Source: Acanthamoeba sp. SK_2022b
Taxonomy: Eukaryota; Discosea; Longamoebia; Acanthamoebidae
Direction: 5' to 3'
DNA: 64,000 nucleotides
Assembly: GCA_027943245.1 (NCBI GenBank)
Contig: JANDJZ010000040.1
Span: forward strand, 1-64,000
Program-made: the position numbers and the translations under genes
The notes under the pieces: model-generated
The model's database searches: none
Seen by the model: the letters and a program-made list of their open reading frames with translations, nothing else
Told to the model about the DNA's origin: nothing
Shown: positions 1 to 64,000 of the stretch, piece after piece
Layout of the letters: the number at the start of each line of letters is the position of its first letter
Numbering within the stretch: the stretch's first letter is position 1

Positions 1-3000
1 ACATGCATCAAATGATCTGGAGAAGTCGAAAGCCGCAATCCTAAGTGACCTCAAGGAACTGCAGACGAAGAAACAGAAGCCCGCGCCCCAGGCCACCTCC
101 CCTGCTGCTGCAACGACGGGGGGAGAGTCTTCGACCGACCAGGAGGTAAAAGATCTCCTCGACTATGGCCTTCAAGTGGTTCTCGCCGAAGTTTGCGTAC
201 GTAGGGCTGATTGTTGACGCCTCGCAGGCTCATTCCTTTCTCTCTCTCTCTCTCTTCTTCTTCGGCCCTCTCCTTTCATGAGTGCACACACTGCACAGTT
301 TCACCCTCCTCACGCTCGGTGTGACATGTGTACTCGCGACAGCAACGCCATGACAAGAGCGGTGGGGGCAGTGCGATGGAGGTGGAAGGAGCAGTCTCAG
401 ATCGCAAGTATGGAGACGTCGGCCTGCTGATCGACATCGCGCTGTGGCTCGGGCGTGAGAAGATGATCGAATCTGCGGCGTCGCTGGAGTTGGTGCGTGA
501 CTTTTTCCTGTCGCACACGATAGAGGAGTGCCAGCAGTTCTTTGCGCTGCTCGAGGACCGCGCCGATCAGCTCTCGCGCGCCATCGTCGGCGATGCGCGG
601 GCCAACAACACGCTCCTTCGCGCGCTCTCAGAAGTTCGCAAGCGGCTGTCCCGCACGAACGACCTCGTCTTTGCCGGTCGCATCCTCATGTTCATGGCCT
701 ACGCGTTCCCCCTCTCTGACAAATCAGGTACAACCACCACCGCGACTACGACTACCTCTATCGATTTCTTCCGCATGGATTCAGGCTCATGCTCATCCCT
801 TTCGACGTTGTGTCCTCCGTCAGGCGTCAACCTCAAGGGCGAAGCGAACGTGGCCAATGTCACCACAATGGACAAGACGCCCAGCCCAGCCCTTGAGGAG
901 ACCACCGAAGACAGTACGTTGCGGCATCATGCATGGTGTCTTGGCTGTGCGAGAAGTACTAAAGTTGTTTACTCTCTCTCTCTCTCTCTCTCATTCGCTC
1001 GCTCGCTCGTCTCATTCGACGCACCAGAGTCCGAGCCGCCCGTGGACTGGACCTTCTATCAAACCTTCTGGGGGCTGCAGGCGTACTTTCTCAACCCGAT
1101 CAAGGCCTTCGAGGCCTGGCCAGTCGTCACCGGTCACCTTAACTCTGTCCTTGACCTCTTCAAGCAGTATCCCATTTCCGAAGAGGCAACGTCCCTTTCG
1201 CTTTGCACAAACTATGCGGAACCAAATACGCCATTGGCCTTGCAACTGACACATTCCCTAACAGGAAGCTAGTGCGGCAAGCTACAACTACGCTCACCCG
1301 CCGGCGACAGGCGATTGCTATCTCACCAAATACCTCACCTCCAGCCGGCTTCTGCGCTTGCAGCTGCGCGACCCGTGGTTCAGGCGTCACATCATGGTCC
1401 AGTTCCTAGTCTTCTTCCAGTCGCTCCGTGTTGTCAGCGAATCATCCACCGTCGCTCAAAAGCTGACCGATTCACAGGTGCGCCACCTGCCTATTACTAA
1501 GCCTACCCCCTTCCGTCTCTCTCTCTTCTGCCTTTGTCTCTGCTCTATCTTTGAGTGCGCGTGTGTCAATTTCAAATAGTCATTGTTTCTCCTGAACAAA
1601 CAAGAAAAACGAGATCGCCAGTTTGACGAAGAAGACGAAAACCTCTCTTTGGGAGACTCCGCCCAACGGAACGCACTTTACAAATACCATCTACGCCATT
1701 CTCAAGCGCGAAAACAACTGGGTACTCCCCCCCCCATCGCTGCAATAATCTTTCTGCTCCTTTATGCGTAATTGTGGGTGGGTGTGCGTGTGTGAGGGTT
1801 GACAATTCTTCAACAATTTAAACCAGACGGATTGGAAGAAGGAGGGCTGTCCACCATTTGAAAAACCCCCGGTGGCTCCTCTTGAGGCGGCAGCTGTGCG
1901 GGCCTCGAGAGAAGTGCGCCTCAACAAGAAGAAGAAGGGCCTTGCCGCGCTTCTCGAAGGGTACCCCAATCTCAATTTACCATTGCGGCGTCCTCGAGTT
2001 TCAATTCAAGTAATACTCAACCTTTCTCGTGTGTGGGCTGCCAAAAACAACAAAAGTGAATCGGTAAGGGACCTGCAGGCGCTCCTCCAGAAAGAGGAGC
2101 GCGGCCGCATGGTGTCTCTCGAAGAGTGGCTAGAGCCCGTCATCCAGGAGATGGACCCTGAGGCCGCCATTGAGTCCCAGTACAAGAAGATCAACACTGA
2201 CAAGGTTCACTTGATGTCCCACCTCACTCCGCCTCACCCTCTCTCGACATCCGCCCATCTTCTGAGCGTGGGAGCCTCACTCGCTTTGTGCCATTCCTTC
2301 AGATCTACGTGTGGCGGGCAAAGCGTTTGACGTTCAAGAACAGCCTTGAGTACTTTTGCACGCTCGCCAAACAGGATGCCACGCTTGAGGACGTGGCCAA
2401 GCAGCTTCTGGCCAGCAAGGGTCACAAGTCTGGTACGCTTTCTCTCTCTCTCTCCCCCCCCCCCTCCGAGAACGCCTTTCACGTTCAAACCTTAGGTTTT
2501 CGCGCCCCTCAACCCAAAACGTGACGCGTCCACAATTCTGCACCGTCACAGGAACGCCCGCAGAGGACGGGATGGTGCTGGAGGATCGGGAAGTTGAGAA
2601 GCGGGATGCAGACGTGGACGAAGCCATTATTAGCACCGACGAGAAGGAGGGTGTGCCCATCAAGATTGAGATCAAGCAGGAAGAGTCAAAGGAGGAGGGC
2701 CGACTGAACGTTGACTCCGGTGACCGCAAGGGCAGCGACGAGGGCGGTAAGCGAGCTGACAATAAGGCGACCAAGTCGACAAAAGCGGCAGCGACAATGG
2801 CAGTACCGCAGCAGGAGGAGGGTGCAGTCAAGGAGGAAAGAGAGGAGGGGGAGGTAGGGGAGAAGCGAAAGGAGATGCCGGCCTCGCCACTGAAGGTGCG
2901 GACTGAAGAAGGCGGTGAGGACGATGTCTCCTCTTCTCCGGCGATCAAGAGGAGACGAGTAGAGACCACTAGCGCTACTACTACTACTTCGGCATCCTCA

Positions 3001-3084
3001 TCATCGCAACAACTCGAGGACGCCAGCGCGACGCTCGCCGTCCCCACCTCCTCTCCAACGCCCAGCGAACGGAACGCGCATTAG
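1..3084 (+). CDS. THOC1: THO complex subunit 1 (THOC1/HPR1), 5' end missing
   Basis: Core subunit of the nuclear THO/TREX complex, which couples transcription to mRNA export. The window opens inside a coding exon (frame 2). Later exons, joined by GT-AG introns, carry family blocks: the helical stretch from 343, then WTFYQTFWGLQAYFLNP near 1050, LRLQLRDPWFRRHIMVQF near 1350 (in human THOC1 also followed by a helical 'FQ' segment), ETPPNG near 1660 and the WKKEGCPPF block at about 1830. One intron (about 1185-1265) fits best with a GC donor. The final exon (about 2552-3084) is a Lys/Glu-rich, low-complexity tail with a KRRR nuclear-localisation-like motif; I see no death domain there, unlike animal THOC1. 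The stop is at 3082-3084. Family assignment is firm; exact exon edges are inferred by eye. Confidence 0.88.
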
Positions 3085-3408
3085 CCGCCACTCGAATTAT
3101 GCTTTTCCGATAGTGAATAGAGGAAAAAACCAGCAAGAACAAAACCAACAACCAACACGAGGTGTTTCGTCTAACCACTTCATCTTACTTGTCGACGGAG
3201 GGAAGCTTCGCACCCCAGTCGCCACCCAGTCGCCGCGCTAGATGAAGAAAATTGCGCCGGCGACCTTAAAGGATGGCCAATGGGTGGGGGCGGTTCCACG
3301 CGCCGCCATTTCAGCGGACGACGGCAAAGTCCGCCTTCGCTTTCCTGTTTCTGCCCCCAAGCCCCGAGCGAGACTGCCACGCAAGAAAGATATAGAGTCC
3401 GGCCGGCA

Positions 3409-6400
3409 ATGCTACGCGGTACGTCTGTCCTCCGGAGGCAACAAGCACGGGGCGTGCTAGGTCTGCAACAGAAGAGCTGCGCAGCAGGCAGCCGCCCCTC
3501 CTTCCCCTCTCTCGGCTCTTCGTTGGCCACCACCACCACCACCACCACCATCGGTGTTGCTGCCACTGCTCACATGCCCCTAAGTATTACCACACGGCTT
3601 AGGCCACCTACGCACTCTGGCCTTAGAAGAGGAGTGCGCAAGGAGCCCCCTGCATCTCTTTACTCCTACTCATCGTCATCGACCTCTTCTGCGACTCTCT
3701 CTTCGCCCACCTCTCCCACCACTACCACAACGACCACTGCTACTACTTCCACCGCGGTCTCTTCTTCTCATCGTCTGACGACGCATGGCTCCCTCGTCTC
3801 GCGTACGCTCCTGCATCAACCCCAGCAGACGCGACACGTCTCCTTTAGTCCTGTGCCTGCCTCGGCAGCTGCGACCATCATTTCGCCGCCGCTCGCGGCA
3901 GCAGACGAGGAAGACGAGGCGCAGCAGCAGCAGAAACTAGTGGCGGCCAGCAAGAGGCTCAACCAACTTGTGCCGGCAAGCCTACGGGCCGACTGGAAGC
4001 AAATCTTCGAGGTAAGGTTCCACACAACCCCCGCAGCATGATGCCGCACGGCGGGTGATGATGCGCGTCAGGGAAACGGGTGTGCCTGATGACGCAATGG
4101 CGAGTGTTGGCCACACTTCTTTTTTTTTCTATTTCATTCCCATTGGGCGGTGCTTGCGCCAAATTTCTCTCTTTTGCGCGTTTTCCCGAGATAGAAGCTG
4201 TCGGTCACCCAGGATGGGACGACTGGACCGGCTTGGTTTTTCTCTTTGTCTCCCCTTTTTCTTTTTCATTGCCCGAATAACCGGCCTGTTCTGCGCCAGA
4301 AACGGTTCTGGAAGGAGGATCTGATGGCTGGCTTGTCGGTGACGATGGTATCGATTCCATTGAACTTGGCGATTGCCCTGGGGTCTGGCGTGCCGCCCGA
4401 GGTTCAAACTCCCTTTCCACCTGTTGTTGGCTGCTCACACTCAGTTGAGACGAATGAATCCCTCACATGGCCATGTGCTGCGGATGATGCAAAGGTCGGA
4501 ATCCTCACTGGTGTTGTGGCCGGTGCCACTGCGGCAGCACTTGGCGGTTCTAAACTGGCCATCACGGGACCTGCCGCCGCAATGTCGATGGTACGCAAGG
4601 CCATATAACACGCGTACACACACAAAACTCCTGACATCTTGCTCGGGTATTAATGGAGACGTGAATATGTTGTTGTCAACCGTGGTCTGTCCAGCTCGTG
4701 GCCAATGCTGTGAGGGACCACGGTTTGGCCGGTCTGGCCATCGCGACCATGTGCTGTGGTGCCATGCAGATGGCCACTGGTGCTATGAAGCTGGGAGGCA
4801 TCGTAAAGCTGACTCCAGTGCCTGTGATGACTGGGTTTATGACTGGCATAGGTACGCGACGAATAAACCTTGTGAAGGTCGTGAGACGACGTGGCCGTTT
4901 AACGCTTTATGCCCGTTCCGTCAAACCGCGTTCACCACCACCACCTATAGGAGCGCTCATTATGAGTGCCCAGCTGCCGCGCGCTTTGGGCGTTCATTCA
5001 CTCGATATGAAAACCATCAGTCTCAACATGCGGCACCTGTTCTCGGAGGCGAGCGATGCGTCCACTGAGATGGCAGCTGTTGCCGCTGAACAAGCTTCGA
5101 ACCTGGTCTCCTTGCCTTCTTTTGGTATCACACCTGCAGACCCTCGTCTGATCTTAGCTGACACTCCGTGTCCCCAGTCTCCTGGTCATGGCCTAATCCC
5201 TCTCTCTCCCTTGTGCATGTCACAGGTCTGGCTGCGTTAACAGTGGGCATCACCATGGGAATCAGCCGCACCAAGCTGGCCACCAAGCTTCCGCCAGTCA
5301 TGGTGGCCGTGGCTGTCACGTCCGCCCTGCAGGGCATCCTGCAGCTGCCTGGAGTGGAAATGATCGAACCGCTGCCGGCACTCTTGACTGCTATTTCCAT
5401 GCCGTCCCTTCCGTCTCTCGGCGAAACCGCACATATCGCTGCGCTCTCGGCTCTTTTCGTAAGTCTCACTCACCATATCTCGGCCTATTCCGTTGTTTTC
5501 TTTCTTCAGTCGACACATCTTGACTAACCATACATGTTATGGGCCTACGTAGTTCAGTATCGGCTCGCTTGAGAGCTTGCTTTCATGTGGGGCTGTCGAC
5601 AAGCTGGCGAAGGCGCGTCGTGGATTCGACCCCAACCAAGAGCTAGTCGGCCAGGGAGCGGCCAACATGGCCTGTGGCGTGTTAGGTGGCATGCCAGCCA
5701 CCAGCGTCATCGCGAGATCATCTCTGTCTGTACTCGCAGGCGGAAAGACTCGCAGAGTGGCCCTGACCATGTCTGGGATGATGCTCATCTCGACAGCGCT
5801 TCTGTCGGACCTATTCCAGCACATTCCCGTGCCTACCCTCGCCGGTGTACTGCTCGCGGTCAGCACCCGAATGGTACCTGCCCCGACGATCGTCCTATCC
5901 TAACTTGGCAATAGTGTTTTAATGATCAGAAGATTGTGATATGATTTGACCGATTTCTTTTTCTCCTGTCTACCTTCTATCTGGACAACAAACAGATTGA
6001 TGTGGACGAGATGAAGCAGATCTGGGCAATGCGGAAGCCTGAAGCTTTGCTCCCGGTGGGCGTAACGGTGGCGGGCATGCTGACTGCAGACCTGGTGGTT
6101 GGCGTGGCGATGGGCCTGGCGAGCTCCTTGGCTCTCAACTTGTACCACAGAGGAGGATCGATGCCGCGACCATCACTCCAGTACAGCATTCGTCACAATG
6201 TACGTTCACCACCTCTTGCGGGGCCTCTGGTCCTTTCAGCTGCTGGGGTTATTGATTTCGTTTTCTTAGAATCTTACCAAGTCACGTGGCGCAATACAGG
6301 ATGGGATGGCAGCGGAAGCGGGCAAGCAGCTGCTCCGAATCAGCCTGGGCGGTCAGGTGGACTTCTTGGCTGGCATGACAGTACAGCAATTGCAAACTGA

Positions 6401-6808
6401 TCTCGACGAGGCCCTTACATTTGGTACGTACCAACCAATGCTCTATCTCCGGAGCACAAGACCGACCGTAACCCTAATTATTTTGCTTCTTGCCACAGGC
6501 GCTACTGAATGCCAAGGCGAAAATGATGAGAGCCTGGAAGCACACGTCATGGCACCTGCGTGCGTAGAAGTTGACATGAAGGGTGTGGCCATTACAGATG
6601 TATCTGGCGCGTTTCTGCTCGGTGAACTTGTGACGGGCTTGCAGCGCAGGGGACACGTCGTAATGGTCACCAATACCTTGCCCGAATGCAGGGTACTACT
6701 TGGCCTCTTTCTCTCTCCTGGACTCTCCAAGTACGATTTTGACTTTTCTTGGCTGGTGTGCAGGACCTGTTGATCAAGAGCCATGTACCTGACAATGTAA
6801 TCCATTAG
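3409..6808 (+). CDS. SulP-family inorganic anion transporter with STAS domain
   Basis: Multi-pass transporter of the SLC26/SulP family (sulfate, bicarbonate or other anions). About ten exons. The first is an approximately 200-residue Ser/Thr-rich extension. Then follow membrane segments with SulP signatures: the block beginning WKEDLMAGLSV (near 4310), the N-terminal TM1-like VSIPLNLAIALGSGVPPE, SKLAITGPAAAMS, a GQGAANMACGVLGGMPAT block near 5660, and LAGVLLAVS. The C-terminal exons encode a STAS domain with the VDMKGVAITDVSGAFLLG pattern near 6570. Start is uncertain: ATG 3280 and ATG 3409 are in the same frame. The 3409 start gives an Arg-rich, acid-free N-terminus resembling an organellar presequence. 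A loop between 5040 and 5160 may include intron. The family is clear; substrate and location are not. Confidence 0.85.
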
Positions 6809-7347
6809 TGGGTGGGGTTGAATTTTTCTAAAGGAATGAGTAAGAACCTAGTGTGGTCCTCCATTTTCCTGGCTACAGCACCTTTGATAGTGCTTGAGTT
6901 CAGGCTTAGAGACAGAAGCTTACACAACATTGCTCCCTCCTCCCTTGACTGGGGCTCCACTTCCTTCTTTTGCCCTCACATAACAAACTCAGCACAACAC
7001 CACAACACCACCACAACACCACCACAACATCCACCACAAAAAAACCATATACCAGCGCCACCACCACAACACCACCACCGCACTACCACCACATCACCAC
7101 AACAACACCCACCAAAATATCACTATGGTAACTACCATCCATCACCACAACATCACAATAACCACAACACCACCACAACAGCACACCACAAAAACCACAA
7201 CTCAACAGTGTCACATTGCCAACAATGAATCTCAATGTCCAAGAAAGGGTACTAGGATAAGGGGTTTGTTAAATTGCTAGGTAACCAATGGCAAGCAAGC
7301 GGAGTTATATGGCGCATTTTCATTGGCTCATGAATTTTTCTATCAGC

Positions 7348-7380
<33 letters not shown>

Positions 7381-7612
7381 ACACGTGCACATGTGTGTTT
7401 GTGTGTGTGTGTGTGTGTGTGCACATGTGTGTTTGCATGTTTGATTGGAATTATCTGTTGTTTAATTTGTCTGTCTTGTTGCTTTTAACTGCTCTCTCTA
7501 TATTACTTATTTATGCCCAGACACACACACACACATGTGCACACAGATGTGCACACCCACCACACTCCCACAATCACACATACACACATTTTTTATGATA
7601 CCTTCATACTTG
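6809..7612. other. Intergenic low-complexity region
   Basis: No gene seen. It holds a CACCA/CAACA-rich block (about 6990-7215), a GT microsatellite and a CA microsatellite, and is nearly devoid of CG dinucleotides. The block resembles the one near 59.6-59.9 kb. Confidence 0.7.
7349..7440. repeat. (GT)n microsatellite with CACATG interruptions
   Basis: Two GT runs separated by a short GCACACGTGCACATG segment; a complementary CA run lies at about 7518-7580. Confidence 0.9.
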
Positions 7613-9059
7613 TCAAAGAACCCAAACAACGTCACTAGCGAAGTACCTCCATGTCAACCTGTTGACCGTCAGAAACAGCATGAACAGCGTAATCAGTGAA
7701 GATGGCAGAACGCAGAAGACGGCGGAGGAGATACACAGAATGGACAAGAGGAGCTTGGGGTGGAAGCCTGCCTTCAATGGTCGTTGGCGAAGTAGTTGAC
7801 CCACTCAAAGAACACTTTGATCTCTTCGCCATTATCATCTGAAGCAGCAGCCACGTGCAGTGGTGAGCTATCAAGATATACGCATTCGTAGCTCAAAGCT
7901 GCCTTGAGCTGTGGTGCACGTACTTGTTACCGAGCCATTGATGGTCATGCCACGAAGCTGGAGCTCGACCACGATTATGATGCAGCTGGCCACGCCCGAG
8001 GAAAGATGGTCATCGATGTCATGAAGTAAGATTTTGGCGACACAGGCACGTCGGGCAGGAAAGGATGCTGGACTTGCGTGGTTACCCACATGAACACACC
8101 ACTTGCCGCTGAAACAAGTGCGCAGGTTCAGGGGAGCTAAGCGTCTGGGGAAGAATGGGTATTGACGGCCAACGCATCCATGCTGCAATTCGCTCGTCTG
8201 CCACCGGCCGACCCCACAAATTTTCAGAGCCACAGCTGCTCCAGAGCCCCCCAACAGGGTTTAGGAGAGCTGCAGTTTACAAGAAAATGTTCTCAGCTTA
8301 TCTGTGTCTATGTGTCGGAGATGTTATTAGATCCTGAAACGACGGAAATTGGGAGTTCGGACCCATCTATGGATGATCGTGAGTAAAAGCAAGCGACACA
8401 CTGGCAGCACAAAACGGAGGGGAGCTTTGGCTTGAGAAAGTACCCGATATGTTGGTACTACCTCTAGTTTGAGCCCACTGTGCAGCGCCGATCATGGTAA
8501 CACCAACTGAAGTCAAAAGCGAAGAGACCGACCCAACCGTTCAGAATCGCTCTCCAACTGTAGTATCTCTCGGATGTGTTTCTACCATTTCCATCTGTTT
8601 GCTGAGGATTGTATGTTCAGTTGCCCACTCTCGTGGGCCAACCTGCTCCACTACGACTCCTGTGGTAATAGGATCGCATCAGCAGCGCTGCTTCGAATGA
8701 ATTCTCTGTTCCATTTTTTTTTCCGGCACGTGAGAACTGGTCTGAATTCCCGCGCCCAGTTGCCGGTCCTCAGAAGAGAGGGTACGCCACGATCGTCGTG
8801 GGCTCGTTGTAGGTGTCTGCCGAGACGCTGATTACGTCGTTCGTCAGCAACTAGATCCTGGCCGATGGTCGTGCCAGACGACACACAAACTGATACTGGC
8901 GATGGTAATTACTTAAACAACTGTGGGTCGGTCTTCTTGCTTGAAGCGCGCTGAGCTTGGGAAAGGTTTTACGTACATACGGCAGAACGAGCCGACGATG
9001 CTCACGATCAAGAACAGTACAACAAGAAACAGAAAACGAGTGGTGGGGGCGGCATTCAT
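7613..9059 (-). pseudogene. Possible secreted or membrane protein gene, probably decayed
   Basis: Not recognised. ATG at 9057-9059 opens a signal-peptide-like segment (MNAAPTTRFLFLVVLFLIV..., about 26 residues) ending at a gtatgt donor. Further exon-like pieces follow on the minus strand: one with NDVISVSADTYNEPTTIV near 8790-8850, a stretch at 7871-8200 with a hydrophobic CIIIVVELQL segment, FFEWVNYFANDH near 7795-7840, and a hydrophobic segment rich in Leu/Ile/Phe at 7650-7760. The last two are in different frames with no evident intron between them, and the ADTY exon runs into a stop after PLF. This suggests frameshift decay, or exons that I cannot place. No homologous family recognised. 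Confidence 0.35.
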
Positions 9060-9316
9060 GATGCGAAGTGCCCCCTTGGACTTGCTTGGGCACCCTATAA
9101 ACCAGCCTGGTCACCAGCATCCGCGTACACAAGCTTGGGAAAGAAAAAAATTGCTACAGCCAAGAAGACTACCGGGGACCATTTCTAGATTGATTTTCCG
9201 CCAATCACAAGCCATACGCCCCTGCAACCACCCCACTGTGTCGTGTGTAACATACGCTGGACAGAGCGCGATCAAATGTCCAGGAGTGTGGTCCACCAAA
9301 GGGTGTACGTAACCCA

Positions 9317-10237
9317 CTACTCGGCTGGCGCCGCCAAGCCGTTCTTACGAGGCTCCAGGAATTGTTCAATGATGTGGTGGGACACATCAGCAAGCTCCTT
9401 GTCGATCGTGGCGCTGTCTCTGTCAACATAGATAAAAAAATACCAGGTTAATGCGGTTGATTGCAAAACACGCGAGCCATTTGGTGGAACGAACCTGAAG
9501 GGGCCGTGGTGTTCGATGTAGTACTTGAGCTTGGGCTCTGTGTGCGAGAAAGCGTGGAGGTGAGGCAATGTCCCAAGTGCTCAGTTCTTGAGAGTAGTAC
9601 CAGTCCCGCTGCCGCGCAGCGTAGCAACGCAGCCGTTCTCAAAGAAGAAGGTGATCATGTGCGTCGACGAAGAGGTGGGCAAAATCGCCTTGTGATCGGG
9701 CTGAGAGCTGTCATAGCCTGAGCGAGCACCACATCCCCCCCCCCAATACGTCGTTGCGTTATGTTGTGTTGGAAGACAGCCTTCAAGGTCTGATGATCAG
9801 AAATGACGTGGAGGACGAACCGGTGGTGAGGTCTCGAATGTTCTTTATCTTGTAGGGTCCGCAGGCGTCGCTATATTTCCCATTGTTACGAATGCGCCCG
9901 AATATGGTTTCCATCAAGGCGGGATCGTAGCAGAAAAAGTAGCGATTGTTGGTGGCATAGTATCCGTATTTCTGTGCACGCATGTGTCAGTCACTCGAGG
10001 CATGACCTGAGGTGGCCAACCGTATGCGTGGTATGGTGCGTGGGCCTGTACCTCGAACAGCGAATGAAGGGTGCTGACGACAGTGCTGCGCTGCGAGTAC
10101 AATTCGACTGCCATTTCGGCAAACACGGCCGCGGCACGCACGCCATCCTGGGGCACACCATTCAATTGCCAAATGAGTACTGAAAGAAAGCTCTTGTAAC
10201 TCTGCTAGTACAATCGATCGAGAGCAAAAAATTAAAG

Positions 10238-10302
<65 letters not shown>

Positions 10303-12420
10303 AGTGATGCACCTTGTCGCGGCAGACGTCGCCAACCATGAAACCGATGGCTTCTTCAAAGGCGTAGAGGAAGCGATAACCCTTGGACGTGAGATCCGCA
10401 GCCACACTGCCCAGCCATTTGAAACCCGTCAACGTTTCCTGAAGCGAGGAGAGGGAGAATTGGGGGAAGCGGTCAATAGCGGATAGCGTGGCCTTGGTCC
10501 TCTTGTAGAAAGGAGACGATGTACATCGTAGTGGAGCCCCTCTTTTTCGGCCAGCGCGGCGAGCATCTTGGAGGAGACGGTAGTGTTGAGCACTACACAC
10601 TTGCCGGCCGGTACATCAGGATGGGCCGCGGAAAACTTTTGCCACACCCAGTTGGCAAGCAGGATGCCGATCTCATTGCCAGTAAAGACCTTCCAGCTTC
10701 CACTACACGCACAAGACATAAGTCGCGTGAGAATCCATGCACACAGCCTAACGCCAACACCACACAACGCCTATGAAGAAAAAACAAACAATACGAAAGA
10801 AAGAAATAACAATTACCCATTTAAAAAATAATCAAAAACAAATCAACGTAAACAACGCAGGAGGATAGAGACGAGTACTCGTCCAGCTTCTCTGCGACGG
10901 CCAGCCGATCAGCGTCGGGATCATTGGCGAGGATCAATGGCGATCCGACCGAATCGGCCCGTTGGATGGCGAGCTTGAGAGCTCCCTTGCCCTCCTCCGG
11001 GTTGGGAAAGGCTACCGTGGGGAAATCGGGGTGCGGCGCAATCTGCTCCTCTACCGGTACATATGGCGGCAGATTGAAGGCCTGATTTCCCGCTTGCATC
11101 TATGAGCACGCTGTGCTACACGAGCCCAGAAGCAGGGAAAAGAGGGAGGGAGGGGAGCGCTTTGAGGGCCTCACCTCGAACGCCTTGGCGACCCACGGAG
11201 TTCCAACACCGTGCATGGCCGTGTATGTGATCTTGAGATCCGACTTTTGGTTGGACTCTCTGTCACAGGGAGGGAAAGAATACTGTGAGAAAGCAGTGTG
11301 GTGCGCACGTGGAGTGGCTGAGTGAGTTAACTTGTTGAAAGAATATTGCTGGATGTCGGCAAAGTAGTTGGTCTCGACATCAGCAGTGGGATCGACAAGC
11401 TGACCAGAATCGGTACCCTGCGCAGCGGCAAAAGAAACAGCCCACGGTTATTAAACAAGTCGCGACCACTGAATAAACACGCAGCAGACAAGAACATTAT
11501 CACACCACAAACACAGATACCTCCTTCAACAGGGCATCCACATCAACGTCCCAAGGCTGCAGGTTCTCTTCGATGCACTTGGCAATGCCCTTGTCATGAG
11601 GAGTAACAATCTGGCAACCGTTGTCCCAATAGACCTGTACAACGTGTTGTTACAGGCAAAGAGTGTGAGCTCTGCGACGTGGGGGCTGGAAACGGAGATC
11701 GCAGGACTGTACCTTGTAGCCGTTATCATCCTTGGGATTGTGCGAAGCAGTGATCATCACACCAGCGGCGGCTTTCTTCAAAAGCACGGCGTAGGGCACC
11801 AGCGGAGTGGCAGCCAACTTGTCGAACAAATAGACCTTAAACCCTGCCTCATGGATATATATATATATACATCAATATTGATTAGAGCTCAAACAAACAC
11901 GGAGATCATAACCCTGCACTGTTTAACGATCCAGATTAAAAAATTAATAAATAAATAATAAATAAATGGAACATGAATGGCAGCAGATAATTTCGAGAAG
12001 TAGTGAGGTCTTGGGTCACCAGGAGGGAAGAGGCCAACCTTTGTAGAGAAGGGCAGCAGCAGTGAGCTGGGCGAAGCGGAGCGAGTGGTGGCGGTGGTCG
12101 TGCCCTACGACAACCCCACGTGTCTCGGCAGAAGAATCAGCGGCGCTACTGATCAGCAGATATGTGGCCAGGCCCTGGGAGGCTTGAGTGACGGTCAGCT
12201 CGTTCATGAAGGCGAACCCGGCACACATCTTGCCGCGCAGTCCCGCCGTGCCGAAGGAAATGCGACCACTAAGGCGCGCACGAAGGCCCGCCTCATCCCC
12301 GTTGGCCAGTAGATCGCTCACCTCCCGCCTAGTCTCCACACACTTGTCCCAGCTCAACCAGCGCTCCGCCAACTCCGCCACTTCTTGCGCAACACCTTTG
12401 CCGTCTCCTCTTGCTGCCAT
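9317..12420 (-). CDS. PGM2: Phosphopentomutase/phosphoglucomutase 2
   Basis: Alpha-D-phosphohexomutase family, PGM2 branch: converts ribose-1-P and ribose-5-P (and glucose-1-P/6-P) in the cytosol. From the 5' end: [10 protein letters not shown] (near 12240), [16 protein letters not shown] (near 12090), the phosphoserine loop [13 protein letters not shown] (about 11713-11755; catalytic Ser), [14 protein letters not shown] (near 11200), the metal-binding loop [13 protein letters not shown] (near 10900), [16 protein letters not shown] (near 9940), [11 protein letters not shown], split by an intron from [12 protein letters not shown], and a C-terminal FLEPRKNGL as in animal PGM2. About ten exons. 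Start ATG 12418-12420 (MAARGDGKG). All catalytic motifs appear present. A 59-bp GT microsatellite sits in one intron. Confidence 0.93.
10241..10299. repeat. (GT)n microsatellite in a PGM2 intron
   Basis: Uninterrupted GT dinucleotide run of 59 bases between two PGM2 exons. Confidence 0.95.
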
Positions 12421-12659
12421 CTTGCCAGATCTTTGCCTCGGTTGCCCTGGGCCCACAGAGAACAAAAGAAATCTCAAGAATAATACTTCACTTTCTCTGA
12501 GTCTGGAACGAGGCGGGTGTAGCAGTGATCAGGCACTCGCTCAAGCAGCCGCTCGACCACCTCAACTCACTGTTATGCTCACTTGCCTTTGATGGCAATC
12601 GCTCGAGCTGCGGTTCAATATCGTGCCTCAAGTCTCCAATGTGAGACGCTTTTCATCCC

Positions 12660-13012
12660 ATGCAACCTACAATCCGCTTCGTCGACGTGGTTGCCCTCGA
12701 TGGGGAGATGGTCACGTCCGCCATCACGGCGCATTCGAGTTCGACATCGACGAAGAGAACTCGCAGATGGTGGTCCGCTTTGCTTACTTTGTCCACTCAG
12801 CCTGGTATGTATTTTCCCTTTCCAGCTGAATGATCTGTCTGGCTAACGTTGCTGGTTTGCCAGACTTCGGCGTCCTGCTCGGCGATAACAACTCAAAGTC
12901 TGGTGGTCAGGGCAGCTCGTTGAACTTGCCCCTCGTCATTGGTGCTGCGGTGGGAATCCCTGCCATAGTCCTGGTCGTTGCTGCTATTGTCACCGGAGGA
13001 GGCGCATTGCTT
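12660..13012 (+). pseudogene. Truncated single-pass membrane protein gene, cut at the 5' LTR
   Basis: Coding-like DNA with one intron (donor gtatgt near 12805, acceptor at about 12863). The second exon starts near DFGVLLGDNNSK and encodes a transmembrane helix (LPLVIGAAVGIPAIVLVVAA). The reading then stops abruptly at the TGTT of the retrotransposon LTR at 13013. The splice phase supports the frame that reads MQPTIRFVDVVALDGE from ATG 12660; an acidic alternative frame is open over the same exon, so the N-terminus is uncertain. The helix type is common in Acanthamoeba receptor-like proteins, but the cytoplasmic part is missing, so no function can be given. The expected continuation is not found beyond the 3' LTR. 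Confidence 0.5.
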
Positions 13013-13232
13013 TGTTCGGACTCGAACTCACGACCAGCATCAAAGAGCCGTGTCAATGGCTCAATGCCATTGACTCCGTCCAATTGATCGTAGCCCAAAA
13101 CTACATCTATAAAAGGAGCTCATGCTCTGATCATGTAACACTCACTCTTTCCTTCTACTCTATCAACTCTTCTCTACAAATATACACGCTTGTATTCAAA
13201 CCACTACGCGACTATCATAATCTGTAACAACA
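13013..13232 (+). repeat. 5' LTR of the copia element
   Basis: 220 bp, TGTT...AACA. It contains CTATAAAAGG (about 13108-13117), a good TATA box for the element's own promoter. It repeats at 18336-18553. Confidence 0.95.
13108..13117 (+). promoter_or_regulatory. TATA-box-like sequence in the 5' LTR
   Basis: CTATAAAAGG within the LTR; the same sequence occurs in the 3' LTR. It probably directs transcription of the element. Confidence 0.6.
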
Positions 13233-13244
13233 GGTTATGGGCCC
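13233..13244 (+). promoter_or_regulatory. Primer-binding site, half-tRNA-iMet type
   Basis: GGTTATGGGCCC starts directly after the LTR. It is complementary to the anticodon stem-loop of initiator tRNA-Met (GGGCCCAUAACC). Drosophila copia uses the same internal tRNA segment as primer, so minus-strand synthesis here probably starts from a cleaved half-tRNA. Confidence 0.75.
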
Positions 13245-13321
13245 ACGCTCACAAGCGTGCTAACAAGTAACAACTACACTCTCCGTCCGCTTGCCCGCAC
13301 GACAGTCAGCCACCTGACTAC

Positions 13322-13915
13322 GTGACCGCAAGCCCATCGGCACAGTCGCCTGCACGCCCGTCAGACGAGACCGCGACCTTGCAACTCGCCCGCTCGTCTG
13401 GCCGCCTGACCGCGACTTCATCTTCATCCAGTACACCTGCCTGTGGGACCGCGAACTAGCTCCTCGCCCGCCCGCCCGCCCGTGTCACTGCGACTGCACC
13501 CCACTTGCCTGTACGCCTGCCTGCGTGACCGCGAACTAGCTCCTCGCCCGCACGCCCGCCCGCGTAACCGCAAGTTCTTCAATCGCCCGTGCGCCTGCCT
13601 GCGTGACCGCGACCTAGCTCCTCGCCTGCACGCCCGCCCGCGTAACTGCGATTTCTTTACTCGCTTGTACACTCGCCCACGTGACCGCGACCTGGCCCGT
13701 TGCCCGCACGTCTGCCAGTGCAACCGCGACTCCTCGCTCGCCTGTACGTCTGCCCGCGTGACCGCGACTCGGCTCGTCGCCCGCACGCCTGCACACCTAC
13801 CCGCGACCTCGCTTGACCGCCCATACGCCTCCCGCGTGACCGCGACTTAGACCGTCGCCCGCACGCCTGGCCGCGTAACCGCAACAAGCCATCCCCACCT
13901 CCCACCCCGTGACCG
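13322..13915 (+). repeat. 39-bp imperfect tandem repeat in the retrotransposon leader
   Basis: About 15 units marked by variants of GTGACCGCGAC, recurring at 13367, 13406, 13445, 13484, 13525, 13564, 13603, 13642, 13681, 13720, 13758, 13797, 13836 and 13875, almost always 39 bases apart. Units are rich in GCCCGC blocks. One plus-strand frame is open across the array (about 13443-13850) and gives a 13-residue periodic Arg/Pro/Cys-rich peptide, but translation is unproven. The array ends just before the gag ATG. Confidence 0.85.
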
Positions 13916-13937
13916 CCGCGTCAGTTGCCTACAAGGC

Positions 13938-16900
13938 ATGAAAGCGCACAAGGGGATACCACTCCTCCAAGGCACGGACGACTACCGCAGGTGGCACTCG
14001 AAGGTAATCGCACACCTCGAGTCACTCGGCCTCAAGGGCCATGCGACTGGCACGCTCGCGCCGCCAGTCAAGCTCCATCAATCGGAGACAGACTACGCTC
14101 TCGCTGTGAGACAGCTCGAGCATGACAAGCACGCCCAGCAGACGCTAGGCATCATCAAGAAGCTAGTTGATGACAGTCTGCTTCCATCAATCGAGGGCGC
14201 CGCTACAGCCAAGCAAGCACTCGATCTGCTTGAGGCGCAACTGCTCGCGAAGAACACCACGCGGTTCATCACTACAATCTGTCAGCTCTTCTCGCTGAAG
14301 AAGAAGCCAGATCAAAGTGTGGCCGCCTACTTCGCTGAGCTGGATGGCCTGATCACTCTCACTGTCGCCGACGCGACAGAGGACATCCGCCATCGTGCTA
14401 ACCTCGTCGATCCTCACAGTCCAGGCCCAGGCCTGCTCTCACCCTTCGTCATCGCCTACTCGAAGGACCTCCTACGTCGATACATCACGAAGCATGCCAC
14501 TGCTGTTGCCCTCGCTGGGCTCCCAGAGGAGTACGACGTGGCAAGGGCCATCATCAGCGACTGGGTGGAATTCGACGTCAATCGCGCCCGCGCCAAGATC
14601 AGCGAGCGCGAAGCTGAGATCAATCGCTCAGATGCTAGCGGCCATGACAGGCTCCTCTACGCCAGAGGACCCAGCCGTCATGCTCCTCACAACCCACGAG
14701 GAGATCCTGGTCACCATAACTCTGGCAAAACGTCGCGATCGCGCGACCGCAGCCACCACGGCTCGAACCAGTCTGCCAAGTCACCAGCATCACAACGGCG
14801 ACCCTTCTGTAGCTATTGCCAGCGCTCGGGCCACACACGCGAGGTCTGCCGCAGGAGGATGGCTGCAGGGGAACACGCCAACGTTGCTGGAGAAGTCACC
14901 TCTGGCCGCGGCGATGAACCAGACACTGTGGCTCTCACAGCCACCGAGTCTGAATTGGCGCTTGTGTCAGCCGACCCCGGTGACACACTATGGTACCTTG
15001 ACTCAGGTGCTACGTCGCACATGGCTGCCAACCGCTCCTGGTTCCGTCACTACACGCCGCTATCCCGCCAACATCAAGTGGCTCTCGGTGATGACCGCAC
15101 CATTCATGCGATCGGCCGGGGCACCATTGAGGCAAGCGTCGAGACAGGTGGTCGTCGACAGAGAATCCAGCTCTGTGACGTGCTCCATGTGCCGGACCTA
15201 GCACGCAACCTGCTGTCCACAGCACGTTTTGCCAGTGCCGGCCTCACCATCGAGATCTCTAGTCAAGGCTGCCGAGTCTTTAACAAGCGCGACCAGCGAA
15301 CCGTCCTCAGTCCAGTCAACCTTGGACGCATGCTGGTTGCTTCGCTTCGCATTGAAGGCTCACCGCACGACCTGGCCTGCACCGTAAAGGCAGCTCCTGT
15401 CAGTCTGGAGCTCCTTCACCGTCGAATGGGCCACATCAGTGAGCGTCGTGTACGCGCCACGATGGACTCCACACCTGTAGCTCGTGGGGACCACGTCCTT
15501 CAGTGTGAGGTGTGCATCCGCGCCAAGCAAACCCGATCTCCTATTGGCTCTGGACCAGCCCAGCGCAGTGACACCATGCTGGAGCTGGTGCACTCAGACC
15601 TGTGTGGACCGCTCGTCGAGACACCTGGTGGACGCCGCTACTTTGTGTCCTTCATTGACGACCATACTCGCTACGCTCGTGTCTACCTTGTGCGGGCCAA
15701 GACAGGCCTCACCCAGGCCCTTGATGACTACCTGCGTGCCTTGCCAGCTGGTCGATCATGCAAGTTCCTGCGCTCAGACCAAGGTGGCAAGTACATGGGA
15801 CGCAAGTTCCAGGACCTGCTCCGCTCCAGGGGCGTCACCCATGTGCTGATCGCGTCGCACACACCAGAGCTCAATGGTGTGGCTGAGCGCTTTAATTGCA
15901 CGGCCCTCACCATGGTTCAAGCCTTCATCATGGATGCCGGTGTCAAGGAGGAGCTGTGGGGCGAGGCACTCCAGACCGCCGTTCATGTGCTCAACTGCAC
16001 TTGAAACGCCGCATCAGTCCTGTCGCCGTTCGAGAGCTGGTTTGGGAAGCCAGCCACACTCACCCATCTACGAGTGTTTGGCTGCCGCGCCTATGCACTG
16101 GACCGCCGCGACACCCGCACAAAGCTTGGCAGTCAAGCTCGTGCTGCTACATACCTGGGCCCTGCGAGCGAACACAACAATACCCACCGGCTACTACTCG
16201 ATGACACTGGAAGGACGATCATCACACGTGATGTCATCTTCCAGGAGAGCGTTATGCCAGCCAAGCATATTATGCACGTTGTCAATGAGCTGCAGCCACC
16301 CTCCAGTCTGTGCCTAGCAGAGCCACTACTCACCTCTGGCCCACGACTCGCCAAGCCACCCAAGATCCAGCCCTATAAAGCACCCGTTGTGCTTCAGGGC
16401 AAGCGCAAGGCCAAAGTGACTCTCTGGGGCCGCGCTGCAGCAAGTGCCAGCCGCAATGCTGCCACTCCTGGGCAGGACAGCACGGCAATGACCACCAGCC
16501 ATGCGCGCGCAACTGAGACCACCGACCAGACCACTGGATCTACTGCTCCCACTACTTCTGTGAGCGCGACCCGACCAGTCACTTGAGATGATCACAAGCT
16601 CAACCCTAGCACTCCTGATCAACATGCTGTGCCCAGCAGAGGGTTGAGGGGCGAAAGTAACTGCAACCTCCCGCTTGACACAGCACGTCGATCACAACGA
16701 GCTCGCACACCCAATGTGAGACTTTGAGAGATTGGCTCAGTCGCGAGTGAGGACCCCACTACACCCAACAGCTACAAGGAAGCCCTAGCCTCGCCTGAAG
16801 CCAATCGCTGGCAGAAGGCAATGGAAGAGGAGATGGCAGCCATCAAGCGCAATGGAACCTTCACCCTGGTTCCATTGCTGGAGGGGCGCAAGCCCATTGG

Positions 16901-18329
16901 AGCTTGATGGCTCTTCAAGGTCAAACTCCATGCTGACGGCTCGATCAACCGCTACAAAGCTAGATGGGTAGTGAAAGGCTTCACCCAGCGCTTTGGAGTG
17001 GACTATGACAACACCTTCTCTCCTGTTGTCCGCATTGAAAACCTCCAACTCCTTCTTGCTCTGGCCAATGCTCGTGGTCTTGAGATCCACCAAGTTGATG
17101 TTGAGACCGCGTTCCTTCACGCCAAGCTCGATGAGGAAATCTACATCACCCAACCTGAGGGCTTTGTTGACCAGCAACGCCCCAACCATGTCGGTTGTCT
17201 CCTGAAGAGCCTCTATGGGCTCAAACAGGCACCGCTTGAGTGGAACAAGGCCATCAACACTCATCTCTGCAAACACAACTTCGAGCCGACCGAGTCCGAT
17301 CTGTGCATCTACATTCGGCGAGGACATCACCTAGCCATCATTGCCCTCTACATCGATGACTGTACCATCATTGCTCATCGGTCTGAGCTCAAGCAAGTCA
17401 AGCAGCTGATCGCTGATGGTTTCCCCATCAAAGATCTTGGTGAGGCAACCTCTGTCCTGGGAATCGAGATTCATCGCGACCGGCCAGCCGGCAAGCTCTT
17501 CATTCGACAGCTAGGCAAGATCAAGAACATTCTCAGCATGTTTGGTCTCACCAACTGCAAGACAGTAGCTACACCGATGCAGCTGCATCTACAACTGCCA
17601 AGTTTGCCAGTGCACCACGACAAGTTCGAGTTTCACAGAGCAATTGGGATGCTCTCATACCTTGCCCATGCATCACGACCCGACATCCTCTTTGCCGTCA
17701 CCTACCTCAGTCAGTTTGCCAACAACTTTGGCCCTGAGCATGTCATAGCAGCCAAGCGCATCATGCGCTATCTTGCTGGAACTGCCGACCAGGCCATCTG
17801 CTACTTGCACGACCTCCACGACAACAAGGATCCTGCAACCCATGTGCCAGTTGGCTACTGCGATGCAGACTGGGGCAACATTGAGATCGATCGCCGATCA
17901 GTGACAGGAGTCACCTTCATCTACTATGGTGGAGCCATCTCATGGAGTGTCAAGACACAAAAATGCATCGCTCTCTCATCCATGGAGGCAGAACTCAATG
18001 CGATCTCCAAAGCGACCAGACAAGCACTCTACATTCACAAGCACCTGCCTACACTTGGCATCAACACCCAGACAGCACTGACTCTCCACAACGACAACCA
18101 AAGTGCGTTGGCCGTGATAGACACTGCGTCCAGGGTCTACCATGGTTGCATGAAACACTACAACATCAAGCTCGCGCACCTGAGAGACACGACCACTCGA
18201 GGCTACATCATCTACACATACTGCCCAACCGATGAGATGCTGGCCGACGTTCTAACGAAACCACTTGGCCGCGTCAAGCTCACTCACCATCGCCAACGTA
18301 TGGGAATGATCGAGCGACCGGCCGTGTGA
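13938..18329 (+). CDS. Copia Gag-Pol polyprotein with four in-frame TGA codons
   Basis: One reading frame of 1463 codons from ATG 13938 to the stop at 18327-18329. Gag ends with a CX2CX4HX4C zinc knuckle (from C291). The protease has the DSG motif (D355). The GAG-pre-integrase HRRMGH block is near residue 494. Integrase acidic residues are D554, D614 and E650, with the usual 35-residue D-E spacing. Reverse transcriptase shows YIDD at residues 1138-1141 (VDVETAFLHAKLDEEIY upstream), and RNase H has CDADWG and SSMEAEL. The frame is interrupted only by TGA at 16002, 16584, 16725 and 16905, with no frameshift. At 16905 the family normally has a codon before WLFKVK, which is consistent with CGA-to-TGA change. 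Either inactivated by point mutation or decoded by readthrough; the former is more likely. Confidence 0.92.
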
Positions 18330-18335
18330 GGGGCG

Positions 18336-18553
18336 TGTTCAGACTCGAACTCACGACCAGCATCAAAGAGCCGTGTCAATGGCTCAATGCCATTGACTCC
18401 GTCCAATTGATCGTAGCCCAAAACTACATCTATAAAAGGAGCTCATGCTCTGATCATGTAACTCACTCTTTCCTTCTACTCTATCAACTCTTCTCTACAA
18501 ATATACACGCTTGTATTCAAACCACTACGCGACTATCATAATCTGCCACAACA
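18336..18553 (+). repeat. 3' LTR of the copia element
   Basis: 218 bp, near-identical to 13013-13232, with the same TATA box (about 18431-18440). It lacks two bases present in the 5' copy. Confidence 0.95.
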
Positions 18554-18768
18554 GCTCCAACTACGGCAGCCGTGGGAGTAGGCGGCGGAGCCACGACGGC
18601 GACAGCTGCGCCCGCCTGCTGCACGGCGGCCAGTCTCTCAGCTACCGAAGGGGGGACGGGAGGGGGTGGGGGCGTTAGGAGTGCCGGCGGCGTGACAGGT
18701 GCAGGGTTGATGTCCTGCACACTGCGCACGAATCTGTTCAGAGGGGTATCGGCGGCAGAAGACGACAT
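18554..18768 (-). pseudogene. 5' fragment of an unknown proline-rich gene, cut at the 3' LTR
   Basis: ATG 18766-18768 opens MSSSAADTPLNRFVRSVQD followed by a Pro/Ala/Val-rich stretch with a poly-Pro run. About 72 residues remain before the LTR boundary at 18553; the frame then enters LTR sequence. There is no intron in the fragment. No family recognised. It lies upstream of no detectable continuation on the other side of the element. Confidence 0.5.
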
Positions 18769-18872
18769 GTAGAGCTTCCGTTAGTTATGGGGATGGGGTT
18801 CTATTTTTTGGCAGTGAGACGCGCTTGGCAATGTGTGCTTTAATGTAATTTTGAAGGCATCATCAACTTTTT

Positions 18873-19305
18873 TCAGTTCAAATACTCTTGCATGCTAGTC
18901 AACTCCGGATCGAGAAGGTTGTTGTCACTGAACATGACAGCCAGTGCGGGGTCCTTTGGCGTCGGTCTGGGCATCGGGATGCGTCCTGCCAAACTGCGAT
19001 CAGGGATCGTGTAGAAGCGCTGACCCATGTCAGTCTCGCCCGTGCCTTTGAAGAGAACGTCATCGATGGGAGGTGAGAGGGCCGGATGCGTTCAAGAATC
19101 CGGGAGGAGGTCCGTAGGGCATGGGGTTGGCGTAAGGGTTGGAAGATGGCGCAGTTTGGTCGATAGCGATCCGCGTGGGCTTCGGCTTCGGCTCCTGCTC
19201 CTCTTCTGCAATCGGAGGCGGTGCCTGCGGAGAGACCACAGGAATAAAGGGTGGTGTGCTTTGTTTCGGCGTTGAATTGAGCAGCATCATCAGAACAAGA
19301 GCCAT
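18873..19305 (-). pseudogene. Unknown small proline-rich gene with an apparent frameshift
   Basis: ATG 19303-19305 opens MALVLMMLLNSTPKQ, then a Pro-rich stretch to NASGPLTS near 19070. The coding signal continues one base out of frame as PPIDDVLFKGTGETDMGQRF, through PKDPALAVMFSDNNLLDPEL, to a TGA at 18873-18875. The switch lies at about 19071-19095, where no intron borders are visible. It may be a sequence error, a true frameshift or programmed frameshifting. The N-terminus is hydrophobic (possible signal or membrane anchor). No family recognised. It shares intronless, Pro-rich character with both neighbours. Confidence 0.45.
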
Positions 19306-19364
19306 GGTATGTATATTGATCGTACAAAGTCACTTATAAAAATTCACACTTACATGTAGCTCAC

Positions 19365-20312
19365 TCACTTGGGGAGCGCCGCCATGAGGGATGACATGTC
19401 GAGGCCGCCATCGGCGGTCGTCGCCTGCGACAGAATGTTCTGGAGCTCCTTGGCCGCATCCGCCGGAACGCCCAGTGCGCCCAGCTGTCCAGAGAGGGCC
19501 CCGAGGTCGATGCCTCCGGCGCCTCCCAGCATCTCTTGCACCTTGGCGAACATGGCATCCATACCACCGCCAGCGCCCGGTTTGTCACCAGGCTTGGGTG
19601 CGATCTTCTTGATCATGGCTCCCGTGGCCTGCAGCTCCTGCGGTCCCATGACCGAGAATGCCTCGCCCGTCATGTACAGCATCTGGAGGTATGACCAAAT
19701 GGTGTTTTGTTGTTCGGCGCTGAGTGTGGTCCAGTGCTGACCGATCCTGAGATGCTTGAGCTGGCCCAAGTTCTCGGCGTGCTCGGTGAAGAGGGCCGAG
19801 TCCTTATTGCCGATGAGCTCCTTGTAGGGCTTGAGCTTCTCGATGACCATCTCCATGGGCTTCTTCCGCATGACGATGTTGTCGCTCTTGGTGGTCTTAT
19901 CCAGGATCATCTTCACCAGGCCGATGTTGGAGGCTTCCTCTGGCTTAATCTTGCCAATATAATCGACCAAAGTGACCAAATTGCCGTTCCACTGGTCATA
20001 CACCGTGAGCTCGAGATCGCGGGCACTGACCTTCTTGGCCTTGGCCTTTTTGGCCGCGGCCTTCTTCTTCTGGGCACCAGCCGGCGGCATCGGCTGAGGG
20101 GGCATCATCATCGTCATGCCCGGAGGATACATACCCGCTGGCGGAGCAAACATCCCCGGTGGCATCATCTGGGGCGCACCAGGGTAGTAGGGCATGCCCA
20201 TCGGAGGGTACATACCGGGAGGCGGTGCCATCATCGGCATCATCTGAGGTGGCTGCTGCTGCTGCTGCTGCGAGCGCTTGGACTGCTTGGGCTGCTTTCC
20301 CGAGGACGACAT
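19365..20312 (-). CDS. Unknown intronless protein with Met/Pro-rich N-terminus
   Basis: 315 codons, ATG 20310-20312, no intron, which is unusual in this window. Residues 1-85 are low complexity (Gln run, then Met-Pro-Gly-rich repeats). Residues 86-100 are a Lys/Ala cluster. A folded part follows from about 100 to 315, including TVYDQWNGNLVTLVDYIGK and TIWSYLQMLYMTGEAFSVMG, with a Gly/Leu-rich C-terminus. I do not recognise the family. The W-YL-LY pattern faintly recalls uncharacterised giant-virus proteins, but this is an impression from memory, not a match. The three intronless genes from 18554 to 20312 lie on the same strand. Confidence 0.6.
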   Translation of the reverse strand: MSSSGKQPKQSKRSQQQQQQPPQMMPMMAPPPGMYPPMGMPYYPGAPQMMPPGMFAPPAGMYPPGMTMMMPPQPMPPAGAQKKKAAAKKAKAKKVSARDLELTVYDQWNGNLVTLVDYIGKIKPEEASNIGLVKMILDKTTKSDNIVMRKKPMEMVIEKLKPYKELIGNKDSALFTEHAENLGQLKHLRIGQHWTTLSAEQQNTIWSYLQMLYMTGEAFSVMGPQELQATGAMIKKIAPKPGDKPGAGGGMDAMFAKVQEMLGGAGGIDLGALSGQLGALGVPADAAKELQNILSQATTADGGLDMSSLMAALPK

Positions 20313-20747
20313 GGCAACGGTTAGGGGTTATCGAAAAACTAATGATGCGTGCATCGCTTTATTTTGACGATGCCCTCGCACGCGTCAAGACGCTGATGCG
20401 CAGCTGGAAGCCGGAGCCACCTTAAAAATTCGTGCCGGGTCGCGTGCATGTGCCCGACGTATATCTTTGCTACGGCGGCGGCCGAGCCCGCCCAGAGTGA
20501 CAGCAGCAACGGCCATGGCAAAGGCGGCGAGACGGACGAGCCGACGCCACAGGGCGAGGCAGCACGTGAAGAACTGAAGGAGAACGAGGAGGACAAGGGC
20601 GAGGAGAACGGGGTGGCGACGACGAAAGAGGACTGACGCTTGCGCGCAAGCATCAAGCCAACAACGTTTCTGGTATGACTCAGAAGTACCCGCTTTGCTT
20701 GGCTTTGGTGCACACGACAACACATGGAGCAGGAACAGGAACAGGGC
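20313..20747. other. Spacer with two possible tiny ORFs
   Basis: Plus-strand ATG 20342 gives a 27-codon ORF, and plus 20448-20636 gives an acidic 62-codon ORF (EPAQSDSSNGHGKGG... to TKED). On the minus strand two overlapping frames encode hydrophobic segments. None has a recognisable family, and I cannot choose between them. Confidence 0.4.
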
Positions 20748-21816
20748 TCAGTACTCGTCTTCGCCCCAGAGCGAGGCGGTGGGGTGGATTTGGGCGTCGT
20801 CCTCGTCGTCATCGTCGTGATCATCCTCTCGCCCACAGTCGCAACGAACCCTCGTCACGGTGATGGGAACGGCGTGGATTGCGGTCAAGGCCGCCGGCGG
20901 ATCGGCCAGCAGCTGCTTGATCGACGCGGCCTGAGGGAAGGTGTAGTCGGTGGCGAGCGACACCGCGAGCAGCTGGCGGAAGCCGTTGGCCAGGGCGTGC
21001 GGGACGGAGGCCGCGGTCGGATGGCCCAGGCGCAGCGAGAGCGCGGCGACGTCGGCGATGCCCTGCCGCAGGCGTGCGACGACGTGGTCATCGGTGGTGT
21101 TGAGCACCGAGACCGGATAGACCCCGCCGTCGACGTACACCGACCGCACGACCAGCCGGTAGACGAAGGGCTTCAGGCCCAAGGCCTGGCACAGCGCGAC
21201 GTGGGAGGCCGTCACCTTGTCGCCCGCGGCGAGGATCGGGACGTCGTTGATGATCTCGATGCAGCCGCGATAGATCTTGGACGCGACGTTCAGCGCGGCG
21301 AAGAAGCCGGTCTTGGCGGGGTCCATGTAGGTCGGTCCGCGCGGGATGACCACGGCGCACGGCGCGACGGCGCCGAGCTTGACCGGCGCCCGAACGTGGA
21401 CGTTCTCGACGATCGCGCGCGCCTCGGCCAGGTCGGTCAAGTGGCGCGTGAAGACGAAGCCCACGTTGCCCTTGATGTGCGGCAGAAGCGCGTCGAGGGA
21501 CGGGCTCAGCCCCGGGTTGCTCCTGATGCACTTCCTGATCACGGTCTGCTCAACGCACACACGCACACACGACGTGTGAGCACGGCCTGATCGAGAGGCA
21601 CACAAGAGAGAGAGAGAGGTGCCAGCGTACGTTCTTGCCGAGGAGGAGCACGCCCTTGTCCCGCAGCGCGCGCCTCACCTGCTGCAGCTGGAGCGAGCCC
21701 ACGTTGTCGACGGCGACGACGAGCGACTGCGGGCACTCGGCCAGGAGCGCCGAGAGCTTGGCAAAGTAGTTCTTCTTGCGCTTCCTCTTCTGCAACTTGC
21801 TGCCTCCCTTGGACAT
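20748..21816 (-). CDS. RPLP0: 60S ribosomal stalk protein P0 (uL10)
   Basis: Anchors the ribosomal stalk to 28S rRNA and binds P1/P2. Two exons: MSKGGSKLQKRKRKKNYF... to LLLGKN (ATG 21814-21816), then TVIRKCIRSNPGLSP from about 21550. Family blocks are clear: GNVGFVFT, GPTYMDPAKTGFF (cf. GPTGLDPGQTSFF), KIYRGCIEIINDV, ALGLKPFVYRLVV and LAVSLATDYTFPQAASIKQLLADP. After this point the usual Ala-rich hinge and the terminal GFGLFD are missing. Instead the frame ends in a short Asp/Glu-rich tail, ...ASLWGEDEY, stop at 20748-20750. No alternative downstream exon with GFGLFD was found on the minus strand between 20339 and 20748. Confidence 0.92.
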
Positions 21817-22713
21817 GATCGACGTTCGCTCAGTACAAAGGTCCGGTTAACGAGTTTAAGGCCTGCGCCACAACATCACCCACACGAACGCCAGAGAGCA
21901 GGAGGCGCGTACTGTTGTTGCAAAAGGTAGAGTTTGGAGATGAAGAGGGGCAGGTGCGTGCTGGGCTTTAGTATGGGCATGTCCCCCCCCATTCTGTTCA
22001 TTTTCCGGTGCGGCTTCGGTGAAGGAGGACATGTTTCACTTCACAGACATGAACATACGTCGAAGGCCTGATTGGGTTCTCACCAAGCGTGGAGGTCGCT
22101 GCCCTGAAGCAGCATGTGCGCCGGTGTGCCGGTGCACGCTCGATCACCGATGTTGCGGCATGTCACTTCACGTGGTAGCCTTAGTAACGAGGCATTTCCG
22201 GAATGTCCTCCGGTCTGCAGACCATAAAAACCACGGGTGGCCGGCGGCGTTCTTCTTTGCTCCCCCTGTGTGAGCAAGGGGCTGTCCTGGAGGACATTCT
22301 GGAGATGCCTGTTGCAGGACCTTCCTCTGGCACCCGCGTTTGAAAGAGCCTACTAGACCACGAAATAACCAGGCAGAGGCACATGAGATATGGAGGTGAT
22401 ACCAGCGTCATAGCCGTTCATGTGAAGTGCAGGTTCCTATTGGTCAAAGCCTGATCACCATAATTACTGCACCATCATGCTGGTGCACATAACACATTCC
22501 TTGTAGACAGTGTGCAGTCTCGTCAGAGAAGGACGAAGTCGGAGCTAAAATTGAACTAACTCGCCTGATTTTCAAGGGTGTCCCCATCTTGGAGACACCG
22601 ACCTGCCGCGAGAGCCCAAGCACTGAGCCACTCCACACTACACCACAATGACACACAACATGACAACAACAAGTGCCAAGCTCACCCCCTTTGGCGGAAT
22701 TATTAAAACTTGG
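21817..22713. other. Region without a recognisable gene
   Basis: Upstream of P0. Contains a C8 run near 21982. Only short ORFs without coding character were seen. Confidence 0.6.
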
Positions 22714-22912
22714 TGGACAAGTTAAAAATTGGAGGCAACAAAAGATAACAGCAGAACGAGCAGGGATCAATGCACATAGGGTGTTGGGAAGTGATTAGGG
22801 TGTTGGTTTAGGGTCAGGATTAGGGTTTAGGTTGGGTTTGGGATCGTTTTGGAATTGTGGAAGGGTGCAGAGCACCCTTCCACAATAACCGTCCCGATTT
22901 TTAACTTGTCCA
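22714..22912. mobile_element. MITE-like foldback element with an inner hairpin
   Basis: Perfect 16-bp terminal inverted repeats: TGGACAAGTTAAAAAT at 22714-22729 and its reverse complement at 22897-22912. Inside lie several TTAGGG/TTTAGGG-like heptamers (22795-22845) and a perfect 15-bp hairpin, arms 22854-22868 and 22872-22886 with a 3-base AGA loop. No coding capacity; no convincing target-site duplication seen. Confidence 0.6.
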
Positions 22913-22927
22913 TTTCTGAACTTTCAG

Positions 22928-23381
22928 CGTATCACCCCCCTTTGAAGCCGAGACCGTGCGTCTGCGGCTGCTCGCCGCTGAGGCCACCAAGATGGTTGAC
23001 GAGTGCTATCGACAGCAGCCGGCGCACCCGCTCCATGTGCTGGAGGTGATGGGCCTGAGCGTGACCGCCTTCCGCCGCCTCATTGAAGAGTTGACGGGCA
23101 CTGTGCAGGCGGAGACACCCAAGGTCCTCGCCAAGGCCACGGGCAAGCCGCTGGAGCAGCTGGCCGACGAGAACCGCCAGCTCGCCACGCTGGCGCTCAA
23201 CATCGCCAACCACAACCCCAACAACACAGACCGCGCCACCATGGCGCGCCTGTGGAACATGCTCGAGCCGCTCGCCCTCAACCTTGCGCTGGCCAACAGC
23301 GCGCTCTACCGCGACCAAAGCGAGGGTTGCTGGGGAACGTCCTCGCACAGCCAGGCAGCGACCAAGCCCTCACTCTACTAG
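22928..23381 (+). CDS. Unrecognised helical protein exon
   Basis: An open frame follows a good acceptor (ctttcag, 22921-22927). It reads VSPPFEAETVRLRLLAAEA... with a regular helical pattern and high GC like real exons here, through MDxxxRQQPAHPLHVLEVMG-like and RLIEELTGTVQ stretches, to a stop at 23379-23381. If an upstream exon exists it would have to lie beyond the foldback element; I found none. ATG 22992 could be a start instead (MVDECYRQQPAHPL). The last 20 residues look intron-like, so a donor near 23325 is possible. No family recognised. Confidence 0.45.
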
Positions 23382-23557
23382 ACTCCGCTCACCACATAAA
23401 GGACCGGCTTTTTTTTCAAATCCTCAAGTTGAAGCTTGCTGATCCTCTCTTCAAGATCGTCCTGAGAGGCTGACGTTAGTTTGCGTTTCTTTTGAGGGCT
23501 GTCCATGGTGAGTGTGCATGTGTGTGTGTGTGTGTGTGTGCGTGCGTGTGTCTGTAG

Positions 23558-24112
23558 ATGTTACGAGTGAGAAGCTGGTGCCCATATGCTCCAATGGCCA
23601 TTGTATGCATTGGTCCTGCTTGGACGCCATGATCCGACACGCCTCCACGTCAGGGCGAACGCATCTGTCCGCTGTGCAGGGACGACTACCTGGAGAGAAT
23701 ATGCTCGATCTCCACTGTATTGCTATCACTGGTGCCTCCTGTGTTTGGAGTACATTCCAGACAAGGGGGCTCCAGCTGGTTCGATGACGCCACTGTAGGT
23801 GGCTCAACAGGTTACCATGACATGTCGTTGGATCTGTTTGACCTTGCCTTTGTAAGTGATGGAGGTGAGAACACTTGGATACCCATCGAGGCGCGCGTAT
23901 ATGATCTCAGCAACGACAAGTCTTTCACCAACATGATCGCTAACAACAACGGCGAGGGCAATTGTGGCGTGACACCACCGGTCGGCTTCATATACGGGAC
24001 GGATATGAATTCCGCAGGGGAGACCTTTGAAGCACACACCCTGGCCTTTCTTGAGACAGTCGCACCACCACCACCACTCACCAAACCGGAGCAAGAAAGT
24101 GCGAGTCACTAG
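23558..24112 (+). pseudogene. RING-like zinc-finger gene fragment with frame break
   Basis: After an acceptor at 23557 the frame reads VTSEKLVPICSNGHCMHWSCLDAM, followed one frame over by GERICPLCRDDY (about 23655-23690). Together they match the second half of a C3HC4 RING (C, NGH, H, C, then CPLC). The two halves are out of register with no visible intron in the 15-20 bases between. The second frame stays open to a stop at 24110-24112, through DMSLDLFDLAFVSDGGEN and a PPPPLTKPEQ tail. The first Cys pair of the RING was not placed with confidence. It is a broken gene or a sequence error. Confidence 0.45.
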
Positions 24113-24145
24113 TTCAGTGCATTTTGTATAATTTAGTCAAAACAA

Positions 24146-24631
24146 CTACAACAACAACGTCCTTGTCGTCATGAGCACCTGAAGGAGAAGCACGAGGAGA
24201 ACCAGAATCCTATCCTCATTGCTCCTTGGCTTGTGGTGTAGGTGGTGATGGATGAGTGTACCCAGTGTGCTCCAGAACTGAGTGGGATCTTGAAAGGGCA
24301 TGCCTTCCTGTAGGGTTATCAATGCACAGGCGTAGCCTTTGTTCTGAAGCTGTTTGCAGAGCTGAAGCATGTGTGTCATCTTACTGGCTCCCCATGGGCT
24401 GTGCAGCATGATGTAGCTGTGATGTGTCACGTTGTGTGGATTTGTGAGCAGCTGGAACAGGGGGCTGCTACTCTCCTTGGTGTCAATGAAGAAGTAGCTG
24501 GCTTCCTGCTTGGGGGGTGATGGCGCTGTTAACAGTCCATTGCCACTGGACATACATCTTGTGCACTCCAAGGTGCACCACCTGTCATGCATCATTCCAT
24601 CATCACCATCAGCAACAATGGACATACACAA
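24146..24631 (-). pseudogene. ORF with degenerate P-loop-like region
   Basis: One open minus-strand frame, 161 codons. The stretch SYIMLHSPWGASKMTHMLQL resembles a Walker A strand-loop-helix (hydrophobic strand, then G-x-G-K-T/S region) in which only W-G-A-S-K-M remains. LQNKGYACALITLQEG resembles the following strand of AAA-like ATPases. The DNA is CpG-poor and rich in TG/CA. It is probably a mutated remnant of a multicopy ATPase-like family; assignment is tentative. Confidence 0.3.
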
Positions 24632-25401
24632 GTTGAATGTTGTGTGGAGTTGTGTGTGGTGGCCTTCTTCTTCCCTTTGTTCTTGCTCCTCTGCTGCTGC
24701 AGAAGAAGTGTGTTAAGTCTGAATTCAGTAATTAAATTAATTGGGGCTGGGTCAGGGTATGTACTGACATGGTGGGTCTGGCCTAGGGCTGTTCATTTGG
24801 TTCAGGCCAAACCGGTTCAGGATCTGAAACTGGTTCTGAGGAATGCCAAAAATATCTTTTTTTAACTGCCAGCAACTGAACTCTGGCTTTTGTTGGCCCT
24901 GTGGGTGGCCACAGCAAATGCGGTTTCTGATCTGTGCTATACCATCACAAGCCAGTTTATCCAACTCAGCCCTTTTGTGCAAAAGGTGCCACTCTCAATC
25001 AAACATTTTTGTGCCAATTATTTCCTTCTACTGCCACATGTGTTGTGTTCAGGTCCTATGGGAAAATGCACTTAGGATGGCAATGTAGGTATGTGAGCAA
25101 CCCCACAGCAAGGATGCAGACAATGTACCAGATGCATTCATGACAGTGCAGCATTATGAGGTGAAGGAGCTACACCATCTGCATTGGATAGCCCCATTAC
25201 AATTACCTTAAGCTGATTGCACAAAAAATTCACACTTAAAAAGAGGGGCCTCAACTCACAACCAAAGCAAACTTGTACCGCTGAGCCGCCGTAGGCTGAA
25301 TATTAGGTTGGGGCTCACGCAACCCAATTTTGACGTCATTTTATTTCCTGAAACAAGCAAAACCGAACCCGGTTTAGCAAGAGAAAAGGCAAGCAAGGTC
25401 T
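24632..25401. other. CpG-depleted region without a recognisable gene
   Basis: From 24601 to 25260 I count two CG dinucleotides in 660 bases. Short ORFs only, none convincing. Confidence 0.6.
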
Positions 25402-26666
25402 CTAAGCATCACGGGAAGGGTGGGCAAAGCGTCGAAGATGATCAGGATTGCGCCTGTAACACTGCGCGCCGTACCGGCAGGCCGGTCGTTCGCCGTTCTC
25501 GTCATAGTCCGAGCCCTCGCTCACCTGCGATACCGCGTGGGTAAGCCATGTCCAGCAAACCAGGCTGCATGCAAGAAGCGTACGTGTTCCTCATCGTCGC
25601 TGTTGTCATCGGCGTTCTTCTTCCACTCGGCCGCATCGAAGCGATCCTGGTCCATGGGGTCTACCTCCTCTTCCTCCTCTTCCTCGCTGCCTCCATCCGC
25701 ATTCAAGACCCCCGCCTCCGCCACCAGTTCCAGATACTCACCCATCCGTTCCTTGGCCACCCGGGCTGCGTGCCTGCTGCCGGCCCTCCTCCGGGGGACG
25801 CCTCCACCAGTTCCGCCTCGTCGCGGTGCCGTCCCCCGACCCCTGCCTCGACTTGCCGACCCCCTATGCCCACCAGTCGATGACGTAGAGGACGAGGAAG
25901 ATGACGAGGTAGGGCGAAGCCGTTTTCTCTCGGGTTCGTTCTCCTCTTCCCCATCGCTTCCCCTGACCTTTTCTAGCTGAGTGGTCAGCTGGCCGACCTG
26001 GGCGGTCTCGACGTCGCGCTGCGCGGCGGCCATCAGCGCTCTCGCCTGTGCGATATCGGCCTCGGCCTCCTCCTTTTGTTCACGCTCCATTCGCTCTCTC
26101 TCCCTCTCTGCGAGCGTCTCGCACGAGGCGTCAAAGGGCAGCTTCCGCTTCTTGGAGGGATCTACCACTCTCTCCGTATGCACCACACGAGGTCCTGTCG
26201 TGTGCTCCGCGTTCGGAGCTGTGGTGTCTGCTCCCTCGCTGCCCGGCGGTGGCAAGCTGCCGCCGGCGCTGCGGCCGTCCTCAGAGAGTTCGAGCACGAG
26301 TGGATGGAGATCGGCGAGCATGGTGACCACGTCGCCCACCCGCAGGATGGCCTCCTCGCCACGCGACAATAGCTCCCCTTCACCAGCCTGGCCGGCCCTC
26401 CGTACATAAACGGGGTTCACTCCTTCACTGCCACCAAGGTTAACGAGTCAGACGGTGCCGTAGATGGCGAAACTGGGGTTATTATGATGGTGCTTGTAGG
26501 GGGAGGCGTACACGGTGACGGCAAGGGCGGGGCCACGCAGACTGATTTGTAGCTGTCGGCGGCTGATGCGCTTGTCTGTTACGCCCAGCACGCCCCGCCC
26601 GAGGTAGGTGACCTCGCCCTCCGTCAGTTCCACCGCCTCCCCACTTTCGCAGTGGCGCAGCCGCAT
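25402..26666 (-). CDS. APLF-like DNA-repair factor: FHA domain plus PBZ zinc finger
   Basis: Three exons. Exon 1 (ATG 26664-26666) and the start of exon 2 form a PNKP/APTX/APLF-type FHA domain: YLGRGVLGVTDKRISRRQLQI (cf. [21 protein letters not shown]), then after a phase-consistent intron EGVNPVYVRR, and VGDVVTMLADLHPLVLEL. The middle is low complexity (Arg/Gly, Glu and Ser runs, a long helical EREREREQKEEAEAD region). A donor after DDEEH joins GTG at 25512 to VSEGSDYDENGERPACRYGAQCYRRNPDH..RFAHP. This last part is a PBZ poly(ADP-ribose)-binding finger (C-x5-C-x6-H-x4/5-H). Stop at 25402-25404. FHA would bind phosphorylated XRCC1/XRCC4-like partners and PBZ poly(ADP-ribose), so a role in strand-break repair is inferred. 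Confidence 0.82.
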
Positions 26667-26911
26667 CACTGTGGCTAGTAGTTGAAGTTGCTCGGTCGGT
26701 TGTTGACCAGTTGGCGCTAACGGCTCCTACAATAATCGTTTTTCTTTTTTAATATATATTATTTTTTCTTAATAAGAACAAACAAAACTTGGGTGTTGCC
26801 CTTTCTTGCAGCACTTGAAGAAAGGCAGCACGAGGAGAGCTCAAAGGGGTTGTGTGGGGAACGCCAGATTCTGGGCGGCGGCGCTGGTGCCACGGCCATA
26901 TGGTGTTGTCC

Positions 26912-28474
26912 TCACACCTCCGAACCACCTTCTGGACGAAAAAGCCGAGAGGTAAGCCATCAGCAGCCATAGGCACAACCCACCAGAGGCCGACTGATTC
27001 GGACCCTACCTTTGGAGCGACCCTTGCGTTTGACGGAGCTATTAGCACCAGACCGAAAGGTGAGGCAGTCGCGAAGCACTTGCATCGTGCGGCTGCTGTT
27101 CTTGTACGATTCCTCGTCCAGCGTGTCCAGCTCGGCTATCGCGTCGTCGAAAGCTTCCTTGGCCAGTGCGCACGCTCTGTCGTCATCGTTGTTGTTTGTT
27201 GTGCATTCACAAACAGATCAGCGCGTGCGCGTGCACAGCAGTGCGAGCCAACGAGGCGTACTTTTCGGGCTGCTTGAGTATTTCGTACTGAAAGACAGAG
27301 AAGTTGAGGGCGAGGCTGAGGCGGATGGGGTGGGCTGGCGGCAGCTCCAAGATCGAGATGTCCGAGGCCTGGGTGAAGTACTTGAGCGCGTTCTGAGCCG
27401 CGGCCTTGCGCTCGCCTTCGGGACCAAACTCGGCCAGGTACCGGTAGTAGTCGCCCTTCCTGTGCGCGCCGAGAGGTCAATCAGAAGACTTCAACCAGCG
27501 GGGGCAAGGAAGGACAGATCAAGAAAAATGAACGGGCACGAGAAGAGGAGGAGTACATCTTGAAGAAAAAGACTCGAGCCTCGGCAGAGACGGTGTGGGG
27601 GATCACGTAGGCGTCGAGCACCGCCAGCAGGTCGCGACAGACGAGACATATTTCCGACTCGAGGGCGTTGCGGTACTTGGCGATGTGGCCCACGAAAGAG
27701 TCGCTGCGCTGGATGCTGCGCTTCTCCTTCTCCTCGCAGGTCACGATCATTTGCCATGACTCGCGCTTGTTCGCTATCTGGTGTTTATAGGCTCGTGACA
27801 GAAGGTTGCGCTCCTCGACCGTCAGCTCTACGCCCAGCATCGCCACGTTCTTGATAGCCGTCACCATCTCTGTGGCAAAACAGCAGCGCAGCAGACCCAG
27901 AAAAGCACATCAGTGGTCCACCATGAGTTGACTAGGTGTGCAGAGCAAGTTTATTGGTGGTTTGTGTGTTTGGGGAGGGGGAGGGGGTAATACCTGAGTA
28001 TCGCTTGGCCTGCTCAGCAATCTGAGCAAAGAACACCTCCTGGTGCCGTCGAATGTGTACAATAAGGCGAGGATCGGTGGCGATTACGTTCCAAGTTTTA
28101 CAAACGAGGCGAAGCCTTTGCCAGTCGTCCCACCATCGCTGGTTGGCGTTCCTTTTGGGGCCTCGCTTCTTGCTCTTTTGCCTCTGCCCACCTCCCTCTC
28201 CTCGTGATGGCCATGAACTCGATCTCGATTTGCAATGCAGAGGGGGTAGCAGATGAAGAGAGGGCAAGAAACTTCGTCGTGGCGAGACCAGCGCAGCAGT
28301 TGAAGAAGTGGAGGGAAACACCACAGCTGGTGCAGAGGAGAAAGAAGGCGATAGAGAGATGGGAATGAAGTGTGGACCATGGCCACCATTTGTTGAGAAT
28401 TTAAGGAAGGGATTAACTTCGGGTATGAGGAATTTCATGATGTGCGCTATGAGCTCTGTTGGCAGCTGTTCCAT
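26912..28474 (-). CDS. F-box / 14-3-3 fusion protein
   Basis: Exon 1 (28474-27994) starts [18 protein letters not shown], an F-box N-terminus. After an in-frame Ser/Pro/Lys-rich insert of about 90 residues it returns to F-box consensus, [20 protein letters not shown], and runs directly into 14-3-3 helix 1, [13 protein letters not shown]. The exon ends in phase 1, and the acceptor at 27870 gives [10 protein letters not shown], so the junction reads RYSEMV as in 14-3-3 proteins. The rest of the fold follows: [69 protein letters not shown]. Groove residues equivalent to K49, R56, R127, Y128 and N173 are present. Near the C-terminus the usual N-L-T-x-W is C-L-T-F-R, followed by a basic KRKGRSK tail; the proposed stop is 26912-26914. 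No Met lies between F-box and 14-3-3. About 400 residues. Confidence 0.85.
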
Positions 28475-28702
28475 TATCGAGGAGGGGACCACCGTTGGCC
28501 CCTCGCTTCGTTCTACTTGGTTTATTGTTCTCTCTTATGCTGATTCGCCTGTCTCTCTCGTGTTGTTGCCTCCTCCGTTGTCGTACTTGTGTTTTCTTCT
28601 TGGCCGTTGAGGTGATGCAGCGCGCCCCCTTAACAACAAGAGAATAACAGGAAAAATAAAGGAAAAGGTGAGAGCGGAAGCTCGATTACGAGGTCGAGAG
28701 CC

Positions 28703-30261
28703 ATGATTGGGACTGCATCGACGTCCACTTCGATCGCCGCGCCGGGGAACTATGTGGAACACACACGAGCATGCTTTGCCAAAGCCACAACTAGAGAGCT
28801 AGTTGGCCATCAAAAGGAGGTGCCATTCGCAGCGACCTCGTCATAAATTTCACTTTTAATTTAGGATTTGCTTCCTCAAAGGTGCACTCTGTGGCGTGGA
28901 ACTGCACGGGAAGGAAACTGGCCTCTGGTTCGGTCGATCAGACTGCGCGCGTGTGGACTATGGCCAGCCCTGTGCGCACCTCCCTCTCCTTGCTTGCACA
29001 CGAGCCACAATGTCCCCCGTGGGGGGTGCTTCACGCAAATTTCTCACCCTGGGCCTTGGGCAGGGAGGTGAGCACATGGTGCTGAAGGGGCACACCAACA
29101 GTGTGCATCAGCTGTGCTGGGATCCTACGCACCCCGAATATCTGGCCACAGCGTCAGCCGACAGGACCGTCCGCATATGGGACACGCGGAGTAAGTCTCT
29201 TCTTGCACCGCTCACTGCAAGGCCGGTTTGCTCACTTGCGCCCTCTCTTCTGCGTGAAAATGTTACAGGCGCCAAGTCAACTCACACACTCAAAACCAGC
29301 GGCGCAAACATCAACATCGCGTGGAGTCCCGATGGCGGACACATTGCCGTGGGCAATAAGGTGTGCCTCCTATCGGCTTAAGACACGCCATTACCGCAGC
29401 TTACTGAGCGATTTCGTTGGTGAACGCTTGGCCGAACAGCTCGACCACTTGACGATCATCGACACGCGCAAGTTCGAGACCATAAAGATCCTCAAGTTTG
29501 GCTTCGAGGTGCCGCCCCCGCTGGCAGCGATCCGATCCTGTGCGCGTGTGGCGAAGCTGATCTTCGTCACGAACGATGTGTACAGGTGAACGAAATAGCA
29601 TGGAGCAAGGACCTCAACTTCCTGTTCCTCACCACAGGGCGTGGAGGAGTGGAGGTTATGAGTTGGCCCTCGTTGGAAAGAACCTGCACGCTGCACGCTC
29701 ACACGGCCAACTGCTACTGCGTGAAATTCTCGCCATCGGGAGAGTGCGTCGCTTCCGCCGCGTTTCTGTGTTTTGTGTGGTCACCCTTGCCAACTGCGCT
29801 CCTTGTTAGGTACTTTGCGGTGGGCAGCGCCGATGCGCTGGTGAGCCTGTGGGACGTGGAGGACCTCGCCTGCTTGCGAACCTTTGGCCGCCTTCAGTTT
29901 CCTATTCGCACGGTCAGCTTTACGCATGATAGTAAGATGATTGCTTCTGCCTCTGAAGATCTGTGCATCGACGTGGTACGCCATTACTCTAGCCTAATGT
30001 CGATTATTGACCTTGCTCCTCGTCCCCATTGAGACGCGTCAGGACTGGCTGGCCATACTGGCAATAGCTCACTTTGACTACCACCATCTACAGGCGCTAG
30101 TGGAGACGGGCGAGCTGGTGTCACAGATCAAGTGCAATGCGGCCATCAACACGATGGCCTGGCATCCTCAGAACCACTGGCTGGCCTTTGCTGAAGCTGA
30201 GAAGGACAAGTATGCCAAGGACTCCGGCAACATCACCCTCTATCAGCTCCCCTCTCAGTGA
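28703..30261 (+). CDS. THOC3: THO complex subunit 3 (THOC3/TEX1), WD40 protein
   Basis: WD40 beta-propeller of the THO/TREX mRNA-export complex. ATG 28703 (MIGTASTSTS). Exons encode successive blades: VHSVAWNCTGRKLASGSVDQTARVW, LKGHTNSVHQLCWDP...ATASADRTVRIWD, INIAWSPDGGHIAVGNK, FEVNEIAWSKDLNFLFLTTG, AHTANCYCVKFSPSGE, YFAVGSADALVSLWDVEDL, PIRTVSFTHDSKMIASASED and INTMAWHPQNHWLAFA. These track human THOC3 along the whole length. Stop at 30259-30261. Introns fall between blades. It is divergently transcribed from the F-box/14-3-3 gene across 228 bases. THOC1 is also in this window, on the same strand. Confidence 0.93.
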
Positions 30262-30909
30262 TCTTTGGAGTGAGTTATATAGGCAGTAAAGAGCGTCACC
30301 ACGGTGTCACCTGCTCTATTAATAACTTCCCTTTCTGTGCAGTAGTGATGTGTGCAGCACTCACTCAATCGCTTGACACATATGTATATGTATGCAAAAC
30401 AACCCACAGTGCCTAGCTCCTATTACAGACACTGTGGCCAGATGGCATGAATGTAGAATTGGTGGTTGGTTACAGTGGGCGCCCAGGTGGCAGCCACAGC
30501 AGCTGCAATGTGGATGACACCACTTTTGACAATGTACACTGGTAGAAGATCTCCATATTCACCTTTCATGGGCCCAGGTGATTCCCTTCATGGGCCATGC
30601 AGCCGAAGGCATTTTGTACACAGGCCCTTCCTCGTCTTGAACTGATTGGACTGGACTGTTTGAACTTTTGTGTGATGGCAGCTCCTATGCCACATAGTTG
30701 CATTAGAGGGGAGGGACCTGGAAGGATCGATCATGCCAATTATGATAGCTTTTCCATTAAGCATGGGTGACCTTCCAGCCGCTGCTGGCGATAAAAGGGA
30801 AAAGTTTGCATGGAAATAGCTGCGCCACGTCAGGCACGCCTGTCAAGTTCTGCTGCTGCCAAACCTTGGCCGCATTCGGCATAAACACGCCCATACGCAA
30901 GAAGCATCG
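30262..30909. other. Intergenic region, CpG-poor
   Basis: No gene recognised. TG/CA-rich with few CG dinucleotides. The ORF on the minus strand at 30757-30969 has no family. Confidence 0.6.
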
Positions 30910-32404
30910 ATGTCGCTTACCATCCATTATGAGGGGAGGCGCGAGGTTGTAAAGCCGACTCCCACACAATCGCTATCAGTCATCCTGCAGCGCGCCTGCG
31001 AGAAATTCAAGATCGCACCTTCCAACTATGTCTTATGGTGCGCTTGTGGCCTTGCGTTCTCCACTGTTATGCCATCAATTTACATTTGTTTTGCTGTTTC
31101 TTCATGCAAGTGATGCCAAGGGGAAAGAGATAGATCTTTCGCTGTCCTACCGCTTGTCAGGGCTTGCATCGGGTGCCAAACTAGAAATCAAGCGGAGGGC
31201 CGCTAAGACAACACGTGCGTTCACGAACCCATCCCAGGTCATACGTTAAATCTCAACGCGGCGAGCGCGGCGCGTGGTGCCACCCGACAGGGGCCAGCGT
31301 GATGTTGGGGCTGCAGCTGCCAGAGGGCGGGCGCGTGCAGGCCGCCTTTCCGGCCAACACGAGGCTATGGGACGTGCTCCTCCGCTTTGAGCAGCAGAGC
31401 GAAGGCAAGCTCAACCTCACGAAGCGCGTGACTACCCCTGGCACCGGCGAGAAGCGGAAGGCCGACGAACCCACAGAGGGCCACTACATGCTGCCCGCCC
31501 TCACTTACCTGCAACGCGAGGTGAGCAGCTTCATCGACACACACCCTCCCCAACAAAACCAACGTCTCTGGGTGGCGTGACTCACAAGCCTTTGTGGCTG
31601 GTGTAGGTGGCCACGGTGCAGGATCTGTACAGGAACACGCTACAAGACATCGGCCTGGACGGCAACGGCCTGCTGCGCCTCAACTTTCGGCCCACAGAGG
31701 TTACCCTGGAGACCGTGCAGGCCGAGCTGGAGGCCATTCGGGCCAGCGAGGTCCAGCGGCAGGAGGAGCACAAGAAGGCCGAGGAGGAGAAGGCCAAGCG
31801 CCGTGCGGCCGAGGAGGCGAATATGAAGCGTCTCCGCGAAGAGTCAGAGAAGATGCGCGATTCCGAGAGGGAGGAGCTTCTGCGTCGGGTCAAGGAGGAG
31901 GCCGACGCCGAGGAGGAGCAACGACGCAAGCAGGAGATCGAGCGTCTGGTGGCGCAGAAGGAGATGGAGATGGAGGAGACCTTCAGGGAGATGGAGCGTG
32001 CCGCCCTGGAACAGACTCAGATCGAGCACATGCGCGCCGCCATGAGGTTCGATCTTTTCCCCATTCGGCTGTCGGTTCGTTCTTACTCGTCTGAGCATCG
32101 TCGCCTTACCTATTGGCGTGTTGCAGAGCTCACTTTGGACAGTCGGCCGGCAGTAGCAGCAGCGCTTCAACATCGACTTCGACTTCCACGACAACTGCTA
32201 CCACCGAGCCAAAGGATAGGGCGAGCGACGATCGGATGGAGGTAGAGGTAAAGCCCTCCAGGCCCACACCTGCTAAGAAGGCGGCGACCAAGCTGGAGAT
32301 CCCCGACAGAGAGCTGCGAGTGCTTCCGCCCACAGACCGACCGTTCAACCCCAAAGAATGTATATTCTGCAGCTGCTGCTTCCTTGACGCGCTATGGCCT
32401 CGCT

Positions 32405-32473
<69 letters not shown>

Positions 32474-33452
32474 CCGACAGTCGAAGTGCCGGAGAGCTTC
32501 TACGAGGCCACCACGGACGATTACAGGGTGGCTCTGCAGGCGATCAAGGCCAGCCGCGTGCGCATGGAGGAGGAGTCGCAGATGCGAACCAAGGAGATGA
32601 AGGAGAAGGACCGCCTACGACGGATCCCCAAATACCGCAAGGTAATCCACCACCGCCTTCCCACCCCACCCCACCGGGGCACGATCGCGTCGTTGTCGCC
32701 GTTTGGCTTGCTCACAAGTCTCACGCCTCGTTCTGGGCACAGACCCTGATCAAGGTCCGCTTCCCCAACCGGGTGGAGGTGCAGGCCACCTTTCACCCGC
32801 TCGAAAAGGCCCAAGCGGTGTTTGATGTCATCAAGGACTCCCTCGCGCACCCCGACCGCCCCTTTTACCTCTGTACCTTTCCCATTCTCGCCACTCGCCT
32901 CAGCCCGACTAACGGCATGGTGATCACGTTCTCGCTCTCTCTCTCTCTCTCTCTCGTTTTTACGATTCGCAGTCACCACTCCTCCCAAGGAGCGCGTCGA
33001 TCTTACCAAGTCTCTGCTCTCGCTGGTGATGGTGCCTGCCGCCATCATCTACTTTAGCTGGGAGGACAACAGTGCGTCGGCCCCTTCTCCCTCCTCATTC
33101 TTGCGCCCCTCGTCTCCCTCTTCTTCTTCTATTTCTCACGCGTCGCCTCTTTGTCGCCGTGGTTGGCGAAGGCGGACCGGCGGTGGAGTACCTCAAGGAG
33201 GAGCTGGTGCGAGACATCGCCGACCAAATACCGGCGCCCGTAAGCTTCCCGCAGTCTCAGCCCACGCCCGCCAGCGCGGGCGGCGCCCTCGCCGCGCTCG
33301 GCCACGTGTTGGGCTTCTCTTCGACTTCCTCCTCTGCCTCATCCTCCTCCACGTCGCAGCCCGAGCAACCGCCGGCCAGACAGCCACCGCGCGGGGGCGC
33401 GAGGGACTACTCCAACGTCGTCCCCAAGTGGTTCGCCGCAGGCAGGAAGTGA
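30910..33452 (+). CDS. ASPSCR1: TUG/ASPSCR1-like UBX-domain protein
   Basis: UBX adaptor for the AAA ATPase p97/VCP (TUG in animals, PUX1 in plants, Ubx4 in yeast). Exon 1 (ATG 30910, MSLTIHYEGRREVVK) begins a TUG ubiquitin-like fold, followed by a second block (VMLGLQLPEGGRVQAAFPANTRLWDVLLRFEQ) as in human TUG. Then a long charged helix from about 31700 (AEEEKAKRRAAEE...), a Ser/Thr-rich linker, RELRVLPPTDRPFNP as in TUG, and the C-terminal UBX-like domain: TLIKVRFPNRVEVQATFHP near 32740, LSLVMVPAAIIYFSWED and a tail with PKWFAAGRK (stop 33450-33452). The loop equivalent to the FPR of p97-binding UBX domains was not located. Confidence 0.85.
32406..32471. repeat. (CA)n microsatellite in an ASPSCR1 intron
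   Basis: Uninterrupted CA run of about 66 bases between two exons. Confidence 0.95.
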
Positions 33453-33513
33453 GAGTCGAGATAAAGAAAACAAATCTACAAAGAAATAAAAAAGTAATAA
33501 ATAGCGTAACAAG

Positions 33514-35673
33514 ATGGAAGAGCAGAAAAAGATTATGGGGCGGCGTGTCGAGTGGAAGGGGAAGGGCATGACCAATGCAATCCTGCGCGAGAGGCTCGCT
33601 TCTCGCGACTGTTCTCAAGTGGAGAGGCTCGACCTCCGCGACAACCGTACTCCCATTTGCGCCCTCTGGCTGGTGGTACATGTACCTTGACCTACCACGA
33701 TGGGTCTTCTAGTGCAGGCTTGACTGCGGTGCCGAGGGCGTTTCCAGCGCTGCGTGACCTCGACGTTCGCAACAACAAGATCACCAGCCTCGACTGGCTT
33801 GCCCACTTCCCTGACATGGAGCGTGTGCGTGTGGCGGGCAACCCCCTGGCGAGCGAGTTGCACGAAGTGCTCGAGTACTACCTCGTCTCCCTCTGCCCCC
33901 GGCTGCTATTCATCGACGTAACCCTCCCAAGTCGTGTTGGCCACTGGCCACCCTCACTGTGGCTCACTGTGCGGTGCGTCCAGGGAGTGGACATGAAGAA
34001 CGTACGACAGGCGCTGCACTGGGTCATGAGCACGCGCAAGCAGTTGCTGCAGCAGGCCTGCGCCGATGTGCTGCCTCGCTGGTCCTGTGCGCGCCACCCC
34101 GACGTAAACACGCCCCTGCCGTCCTTGTTTATGGCGACGTGCAGCCCGCTGACGACGCCCTGCGTGCTGGTGTGGTCAAAGTTGGCAGAGGCGTCACGTG
34201 AGGTGTGGGAGGCGTTCAAGCGCTTGGTGTCGACCAGTGACCGAACAGGTAATGGTCATGAGCTCCGCCCAGCGCGGCAGCTGCCTGTGACCCGCATCGG
34301 GTAAAGGCACACTCTGAGAAAGACTGCGCGCGCTAATTACCGATCTGTTTGCTTGGGCGCGCGCAGCGCAGCAGCAGCGGTTCATTTTGTTTCATGCAGA
34401 CGACATCGTGGCCAAGCAGGTGCGTGAGTGGCGGGCGCGCGAGCTCGAAGCAGCGCCGCGGGATCTCCACGCGGCCCCAGTGGCGGAGGAGCGTTTCCGT
34501 GCGCGCTCCGCCGGTAGGTTTCCCCAACACCATCACATTGCCCCTTCACACGCCCGCGCGCATGCGCGAACTTATGCGTGTAAACCAACAGAGCCAGAGC
34601 TCGTGCCGGCATCGGTGGGTCAGAAGCGCAAGAGCAAAGACGAACCCGACGTGGCCGCGCGGCAGCAGCGTCGGCAGCAGCTGGAGGAGAAGCGACGGCG
34701 CATAGATGCCAAGCGATACGAGGCCTGGCGCGCCAAGCGTGACGCCGGCGTGCTGCTCGGAGTCGAGCCGATCCCCACCTGCTGCGGGTGCTTTGACAAC
34801 TGCGACAAGGAGGCCACCCCGCAGCGGAGTTATGCGCGCGACCGCAAGGTCAGCGCCCTTGCGCTTCGGGAGTTCATCGACCAGCTCTTCCCCGACGGGC
34901 TCGACGTAGACGCCATCATCAACGACCCGGAGTGGCACTTGGTCCCACTGACCACCAGCGCCAGCACGCCTGGCTCGTTCAAGGCTCCCCGAGTCGAGCC
35001 GCCAGCCCAGCCACAAGGCCAGAGGGATGGTGAGCTGGAGCCCGTGGCGGAGCTAGCCGGCGAGCAGCAACAGGAAGAGGAGGAGTCGGCTGTGGTGGCG
35101 ATGGAGGCGTTGTCTCCGATAGTGGACGAGCCCGGTCACCGCCGCCACTTGCAGCCCGTGAGAAACACCGGGTGGGCGCATAGCGCGGAGACGAGCGACT
35201 TTCTTGACGAGCTCGACCTCAACGTGCCCAGCGAGGAGAGCCCCATCACCGCCTGTCGAAAGCGGCTGGCCAACTACTTCTCCTTCTACAACTCGGACGA
35301 CCACACGCTCCGGTTCACGCCCACCATTATCGGCCGGAGGAAGCACGACGCCGGCCCCGAAGCTGCTCCTGAGTCGCCATCGCCATCGTCGGTGGCGGCA
35401 GAGGAGGGTCGGGTGGACGAGGAGACGCCCGAGGAGCGCTACCTGGTGCGCTACTGGCCCGAAGGCTTGTACGTGCACGCCTCTCCTCTCGCCACGGCTC
35501 AGCGCACACAACCTGACCGTGTTCGCGGGAGCGGGTTGCGGGGTTCACACAGCTTGCCCGATGCGTGGCTGTCGGCGGAGGAGGCCTCCAAAACGGTGGA
35601 GAAGGAGCTGTTCGAGCTGGGACCCCGAGCCTTCCACGACCTGGTGGCTCAGCTCGACCCTCCGCCCAGCTGA
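33514..35673 (+). CDS. Unrecognised protein with short N-terminal leucine-rich repeats
   Basis: ATG 33514 (MEEQKKIMGRRVEWKGKGM). The N-terminal third has LRR-type pieces: QVERLDLRDN, FPALRDLDVRNNKITSLDWLAHFPDMERVRVAGNPL and an LRR-cap-like ...YLVSLCPRLLFIDV. The central part has a basic helix (RRQQLEEKRRRIDAKRYEAW) and CCGCFDNCDK. The C-terminal part includes a segment beginning CRKRLANYFSFYNSDD and the closing ASKTVEKELFELGPRAFHDLVAQL. Long acidic Glu/Gln linkers sit between. The LRR pattern resembles mRNA-export factors and snRNP A', but I cannot name the gene. Six or more exons; stop 35671-35673. Confidence 0.7.
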
Positions 35674-35802
35674 CCTTACACGTAATACGTTTGTGGAAAT
35701 TGAAAAATGGCTACTCAAAACCGAATCGTTTTTATCAGTCGAACAAAATAAGTGGGGCTATTAACAGAGGCTGGAGGAGAGCTGAAACGGAGGAGGGAGG
35801 TA

Positions 35803-36935
35803 TCATGAGGCATCGTCGTCGTCCTCGTCGTCTTCGTCGATGACCAGGCTGTCAGAGTGCGTGCCGGAGATGTGTCGCAACTGTCGGGAGAAGGTGTTCT
35901 GCTTGTCCACCACCGACAGCAGCAAGGTCCTCAACTCTTTGAGGTCGCTCTGGAGAGCGCGAATCTTCTTGTCCTGCTTCGCGATGGTCTCGTAGAGGAT
36001 GCCCCGTTTGGCCTTGGCCCCGCTGCTCTCCTCTTCCCCAACAGCGGCCGCGTCACGCTCTGTGTCTCGGTCGGCGGTGGGTGTGCCGTCGCTGTCCTCC
36101 TCGCCCTCCTGGTCCTCCTCCTGGTCTCCGGGCTCCCCGCCCGTCGTCAGGGCGCGCACCCGAGCCTTCTTCTTGGCTGACTTGGCCGCGCTGTCCTTGC
36201 CGCCGCTGCCGCCCTCCTTGTCCTTGCCGCTCTCCGTGGCCCCGAAGGCGGGAAGCGGGTCCAGCTTGCGCACCGCCTGCTCGTAGAGCTTCTTGGCGTG
36301 GGCGTCGCACACTGCGAAAGGCATGGCCGTGTTGCATCAGCACACAAGGATAGTTGTTGGAGGGGTGGGGTGGGGCAAGAGTTACCGCTCTCCTTGGCGC
36401 AGCAGTCGATGCACATGACCTTGGTGCAGGCCTTGAGGGCGGCCCGACAGCCGCAGTCGATGCAGGAAAGGCGCTTCTTGCCGGGCGGTAGGAGGCCATC
36501 GAGGCCGTCGCCGTTCTCGCTGGCCAAGGCTTTTCGCTTGCGCTTGAGGCTCTTGAGCTGTTGCGGCGAGCTGTCATCGTCAACACCGGCGTTGTCCACG
36601 GAGGGCTGGTTCTCGTCGTCGGGACCCTCCTCCATCTTGTTCCACTCCACGCTATCCACACGTGGCACGGCTTGTGCCTCAGCCGAGGTGGCAGTAGATG
36701 ATGAGGGCCAATTGCCGCTCATCTCCTCGATAATTTCATCTTCGTACTCCTCGCCCTCTTCGTCCTCGGTGCTATGTTGTTGGTACTGCAATCGTTGGTC
36801 TACGTTGGGTTCGGAGGTTGATGGTTGCCACGTCGAGGCTGGAGATGCTGGACGTTTGCGGTCTGATGCGGCTTGGGCTAGGCCCAACAGCTGCGCCCCC
36901 AGGTGGTTCCCGTACACCGCCGCGAGTCCGTTCAT
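35803..36935 (-). CDS. SHI/SRS-type zinc-finger protein
   Basis: ATG 36933-36935. The first 180 residues are low complexity and acidic, with a KRKRK cluster near residue 125. A Cys cluster follows: CIDCGCRAALKACTKVMC, then IDCC, and after a phase-1 intron (about 36311-36386) AKESVCDAHAKK. The spacing C-x2-C-x8-C-x4-C-x2-CC-x5-C-x2-H is close to the SHI/STY/LRP1 (DUF702) RING-like finger of plants (C-x2-C-x7-C-x4-C-x2-C2-x6-C-x2-H). The C-terminal half is charged and ends in a predicted coiled coil (IRALQSDLKELRTLLLSVVDK) and an Asp/Glu tail. Nuclear, transcription- or RNA-related function inferred; the homology is by Cys pattern only. Confidence 0.65.
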
Positions 36936-37221
36936 GGCAGGAGTTCTAGAGATGCTCGAAAGCTGCGAGAGTTATGCAATCCAAGTGGAAACGACCGCCC
37001 ACGAAGAAGAAGTCGGCCGATATTTTTTCCCCCGATTGCCCAATCAATCGATTTCTCTCCGCAATCGATTGTCGTTGAATGCTCGATGAAGAAGCGGCGA
37101 TGGTCCTGCGCGGGGCCCGGGTCGTATGGCTTGGTGGCCACGCCGTAGCACCCCGCCACCCCACCACAGAATTTGTCGACATAATTTATTGGCGAAATGG
37201 CCAGGCGCCCAGCCGCGGTCA

Positions 37222-39745
37222 TCAGGCGACCTTCTTGGGTGCGGACCTGGGCCGGGAGGGGATGACGTAGGTCACGACGAACCACGTGATGAACAGCAAG
37301 ACGTGGCCAATGAAGTAGGTCGACTTCCAGACGTAGAAGACCGGGGGCCACTCCAACACCTAAGGTCGGATTGGGGGGGGCAGGTGTGGTGAGCGTTGCG
37401 GCGGAGTGAGATGGCAAGAGATCTGAGAGAGGATGAACGTACGACGAACGACAGACCGATGTAGTTCATAGTGAGCGAGGTGGCGACCATGCCAGCAATA
37501 TCGTAGATGTACTTCTGAGGGTAGAGCGGGGTCTTCTCGTCTTTCATGACCAGCGGACGGATCTTCCTCCTCACCTCTGTTTAAATTTATGATGATATAA
37601 AACATAAATGAATTTAATTCATAAATAAAAGAAATAATTAACTGAGTGGACGCACCCTTCGAAGCCTCGGTCAGGAAAGCGGAAGCGATGAAGAACAGGT
37701 AGTAGCCCGGATAGAAACCCTGCACAAGCGCGGGTGAGTCGGGGTGACCACACAGCATCGAAGGAAAGGAGTGCGCGGTTAATCTGAAGTTGGAGGCACG
37801 TACATGCCAGAAGGCGCTGCACGCATAGGTGGCAATGGTCGGCAGCATGCTGCGCTGGTCGGTGAAGCGGAAGTAGATGTCTGCAACAAACAAGAGAGGG
37901 GGGTTGGTCCAGCCGCTCGGCTACAGAGGTACCGCTGAGGTTTGGAGCGAGTGTTGGGAAGCGAGCGTACAGTGCTTGAGCCACGTGGCGGTTCCCAGGT
38001 TCCAGTTGTCGGTGATGCTGCGAATGTTGGGCGCGAACTCGACCGCCAAAGGGAAGGCGTTCGCCGCGCGCTCCCTGCCTCGCGTGATAGGAACGACCGC
38101 TCGTCAGTGTCAAAAAAAAAAAAAAATCGTTTTAAAAAAAGCAGCCAATAATAATAAATTAAAAAAGTGGCGATCAATGTGTTGGCCACACGCACCAGGT
38201 GACGTTCCCCTTCTTGTCCTTGCCGCTGTAGCCAAAGCCGGAAGCGATGCAGGAGGCCTCCGCCAAGAACCAGCCAAAGTAGTACTTGACGCGCATCAAC
38301 GAAACGTGGAGGTAGAAACGTCCGACCCTGGAACATGCAGAGAGGGAGAAGAGGCACACAGACCGCTTAGGCCACTGCACTCGCGACGGCCGCGCTGCCG
38401 CCCAGCGAGTTGGGGGATTGGATGATATTGGGGGGAGGCCTTACTGCTCCCAGACGGGGGCTTCGATGAAGGAGGGCTGGGCGAGGTCGATGGGGCGGAA
38501 GTGGCCGGCGAGCACCAACAGAGGGAACACGCAGATGGCCTTGCCCAGGGCAACGAGGGACGGGAGCACGGGGTTGGGGGGCACTCGACCGGGGAACTCC
38601 TGTTTCGCAAAGGGAAGGGGGAGATGAGGGGAGGGGAGGGAAAGGCGGTGCCAGGCGATGCACGCGAGCCGTGGTTCATGCGGACGGAGTGTTGTCGACG
38701 CACCTTGAACATGGCGCCGGTGATGAACGCTCGGTAGTCGCTGAAGAGGATGGCCGGACCGGCGAGGAATCCGGGGAAGAAATATACATAGCTGGTGTAG
38801 ATAACACACACAAGCAACGCGGGTCAGTGCGTGTTGTGTGTGCGCGTGTGTGCTGGGGCTGGGGTCTCGGCGGACCACTTACTTACCCAAAGAACTCGAG
38901 CATGCTGGGCAGCCTCTCGATGCGGTGCTCCTTCTGGAAGGTGCTCATTTGCTGTTTTGTTTGTTCAAGGAGCGCCGAGCGACGTGGAAAAGGTTGTGGT
39001 GTGAGCACGGTGGTCGTCTCCGATTGCTACATGGGCAAACGCGGGCAATGTGGGGGAACCTCTTTATCGGCCTGGCTTCTGTTGCCGTCGTAGTAGTCCA
39101 TGGCGATCGTGGTCAGCTTGATGGTGAGGATCATCTGAGGGCCGCTGAAGTCGAGGGTCCAGCCGCTCCAGTCAGTGTACATGCGGTAGATGTGCCTGCA
39201 ACCATAAAAAACAATCTCTCGTTAGACGTTTACCTCAATACGGACAGAGATCACTGGTCCCGTATTTAAACACAACAACGAAGCAAAATACAATAATTAA
39301 TAAATTTTCTATTTTTAATAAAAAAGGAAAAAGAGATTGAAGCGGTTACCCAACTGACAGATAACCCATCGCGAACTGCACAGCACAATGAGGCACGGAT
39401 CAGTTCACAAATCGGTTGTCTCGGGTTGTTTCAGATTTGGGGGGGGGGTACCACAAAGACGGCCTTGTGGGCAACGCCGTGAGGCAGGATGGACAAGAGG
39501 GTGTAGGAGATCATGGAGGTAATGAAGGAATGAATCCATGAGTACTCGCCCAGCGAGAAGTGACAGAAGAAAATGCTAATCGCTATCGAAAGAATGTGCT
39601 TCGCATTTTCGCGTCCCGGGCCGAGAAGACGGAAGACGTGGGATAGAGGAATGGCGGCCAAAAGGCACGCCAGGTACTTGAGCTGATCAGCGGGAAACCC
39701 GGTCTGCGCCGAGAGGTCGGCGAAGGTGGCATTAAGAGCTTCCAT
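37222..39745 (-). CDS. MBOAT lysophospholipid acyltransferase
   Basis: ER membrane O-acyltransferase, closest in pattern to MBOAT1/2/5 (LPCAT3/LPEAT). ATG 39743-39745 (MEALNATFADLSAQTGFP); an in-frame upstream ORF begins without ATG. About eleven exons with hydrophobic helices: LACLLAAIPLSHVFRLLG, FPGFLAGPAILFSDYRAFI (near 38750), RVKYYFGWFLAEASCIASGFGY, catalytic Asn region TDNWNLGTATWLKHYIYFR, catalytic His region SAFWHGFYPGYYLFF (near 37780-37700), then transmembrane helices at the end. Stop at 37222-37224. The catalytic Asn and His are both present. It is divergently transcribed from the next gene across 191 bases. Confidence 0.9.
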
Positions 39746-39936
39746 CTTCCTTTTGGCCACGGCGAAAAGAAGCTTCTTGTGTCGTCTCGGCCTCGCCGCA
39801 GTAAGCAGGCGGGCTGCTTCGTGGTTTTTGAATACAGCCAACCAGAAATCAGACAAGTGCCACCACCCGCACCCAAGCAACAGAACAGCTGGCCGGAGCA
39901 GAGAGAAACGCTCGTGAAGATCGGCGGCGGAACGCG

Positions 39937-41347
39937 GTGGTGGTCAGCGCCCCCCTAGATGCGAGAGAGGCAGCGATGATGCTGGAAACTGCACAGCCGG
40001 CGCCCATTGCGTATTCCAAATCACTCCAGAAACAAATCAAAGGGTACGAAACTGGAGTTCTTCCACGGATGGTCTGCTACTGCGAGATTCATCCGTTCCA
40101 AATTGGAATTATTAGTGCACAATTTTGTTTGTCCATTACTGGCCTATCATCATAATAATCACCTGCGCACTCTGCAGAGCGATTACAAAGAAGAAATACC
40201 AGGATAAGGTCGAACAAGTGAATGCTCTTCTTCAGCCCCTTCAAGCCCCCTGGAGTACTCCATCCCCAAACTCTTCCAATTGCGCGTTGTCGCTTTGGCA
40301 TTTCCAACGTTGCTGACCACGCGAAACTTTGTCAGCGTATAAAAATGATGAACTGCAAAGGAAAGGGAAGGAATGCCTCCTCATCTAGTACGGCACTGCC
40401 CTTTGCCATTGCACAGTCGACAATTCTCCATCTCCATCTTTTTCCTCATCTTCCTGACCCCTCAACAGTTGGGATTTTTTGTTGAGGGAGGCTTCCAATG
40501 CAACGCTGGGCGATCGACACACCTTCTTCACGGAAATGGTGCTCATTATAAGGCGCAGAGAGTTCGACATCTTCAACCTGGGTACCTGCTCCCTCCCCCC
40601 GGCACGCCTGCACTTGACGATTTTGAAAAATGAGCGCTCATAACAAATCGCTACTTCGTCGCCGGGTTGTCGTCGTTGTTATTGAATGCTTCAGAGTGGA
40701 AGGACGGTCGACTCCTATCGAGTGGCGCCGATCGAAAGCTGGCGGTGCGGTATCACGACCTGCTTGTGGAAACCATGCTCTTCTGCATTAACAAGCTGGC
40801 CAAGACGGGCGCCTACACCGCCCTCATGGAGTTCTCCTCGAAAGTGTTGGGTTCGCACACCTCCCTTTCCCTTTCTCTTTCCCTCGTCCATTCATTCGTT
40901 CATCAATGGCCCTCTGATGAACCAAGAACGCTCATCATCTTCATCATCTCCCTCTCTTCTCACATGGCCGTTCCGTTGATGGTGCAGCCGTGTGTTATTT
41001 TTGTTTTCCGTCCCTCACCAAAGCCACGCTCGACGGCGTGTGGCCCGACTCGAAGGAGAAGTCTGCCCGCAAGGACGACATCGAGCTGGGGGACGACATA
41101 GCCAAGCTTCTGCAGGGTAACGTCACCACTCTCCTCTCTTCCCCTCCCTATTTATATATCTTTGTCTAAATACTATTTTATCATTATTCGTCATCGACTC
41201 GTCGCCTGTTCGCAACCCCCGACTTACTTGACATTTTCTTGGGCCTTGCCTCTGCGCAGAGCCGGGCGAAGACGCTCTTAGCCTGTACTCTAGCCTTGAT
41301 CAATCTAGCAGCAAGAAGTATAGTCTCACCCCTCCTCCCGGACGGTT

Positions 41348-41402
<55 letters not shown>

Positions 41403-42362
41403 CAATCGGCTCGAGTCCGTCTGACGAGACCCTACCCCTGGGCTTTTTCTGGTCGTGGTGACGATCATCAGTGTCAGGGCATTCAGGCAAATGCGGAAGT
41501 ATTACCTAGCGATAGATGACCACGGCAACGCCTCCAAACTGACCCACCACACCTCTTGGCTCAAGAGGTACCTCCCCGCCGCTTTTTGTTTTAATTTTCA
41601 ATTTTTGCAAATAAATGCATACTCTCTCTCGAGAGAGAAATGAGGACTCACTAAGCCGCGGTGCATCCCGTGTGTGTGGTCGGTCAGATTCAACAATGAG
41701 AGCATTCACTACGTGGGGCTGCTGGTGGACATTGTCGACCAGGCCGCGTATCTCACCGCCGGCGAGAGTGTACAGTGGGAAATGGTGCCAGGTAGCTGCT
41801 ATCCACTCTCCATCTCCTTCTCCTCCCTCCCACCACCCATGCGCCAGCCATATAGTGCACCGACGCTCACTCCTTGGCGCGTGCGTGTCAATACAGGGTA
41901 TGCGCAATTGGTGCACGCGTTTTTGTTCCAGCTCAAGCACAAAATGGGCATCAACGAATGGAAGACGCGAGCGGCAACTCAGTGCGTCTCCTCGCTGATG
42001 CAGAACCCGCGCCTCTTCAACCTCTTCATCAAGGTCCTCTACTCCAAGACCAACATCAACGACGCCTCCCTGACCGAAAGTACTTTCTCTTCCTGTTATT
42101 ATTCTTTATTTATTTATTTTTTTCATTATTATTTGGCCACTTATTTTCATCATTTTTATTAATTATTGAAATGTCTGATCCCTTTTGATCGCAGCGTCTC
42201 TGGAAATTTTGTCCGAGTGGTTCCTCCGCGTGCGAGAGACCTTCACCTACCTTCCACGCGATTTCGACTACGATTACTTCTTCCAGGTTCGTCGCGCGCG
42301 TCTATCCTCTCCTCTCTCGACTCAGTTTGGTAGGCATGACAAAAACACTCACGCTGTGCATG

Positions 42363-42419
<57 letters not shown>

Positions 42420-43912
42420 TGTGTTTTGGCCAATCAATCGTCCAGGGGTTGGTCATCATGCTGGAGTGCGAGCACCACGTGACGCTTATCAAGGCGTTGA
42501 CGTTCATCTACAACACCCTGCACATGTACCTGGAGAAGCCGCGGCGACGTTTCGTGCAGGAGATCATCTTCAAGCGATTTTTCTTCAAATTCTTTCTTCA
42601 CTGGCATCCACAAGTCCGTGGCATCTACCACCAGCTCATCATTTTCAAGGCACACAACGCCCCACATAATTTAAGTATTATAATTGGCTTTTTTCTAATA
42701 TGTAGTTGTAATTCTTTGGTTATTCGTTTGCTCATTTTATTAATTTTTATTGTTTTTGACAAACGAGCAGGCAGCGCGCGTGCGAGAAGAGTTCAGGCGG
42801 ATGCGTCGAAAAGACATCAAGATACCAACGGAAAAGAAAACGGACAGGTGCGCCTTCCTCATCGCCACGCGCGTATTGTGTCTGTGGACTCTTTGCTCTC
42901 TCGCCAGATGGACGAGCACTAACGCCAAATGTGCGGTCGTCGGGTGGGGCGGTGGTGGGTTAGGCTGGCGCGAGGGCTGAGGGAGGCGTACGTGGAGGCG
43001 GTGAGGCAGAGGATAGGGTGGAACGAACAAAAGCGAGAAGAGATCCTCCGATCGCAGCCGCCCTCGCCCTCCCACATCATCAAGGCCCTCAAGAAGGAAG
43101 CCCAGGCCAAAGCCAAGGGTATTGCCTCGTCTCACTCTTCCCTCTCCCCGCCAGAGTTGGTAGGTTGACATGTCGCGCGTTTGGTTGGTTGGTTGGCGTG
43201 GCCCGATATCAGCAGAGGCGGAGGGCGAGGAGGCGGCGCAGGGCAACGGAAAGGAGAAGGACAAGGACGGGAAGAAGGCGGGGAAGAAGGAAAAGAAAGA
43301 AAAAGAAAAGAAGGAAAAGGAGGAGGAACGGAGGCGGCGGGACAGCAAGGAGGACGCCTCGATGACCAAGAGCAAGCGGAAGTCGTCGGACGCTGGGTCT
43401 CTCAACGGGAAGGCCAACGGGAAGAGGGACAAGATCAAGGGCTCGCTCGGCGTCAACAACGGCGGCGGCAAGGGCGAGGGCGCAGGCGACAGCAACGGCA
43501 AGGGGAGCGGAGGCAAGCGATGGCGGAAGAAGGAGCGGAAGGAGAAGGGCAAAGAGAGGAAGGACCAGGAGAACGGGTCGCGGGGCAACGAGAGCGACGA
43601 CGGCGAGGAGGAGCGAAGCAGCGACTACAGCGAGGAGGTGAAGAAGGTCGTCCTCAAGGTCACCGAGGACGAGTTCCCATCTCATCTCGAGGTATGCCCT
43701 CTCTCCCAACATCTTCAACTGCCTCTCGAGCTCGTGCTAATTTGGGGGGGGGGCAGGTGTACGCGGGCGTGTCGCTGCTCAAGTACGAGGAGACGGCAGA
43801 GCACTGGGTGAAGTGGGCGGACGCCGTGGAGATGTTCCCCGACGGCTCGGTGCACTACCCCGACATGAACTCGCTGGTCCTCTCCACCCCCAAGGCCGAC
43901 CGCGAGATCTGA
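39937..43912 (+). CDS. Large helical protein, DUF1765-like, with Lys/Glu-rich linker
   Basis: ATG 39937 (MVVSAPLDAREAAMML); ATG 39976 also possible. About twelve exons, with segments such as AITKKKYQDKVEQVNALLQPL, ASNATLGDRHTFFTEMVLIIRRREFDIFNL, ASEWKDGRLLSSGADRKLAVRYHDLLVETMLFC, KYSLTPPPGRFHT, FNNESIHYVGLLVDIV. A core near 42450-42650, LECEHHVTLIKALTFIYN...FKFFLHWHPQVRGIYHQL, recalls the fungal/amoebal DUF1765 family (H-x-x-T...TFIYN). The Lys/Glu/Gly linker at 43210-43660 is low complexity. A final exon (about 43757-43912) ends YPDMNSLVLSTPKADREI. No enzyme motif seen. Function unknown; the family call is from memory. Confidence 0.6.
41349..41399. repeat. (CA)n microsatellite
   Basis: CA run of 51 bases in or at the edge of an intron of the DUF1765-like gene. 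Confidence 0.9.
42362..42424. repeat. (TC)n(GT)n microsatellite
   Basis: CT repeat merging into a GT repeat in an intron just upstream of the exon beginning GLVIMLECEHH. Confidence 0.85.
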
Positions 43913-44148
43913 ACGACGCCTGGGCAACCGCCAAGCCCCCACCTCACCAAAGCTGTTGGTGGACAACCTGTCTCTCTCTCTCTCTCTCTTGTTCGCAGAG
44001 ACATCACTCCAAGTCGCATGTACAACTCTTTTTACCCCGACATTTTGCCTCCACTACGTGTGATGCTAGTGTTGTGGGGGGGGGGGGCGATGAATTATTG
44101 GTGGAGGGGGCCGAGAGTCGGCAGGCAGTGAGGATCGGGTGGTTGATT

Positions 44149-45086
44149 TCACCTCCTGCTGTTCTTCTTCTTCTCGCTGTTGTTCTTCAACATGATCACC
44201 AGCCGCACGAAGATCTGGATAAAGTCTGTGATGTACCACCCCAAAAGCCACGACGAGGTCAGTCTCATGGCGCGGATATGACCAAGGGCGTGGAGGGGGG
44301 GAGCGCACCGAGGAAGAGCTCGAGAGAGTGGGCGAGGTAGTCGTCGTTACCGTGGCGGAACTTCTCGATGATGAGCTGCGTGTCAAACATCACGAAGCCG
44401 CAGAAGAGGAGCAGGCCCGCGTAGAGGCTCACGTTGTAGAGCAGCTCGGCCCGGAAAAAGAGATTGGCGATGCTCAGCCAGAACAGGAGGCCGAGGCCAG
44501 AGGACAGGAGGCCGCCGAGGTAGAGCATCGACCTGCGCTGGGCGAACAGCGCGCTGGCCGAGAAGCACGCGAAGACCGCAAAGGTGCCCACGAACGCGTT
44601 CACGAGGATGCTGGGACGGCGCGATGTGAAGGTGAGCTTTGACAAGGGGTGTGAGATATAGCGGGAGGGGGGGGGGGTACGAGGGATCGACTTCGAGGGT
44701 GTAGCCGATGAGCGGACCGATGGAGCAGCCCTGGAAGAAGCCGATGCCGAAGAGGAAGAGGGTCCGCTTGGGCACGTTCTCTTGATGGGCGGGGGTCATG
44801 TGCAACAGGAAGAGGAGGCCTAGGGTGGCCACGAACGAGAGCAGGCCTCCCAAATTGTAGGTCAGTTGAGCCCAGGCGCCAATGGCCGACATGGCGAGCG
44901 TGGCAGCCAGGGTCGAGTATACTCGCACAAGATGCTGCTTCAGGCGCTTGTCACTGCATTGGAAATTAATGAAAGGGGTTAAATGTTTGGAAAATTTAAA
45001 GTAATCTCTTGGTCAATCTAAACGCACATGGGCGAGAAATCGTTAACGGCATCCCAGTTGATCTTACGGTCCATAAAGGTGGTCAT
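44149..45086 (-). CDS. TMBIM6: Bax inhibitor-1 (TMBIM family)
   Basis: ER membrane protein of the BI-1/TMBIM family (Ca2+ leak, stress and cell-death control). ATG 45084-45086 (MTTFMDRKINWDAVNDFSP). The second exon, SDKRLKQHLVRVYSTLAATLAMSAIGAW, matches the BI-1 N-terminus. Six or seven membrane segments follow, with HMTPAHQENVPKRTLFLFGIGFFQGCSIGPLIG, LYLGGLLSSGLGLLFW and the BI-1 signature GFVMFDTQLIIEKF. The final exon, WYITDFIQIFVRLVIMLKNNSEKKKNSRR, has the basic C-terminal tail of the family (stop 44149-44151). Two to three introns. Confidence 0.92.
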
Positions 45087-45492
45087 TTTTTGCTTCTTCG
45101 TTGTCGCGAGAAGAAATTAGAATCAGCCAACCCGCCTTCTGGTTTCTTTTGCCTCCCACCTGACGTGGCGCCACAGAAAAGACCACGAGACGAGCGTATT
45201 TTCGTGGAAGAGGTGCTCCTTTCCACCGAACAGCGAGCTGTAGTACACTACCGACACAGGACCGAGCAGGCAGACGAGGAAAGTGGGACAACTTGTGGGT
45301 GGCAGTAGTGATTGTATTGATGCACGCTTTTGTGGGGCAGGGAAAAACGACCGCCTGGCGCAGGTGCGCTGGTGGTCGTGGTGCCCGTCGAGAAGCACAC
45401 AGCGGGTACTCACGCTGTCCTTGACTTTTGGCTTTTTGACTAAAGAGAAAGGATGAGAGAGGAGAGAGAGAGGAAAGGGAGCTCGTGAGAGC
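45087..45492. other. Spacer between BI-1 and nucleolin
   Basis: No gene seen. It should contain the BI-1 promoter and the nucleolin 3' end. Confidence 0.6.
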
Positions 45493-46984
45493 TTAGTCGA
45501 AGCTGGTCTTCTTGCCGGCGAAGGAGGGCGTGGACGAGCCCCTGAAACCGCCGCGACCACCGCGACCTCCTCGGCCGCCACGGTCACCGCCGCGACCACC
45601 ACGGCCGCCTCGGCCACCACGACCACCCCTGAAGCCGCCGCCGCCACCGCCGCCGCCACCGCCGGACCTGGCAGTAGCAGTGTCGATCCTGATCTGGCGA
45701 CCGTCAACGTCGACGGTGCCGCTGGCGGCGATAGCCTTGTTGGCAGTCTCGGCGTCCTCGAACTCGCAGTAGCCGAAGCCGCGGGGCCTCTGGGTCTCGC
45801 GGTCGTAGACGATGCGGACGGCCTTGACGGTACCGAACTGCTCGAGGGCGGCCCAGATGCTGTCCTCAGTGGAGTTGAAGGAGAGGTTGCCAAGGAAGAC
45901 GTTGCCGTCAGTGGCGGCCTCGCCGCTCTGTCGGGGAGCAGAGTCGCGGGGGGCACGCTCGGCGTTGGCGGGACGCTCGTTGGCACGGTCCACCTTGAGC
46001 TCGCGGCCCTCAAAATCGGCGCCGTTGAGGGCGAGCACGGCATCGACGTCGCCGGGGGCGGTCTCGATGTAGCCGAAACCCTTCTTGCGGCCGGTGTCGC
46101 GGTCGGTGATGAGGCGGACGGCCAGGACGGCGCTCACGCCCTGACCCTCGAAGAACTGCTTGACGGTGTCCTCCTCGGCGCTCCAGGGCAGGTTGCCGAT
46201 GAAGAAGTTCACGCTGGCGGGAGCCTCCTCGGTCTTGGCCTTCTTGTTGTTGTTCTCCTCAGCATCGCCGTTGGAGGCGTCAGCGTGGCCGTTCTCGTTC
46301 TCGTCCTCGTCGCGCTTCCTCTTGTTGTCAGCGGCGGGCTTCTCCTCCTCCTCGGACTCCTCGGACGAGCTGGACTCCTCCTCGGAGCTCGACTCCTTCT
46401 TGGCAGCAGCCTTCTTGGCGGGCTTCTCCTCCTCCTCAGAGCTGGACTCCTCGGACGAGCTGGACTCCTCCTCAGAGCTCGTCTCCTTCTTGGCGGCCTT
46501 CTTGGCAGGGGCAGCCTTCTTGGCAGCGGCCTTCTTGGCGGGCTTCTCCTCCTCGGAGCTGGACTCCTCAGACGAGCTAGAGTCATCCTCGACCTCCATG
46601 GGGGCGGGCTTCTCCTCCTTCTTCTGCTTCTTCTTCTCCTCTGCGATTCAATGTCGGAAGGAGAGCGGATGAGATTAAATCCAGAAATCTCGAGATTTCA
46701 AAAACGAAATCTTGCGACCGGCTAAACGCCAAGGAGGCCATACCCTCAGCCTTGGCGGCCTTCTTTGCCTTGGCCTTGTCGACCTTCTCCACCTTCTTAG
46801 GCTCCTACAAGATGCGGACACGGGCACAACAGCAAAAGAAGTGAGGAATCGTTCTGACGAGAAACCTCTCACCCGGAGGGTCACGGAGAGCTGGCTTGTC
46901 CCGGCCGGAGGCGCGGGACGAGAGAGCGTGTGCGTGCGGACATACCTCAGCCTTCACCTTCTTGCTGGTCTTGCTCTTTCCCAT
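45493..46984 (-). CDS. NCL: Nucleolin-like protein (Nsr1/gar2 type)
   Basis: Nucleolar RNA-binding protein in rRNA transcription and pre-rRNA processing. ATG 46982-46984 (MGKSKTSKKVKAE). Small basic first exons, then a long exon with repeated acidic Ser/Glu blocks alternating with KKAAAKK-type stretches (CK2-like sites), an RKRDE nuclear signal, and two RRMs: NFFIGNLPWSAEEDTVKQFF...KKGFGYIE and NVFLGNLSFNSTEDSIWAAL...PRGFGYCEF (RNP1 and RNP2 intact). The C-terminus is Gly-rich then RGG/GGR repeats, ending in TSFD (stop 45493-45495). The order acidic-RRM-RRM-RGG is that of yeast Nsr1 and S. pombe gar2 rather than the four-RRM animal form. Confidence 0.92.
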
Positions 46985-47361
46985 TGTGATGAACGGATGT
47001 GTGTTTGAATGAACGGAACTGGAACGTTTAGGGGTATGTGCCGAAGATCGGACAGGTGTAAGGTACGGGGCAGGAGGTAAGGGGTCGGATAGTAACGCGT
47101 TCGTCGGACCAAGAACAAGAAGAAAAGTGGGCGCGCTACCGGCTCCTTCAAATAGCCTTGCCGCGCCGACTCCGCAGAGAAAAAGCTAAGAAGAACCGGC
47201 CCTCGTCCTTCGTCTCTCCGCTCGTCCTCTGATTTGCCATTGGCCCGTCCTACCCATCACCAACGGACACCTTCCGGCACGCAACGCACGGAACCGCAGC
47301 GGAAGAGGAAGATACACAGAAGAGGAGGCTCCGGAGCCCGGGAAGGAGTAGAGGGAGCGAG
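46985..47361. other. Spacer between nucleolin and AAR2
   Basis: No gene recognised. The upstream promoter of nucleolin presumably lies here. Confidence 0.6.
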
Positions 47362-48890
47362 TCAGCATTCCTCGACCACCGTGGGCGCGTCGTCATCGTG
47401 GTCGAGCGCGGAGAGGTCCAAACCGAACCGGTCGGCCAGGAAGGCCTTGAAGCTGCGCCCGCGACGAGCCAGATCGGCGTCCAGCCGCTCGTCCTCCGTC
47501 AGCTCAAAGAAGCTCTGTACACGGCCGGCGAGTGCCAGTGAGCAACCCCTGCAAAAATGCGTGTGGTTTTTTATTGCGTCGGAGGGTAACGCACCTTGAG
47601 CGAGCTGACCAGAAAGCTGTCCGCCATCAGTTCGTCCATGAAGAGGTCCACCGGAGCCTGTCGCAACTGGTTGTGAAGAATGTCTGCCCGCCAACACGTG
47701 CATTAGTGTCAAGAGAGAAAAGAAGAGGACGGGAGAGTAGTACCTATGAATTCACAGAAGAGTTGAGGATGCGTGAGGAGCGCCTCTTCACAGCTGCACA
47801 GGAGGTTGGTGAGCTTCTTCCACTGCTCAAAGCCCTCATACTCCTGCCCCATGACGAAGCACACAAAACTGTACTCGAGTTCGCCCAATAGAAGCCCGTG
47901 ATCTAGTTTAAATGGGGAAAATTGGTAAGCAGCCGCACAGACGAGTTGGTGTAGCTTAGGAGCGCCGCGGTACCGTTGTCGTACTTGGTTTCGAGCAGTA
48001 GTGTCAACATGTAGCTTTTGTCGATGCTGTAGCGGGTGACTTCGTGCGGTGCTGCCCCGGGCGGGATGGCTCGCTTGGGGATGTCCGTGTAGTAGGACTT
48101 GTGTCCGAGCGCGTCCGCCTCTGTAGTCTGCTCTTGGCCTTGGACCCTGGGCTTGCCCTTCTCCTCGATCCGTCGCTGGGTGGCCATCTCTGACCATACG
48201 CTGTGTCCAACTGGTTGCAGCCGCTGCAGCACCGCCGGCGTGATGTGGCTCGATATGGAAACCCATTTCTCAGCGTTGGCGAGCGGGTAGGGCCCCAGCC
48301 ACTGGTCGAACTCGAGTCGTCGCACTCCTGCGCCCGACCGAGAGAGATAGGACAACACACATAAGCGCTCACATCTCCAATTACGCGTCGACTGAGAACG
48401 GCGATACCTTCCGCGAGCCGCTCAGCCTCGTCCCCGTCAGGCTTCACGAAGTCTTCAATGTCGCTACTCCACCGGAAGACTGCGACCTGGGTGTACGATG
48501 CCACGCCAAGGTGAGACAGGAGTGGTCCACGGCATTCGAAACGGCTTGGCAGCACACGTACCTCCGTTGCCTGCAAGTAAAGGAAGCGCCCACGACGGCC
48601 CGGAGGCGGCCCACCACCCAGACCGCTGGTGTCGCCAGGACTGCACGGGTGGACGGACTGTGAGCACATACGCGCTCGCAACGAAGCATCGCTGTTCTAA
48701 CACGCGAGGGAGGGGCATACCTGTAGTAGAAGAAGTGAGCCCTGTTGGGAGGTATCATCTTAATACCCTTGAAGCGCGGCCCAACTACCCAGAGCTCAGT
48801 GTCGAGACCCACTTCCGTGCCTTCCGGCACGTCCAGGCACAACACGTAGGCACTCCGTTGCACCATTGCCAGCGCTGCTTCCATGTCCAT
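47362..48890 (-). CDS. AAR2: AAR2 U5 snRNP assembly factor
   Basis: Splicing factor that binds PRP8 during U5 snRNP biogenesis. ATG 48888-48890 (MDMEAALAMVQRSAYVLC). Exons follow human AAR2: LDVPEGTEVGLDTELWVVGPRFKGIKMIPPNRAHFFYY, VAVFRWSSDIEDF, FDQWLGPYPLANAEKWVSISSHITPAVLQRLQP, IPPGAAPHEVTRYSIDKSYMLTLLLETKY, GELEYSFVCFVMGQEYEGFEQWKKLTNLLCSCEEA, ILHNQLRQAPVDLFMDEL and FLADRFGLDL near the C-terminus (stop 47362-47364). About six introns. In animals and yeast AAR2 is a stand-alone single gene. Confidence 0.92.
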
Positions 48891-49094
48891 GTTCACGAGC
48901 GCTCTGCCTGGCCTAGCGAGCACGCCACGGCCCAAATGGAGAAAAGTTGGGGAAATAGGTCGTCTTTTTGCCGTCCCGCCCAAGAGCCCAAAGACAGCAA
49001 CGTTGGTGAAGTAAGCTAGCTTTATTTAAATGCAATTAAAAAATCTCCAATAAAATAATAATCAAGTTGACCTCCAACTACAGACAACCACAGG

Positions 49095-50491
49095 ATGAAA
49101 AGGACGCTGCGACTGCTGCCACCCCGTGGCCCGCCACTTAAAAATGGTGGGAACAAGGTGTGGTGGGATGTGGGGCGCATGCAACGCTGCGTTACGAGCC
49201 CCACGACGTCAACTCTCCGCTCGTGTGCGAGGGGCGCCCTGCCGAGGCCCGTCCGGCGCTTCGTGGGGACGTCTTCGGCACACGAAAGGGTGGGCACCTC
49301 CGTTCCGCCTCCTCCCACAGGGTGGCAGCTGCACCGGACCGGTGGTCTCATCGGCTCGGCCATGGGCTTCTTCGGTGGCCTGGTTGGCCAAGGTAGCCAT
49401 CTTCCCATTATTTTCGGAGCTTTACCGAGCCTGACGCGGTGATGTGGTGATCCAGGCGGCGGCGTGGTGGGGATTCCGCTGATGACCTCGTTGGCCCGTC
49501 TAACGCAGCACCAGGCCCACGGCACCAGCTTGGTGGCGGTGGCGTCGACTGGCCTGGCCGGGGCGCTGGCCTACTGGCAGGCAGGCGGCGCCGAGCAGGG
49601 CGTGGACACGCTGGCCGCACTCATGCTTGCTGGCAGCGCCTCCCTGTTCGCGGGCGTGGGCGCCAAGGTCTCGAGGCGTGTCTCGTCGCCCAACCTCAAG
49701 AAGTACGGGCGCACCTGAAGCCGAACGAGGTTCATGATCCTCTCGGCGTGGTGGTTGGAGCTGATGTTCTGTCCGGCAGATATATGGGCGCGTTCATGGT
49801 GGCGGCCTCTCTGTCTGTGGCGATCAAAGCCTACGCCGACTACCCCAGCGCCAAGGACGCCCTCACCACCGCGGGCTCCACGACCGCCGACGTGCCCGCT
49901 GCGGCCGTGGCGAGCCCAGCGCCCGTCCTCAGCATGAGCGACAAGGCGGCGCTGCTGACTCCGGCGCGCGTCGCCACCATCGGGGCCATCGGCGCGGTCA
50001 CAGGCTTCGCCTCTGGTTTCCTGGTAACGCGAGCCACTCCTCTCATCCACGGCTGACCCACAGCCTGACCTCTCTTCTCCCTCCTACCCTCCGATCGATC
50101 GCAGGGCATCGGAGGCGGACTTGTGATGGTGCCCCTGTTGACCCTGTGCACCACGATGCACCAATCCCAGGTGCTGGGCACCAGCCTTCTCGCCATGGTG
50201 CGTGTCGTTGCCCAGCCGACCAGAGTGACACTCGATCCACACGAACTCGAGTGCTCACGCGCGCGTGTGTGTGTCGGGTGGGGCCGGCAGGTGATACCCG
50301 CGATGGTAGGCAGTTGGGCGCACCTGCGCCTGGGCAACGTGTTTGTGCCGGTGCTCCCCTCCATGGTGACGGGCACGCTCGCCGGGGGCTACCTCGGCGG
50401 CAAGCTGTCCACCAATCTCACCCAGACCCAGCAGCGCGCGGTCGTCTCCGTCACCATCTTTGTGCTGGCCCTCAAAATGCTTAAGAAGTAG
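49095..50491 (+). CDS. TauE/SafE (TSUP) family membrane transporter
   Basis: TSUP proteins export sulfite or organosulfonates, or transport other anions. ATG 49095 gives a basic N-terminus without acidic residues for about the first 20 (MKRTLRLLPPRGPPLKNGG), consistent with a mitochondrial presequence. The two inverted TauE/SafE repeats are visible: a GGGVVGIPLMTSL loop after the first membrane segment (the repeat starts near LIGSAMGFFGGLVGQG) and GIGGGLVMVPLLTLC near 50105. Further helices include IPAMVGSWAHLRLGNVFVP and the closing VTIFVLALKMLKK (stop 50489-50491). About five exons. Substrate not deducible. Confidence 0.85.
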
Positions 50492-50616
50492 CCCCCCCCG
50501 TATGTATGTAAATAGCAACCAAACTCGATCTCATCCGTTAACGCTCGAGCATTTGAACATCGGAGCAAGAGGCTCAATCAAGCCACAGGCGCGTGAGGGC
50601 GAGGCAGGAGTGTCGC

Positions 50617-51873
50617 TCAGTGCTTCTTGGCCGGGGCGGGAGTGCCAAGGCACTTCTTCCTCTGGGTGACCATGTGCATGAAGAGCGTAGGGAAGCCTGT
50701 ACACGGGAGTTTTGAGTGAGTAGATGCGGAGAGAAACGTCAAGTGGGCGCGAGACAGCCAGCCCCAGCGCAGGCGCGGGGACAATACCGGGCAGGTAGCT
50801 GAGGATGGCGATGATGAGGACGGTGAAGTAGTCGAAGGCGAAGTTCCACTTGTTGGGCATGTGGAAGGAGAAGACGTCGGTCTCACGGACCCAGGAGAGG
50901 GACACGATGATCAGGCCGATCTCGCTGGCCACGCCCAGAGGGTACAGAACGTAGAACAGGGTATACCTGGGGGAGAAAAAACCGAATCGGGACAGCGACG
51001 GCGATGAGGACGACGACGATCAGCGCCGTTCTTGGGCAGACGAGGGAAGCAGGGTGGTTACCTCAGCCACAGAAGGAAGTAGGGAGCATGACCGTTGAGG
51101 GTGTTGAAAGCATAGTAGGAGTAACGGATGATCTCGGTGATGCCCCACGCGGCGACCTGCGAAAGAGAGGGGAGATGGAGATGAGCAGTGCCGTACAGAT
51201 ATGGGCCAAGGCAGCATGGGGAGGAGGCGCACCATGGAGGCAAGGAAGTAGTGGTTCTGGGCAACAGGGGCAATGTTGGCAATGCCCCAGGTCAGGAGCA
51301 GACGCGAGGCCACTTGCATGAGGGTGGTCATCAACGGGCTGCGCACCACGCCTGTAATCGCATGCACGATCTATAGAAGGAGAGCACGCGTAAACGTGTT
51401 AGCACTTGCTCTACGCGAACACACACGACGCACGGAAAAAGCCGTACCTCAAGAAGGGCAGCGGACTGGAAGAGGAGCAGGGGATCGCGGAGGTACGACC
51501 ACAGAGGCACGCCTTCAGCAGTGCCCACGCGGTGGCCGTCCAGGAAGAACTGGGCCAAGCGAACAAGCACGTAGGACCTGTGGATCCAAATGATTAGCCA
51601 TTGATCGCCGTCATTTGTAAAGCTGAATTAAATTTAATTCACTTCATTTATGTTGCCACCAGCTCGATGCAGTGCGGAGAAAGGCCATTACCATCCGAAA
51701 AAGAGAACAGTGTTGTAGAGAACGACGTAGTACTTCACCAAAGGCGATTGAGCTGAATGACGCGAAATTTGGTAATAAATTAGTACAAATGCAACAGAGC
51801 GAGGCAGAATGACAAGTAGCTTGCTTGTACCCCTAGGCTTCTGGCTGCCACTCCTCTGACCACGAGCAGACAT
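50617..51873 (-). CDS. HACD: Very-long-chain 3-hydroxyacyl-CoA dehydratase (HACD/PHS1)
   Basis: ER membrane enzyme for the third step of very-long-chain fatty acid elongation. ATG 51871-51873 (MSARGQRSGSQ). Exons: VKYYVVLYNTVLFFGW, HAITGVVRSPLMTTLMQVASRLLLTWGI (near 51330), AAWGITEIIRYSYYAFN, LRYTLFYVLYPLGVASE with the catalytic Tyr (of the YP pair) and Glu seven residues later, matching Y149/E156 of PHS1. Six transmembrane segments. The C-terminus, GTPAPAKKH, gives a KK-type ER-retrieval-like end (stop 50617-50619). All expected family blocks found. Confidence 0.93.
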
Positions 51874-51987
51874 GTTTGCTTGCCAATCTAACGCTGAACG
51901 GGAAGTGCAATAAATGGACCAGCGGCGCAAAAATTCTTTTGTTTTTAAATTGGAAACCAATAAAATAAAATGAAACCAAACAGGACC

Positions 51988-52703
51988 TCACACGAGCAGA
52001 GGGAGGTCCCGTCGGTCGTTGCTCCGTGTTCGCCGCATGGGCTCCTGCGCATCCTGCGTCTCTTGAGACAGTTCCTCGGTCCACTTGGGGTTGGTAGGTG
52101 TGTGGTAGCCGTCGGTTTCCGGCGCTGTGGGAAGCGGCCACAAGAGCCTGGAACTGCCGAACACCTGCTGGATGTTCTTGTAGGGCCCGAGGTCGTACTT
52201 GTGTCGTGGCTGCCCAACACCATTCACATACACCAAGATGAGCGACACACGAGCACACAAGAATGACGTGGTATCATAAGGGAGGTTACCTTCCAGCGCT
52301 CGTTTTTCGCTCGCCGCCGGACACGGTAGCGGTTGGGCGAGAAAATGCGCTCGACGGTCGTGGTGTTGGTGAGCGCCAGGTATGTCATGTTGAAGCCCAT
52401 TCCGCACAGATTAAGGGTGAGGAGGAGTCCGAGCCATAGATTGACCCCAATGAGTCCGCCGGTCACCATGAGTTCGTTCCTTTCGTAATCGTCCCGCTGA
52501 TTCACGACGAGGAGAAGCGGCGAATGAGGCCACGCCACGCGCCCGCGCTGCATGAGCTAACGCTAGGAGGGGAACACGTACGTGCAAGTAGATGTCGTAG
52601 ATGCGGTAGCCAAAGAAGAGCATGAACGAAGTGCCGACTGCGGTGCCATACCACAGCCAGAGAATAAACAGCTTGAGGTTGTTGTGGCCCACGCCTAAAG
52701 TTC

Positions 52704-52771
<68 letters not shown>

Positions 52772-53840
52772 CGAGGTCAGCTTGCCACAGTAGCCGCGTT
52801 GGCGCAGGACACAAAAGGCGTACAATTGTTAACCCACGGGCTGATCGTCCAAGGCAATTGCATGTGAAGAGTTTCATTGTTAGTGGGTGCATTACGGTGA
52901 CACTGTTCACAATCACGAACAACGCACGCCTGCAATTCGTACCAGTGGTGGTCCATGCGCATCACACACCTGCGGTAAAGAAACTCACTATCAGACGAGC
53001 TCTTCTTTCGTCATGAATGAGTGACGGGACTCTACCTGTTGCATATCGAACAGTGGTGCGCGCGAGGCGGACGGTAGGATGAACACTTGCCGCAAAAGTT
53101 CTTCTCGCCTTGTCGCGTCTTGGGCTGTTCTCCCTCATTTGCTACGGCCACATCAGCTTCCTCGGCCTCATGGACGCTGGCGCTATCATCGCCTGATTGC
53201 TCTCTGGCGTCCGGCGGGGGCATCACTGCAGGTGTGCAGGACATGTCGCTCTCCATCACGATCTCCGGCGCCTTTTGGTAGTCGGTGCCGAGCAACAAGC
53301 CACCCTCCTCCATGGCCTCCGGCGTCTGCCATCAACGCGCAATTAATTACGTTCTATTGAGATAAATAACCATTTTAAGTGGAAATAAGAAGCATACCCA
53401 GTTGGGGTCAACGAAGCCAGGGTCGGCGCGAGTGATGCGAGCGTAGGTGCTGAGACACAGCACGACCAGGCCATGAAAGCCCACGAGCAAGAACAGCTTG
53501 CCCCCCGTCGCCCACATCTCAAAAGGCAGAAAAACGAAGTGCCAAATCGAGATGAAGCTGTGCCATCTTTCGTTAGTGGAGTCTCGAGAGGGTGATTGAG
53601 AGAAGGGGGCACGTACGACAAGAAGCAGAAGAACCAGATGAAGGAAACACACAGGAAGCCGCCCCAGCGCTTAAAGAACTGGGCAAGGCGAGGGAACTGC
53701 CGGTTGAAGTCCACGCCACCACGCCCCCGTCCTCCATGAGAGTGACCATGGCCGCCACCTCTACCATGTCCGTGCCCGTGCCCGTGCCCATGGCTGTGGC
53801 TGTGCCCGTGATGGCGCTGGCTTCCCCCGCTCTGTTGCAT
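51988..53840 (-). CDS. DHHC palmitoyltransferase
   Basis: Membrane S-acyltransferase. ATG 53838-53840 (MQQSGGSQRHHGHSH) opens a His/Gly-rich N-terminus. Then two membrane segments (CVSFIWFFCFLSY and FLLVGFHGLVVLCLSTY), ADPGFVDPNW, an acidic stretch, the Cys-rich part FCGKCSSYRPPRAHHCSICNR and the catalytic motif. The motif is spread over three exons: CVMRMDHH-TG, then a 17-nt microexon (52824-52840) adding C-PWVNN-T, then GC-VGHNNLKLF, giving DHHC-PWVNNCVGHNN. Two further membrane segments (FILWLWYGTAVGTSFML; GGLIGVNLWLGLLLTLN) and TTTVERI (the TTxE motif) follow. A CAA repeat sits in one intron. Stop 51988-51990. Confidence 0.88.
52703..52772. repeat. (CAA)n trinucleotide repeat in an intron of the DHHC gene
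   Basis: Perfect CAA run of 70 bases in the intron downstream (minus sense) of the 17-nt microexon. Confidence 0.92.
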
Positions 53841-54043
53841 GCTGCGAACCTGAAGACCAAGACGCAAAAAGAGAAATACAAAAAAGCTTTGTTCAAATTA
53901 TTCAAGCTCCTAACTCCGGAACGGAAATTGAAGCTGTTTTGGAAACGATTTCGGCGAGTCTTGCGGTGGTCTGATGATTGGCCTGCGCTGGCGCGAAATC
54001 GTCCAAGCAGATTGCCGATCAGACACAAAAAGAAGAACTACAC

Positions 54044-55621
54044 ATGAAGAAGGGGAGGCGTGGGGCTACACTGCTGCTCGATTTGGGCTGCCCATATTTT
54101 CATGTGGGAAGGTGCAGCGCCTCCCGTGGCGTAGCCACGACTGTGAAGACCTCCCCCTTGCATCGGGGTGGTCTCGGAGGTGCGGCAGACAGTCCATCTC
54201 CCTCCATCAAGGAGGCCACTATCACATCAACGCGGCAGGGGGCGAAAGCATTTGCTTCGCTGGCCTACCCAGCCGGTAAGCCGATTCATAATCACCACGA
54301 TATGCACCAACGCACCTTCGATAATCACCCGCACCATCCTTCTTCATCTCTTGCAAAATCGCCTTCAATTCATTCACCTTCTTCTGCCCCAGCCTCCTCT
54401 CCGCTCATTTCCACACCCTCACAAGAAATCACCTCCACATCGCCTCTTCCCGCCGATGTCAGGCCAGGTGCCTGCCCAAGCCCATCGTCGGCGGCGGTAC
54501 TGAATGGGGGGCACCATAATCACCACCATGGATCGGCGTCATCACATCACTCGTCGCCCATGCCAACGGGAACGATGGAGTACGAGCGTGAATGCAAGTA
54601 CTTTGACATCAACGGGCGACAAAAGAGGAACATGCCCCCGCGCGGCGACCCTCACCACCACCCCGAGGTGCCCAAGGAGAGCTTCTTCAGGCGAGAGCTT
54701 CCCAAGCATTGCATCAGCTTCTCTTCCGACGAGGGCAAAAAGCTCTTCCGCGAGGCCCTCGGTAGGCCTCCCTCCCTCTATTCCCTCTGCGTGTCGTGTC
54801 CTCATCAGCTCACCACCAACTCTTGTGGGGTGGCGGCGAGCAGAGGAGGGCTTCATGGAAAACTACTTCACGCTCGCGGCGCAGTACCGCACGCAGAGCG
54901 AGCCGGCGTTCTGCGGGCTGGGCACGCTGACGATGGCCCTCAACGCGCTCTCCATCGACCCTGGCCGCGTGTGGAAGGGCCCTTGGCGCTGGTTCTCGGA
55001 GGAGATGCTCGATTGCTGCACATCGCTCGAGCTCGTCAAGAAGCAGGGTATTACCCTCGGCCAGTTCGTCTGCCTGGCCCGCTGCAATGGCGCCCAGGCC
55101 TCTGTCTTCTACGGCAGCGACAGGTACAGTCCACACCCAAGCACTTCAACTATGCTGGCCTCGCTACAAGCGCTGACATCTCTCTCGTACATCACACAAA
55201 CCGTTACAGCGACGAGGCGACGTTCAGGAACGTGGTGGAGACAACGTCGAAGGCGTCTGAGTTCGTGACAATAGTGAGCTACAACCGGGGGAAGGTGGGC
55301 CAAACGGGCACCGGGCACTTCAGCCCCATCGGGGGCTACCACCCGCGCAAGGACATGGTTCTCCTCATGGAGGTGGCGAGGTTCAAGTACCCGCCGCACT
55401 GGATCCCCCTGTCCATGCTTTTTGAAGCCACCAAGGTCCTCCCTCCATCTACCCGTTGTTTCCACCGCAATTGCGGTCTTTCCGTGAGTCGTGTGGTTCA
55501 CCACTACTTTCTCCAATAGGATGTGGACGCGGTGACGGGTCGTTCTCGTGGCTTTGTCACGCTTTCGCCCTCGCGGGAGTTCTGCTTCTGGTGTAGTAAT
55601 AACAACGGACCCAAACAGTGA
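54044..55621 (+). CDS. PCS: Phytochelatin synthase
   Basis: Glutathione gamma-glutamylcysteinyltransferase, making phytochelatins for metal binding. ATG 54044 ([19 protein letters not shown]); the first 190 residues or so are Ser/Pro/His-rich and absent from plant enzymes. The catalytic domain begins [27 protein letters not shown], then [30 protein letters not shown] (catalytic Cys), [42 protein letters not shown] (catalytic His) and [13 protein letters not shown]. The triad Asp (D180 of AtPCS1, in [11 protein letters not shown]) is Glu here (MEVARF, GAG near 55370). The last exon, [16 protein letters not shown], ends at 55621 without the Cys-rich C-terminal domain of plant enzymes. Confidence 0.92.
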
Positions 55622-55830
55622 ACACGCGCCTTTTACCACACAACCCCTGATGTAAGAAGAATGGTTTCTGTGTCTCTATTTTTATTTTTAAAGGTTTTAT
55701 ATATAAAATTTAGACACAGAAAGAACTCACGCAATGTGGCCGTTGCAGTCCCTATCCAAAAAGGCTTCCCCCAGACCCTGGCTTTGCTTCTTCTTCTTCA
55801 CTGTGAACGTTCAATCCTTCAGAAACGACA

Positions 55831-56846
55831 ATGGGCGGCGTTGATAGCAAGGAAGTCTCGGAATGGCAGCAGCAGTACCAAAGCACGTTACTACTCCTCT
55901 CACTCTCGACAGTTCCTCACTGACCCCCCCCCCCTCTCTTTCCTCTAACAGTCCCGGCCGACCGCGTAGAGCAGGTCATCGAGGGCTTCCATAACGCATG
56001 CGTGCGTATACATAACTGGCTGTCTGCCCTAGTGGCTGTGCGAACATGGTGTTAACACAATAGGAGAGGCGTGCAGGGCAAGGAGGGCCAGATAACGAAG
56101 GAGAAGTTCGTGGCGACCATGGCGCGCTTCCTCGGCGATGCCGAAAAGGCCAAGTCAACGTTTGACGCCTTCGACGTGGATGCCTCAGGGTAACGGTTTC
56201 CCTAACTCTGCTCGCGGCAATGGCCGCACAGCTGCCGCTGACTCGCAGCTCGTGGCGCTCTTTAGTTCGATTGATGTGCACGAATACCTGAGCCTCATGG
56301 GAGCCGTCTATGGCACCAACATGGATAAGAAGCTGGAGGGTAACGTCACAGCAATCACCGCTATCACCCTCGCAAGGGAAAAATCCTAAACAGCATCGGT
56401 ATTGGGTGCAGCGTCGTTCAAGCTGTTTGACGAGAACAAGGACGGCCAGCTGTCGAGGGAGGAGCTAGAACACATGCTCACCCGCACTGTACGCATCCAC
56501 CGATCTCCCGTTTTCGTGATACAGAACAGAATTTCTGAGTCATGTTCGTCAAACGCTACAGGTTTGTGCGTGGCTGTCACAGAAGGCAAAGAGGAGGGTG
56601 ACGGTCATCCCAGCCGAGTACAAGACCAAGATCAACACCACCCTCGATGAAATCTTCCGGACGATCGATACTGACGGGGTACCGTCCCGCACCCGGCAGT
56701 TGAAACATTAATCGTTGGTTTGGCCGTGTGCTAATTCCGCTGTTGTGCGCTTTCACGCACACCAGAATGGATTCCTCGACAAGGATGAGTTCAAGAGGGG
56801 CTTTGCCGAGCACCCCGAGGTGTGCTCCTTCTTCAAGCAGTTCTGA
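55831..56846 (+). CDS. EF-hand calcium-binding protein, recoverin/calcineurin-B type
   Basis: ATG 55831 gives MGGVDSKEVSEWQQQYQS; Gly2 is a predicted N-myristoylation site as in neuronal calcium sensor or calcineurin-B-like proteins. Small exons then encode EF-hand elements: TFDAFDVDASG (first partial loop), SIDVHEYLSLMGAVYGTN, FKLFDENKDGQLSREELEHML (complete loop D-x-N-x-D-x-Q), and FRTIDTDGNGFLDKDEFKRGF, split by an intron (complete loop). The C-terminus is FFKQF (stop 56844-56846). At least two canonical Ca2+ loops are present; the others may be degenerate. Five or six introns. Confidence 0.82.
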
Positions 56847-57032
56847 TTGACCACCATGCATTCTTGCCAAGCAATGTCTGCTATTATCGGCATCATCCTT
56901 TCGCCAGCCACTCCCGAAAGCATTTGCAAAGGTGTTGTGCACCTGGTCCCGTGATCCTGTTGGGTGTTGCGTGTGCGTTCTTGTGGCTGTGGCGCGCTGG
57001 GCATGCACATCGGCTGAGCCTCACGAGTAGCT

Positions 57033-58558
57033 CTAGACGGGCTGGTAGTCGGTCGGTGTGAATTGCTGCGTGAGCTGCTCGCCCAGCGCGAGCAGCTCGG
57101 CGATCTGCGTGGGATCCTGCGCGGCATCGGGGTGCTCGGCAGGCGTGTCGGGTTTATTGGCGTACTTGGCCATCAGGAACTTGGCGACGCCACTCTCGTT
57201 CCCGACCGCCGCCTCCCTGAGCACCACCAGGCCCGCCTTGGCGTACTCCCCACGGATCACAGTCACCGACTCCCTGCAGCCTTTGCGATGAGCAGCGGCT
57301 GCACGAACGCGGGATCGCGTGCTTGTGACACACGGAGCACGCACCCCGTTTGCGGATTGAGCCCTCGTTTCTCGCCGAGGCACTTCTTAATAAGAATGCC
57401 GTGCTTGAAGTGATCAGGGTAGTCATTCCATTCTACGTTGTGTTCGAGTCGGAGCTGCCGCAGCACCTCCCCGATGCTCTTTCGGTGCAGCTGGCGAGGC
57501 GAGTAGTAGGCCCGCCCCAGCGCGTTCACGCTGTTGCGCATGCAGTCGGCGCCGCGCCACAGTATGTTTTCCTGCGCGTTGCGGTACATTGGTGAGCAGT
57601 CGACGAAATGGACAGGGAATTGGGGGGGGGGGACTCAATACCAGACACTCCTCATCGGAGGGCAGGTTGAATGCGCGCGCATCGAAATGAGCGATCCCTC
57701 GGCGCGCCTTCTCTCCGGCCTGCACGCGTTGGCGGCAAGGGAAAACAACGTGAACATTCGAGGAGGAGGAGGTTGATCTGACTGCCAGACTCCTTGGAGG
57801 CAGCAGCGCTCTTTGCGTGATGGCGCACCTCTTCGTGGGGTTGATACTCCTGGGAGCCGATGTGGTGGTTGAATCGAGCCGATGCGTAGCCTGTCTTCAA
57901 TGTCAGCATTTGAATGAAGTGTGGCCAGTGCGTGCTCGGGTCGAGTACCAGAGGCGATGGAGATGAGCTTGGCGATCTTGCCGCTGAACGGAAGAGCGGT
58001 GAGGGTTGGCCGGAGGGCGAGCGTGATCTCGTCGGAAAAGGTGTAGGCCGCTCGCGCATGGAGGTACTCCATGAGGTCCAGCGCCGTCCGCTCCATTGCC
58101 ACCGACACTGCGCGCCAGCAGCCGCTGCTCGTGTCACGAGCTTCCACTGCCCGGCAAGGTGCATCTTGGAAGATACGCGTACCTCGTGGGTCATAGGGCT
58201 TGAGGAAGGGCTCCGTGAATTTGCTGAATTTGTGGCCATCAATTCGCAAGCAGTACGGTCTGTCGGGCACAACAGGCACATGTAATTAATTGATAAACTA
58301 ATTTACATCTCGTAATAAAATCGAGGGTTGAAAGGAGAAGGCATGCCTCAGCGAACTAAGGGTGAGGGCATATTCCTTCTCGTAGAACTTCATGCGATCC
58401 GCTACGTCGGAGAGGTCAATTCGTCCCTCGCGATCTTCTGGCCAAGGACCCCGCACATTTGATGACAGTGCGCGTCGAATGGTTGGGCCTGAAGGCAGCA
58501 CGAAACAGCGCGAGTGACCACCGCCAGCAAGCAGGCGCGCAGCTCCACACCGGTTCAT
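57033..58558 (-). CDS. Thg1-like protein (TLP), likely mitochondrial
   Basis: 3'-5' nucleotidyltransferase of the Thg1/TLP superfamily. ATG 58556-58558 opens MNRCGAARLLAGGGHSRCF..., Arg-rich and poor in acidic residues, fitting a mitochondrial presequence. Then MKFYEKEY, CLRIDGHKFSKFTEPF with the metal-binding Asp, an ER-TALDLMEYLHARAAYTFSDEITL block with the second catalytic SDE, FDARAFNLPSDEECL, and WRGADCMRNSVNALGRAYYS. In eukaryotic Thg1 this last region is HINNLYN; RNSVN is of the TLP (bacterial-like) type. The C-terminus is ..PTDYQPV (stop 57033-57035). About seven exons. Mitochondrial tRNA 5'-end editing is known in Acanthamoeba castellanii and is attributed to TLPs, so this gene is a candidate enzyme. 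Confidence 0.85.
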
Positions 58559-59703
58559 GCGAGCTGAGTTTGTTTTTTATTTCAATTTCTTTTTAGCACT
58601 TTATGAGGGGAAGGCGATGAAGAAAATGCAGTTATGCTCATGGTGCTTGTGCAAAAGCGGCAACATGGGGGTAGACAGCTCTTATGTTTCTGGGGATGTA
58701 TGATTGTGATTGGCACCATTCAGCAGTGCCCAGCCAAAGGCAGCTGAATTCAAGAAATCGTTATGCTCATCATGTTGTAAGAACCACCTCTATTATCAAA
58801 TGAGAGGTCCAGTCATTTAAAAAGGGATATTGGATTCTAATTTTTGGATAGATAAAATTGAGTTTAGGTCATCATATGCATATTGGAGATAGCATTTTTA
58901 TCTTTGAAGAAAATATATTTTGATTCTGTTGGCCAGCTCAAATCTTGCAGTTGGCATCTTGCAGGACCATGAAGTGCTGGGCTGTTCTTCTTGAACAACC
59001 AGGAGATACCTTATGTAGGGAACTTGGTTGCTGAGTTGCATCTTTGATTTCCCCCATGCCTTGAAGTGATGTTGTGGCAAAGGGTATGGTTGCCCCCTTT
59101 GAGCCATGCCTTGACCATGGTTGAACAGGCAACCATGTTGAACAGGCAATTAGCCAATGGCATAGAGGTCCTTGTAAAGGGCAAGCAGCACCCACCAACA
59201 CAAACATGCACCCACCCCACAGTTCTGCCCCCAGAGGTGAGTCCCTGGGGCCCAGATTGTTTACTGTTTGGATTAGCATGGGATAATGGAATAGGACCCT
59301 GTCCTCCTATTTTTACGCTCAGCCAATTGGATGATGTCCCTAACAATGTGCACTGGGATGCAGCATTCCACCTCCCTCATGAGTGCTGCTCCATTGCTTT
59401 CTTCTGTGCCCAGTCCTGAATACTTATACTGCAAATTTTTAATAAGCAAACAGTCATTGATGGGCCAACATTTTGTCTGCAACATATGGAACGGTGGTAC
59501 ATGCCAGTTGGGTAGGGATGTTGACAGCTGGCAGGGGCATACCAGTAGAATTGTGCACCCACTTGACTGCCATCATTGATGGGGTGGTGGTGTTGTGGTG
59601 ATATTATGGGGATGTTGAGGTTGCTGTTGTGTTGTGGTGCTGTGGTAATGGTCTGGTGTTATGGTATTGTGGTGATGGTTGGTGTTGTAGTGCTGTTGTG
59701 GCC

Positions 59704-59744
<41 letters not shown>

Positions 59745-60180
59745 ACCACCCCACCACCACAACACACCCACAGGCAGCCCAACGGGCCTACCCCAAATTG
59801 GGAAGGGGTCCCCTCCGGGGATGGATGGGTGTATGGTGGTGGTGGTGTGGTGGTGTTGTGGGGATGTTGTGGTAATGTTTAGACAAACTTTTAGCCAAGT
59901 TGCCAGCTTGGGCATCTCTCATGGCCAGTTGAGCATGGTGGGCAGTCTTGAAGTGCCTTGCTCTGCATTTGCCAAGGAGAAGGGGAGGCTGAATGCAGTT
60001 GGCAAACCACCAAATTGCACCACTGGAAGGTGGATTGCCCAAAGATGGACATGCAGCCTGTATCTGATTTCTCATAAACAACTTTCTTGCAAGCAGCATC
60101 CATCATGGCCATTTGCCGCCATCCTGGCAGGTTTGTTGGGTGGCGTGGCTGTGCTTTATTGGATCAAATGAGCACCCAAC
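58559..60180. other. CpG-depleted region with simple repeats, no clear gene
   Basis: Between 58621 and 59580 I count four CG dinucleotides in 960 bases. TG/GGT-rich tracts lie at 59575-59700 and 59820-59880, a CA microsatellite at about 59706-59742. Short ORFs on both strands lack recognised domains; several look like CG-to-TG/CA-mutated former coding DNA. Confidence 0.6.
59706..59742. repeat. (CA)n microsatellite
   Basis: CA run flanked by CCACC-type simple sequence. Confidence 0.9.
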
Positions 60181-60408
60181 TTACTCCTTGTAGGTTTCCT
60201 TGACGAAGTGTTCTGTAGAGTTAAGGAGCAAGTCAGTGACGACAAGTGTGGGACGAACGACAAACGAAAAGAGGGGTCCTTTGACCTTTCAAGGGAATCA
60301 CAAGCTCTTCTTTGTCATTGATGGTCACCTGGTGCATCTTGTCTTTAAAGAGATACCGAATGCGCAGCTGCTTTTCGTCACCGGGGCACGGGTCATAGAA
60401 GCCTGGAG

Positions 60409-60460
<52 letters not shown>

Positions 60461-62723
60461 CCTCAAGGATCAGCACGCCAAGCCACTGCAGAAGCCACGA
60501 TGGTGCGTCCGGTACCGTAAAGGGAGGCCTTGGAGCCCTCATCGAGGATGAGCCGCGAGTCCTCGACCTTGTACTGGAGCGAAACCGTGACGTCGATCAC
60601 CGAGCCCTCCTCAGCTTCCTCTTCATCGCCAGTCGGCGTGGGCTCCTTCCACCTGCCGTATTGACCCAACACAATCACCAGCCCTACTCCCCCCCCCGCC
60701 CCATCCAAGGAGAGCATTGGTTAAGAGCAAAGGGTTGAGAGCTCAATTTCGTTTGAAGGGAGTGAAAGAGGTTACCGTGTTTTGTCCGTTCCGCCTCGAT
60801 CTTTCGCTTGGCTTGGGTGAGTATGAGGCGCACGTCCATCTCGGCCTGCTGTCGCTTCTTGCTAATTTGTTCTGATCGCAGCCGCAAAGTCGCCGCCTTT
60901 TTCCTGCACAAGAAGCAGAGAACGAGCCAATGTTAAGAAAATAGAGGCTTGAGTCGAAGGAGAGAAAAAGGGGGAAGGAAAAGGAGGAGGCGAAGCAACG
61001 AGCGTACTCCCTCTTCTTGCGCTCTCGTAGCGGGTTGAACCAAAACTGGGTGGCAGTCAGCACGCCAAACACGGGAAAGATAAGAGCCCCCGCGGTCGCC
61101 CACCCCTCCAACCCTCGCGTGATCAGAAGCGGGAAGGAGAACTGTTGACCAAAGTAATGGTACCTACAGAGGATTGGAGGGGGGGCACACGCATGGGAGC
61201 AGAAAACGGTGAGCCCCTACAAAGAGATTGCTGGTGGTGGGAGAAGGAGATTGATCGTACGTGGCAATGACAGTGCAGGCGCCGTTGGCGCCAATGCCGG
61301 TGGAGAGGCTGAGCTTGTTGCCCTTGGACACGCGCCTGGTGTAGCCCAAACCGATGGTGGGGAGTGCGCCAAGGCTCACCTCCGCCTCCAGGCTGAGGCT
61401 CTCTCGCTTCGACAGCTTCTTTTGGTAGTTAAACTCGAACGATGGGATCGAGAACGGCCAATCGCCCACGTATTCCACGTCCGCAAACTGAGTAAAGGAG
61501 GCCACCGATGAGCCTCTTGCCGCAATCCCTCCTTGGGGGTTGCCCTTGTACCTTGAGGTGCGAGGAGATGGTGGTGGTGTTGGCTTGTCGGCGGAGGCCA
61601 AGGCGCATGACATTGTTCTGTCCGATAGAGAATTGGGCATCGCCCACCACCCGCTCGCTCAGAGTCTCCCAAAAATGGAGGGTCAGGTTGCCTCCTTCGC
61701 TGTTGACATCGGCGATGACTGCACCCACGCTGCCGACAGATCGTGGAGTGTTATTAGGGTAAGAGAAGGCGCGTGCGCAGAGTGGCGTTTTGGCCGTGCA
61801 TGCGGTCAGATCACCACGGGATGAAGCGTACTTGGAGGAGGACAGCTGGGTCTGGCCAGCGAGCCGGAGGTTACACACCTCCGGTCCAGCGACGAGCTGC
61901 GCTTCGGCATATGTCGTGCGGTCTACATCGGAGGCATATCGCCGCAATCCGAGGACGAAGTTGCTGTTCCGCTGCATCACGTTGGCGCCCACCATCAACA
62001 AGTGGCGAGAATCGATTTGGCTCTGCATAGAAACCGAGCACAAGGTCAGCGCGTGTCGCAAGAGACGCGCTCCAACCACATTCGCACACCGAGCACACGC
62101 GTCCATCCAACGCGAGAGGTAGGTTCGTGCTGCGCTCGCAGGAGAAAGGAGGGTTGGGTGAGAAGGTTCTGACCTGCATCATTTCGTTAATCTGCACACC
62201 GAGGATGAGCGGAAGATTGTATTCTTCCGGGCGTCGCGAAAAGGCCGCCAGGACTGCGGTGATTTTGCCCTTCATTTTGAACTTGTTCTTCAGGTTTCTC
62301 AGTTCCTTCTCCTTCTCCACCTTCTCAAGGTGCTTCTTCAACTGATGAATGCACGGGCAAGGTGAGTGCTTGGCCACCTCCCGGTGGTGGCCCAAAGCAG
62401 CAGACGTATTGGTGGGAGCAAACCTCGTCGAGGGTGGGGTATCGCTTCGCCAGCTCCATGCAAGAAGTCGACTTGAGTGGCTCGAGACCGTAGATGTCAT
62501 AAATGGCGCGCTGCTCGTCATCCATGAGCACGACGTAAGCATAATTAATCTGCACAAATTTCTTCTCGGCCGCGTCAGTAGCATCGCCTCTGTGGTGGTC
62601 CGGATGGAAGGTGCGCGCTAGCTTCCTGTATGCCTTCCGTATCTCATTCTTGGTCGCTGTTTTCTTTACGCCCAGTAGTTCATACAAATCAGTGCCCCCC
62701 TCGATCTCCTCTGGCCCCTCCAT
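60181..62723 (-). CDS. DNAJC11: DNAJC11-like mitochondrial J-domain protein
   Basis: J-protein of the MICOS-associated MIB complex at the mitochondrial outer membrane. ATG 62721-62723 (MEGPEEIEGG); the J-domain follows: DLYELLGVKKTATKNEIRKAYRKLARTFHPD with the HPD motif. Later exons match the DNAJC11-specific beta-rich part (VQINEMMQ, LLMVGANVMQRNSNFVLGLRRY, EAEVSLGALPTIGLGYTRRVSKGNKLSLSTGI), a hydrophobic segment (GWATAGALIFPVFG), a charged helix (AATLRLRSEQISKKRQQAE) and the DUF3395 C-terminal domain: SVIDVTVSLQYKV, SLYG, FYDPCPGDEKQLRIRYLFKDKMHQVTINDKEELVIPL. Stop 60181-60183. About nine introns. Confidence 0.92.
60410..60459. repeat. (CA)n microsatellite in a DNAJC11 intron
   Basis: CA run of about 50 bases next to the exon beginning FYDPCPGD. 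Confidence 0.9.
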
Positions 62724-63305
62724 CGTTGCTGCCGGCAGTCTGATTTCTGCGGCCGCAGCGCTGCCAATTTTTCCCGCCAATTCCAGGTACAGGCGTTGCG
62801 TTCTTGTATTTTCTTACCTTTTTCTCTGCAGAGGACGCAGAAAAAGAGGCAGAGCAGGTGGCCGTGACCACATGATGCCACAGTAGCAAAGGCAGTGTAC
62901 CTCAGCATGTAGAGGTGGTGATAATTCCTAACCTCTTGTCCACTGTTGAATGAGTGAAACTATGAATGGCTAGGAGTGGCAGGGCCATGGTCCATGTATC
63001 CAGCAAGGATACAGTACAACCACCTATGTGGAGTGGCAGCACAGTTTCCCTGTGTCTGTGGCCACAGTGCCTATTCTTGTCTTCGTGTGAAACGGAGTCA
63101 CGCCAGTTTCACGCCACTTCAGCGGACGGCTGGTTGCACTTTCGCACAGTGATGTTCCCATTGGCAGATAACCCCAAAGAATTGGCCACTTAAGGTGGCG
63201 TTGTGTATTGGTGCTATTGCTCTCCACCGGGCCGGTTTCTGTCGCTCTCCGCCCGCCACCGCCCACAGCCTCGCCGGAGCGCTCCGCCCTTCAATCTACA
63301 ACAAG
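62724..63305. other. Spacer between divergent DNAJC11 and P450 genes
   Basis: No gene recognised. Part of it (62880-63180) is CpG-poor. Confidence 0.55.
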
Positions 63306-64000
63306 ATGAGTCTGCTTGAACTGGATACATGGACTTCCCCGGTCAATTGGGTGTATCTCTTGACCTCGGCCGTCGTGGTGTTCTTCCTCGCCGACCATCT
63401 CAGCATGATGAGGAAGCGCAAGAGCCTCCCCGGTCCGCTCTTTGCCTGGCCTTTCTTCGGCGCCATCTTTGAGATGGTGTGGAATCCGACCAACTTCTGG
63501 GATAAGCAGGAAACCTTCGGCCCGATCTCGTGGAATGCTCTCATCGGCAAATTCATGGTCTTCTCGCGCGACACTGACACGTCGATCAAGATCTTCAAGC
63601 ACAACAGCCCCGAGGAGCTCAAGATCGTGCTCCACCCCAACGCCGTCCGTCTCCTCGGTGAGGACAACATCGCTTTCATGCAGGGCCCTGGCCACAAGGA
63701 GCTGCGCAAGCGCCTTCTGCCCCTCTTCACCAAGAAGGCTCTTGGTGTCTACCTTAACATTCAGGAGAAGGCCATCCGCGAGCATCTCGCCAACGTACCC
63801 CGCCTTTCCATTTTCATTCCAATCAATCTTACCTGCAACTACATTTACGCTCAAATTTCCAACCCTCATCCGCGATTATTTTTTATTTTTTGCTATTCAC
63901 CGAAAATAGAAATCATTTTCCCGCGCTTTTCTCTTGGTATTAAAAAAAGTTCATCGCGAAGATGGAAAATGAAATGGCTAACCCAGCCCTTTACTTGTGC
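63306..64000 (+). CDS. Cytochrome P450, sterol C22-desaturase type (CYP710/CYP61-like), 3' end missing
   Basis: ATG 63306 (MSLLELDTWTSPVNWVYLL) gives an N-terminal membrane anchor, then KRKSLPGPLFAWPFFGAIFEM (proline-rich hinge and first strand), NPTNFWDKQETFGPISWNALIGKFMVFSRDTDTSIKIF, HPNAVRLLGEDNIAFMQGPGHKELRKRLLPLFTKKALGVYL. The WDKQ, RDTD, LLGE-N and GHKELR blocks match plant CYP710 and fungal ERG5/CYP61. A gtaccc donor follows at about 63797, and the window ends before the next exon. The heme-binding Cys lies outside. Sterol side-chain desaturation fits the ergosterol-type sterols of Acanthamoeba. Confidence 0.85.
   Translation, partial: MSLLELDTWTSPVNWVYLLTSAVVVFFLADHLSMMRKRKSLPGPLFAWPFFGAIFEMVWNPTNFWDKQETFGPISWNALIGKFMVFSRDTDTSIKIFKHNSPEELKIVLHPNAVRLLGEDNIAFMQGPGHKELRKRLLPLFTKKALGVYLNIQEKAIREHLANVPRLSIFIPINLTCNYIYAQISNPHPRLFFIFCYSPKIEIIFPRFSLGIKKSSSRRWKMKWLTQPFTC

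Follow-up and report, generated by a model that had tools for sequence, protein, structure and literature searches.

14-3-3 proteins shield, move or hold phosphorylated clients, and an F-box serves to dock its protein onto the ubiquitination machinery. In beta-TrCP and Fbw7, which belong to SCF ligases, the F-box is followed by a WD40 propeller that reads phosphodegrons. According to one report, phosphorylated Fbxo4 provides a docking site for 14-3-3 epsilon, by which Fbxo4 homodimerization and activation are facilitated (PMC9101129), and another says that a maize 14-3-3 gene model, Zm14-3-3_n, possesses a predicted F-box (PMC4388342). In the 64,000-nucleotide window of the Acanthamoeba sp. 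SK_2022b genome analyzed here (contig JANDJZ010000040.1, positions 1 to 64,000), a single gene seems to combine an F-box with a 14-3-3 domain that is nearly complete and has no start codon of its own.

The fusion resembles beta-TrCP and Fbw7 in having an F-box and then a phospho-reading domain, but its reader is a 14-3-3 instead of a WD40 propeller. It resembles the Fbxo4 system in that an F-box and a 14-3-3 may act together in dimerization, but Fbxo4 and 14-3-3 epsilon are described as two proteins joined by phosphorylation (PMC9101129), whereas the fusion is one polypeptide. Zm14-3-3_n has in common with it the report of a 14-3-3 and an F-box in one gene model, which comes from a plant and is a putative fusion (PMC4388342). 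Canonical 14-3-3 proteins (epsilon, and the paralogs on contigs C904, C551 and C538 of the same genome) share the whole fold and the phosphate-binding core with the fusion, which differs from them in the absence of its own start methionine, the F-box in front, a changed groove end, a basic tail and two introns that the three paralogs lack. Both domain families are known, and their combination is the unusual part. The original prediction had held that no protein with this architecture is described: the maize model (PMC4388342) gives the pairing a precedent in print, and it was the only F-box plus 14-3-3 precedent found in a literature search made partly by title and abstract and mostly among papers outside subscription, the same search having found nothing on this architecture in Acanthamoeba. 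Another paper from that search mentions the two domains as separate items, and PMC8619664 proved to have no bearing on the fusion.

From its domain content, we put the chance that the fusion is a phosphorylation-dependent SCF substrate receptor at roughly 0.5. The F-box would bind SKP1, the 14-3-3 part would dimerize and grip phospho-Ser/Thr clients, and the protein, probably as a dimer, would serve SCF as a receptor that depends on phosphorylation and whose range of clients is altered. A 279-nucleotide stretch, if sometimes kept, would interrupt its F-box. If true, the permanent attachment of a 14-3-3 to a ubiquitin-ligase adaptor would convert the holding of a client into a destruction signal and would make the fusion a natural way to build a phospho-selective degrader, and an F-box-rich amoeba genome would be seen attaching the F-box to a new binding domain.

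Gene layout and the 14-3-3 domain

On the minus strand, from 28474 to 26912, five exons, all with GT-AG borders, give a single frame that ends with TGA and has 392 amino acids when the F-box is left unspliced. The features of the gene are:

27994..28474, minus strand: exon 1 according to the first reading (F-box N half, 93-codon stretch, F-box C half, linker and helix A)
28418..28474, minus strand: F-box N half, 19 residues
28139..28417, minus strand: probable phase-0 intron or in-frame insert, GTTAAT...AACCAG, 279 nt (93 codons)
27994..28138, minus strand: F-box C half (with its 18-residue segment), short linker and 14-3-3 helix A as far as RYS
27870..27993, minus strand: intron, GTATTA...CACAG, 124 nt
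27557..27869, minus strand: exon 2, 14-3-3, with the counterparts of K49 and R56
27262..27459, minus strand: exon 3, 14-3-3, with the counterparts of R127, Y128, N173 and E180
27010..27176, minus strand: exon 4, end of the 14-3-3 (altered groove end C-L-T-F-R) and most of the basic tail
26912..26931, minus strand: exon 5, final residues and TGA stop

The fusion of an F-box to a 14-3-3 in one gene, as first predicted, is supported at the sequence level by the one frame, the GT-AG exons and the Pfam matches. The start and end of the F-box and helix 1 of the 14-3-3 had been placed in a single exon and in one frame; the one frame holds, but the F-box halves lie 93 codons apart, so that they probably do not share an exon in the strict sense. 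In the translation, the only methionines upstream of EMV are M1 and that within HIMKFL, which bears out the claim that none lies between the F-box and helix A; since there is none from HIMKFL to EMV, any protein that begins at an ATG and includes helix A has to start in the F-box. The gap between the end of the F-box and the start of 14-3-3 homology is about 7 residues, a 14-residue segment of the fusion aligns with the native N-termini of the three 14-3-3 paralogs, and the junction of 27994 with 27869 recreates RYS-EMV as had been proposed.

The predicted 14-3-3 fold does follow, with a match to Pfam PF00244 of 260.6 bits (cut-off 33.2 bits, E 1.5e-77) at residues 150-370, covering positions 2-220 of the 223 in the profile; in the spliced protein of 299 amino acids, the 14-3-3 match has an E value of 6.9e-78. 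Among solved structures the top match is 14-3-3 epsilon (PDB 8dgm, E 5.2e-77), and identity to the canonical paralogs on C904, C551 and C538 is 53, 52 and 43%, respectively. Residue positions (K49, R56, R127, Y128, N173, E180, N224 and W228) are given in 14-3-3 zeta numbering, K49, R56, R127 and Y128 being the phosphate-binding residues and N224 and W228 the usual, not strictly defining, peptide contacts. The counterparts of K49, R56, R127, Y128, N173 and E180 are invariant with all three paralogs, the phosphate-binding ones being K96, R103, R178 and Y179 in the 299-residue form. The counterparts of N224 and W228, kept as N and W in 3 of 3 paralogs, are C275 and R279, a change that might weaken or redirect the binding of clients. 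The alignment also contains the two C-terminal peculiarities noted originally, a groove end reading C-L-T-F-R (N-L-T-L-W in the paralogs) and a basic tail, KRKGRSK, where the paralog tails are acidic. An intron in KM/KGDY is common to the fusion and the genes on C904 and C538, and those after RYS and in K/ACALAK are present in the fusion and in none of the three paralogs. A very divergent 14-3-3-like locus (C563:6000-12000), outside the paralog alignment, has a long dinucleotide repeat within its open frame and may be a gene or a pseudogene.

Helix A of 14-3-3 proteins carries dimer contacts, and among the dimerization residues of the fusion the counterparts of R18 and E89 are kept and that of K85 is A (L in C904). 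Retention of helix A and of the R18 and E89 counterparts beside an altered groove end would suit a 14-3-3 part that is chiefly a dimerization or regulatory module and not a substrate reader, pairing two F-boxes or letting phospho-partners switch the ligase, as a built-in form of the partnership between Fbxo4 and 14-3-3 epsilon, which offers a published precedent (PMC9101129). The phosphate-binding core is nevertheless kept and Pfam recognized no other substrate-binding domain in the protein, and we consider such a role unlikely.

The F-box and the 279-nucleotide stretch inside it

The Pfam cut-offs are 20.5 bits for the F-box family (PF00646) and 24.3 bits for the F-box-like family (PF12937). 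The unspliced protein of 392 amino acids has 21.4 bits for PF00646, just above the cut-off, and 19.3 bits for PF12937, below it, and unspliced exon 1 alone is above both (24.1 and 26.2 bits, respectively). With 28417-28139 removed, the F-box-like match of the resulting 299-residue protein rises from 19.3 to 35.1 bits (E 1.1e-8), and PF00646 gains little (from 21.4 to 24.2 bits for the whole protein). The similarity to an F-box on which the original prediction depended is thus significant for both families in the spliced protein and for PF00646 in the unspliced one, with PF12937 falling short in the latter. An uninterrupted F-box depends on removal of this stretch, which is in our judgement probably an intron, although it may instead be an in-frame insert or an intron that is sometimes retained.

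The training set for a codon-usage score consisted of nine segments from profilins and 14-3-3 paralogs of the same genome. The 93-codon stretch scores -1.10, which 52% of 2000 mononucleotide shuffles equal or exceed, and so has no codon-usage signal; its GC3 is 0.47, whereas the 14-3-3 exons have 0.79, the F-box N half 0.63 and the C half 0.56. The N half (17 codons) is indistinguishable from the stretch with a score of -1.11, and the C half (44 codons) scores -0.63, which 2.5% of its own shuffles reach and which falls between the extremes of -2.09 and -0.30 obtained when the four introns of the gene are read in all three frames. The 14-3-3 exons, at +0.02, match the usage of the training genes. 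A stop-free frame as long as 93 codons occurs in 10-12% of simulated sequences, making the open frame of the stretch a weak hint of coding.

The donor of the candidate intron is GTT, and all 8 introns read in 14-3-3 genes start with GTA; its last 30 bases include 10 pyrimidines, compared with 18, 18, 10 and 20 in the four accepted introns. Twenty in-frame splice pairs were listed, of which two (28417/28139 and 28417/28166) were given Pfam scores, and since the alternative acceptor 28166 is close behind, with a near-equal 32.5 bits for exon 1 alone, the acceptor at 28139 remains a candidate. AlphaFold2 modelled unspliced exon 1 alone with a mean pLDDT of 40.8 (very low confidence), and comparison of the F-box part with PDB sequences gave two weak matches (E 0.023 and 0.67). 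A search of the genome for kin of this F-box returned nothing but itself (seven candidates scored), and a search of NCBIfam gave a chance match only. Scans for relatives among viral and prokaryotic contigs, which are poor ground for a eukaryotic gene and may omit records of the window's own or very near genomes, gave 2 and 28 stretches, respectively, that fit the pattern, none of them confirmed.

Alternatively, the F-box may fail to engage SKP1, for example if the 93 codons are coding and interrupt it, and the protein would then be either a scaffold that works independently of SCF or a 14-3-3 copy in decay. The stretch is indeed open in frame, its candidate splice sites are weak, codon usage in the F-box halves is poor and the groove end is changed; against this, the stretch lacks a codon-usage signal in addition to having a GC3 of 0.47, its removal lifts the F-box-like match, and all five exons are open, those of the 14-3-3 agreeing in codon usage with the training set. 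We consider a scaffold or a decaying copy unlikely. Less probable again is an elaboration of the SCF receptor in which the stop-free 279-nucleotide intron is a regulated exitron: the protein would be a single-chain receptor whose 14-3-3 groove captures phospho-clients, splicing out of the intron would yield a working ligase receptor, and its retention would yield a 14-3-3 that binds clients and cannot dock on SKP1.

Genome setting, second contig and neighbourhood

In the genome searched (44.9 Mb in 1129 contigs), profiles gave 3 matches to the SKP1 family, all above the cut-off, and 32 exon-level matches to the cullin family, 27 of them above the cut-off. A profilin encoded in this genome differs at 6 of 125 residues from the Acanthamoeba profilin II of PDB entry 1f2k, in keeping with an Acanthamoeba host. 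Sending phosphorylated clients to ubiquitination is plausible given the presence of these families, an F-box that is significant once the 279 nucleotides are removed, and the retained phosphate-binding residues. The SCF receptor reading is further favored by the one frame with no methionine between the domains, the 35.1-bit F-box, the same gene on contig C362, the crowded neighbours and the precedent of Fbxo4 and 14-3-3 epsilon. Against it stand the changed N224 and W228 positions, the poor codon adaptation of the F-box, the small gain in PF00646, the GTT donor, the pyrimidine-poor intron end, the rival acceptor at 28166, the weak PDB matches and the lack of F-box kin in the genome.

The search for F-box-like sequences gave at least 151 matches at E values no higher than 10 after scoring of 150 among the 421 first-look candidates, and also gave below-cut-off matches in 3 of 14 control genomes. 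On this count the Acanthamoeba genome is F-box-rich.

Contig C362 bears the same gene, with no differences across 26905-29390 (2486 bases). Over 25095-29390 there are 32 differing positions, all in 25095-26904, and in the comparison with 24420-29390 of the window, colinearity is broken below approximately 25095, where C362 has extra DNA. C362 may therefore represent a second copy or haplotype, whether an allele, a duplicate or an assembly effect. An assembly chimera was thought unlikely because the same arrangement occurs on C362, an argument that holds unless the contigs share reads; the identity of 2486 bases means that the two are maybe not independent.

Upstream, a THOC3-like WD40 gene on the plus strand (28873-29381 onward) is head-to-head with the fusion, with a short common intergenic region, its first matching codon lying about 0.4 kb from the fusion; downstream, a frame on the minus strand (26448-26726) starts within 0.3 kb. 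Two separate genes have little room between such close neighbours. The frame of exon 1 continues into the first accepted intron as far as a stop at 27932, and retention of that intron would yield an F-box-only product (intron retention being, according to one report, the predominant differential splicing event in programmed cell death of A. castellanii; PMC12404691), but the pairing of such a short protein with a separate 14-3-3 transcript is very unlikely, because the separate 14-3-3 would have no ATG ahead of helix A and a start at its first in-frame methionine (EMV) would drop helix A. The downstream frame has a weak FHA match (E 0.0016) of 18.8 bits, less than the Pfam cut-off of 23.1, and perhaps encodes another phospho-reading domain adjoining the fusion gene.
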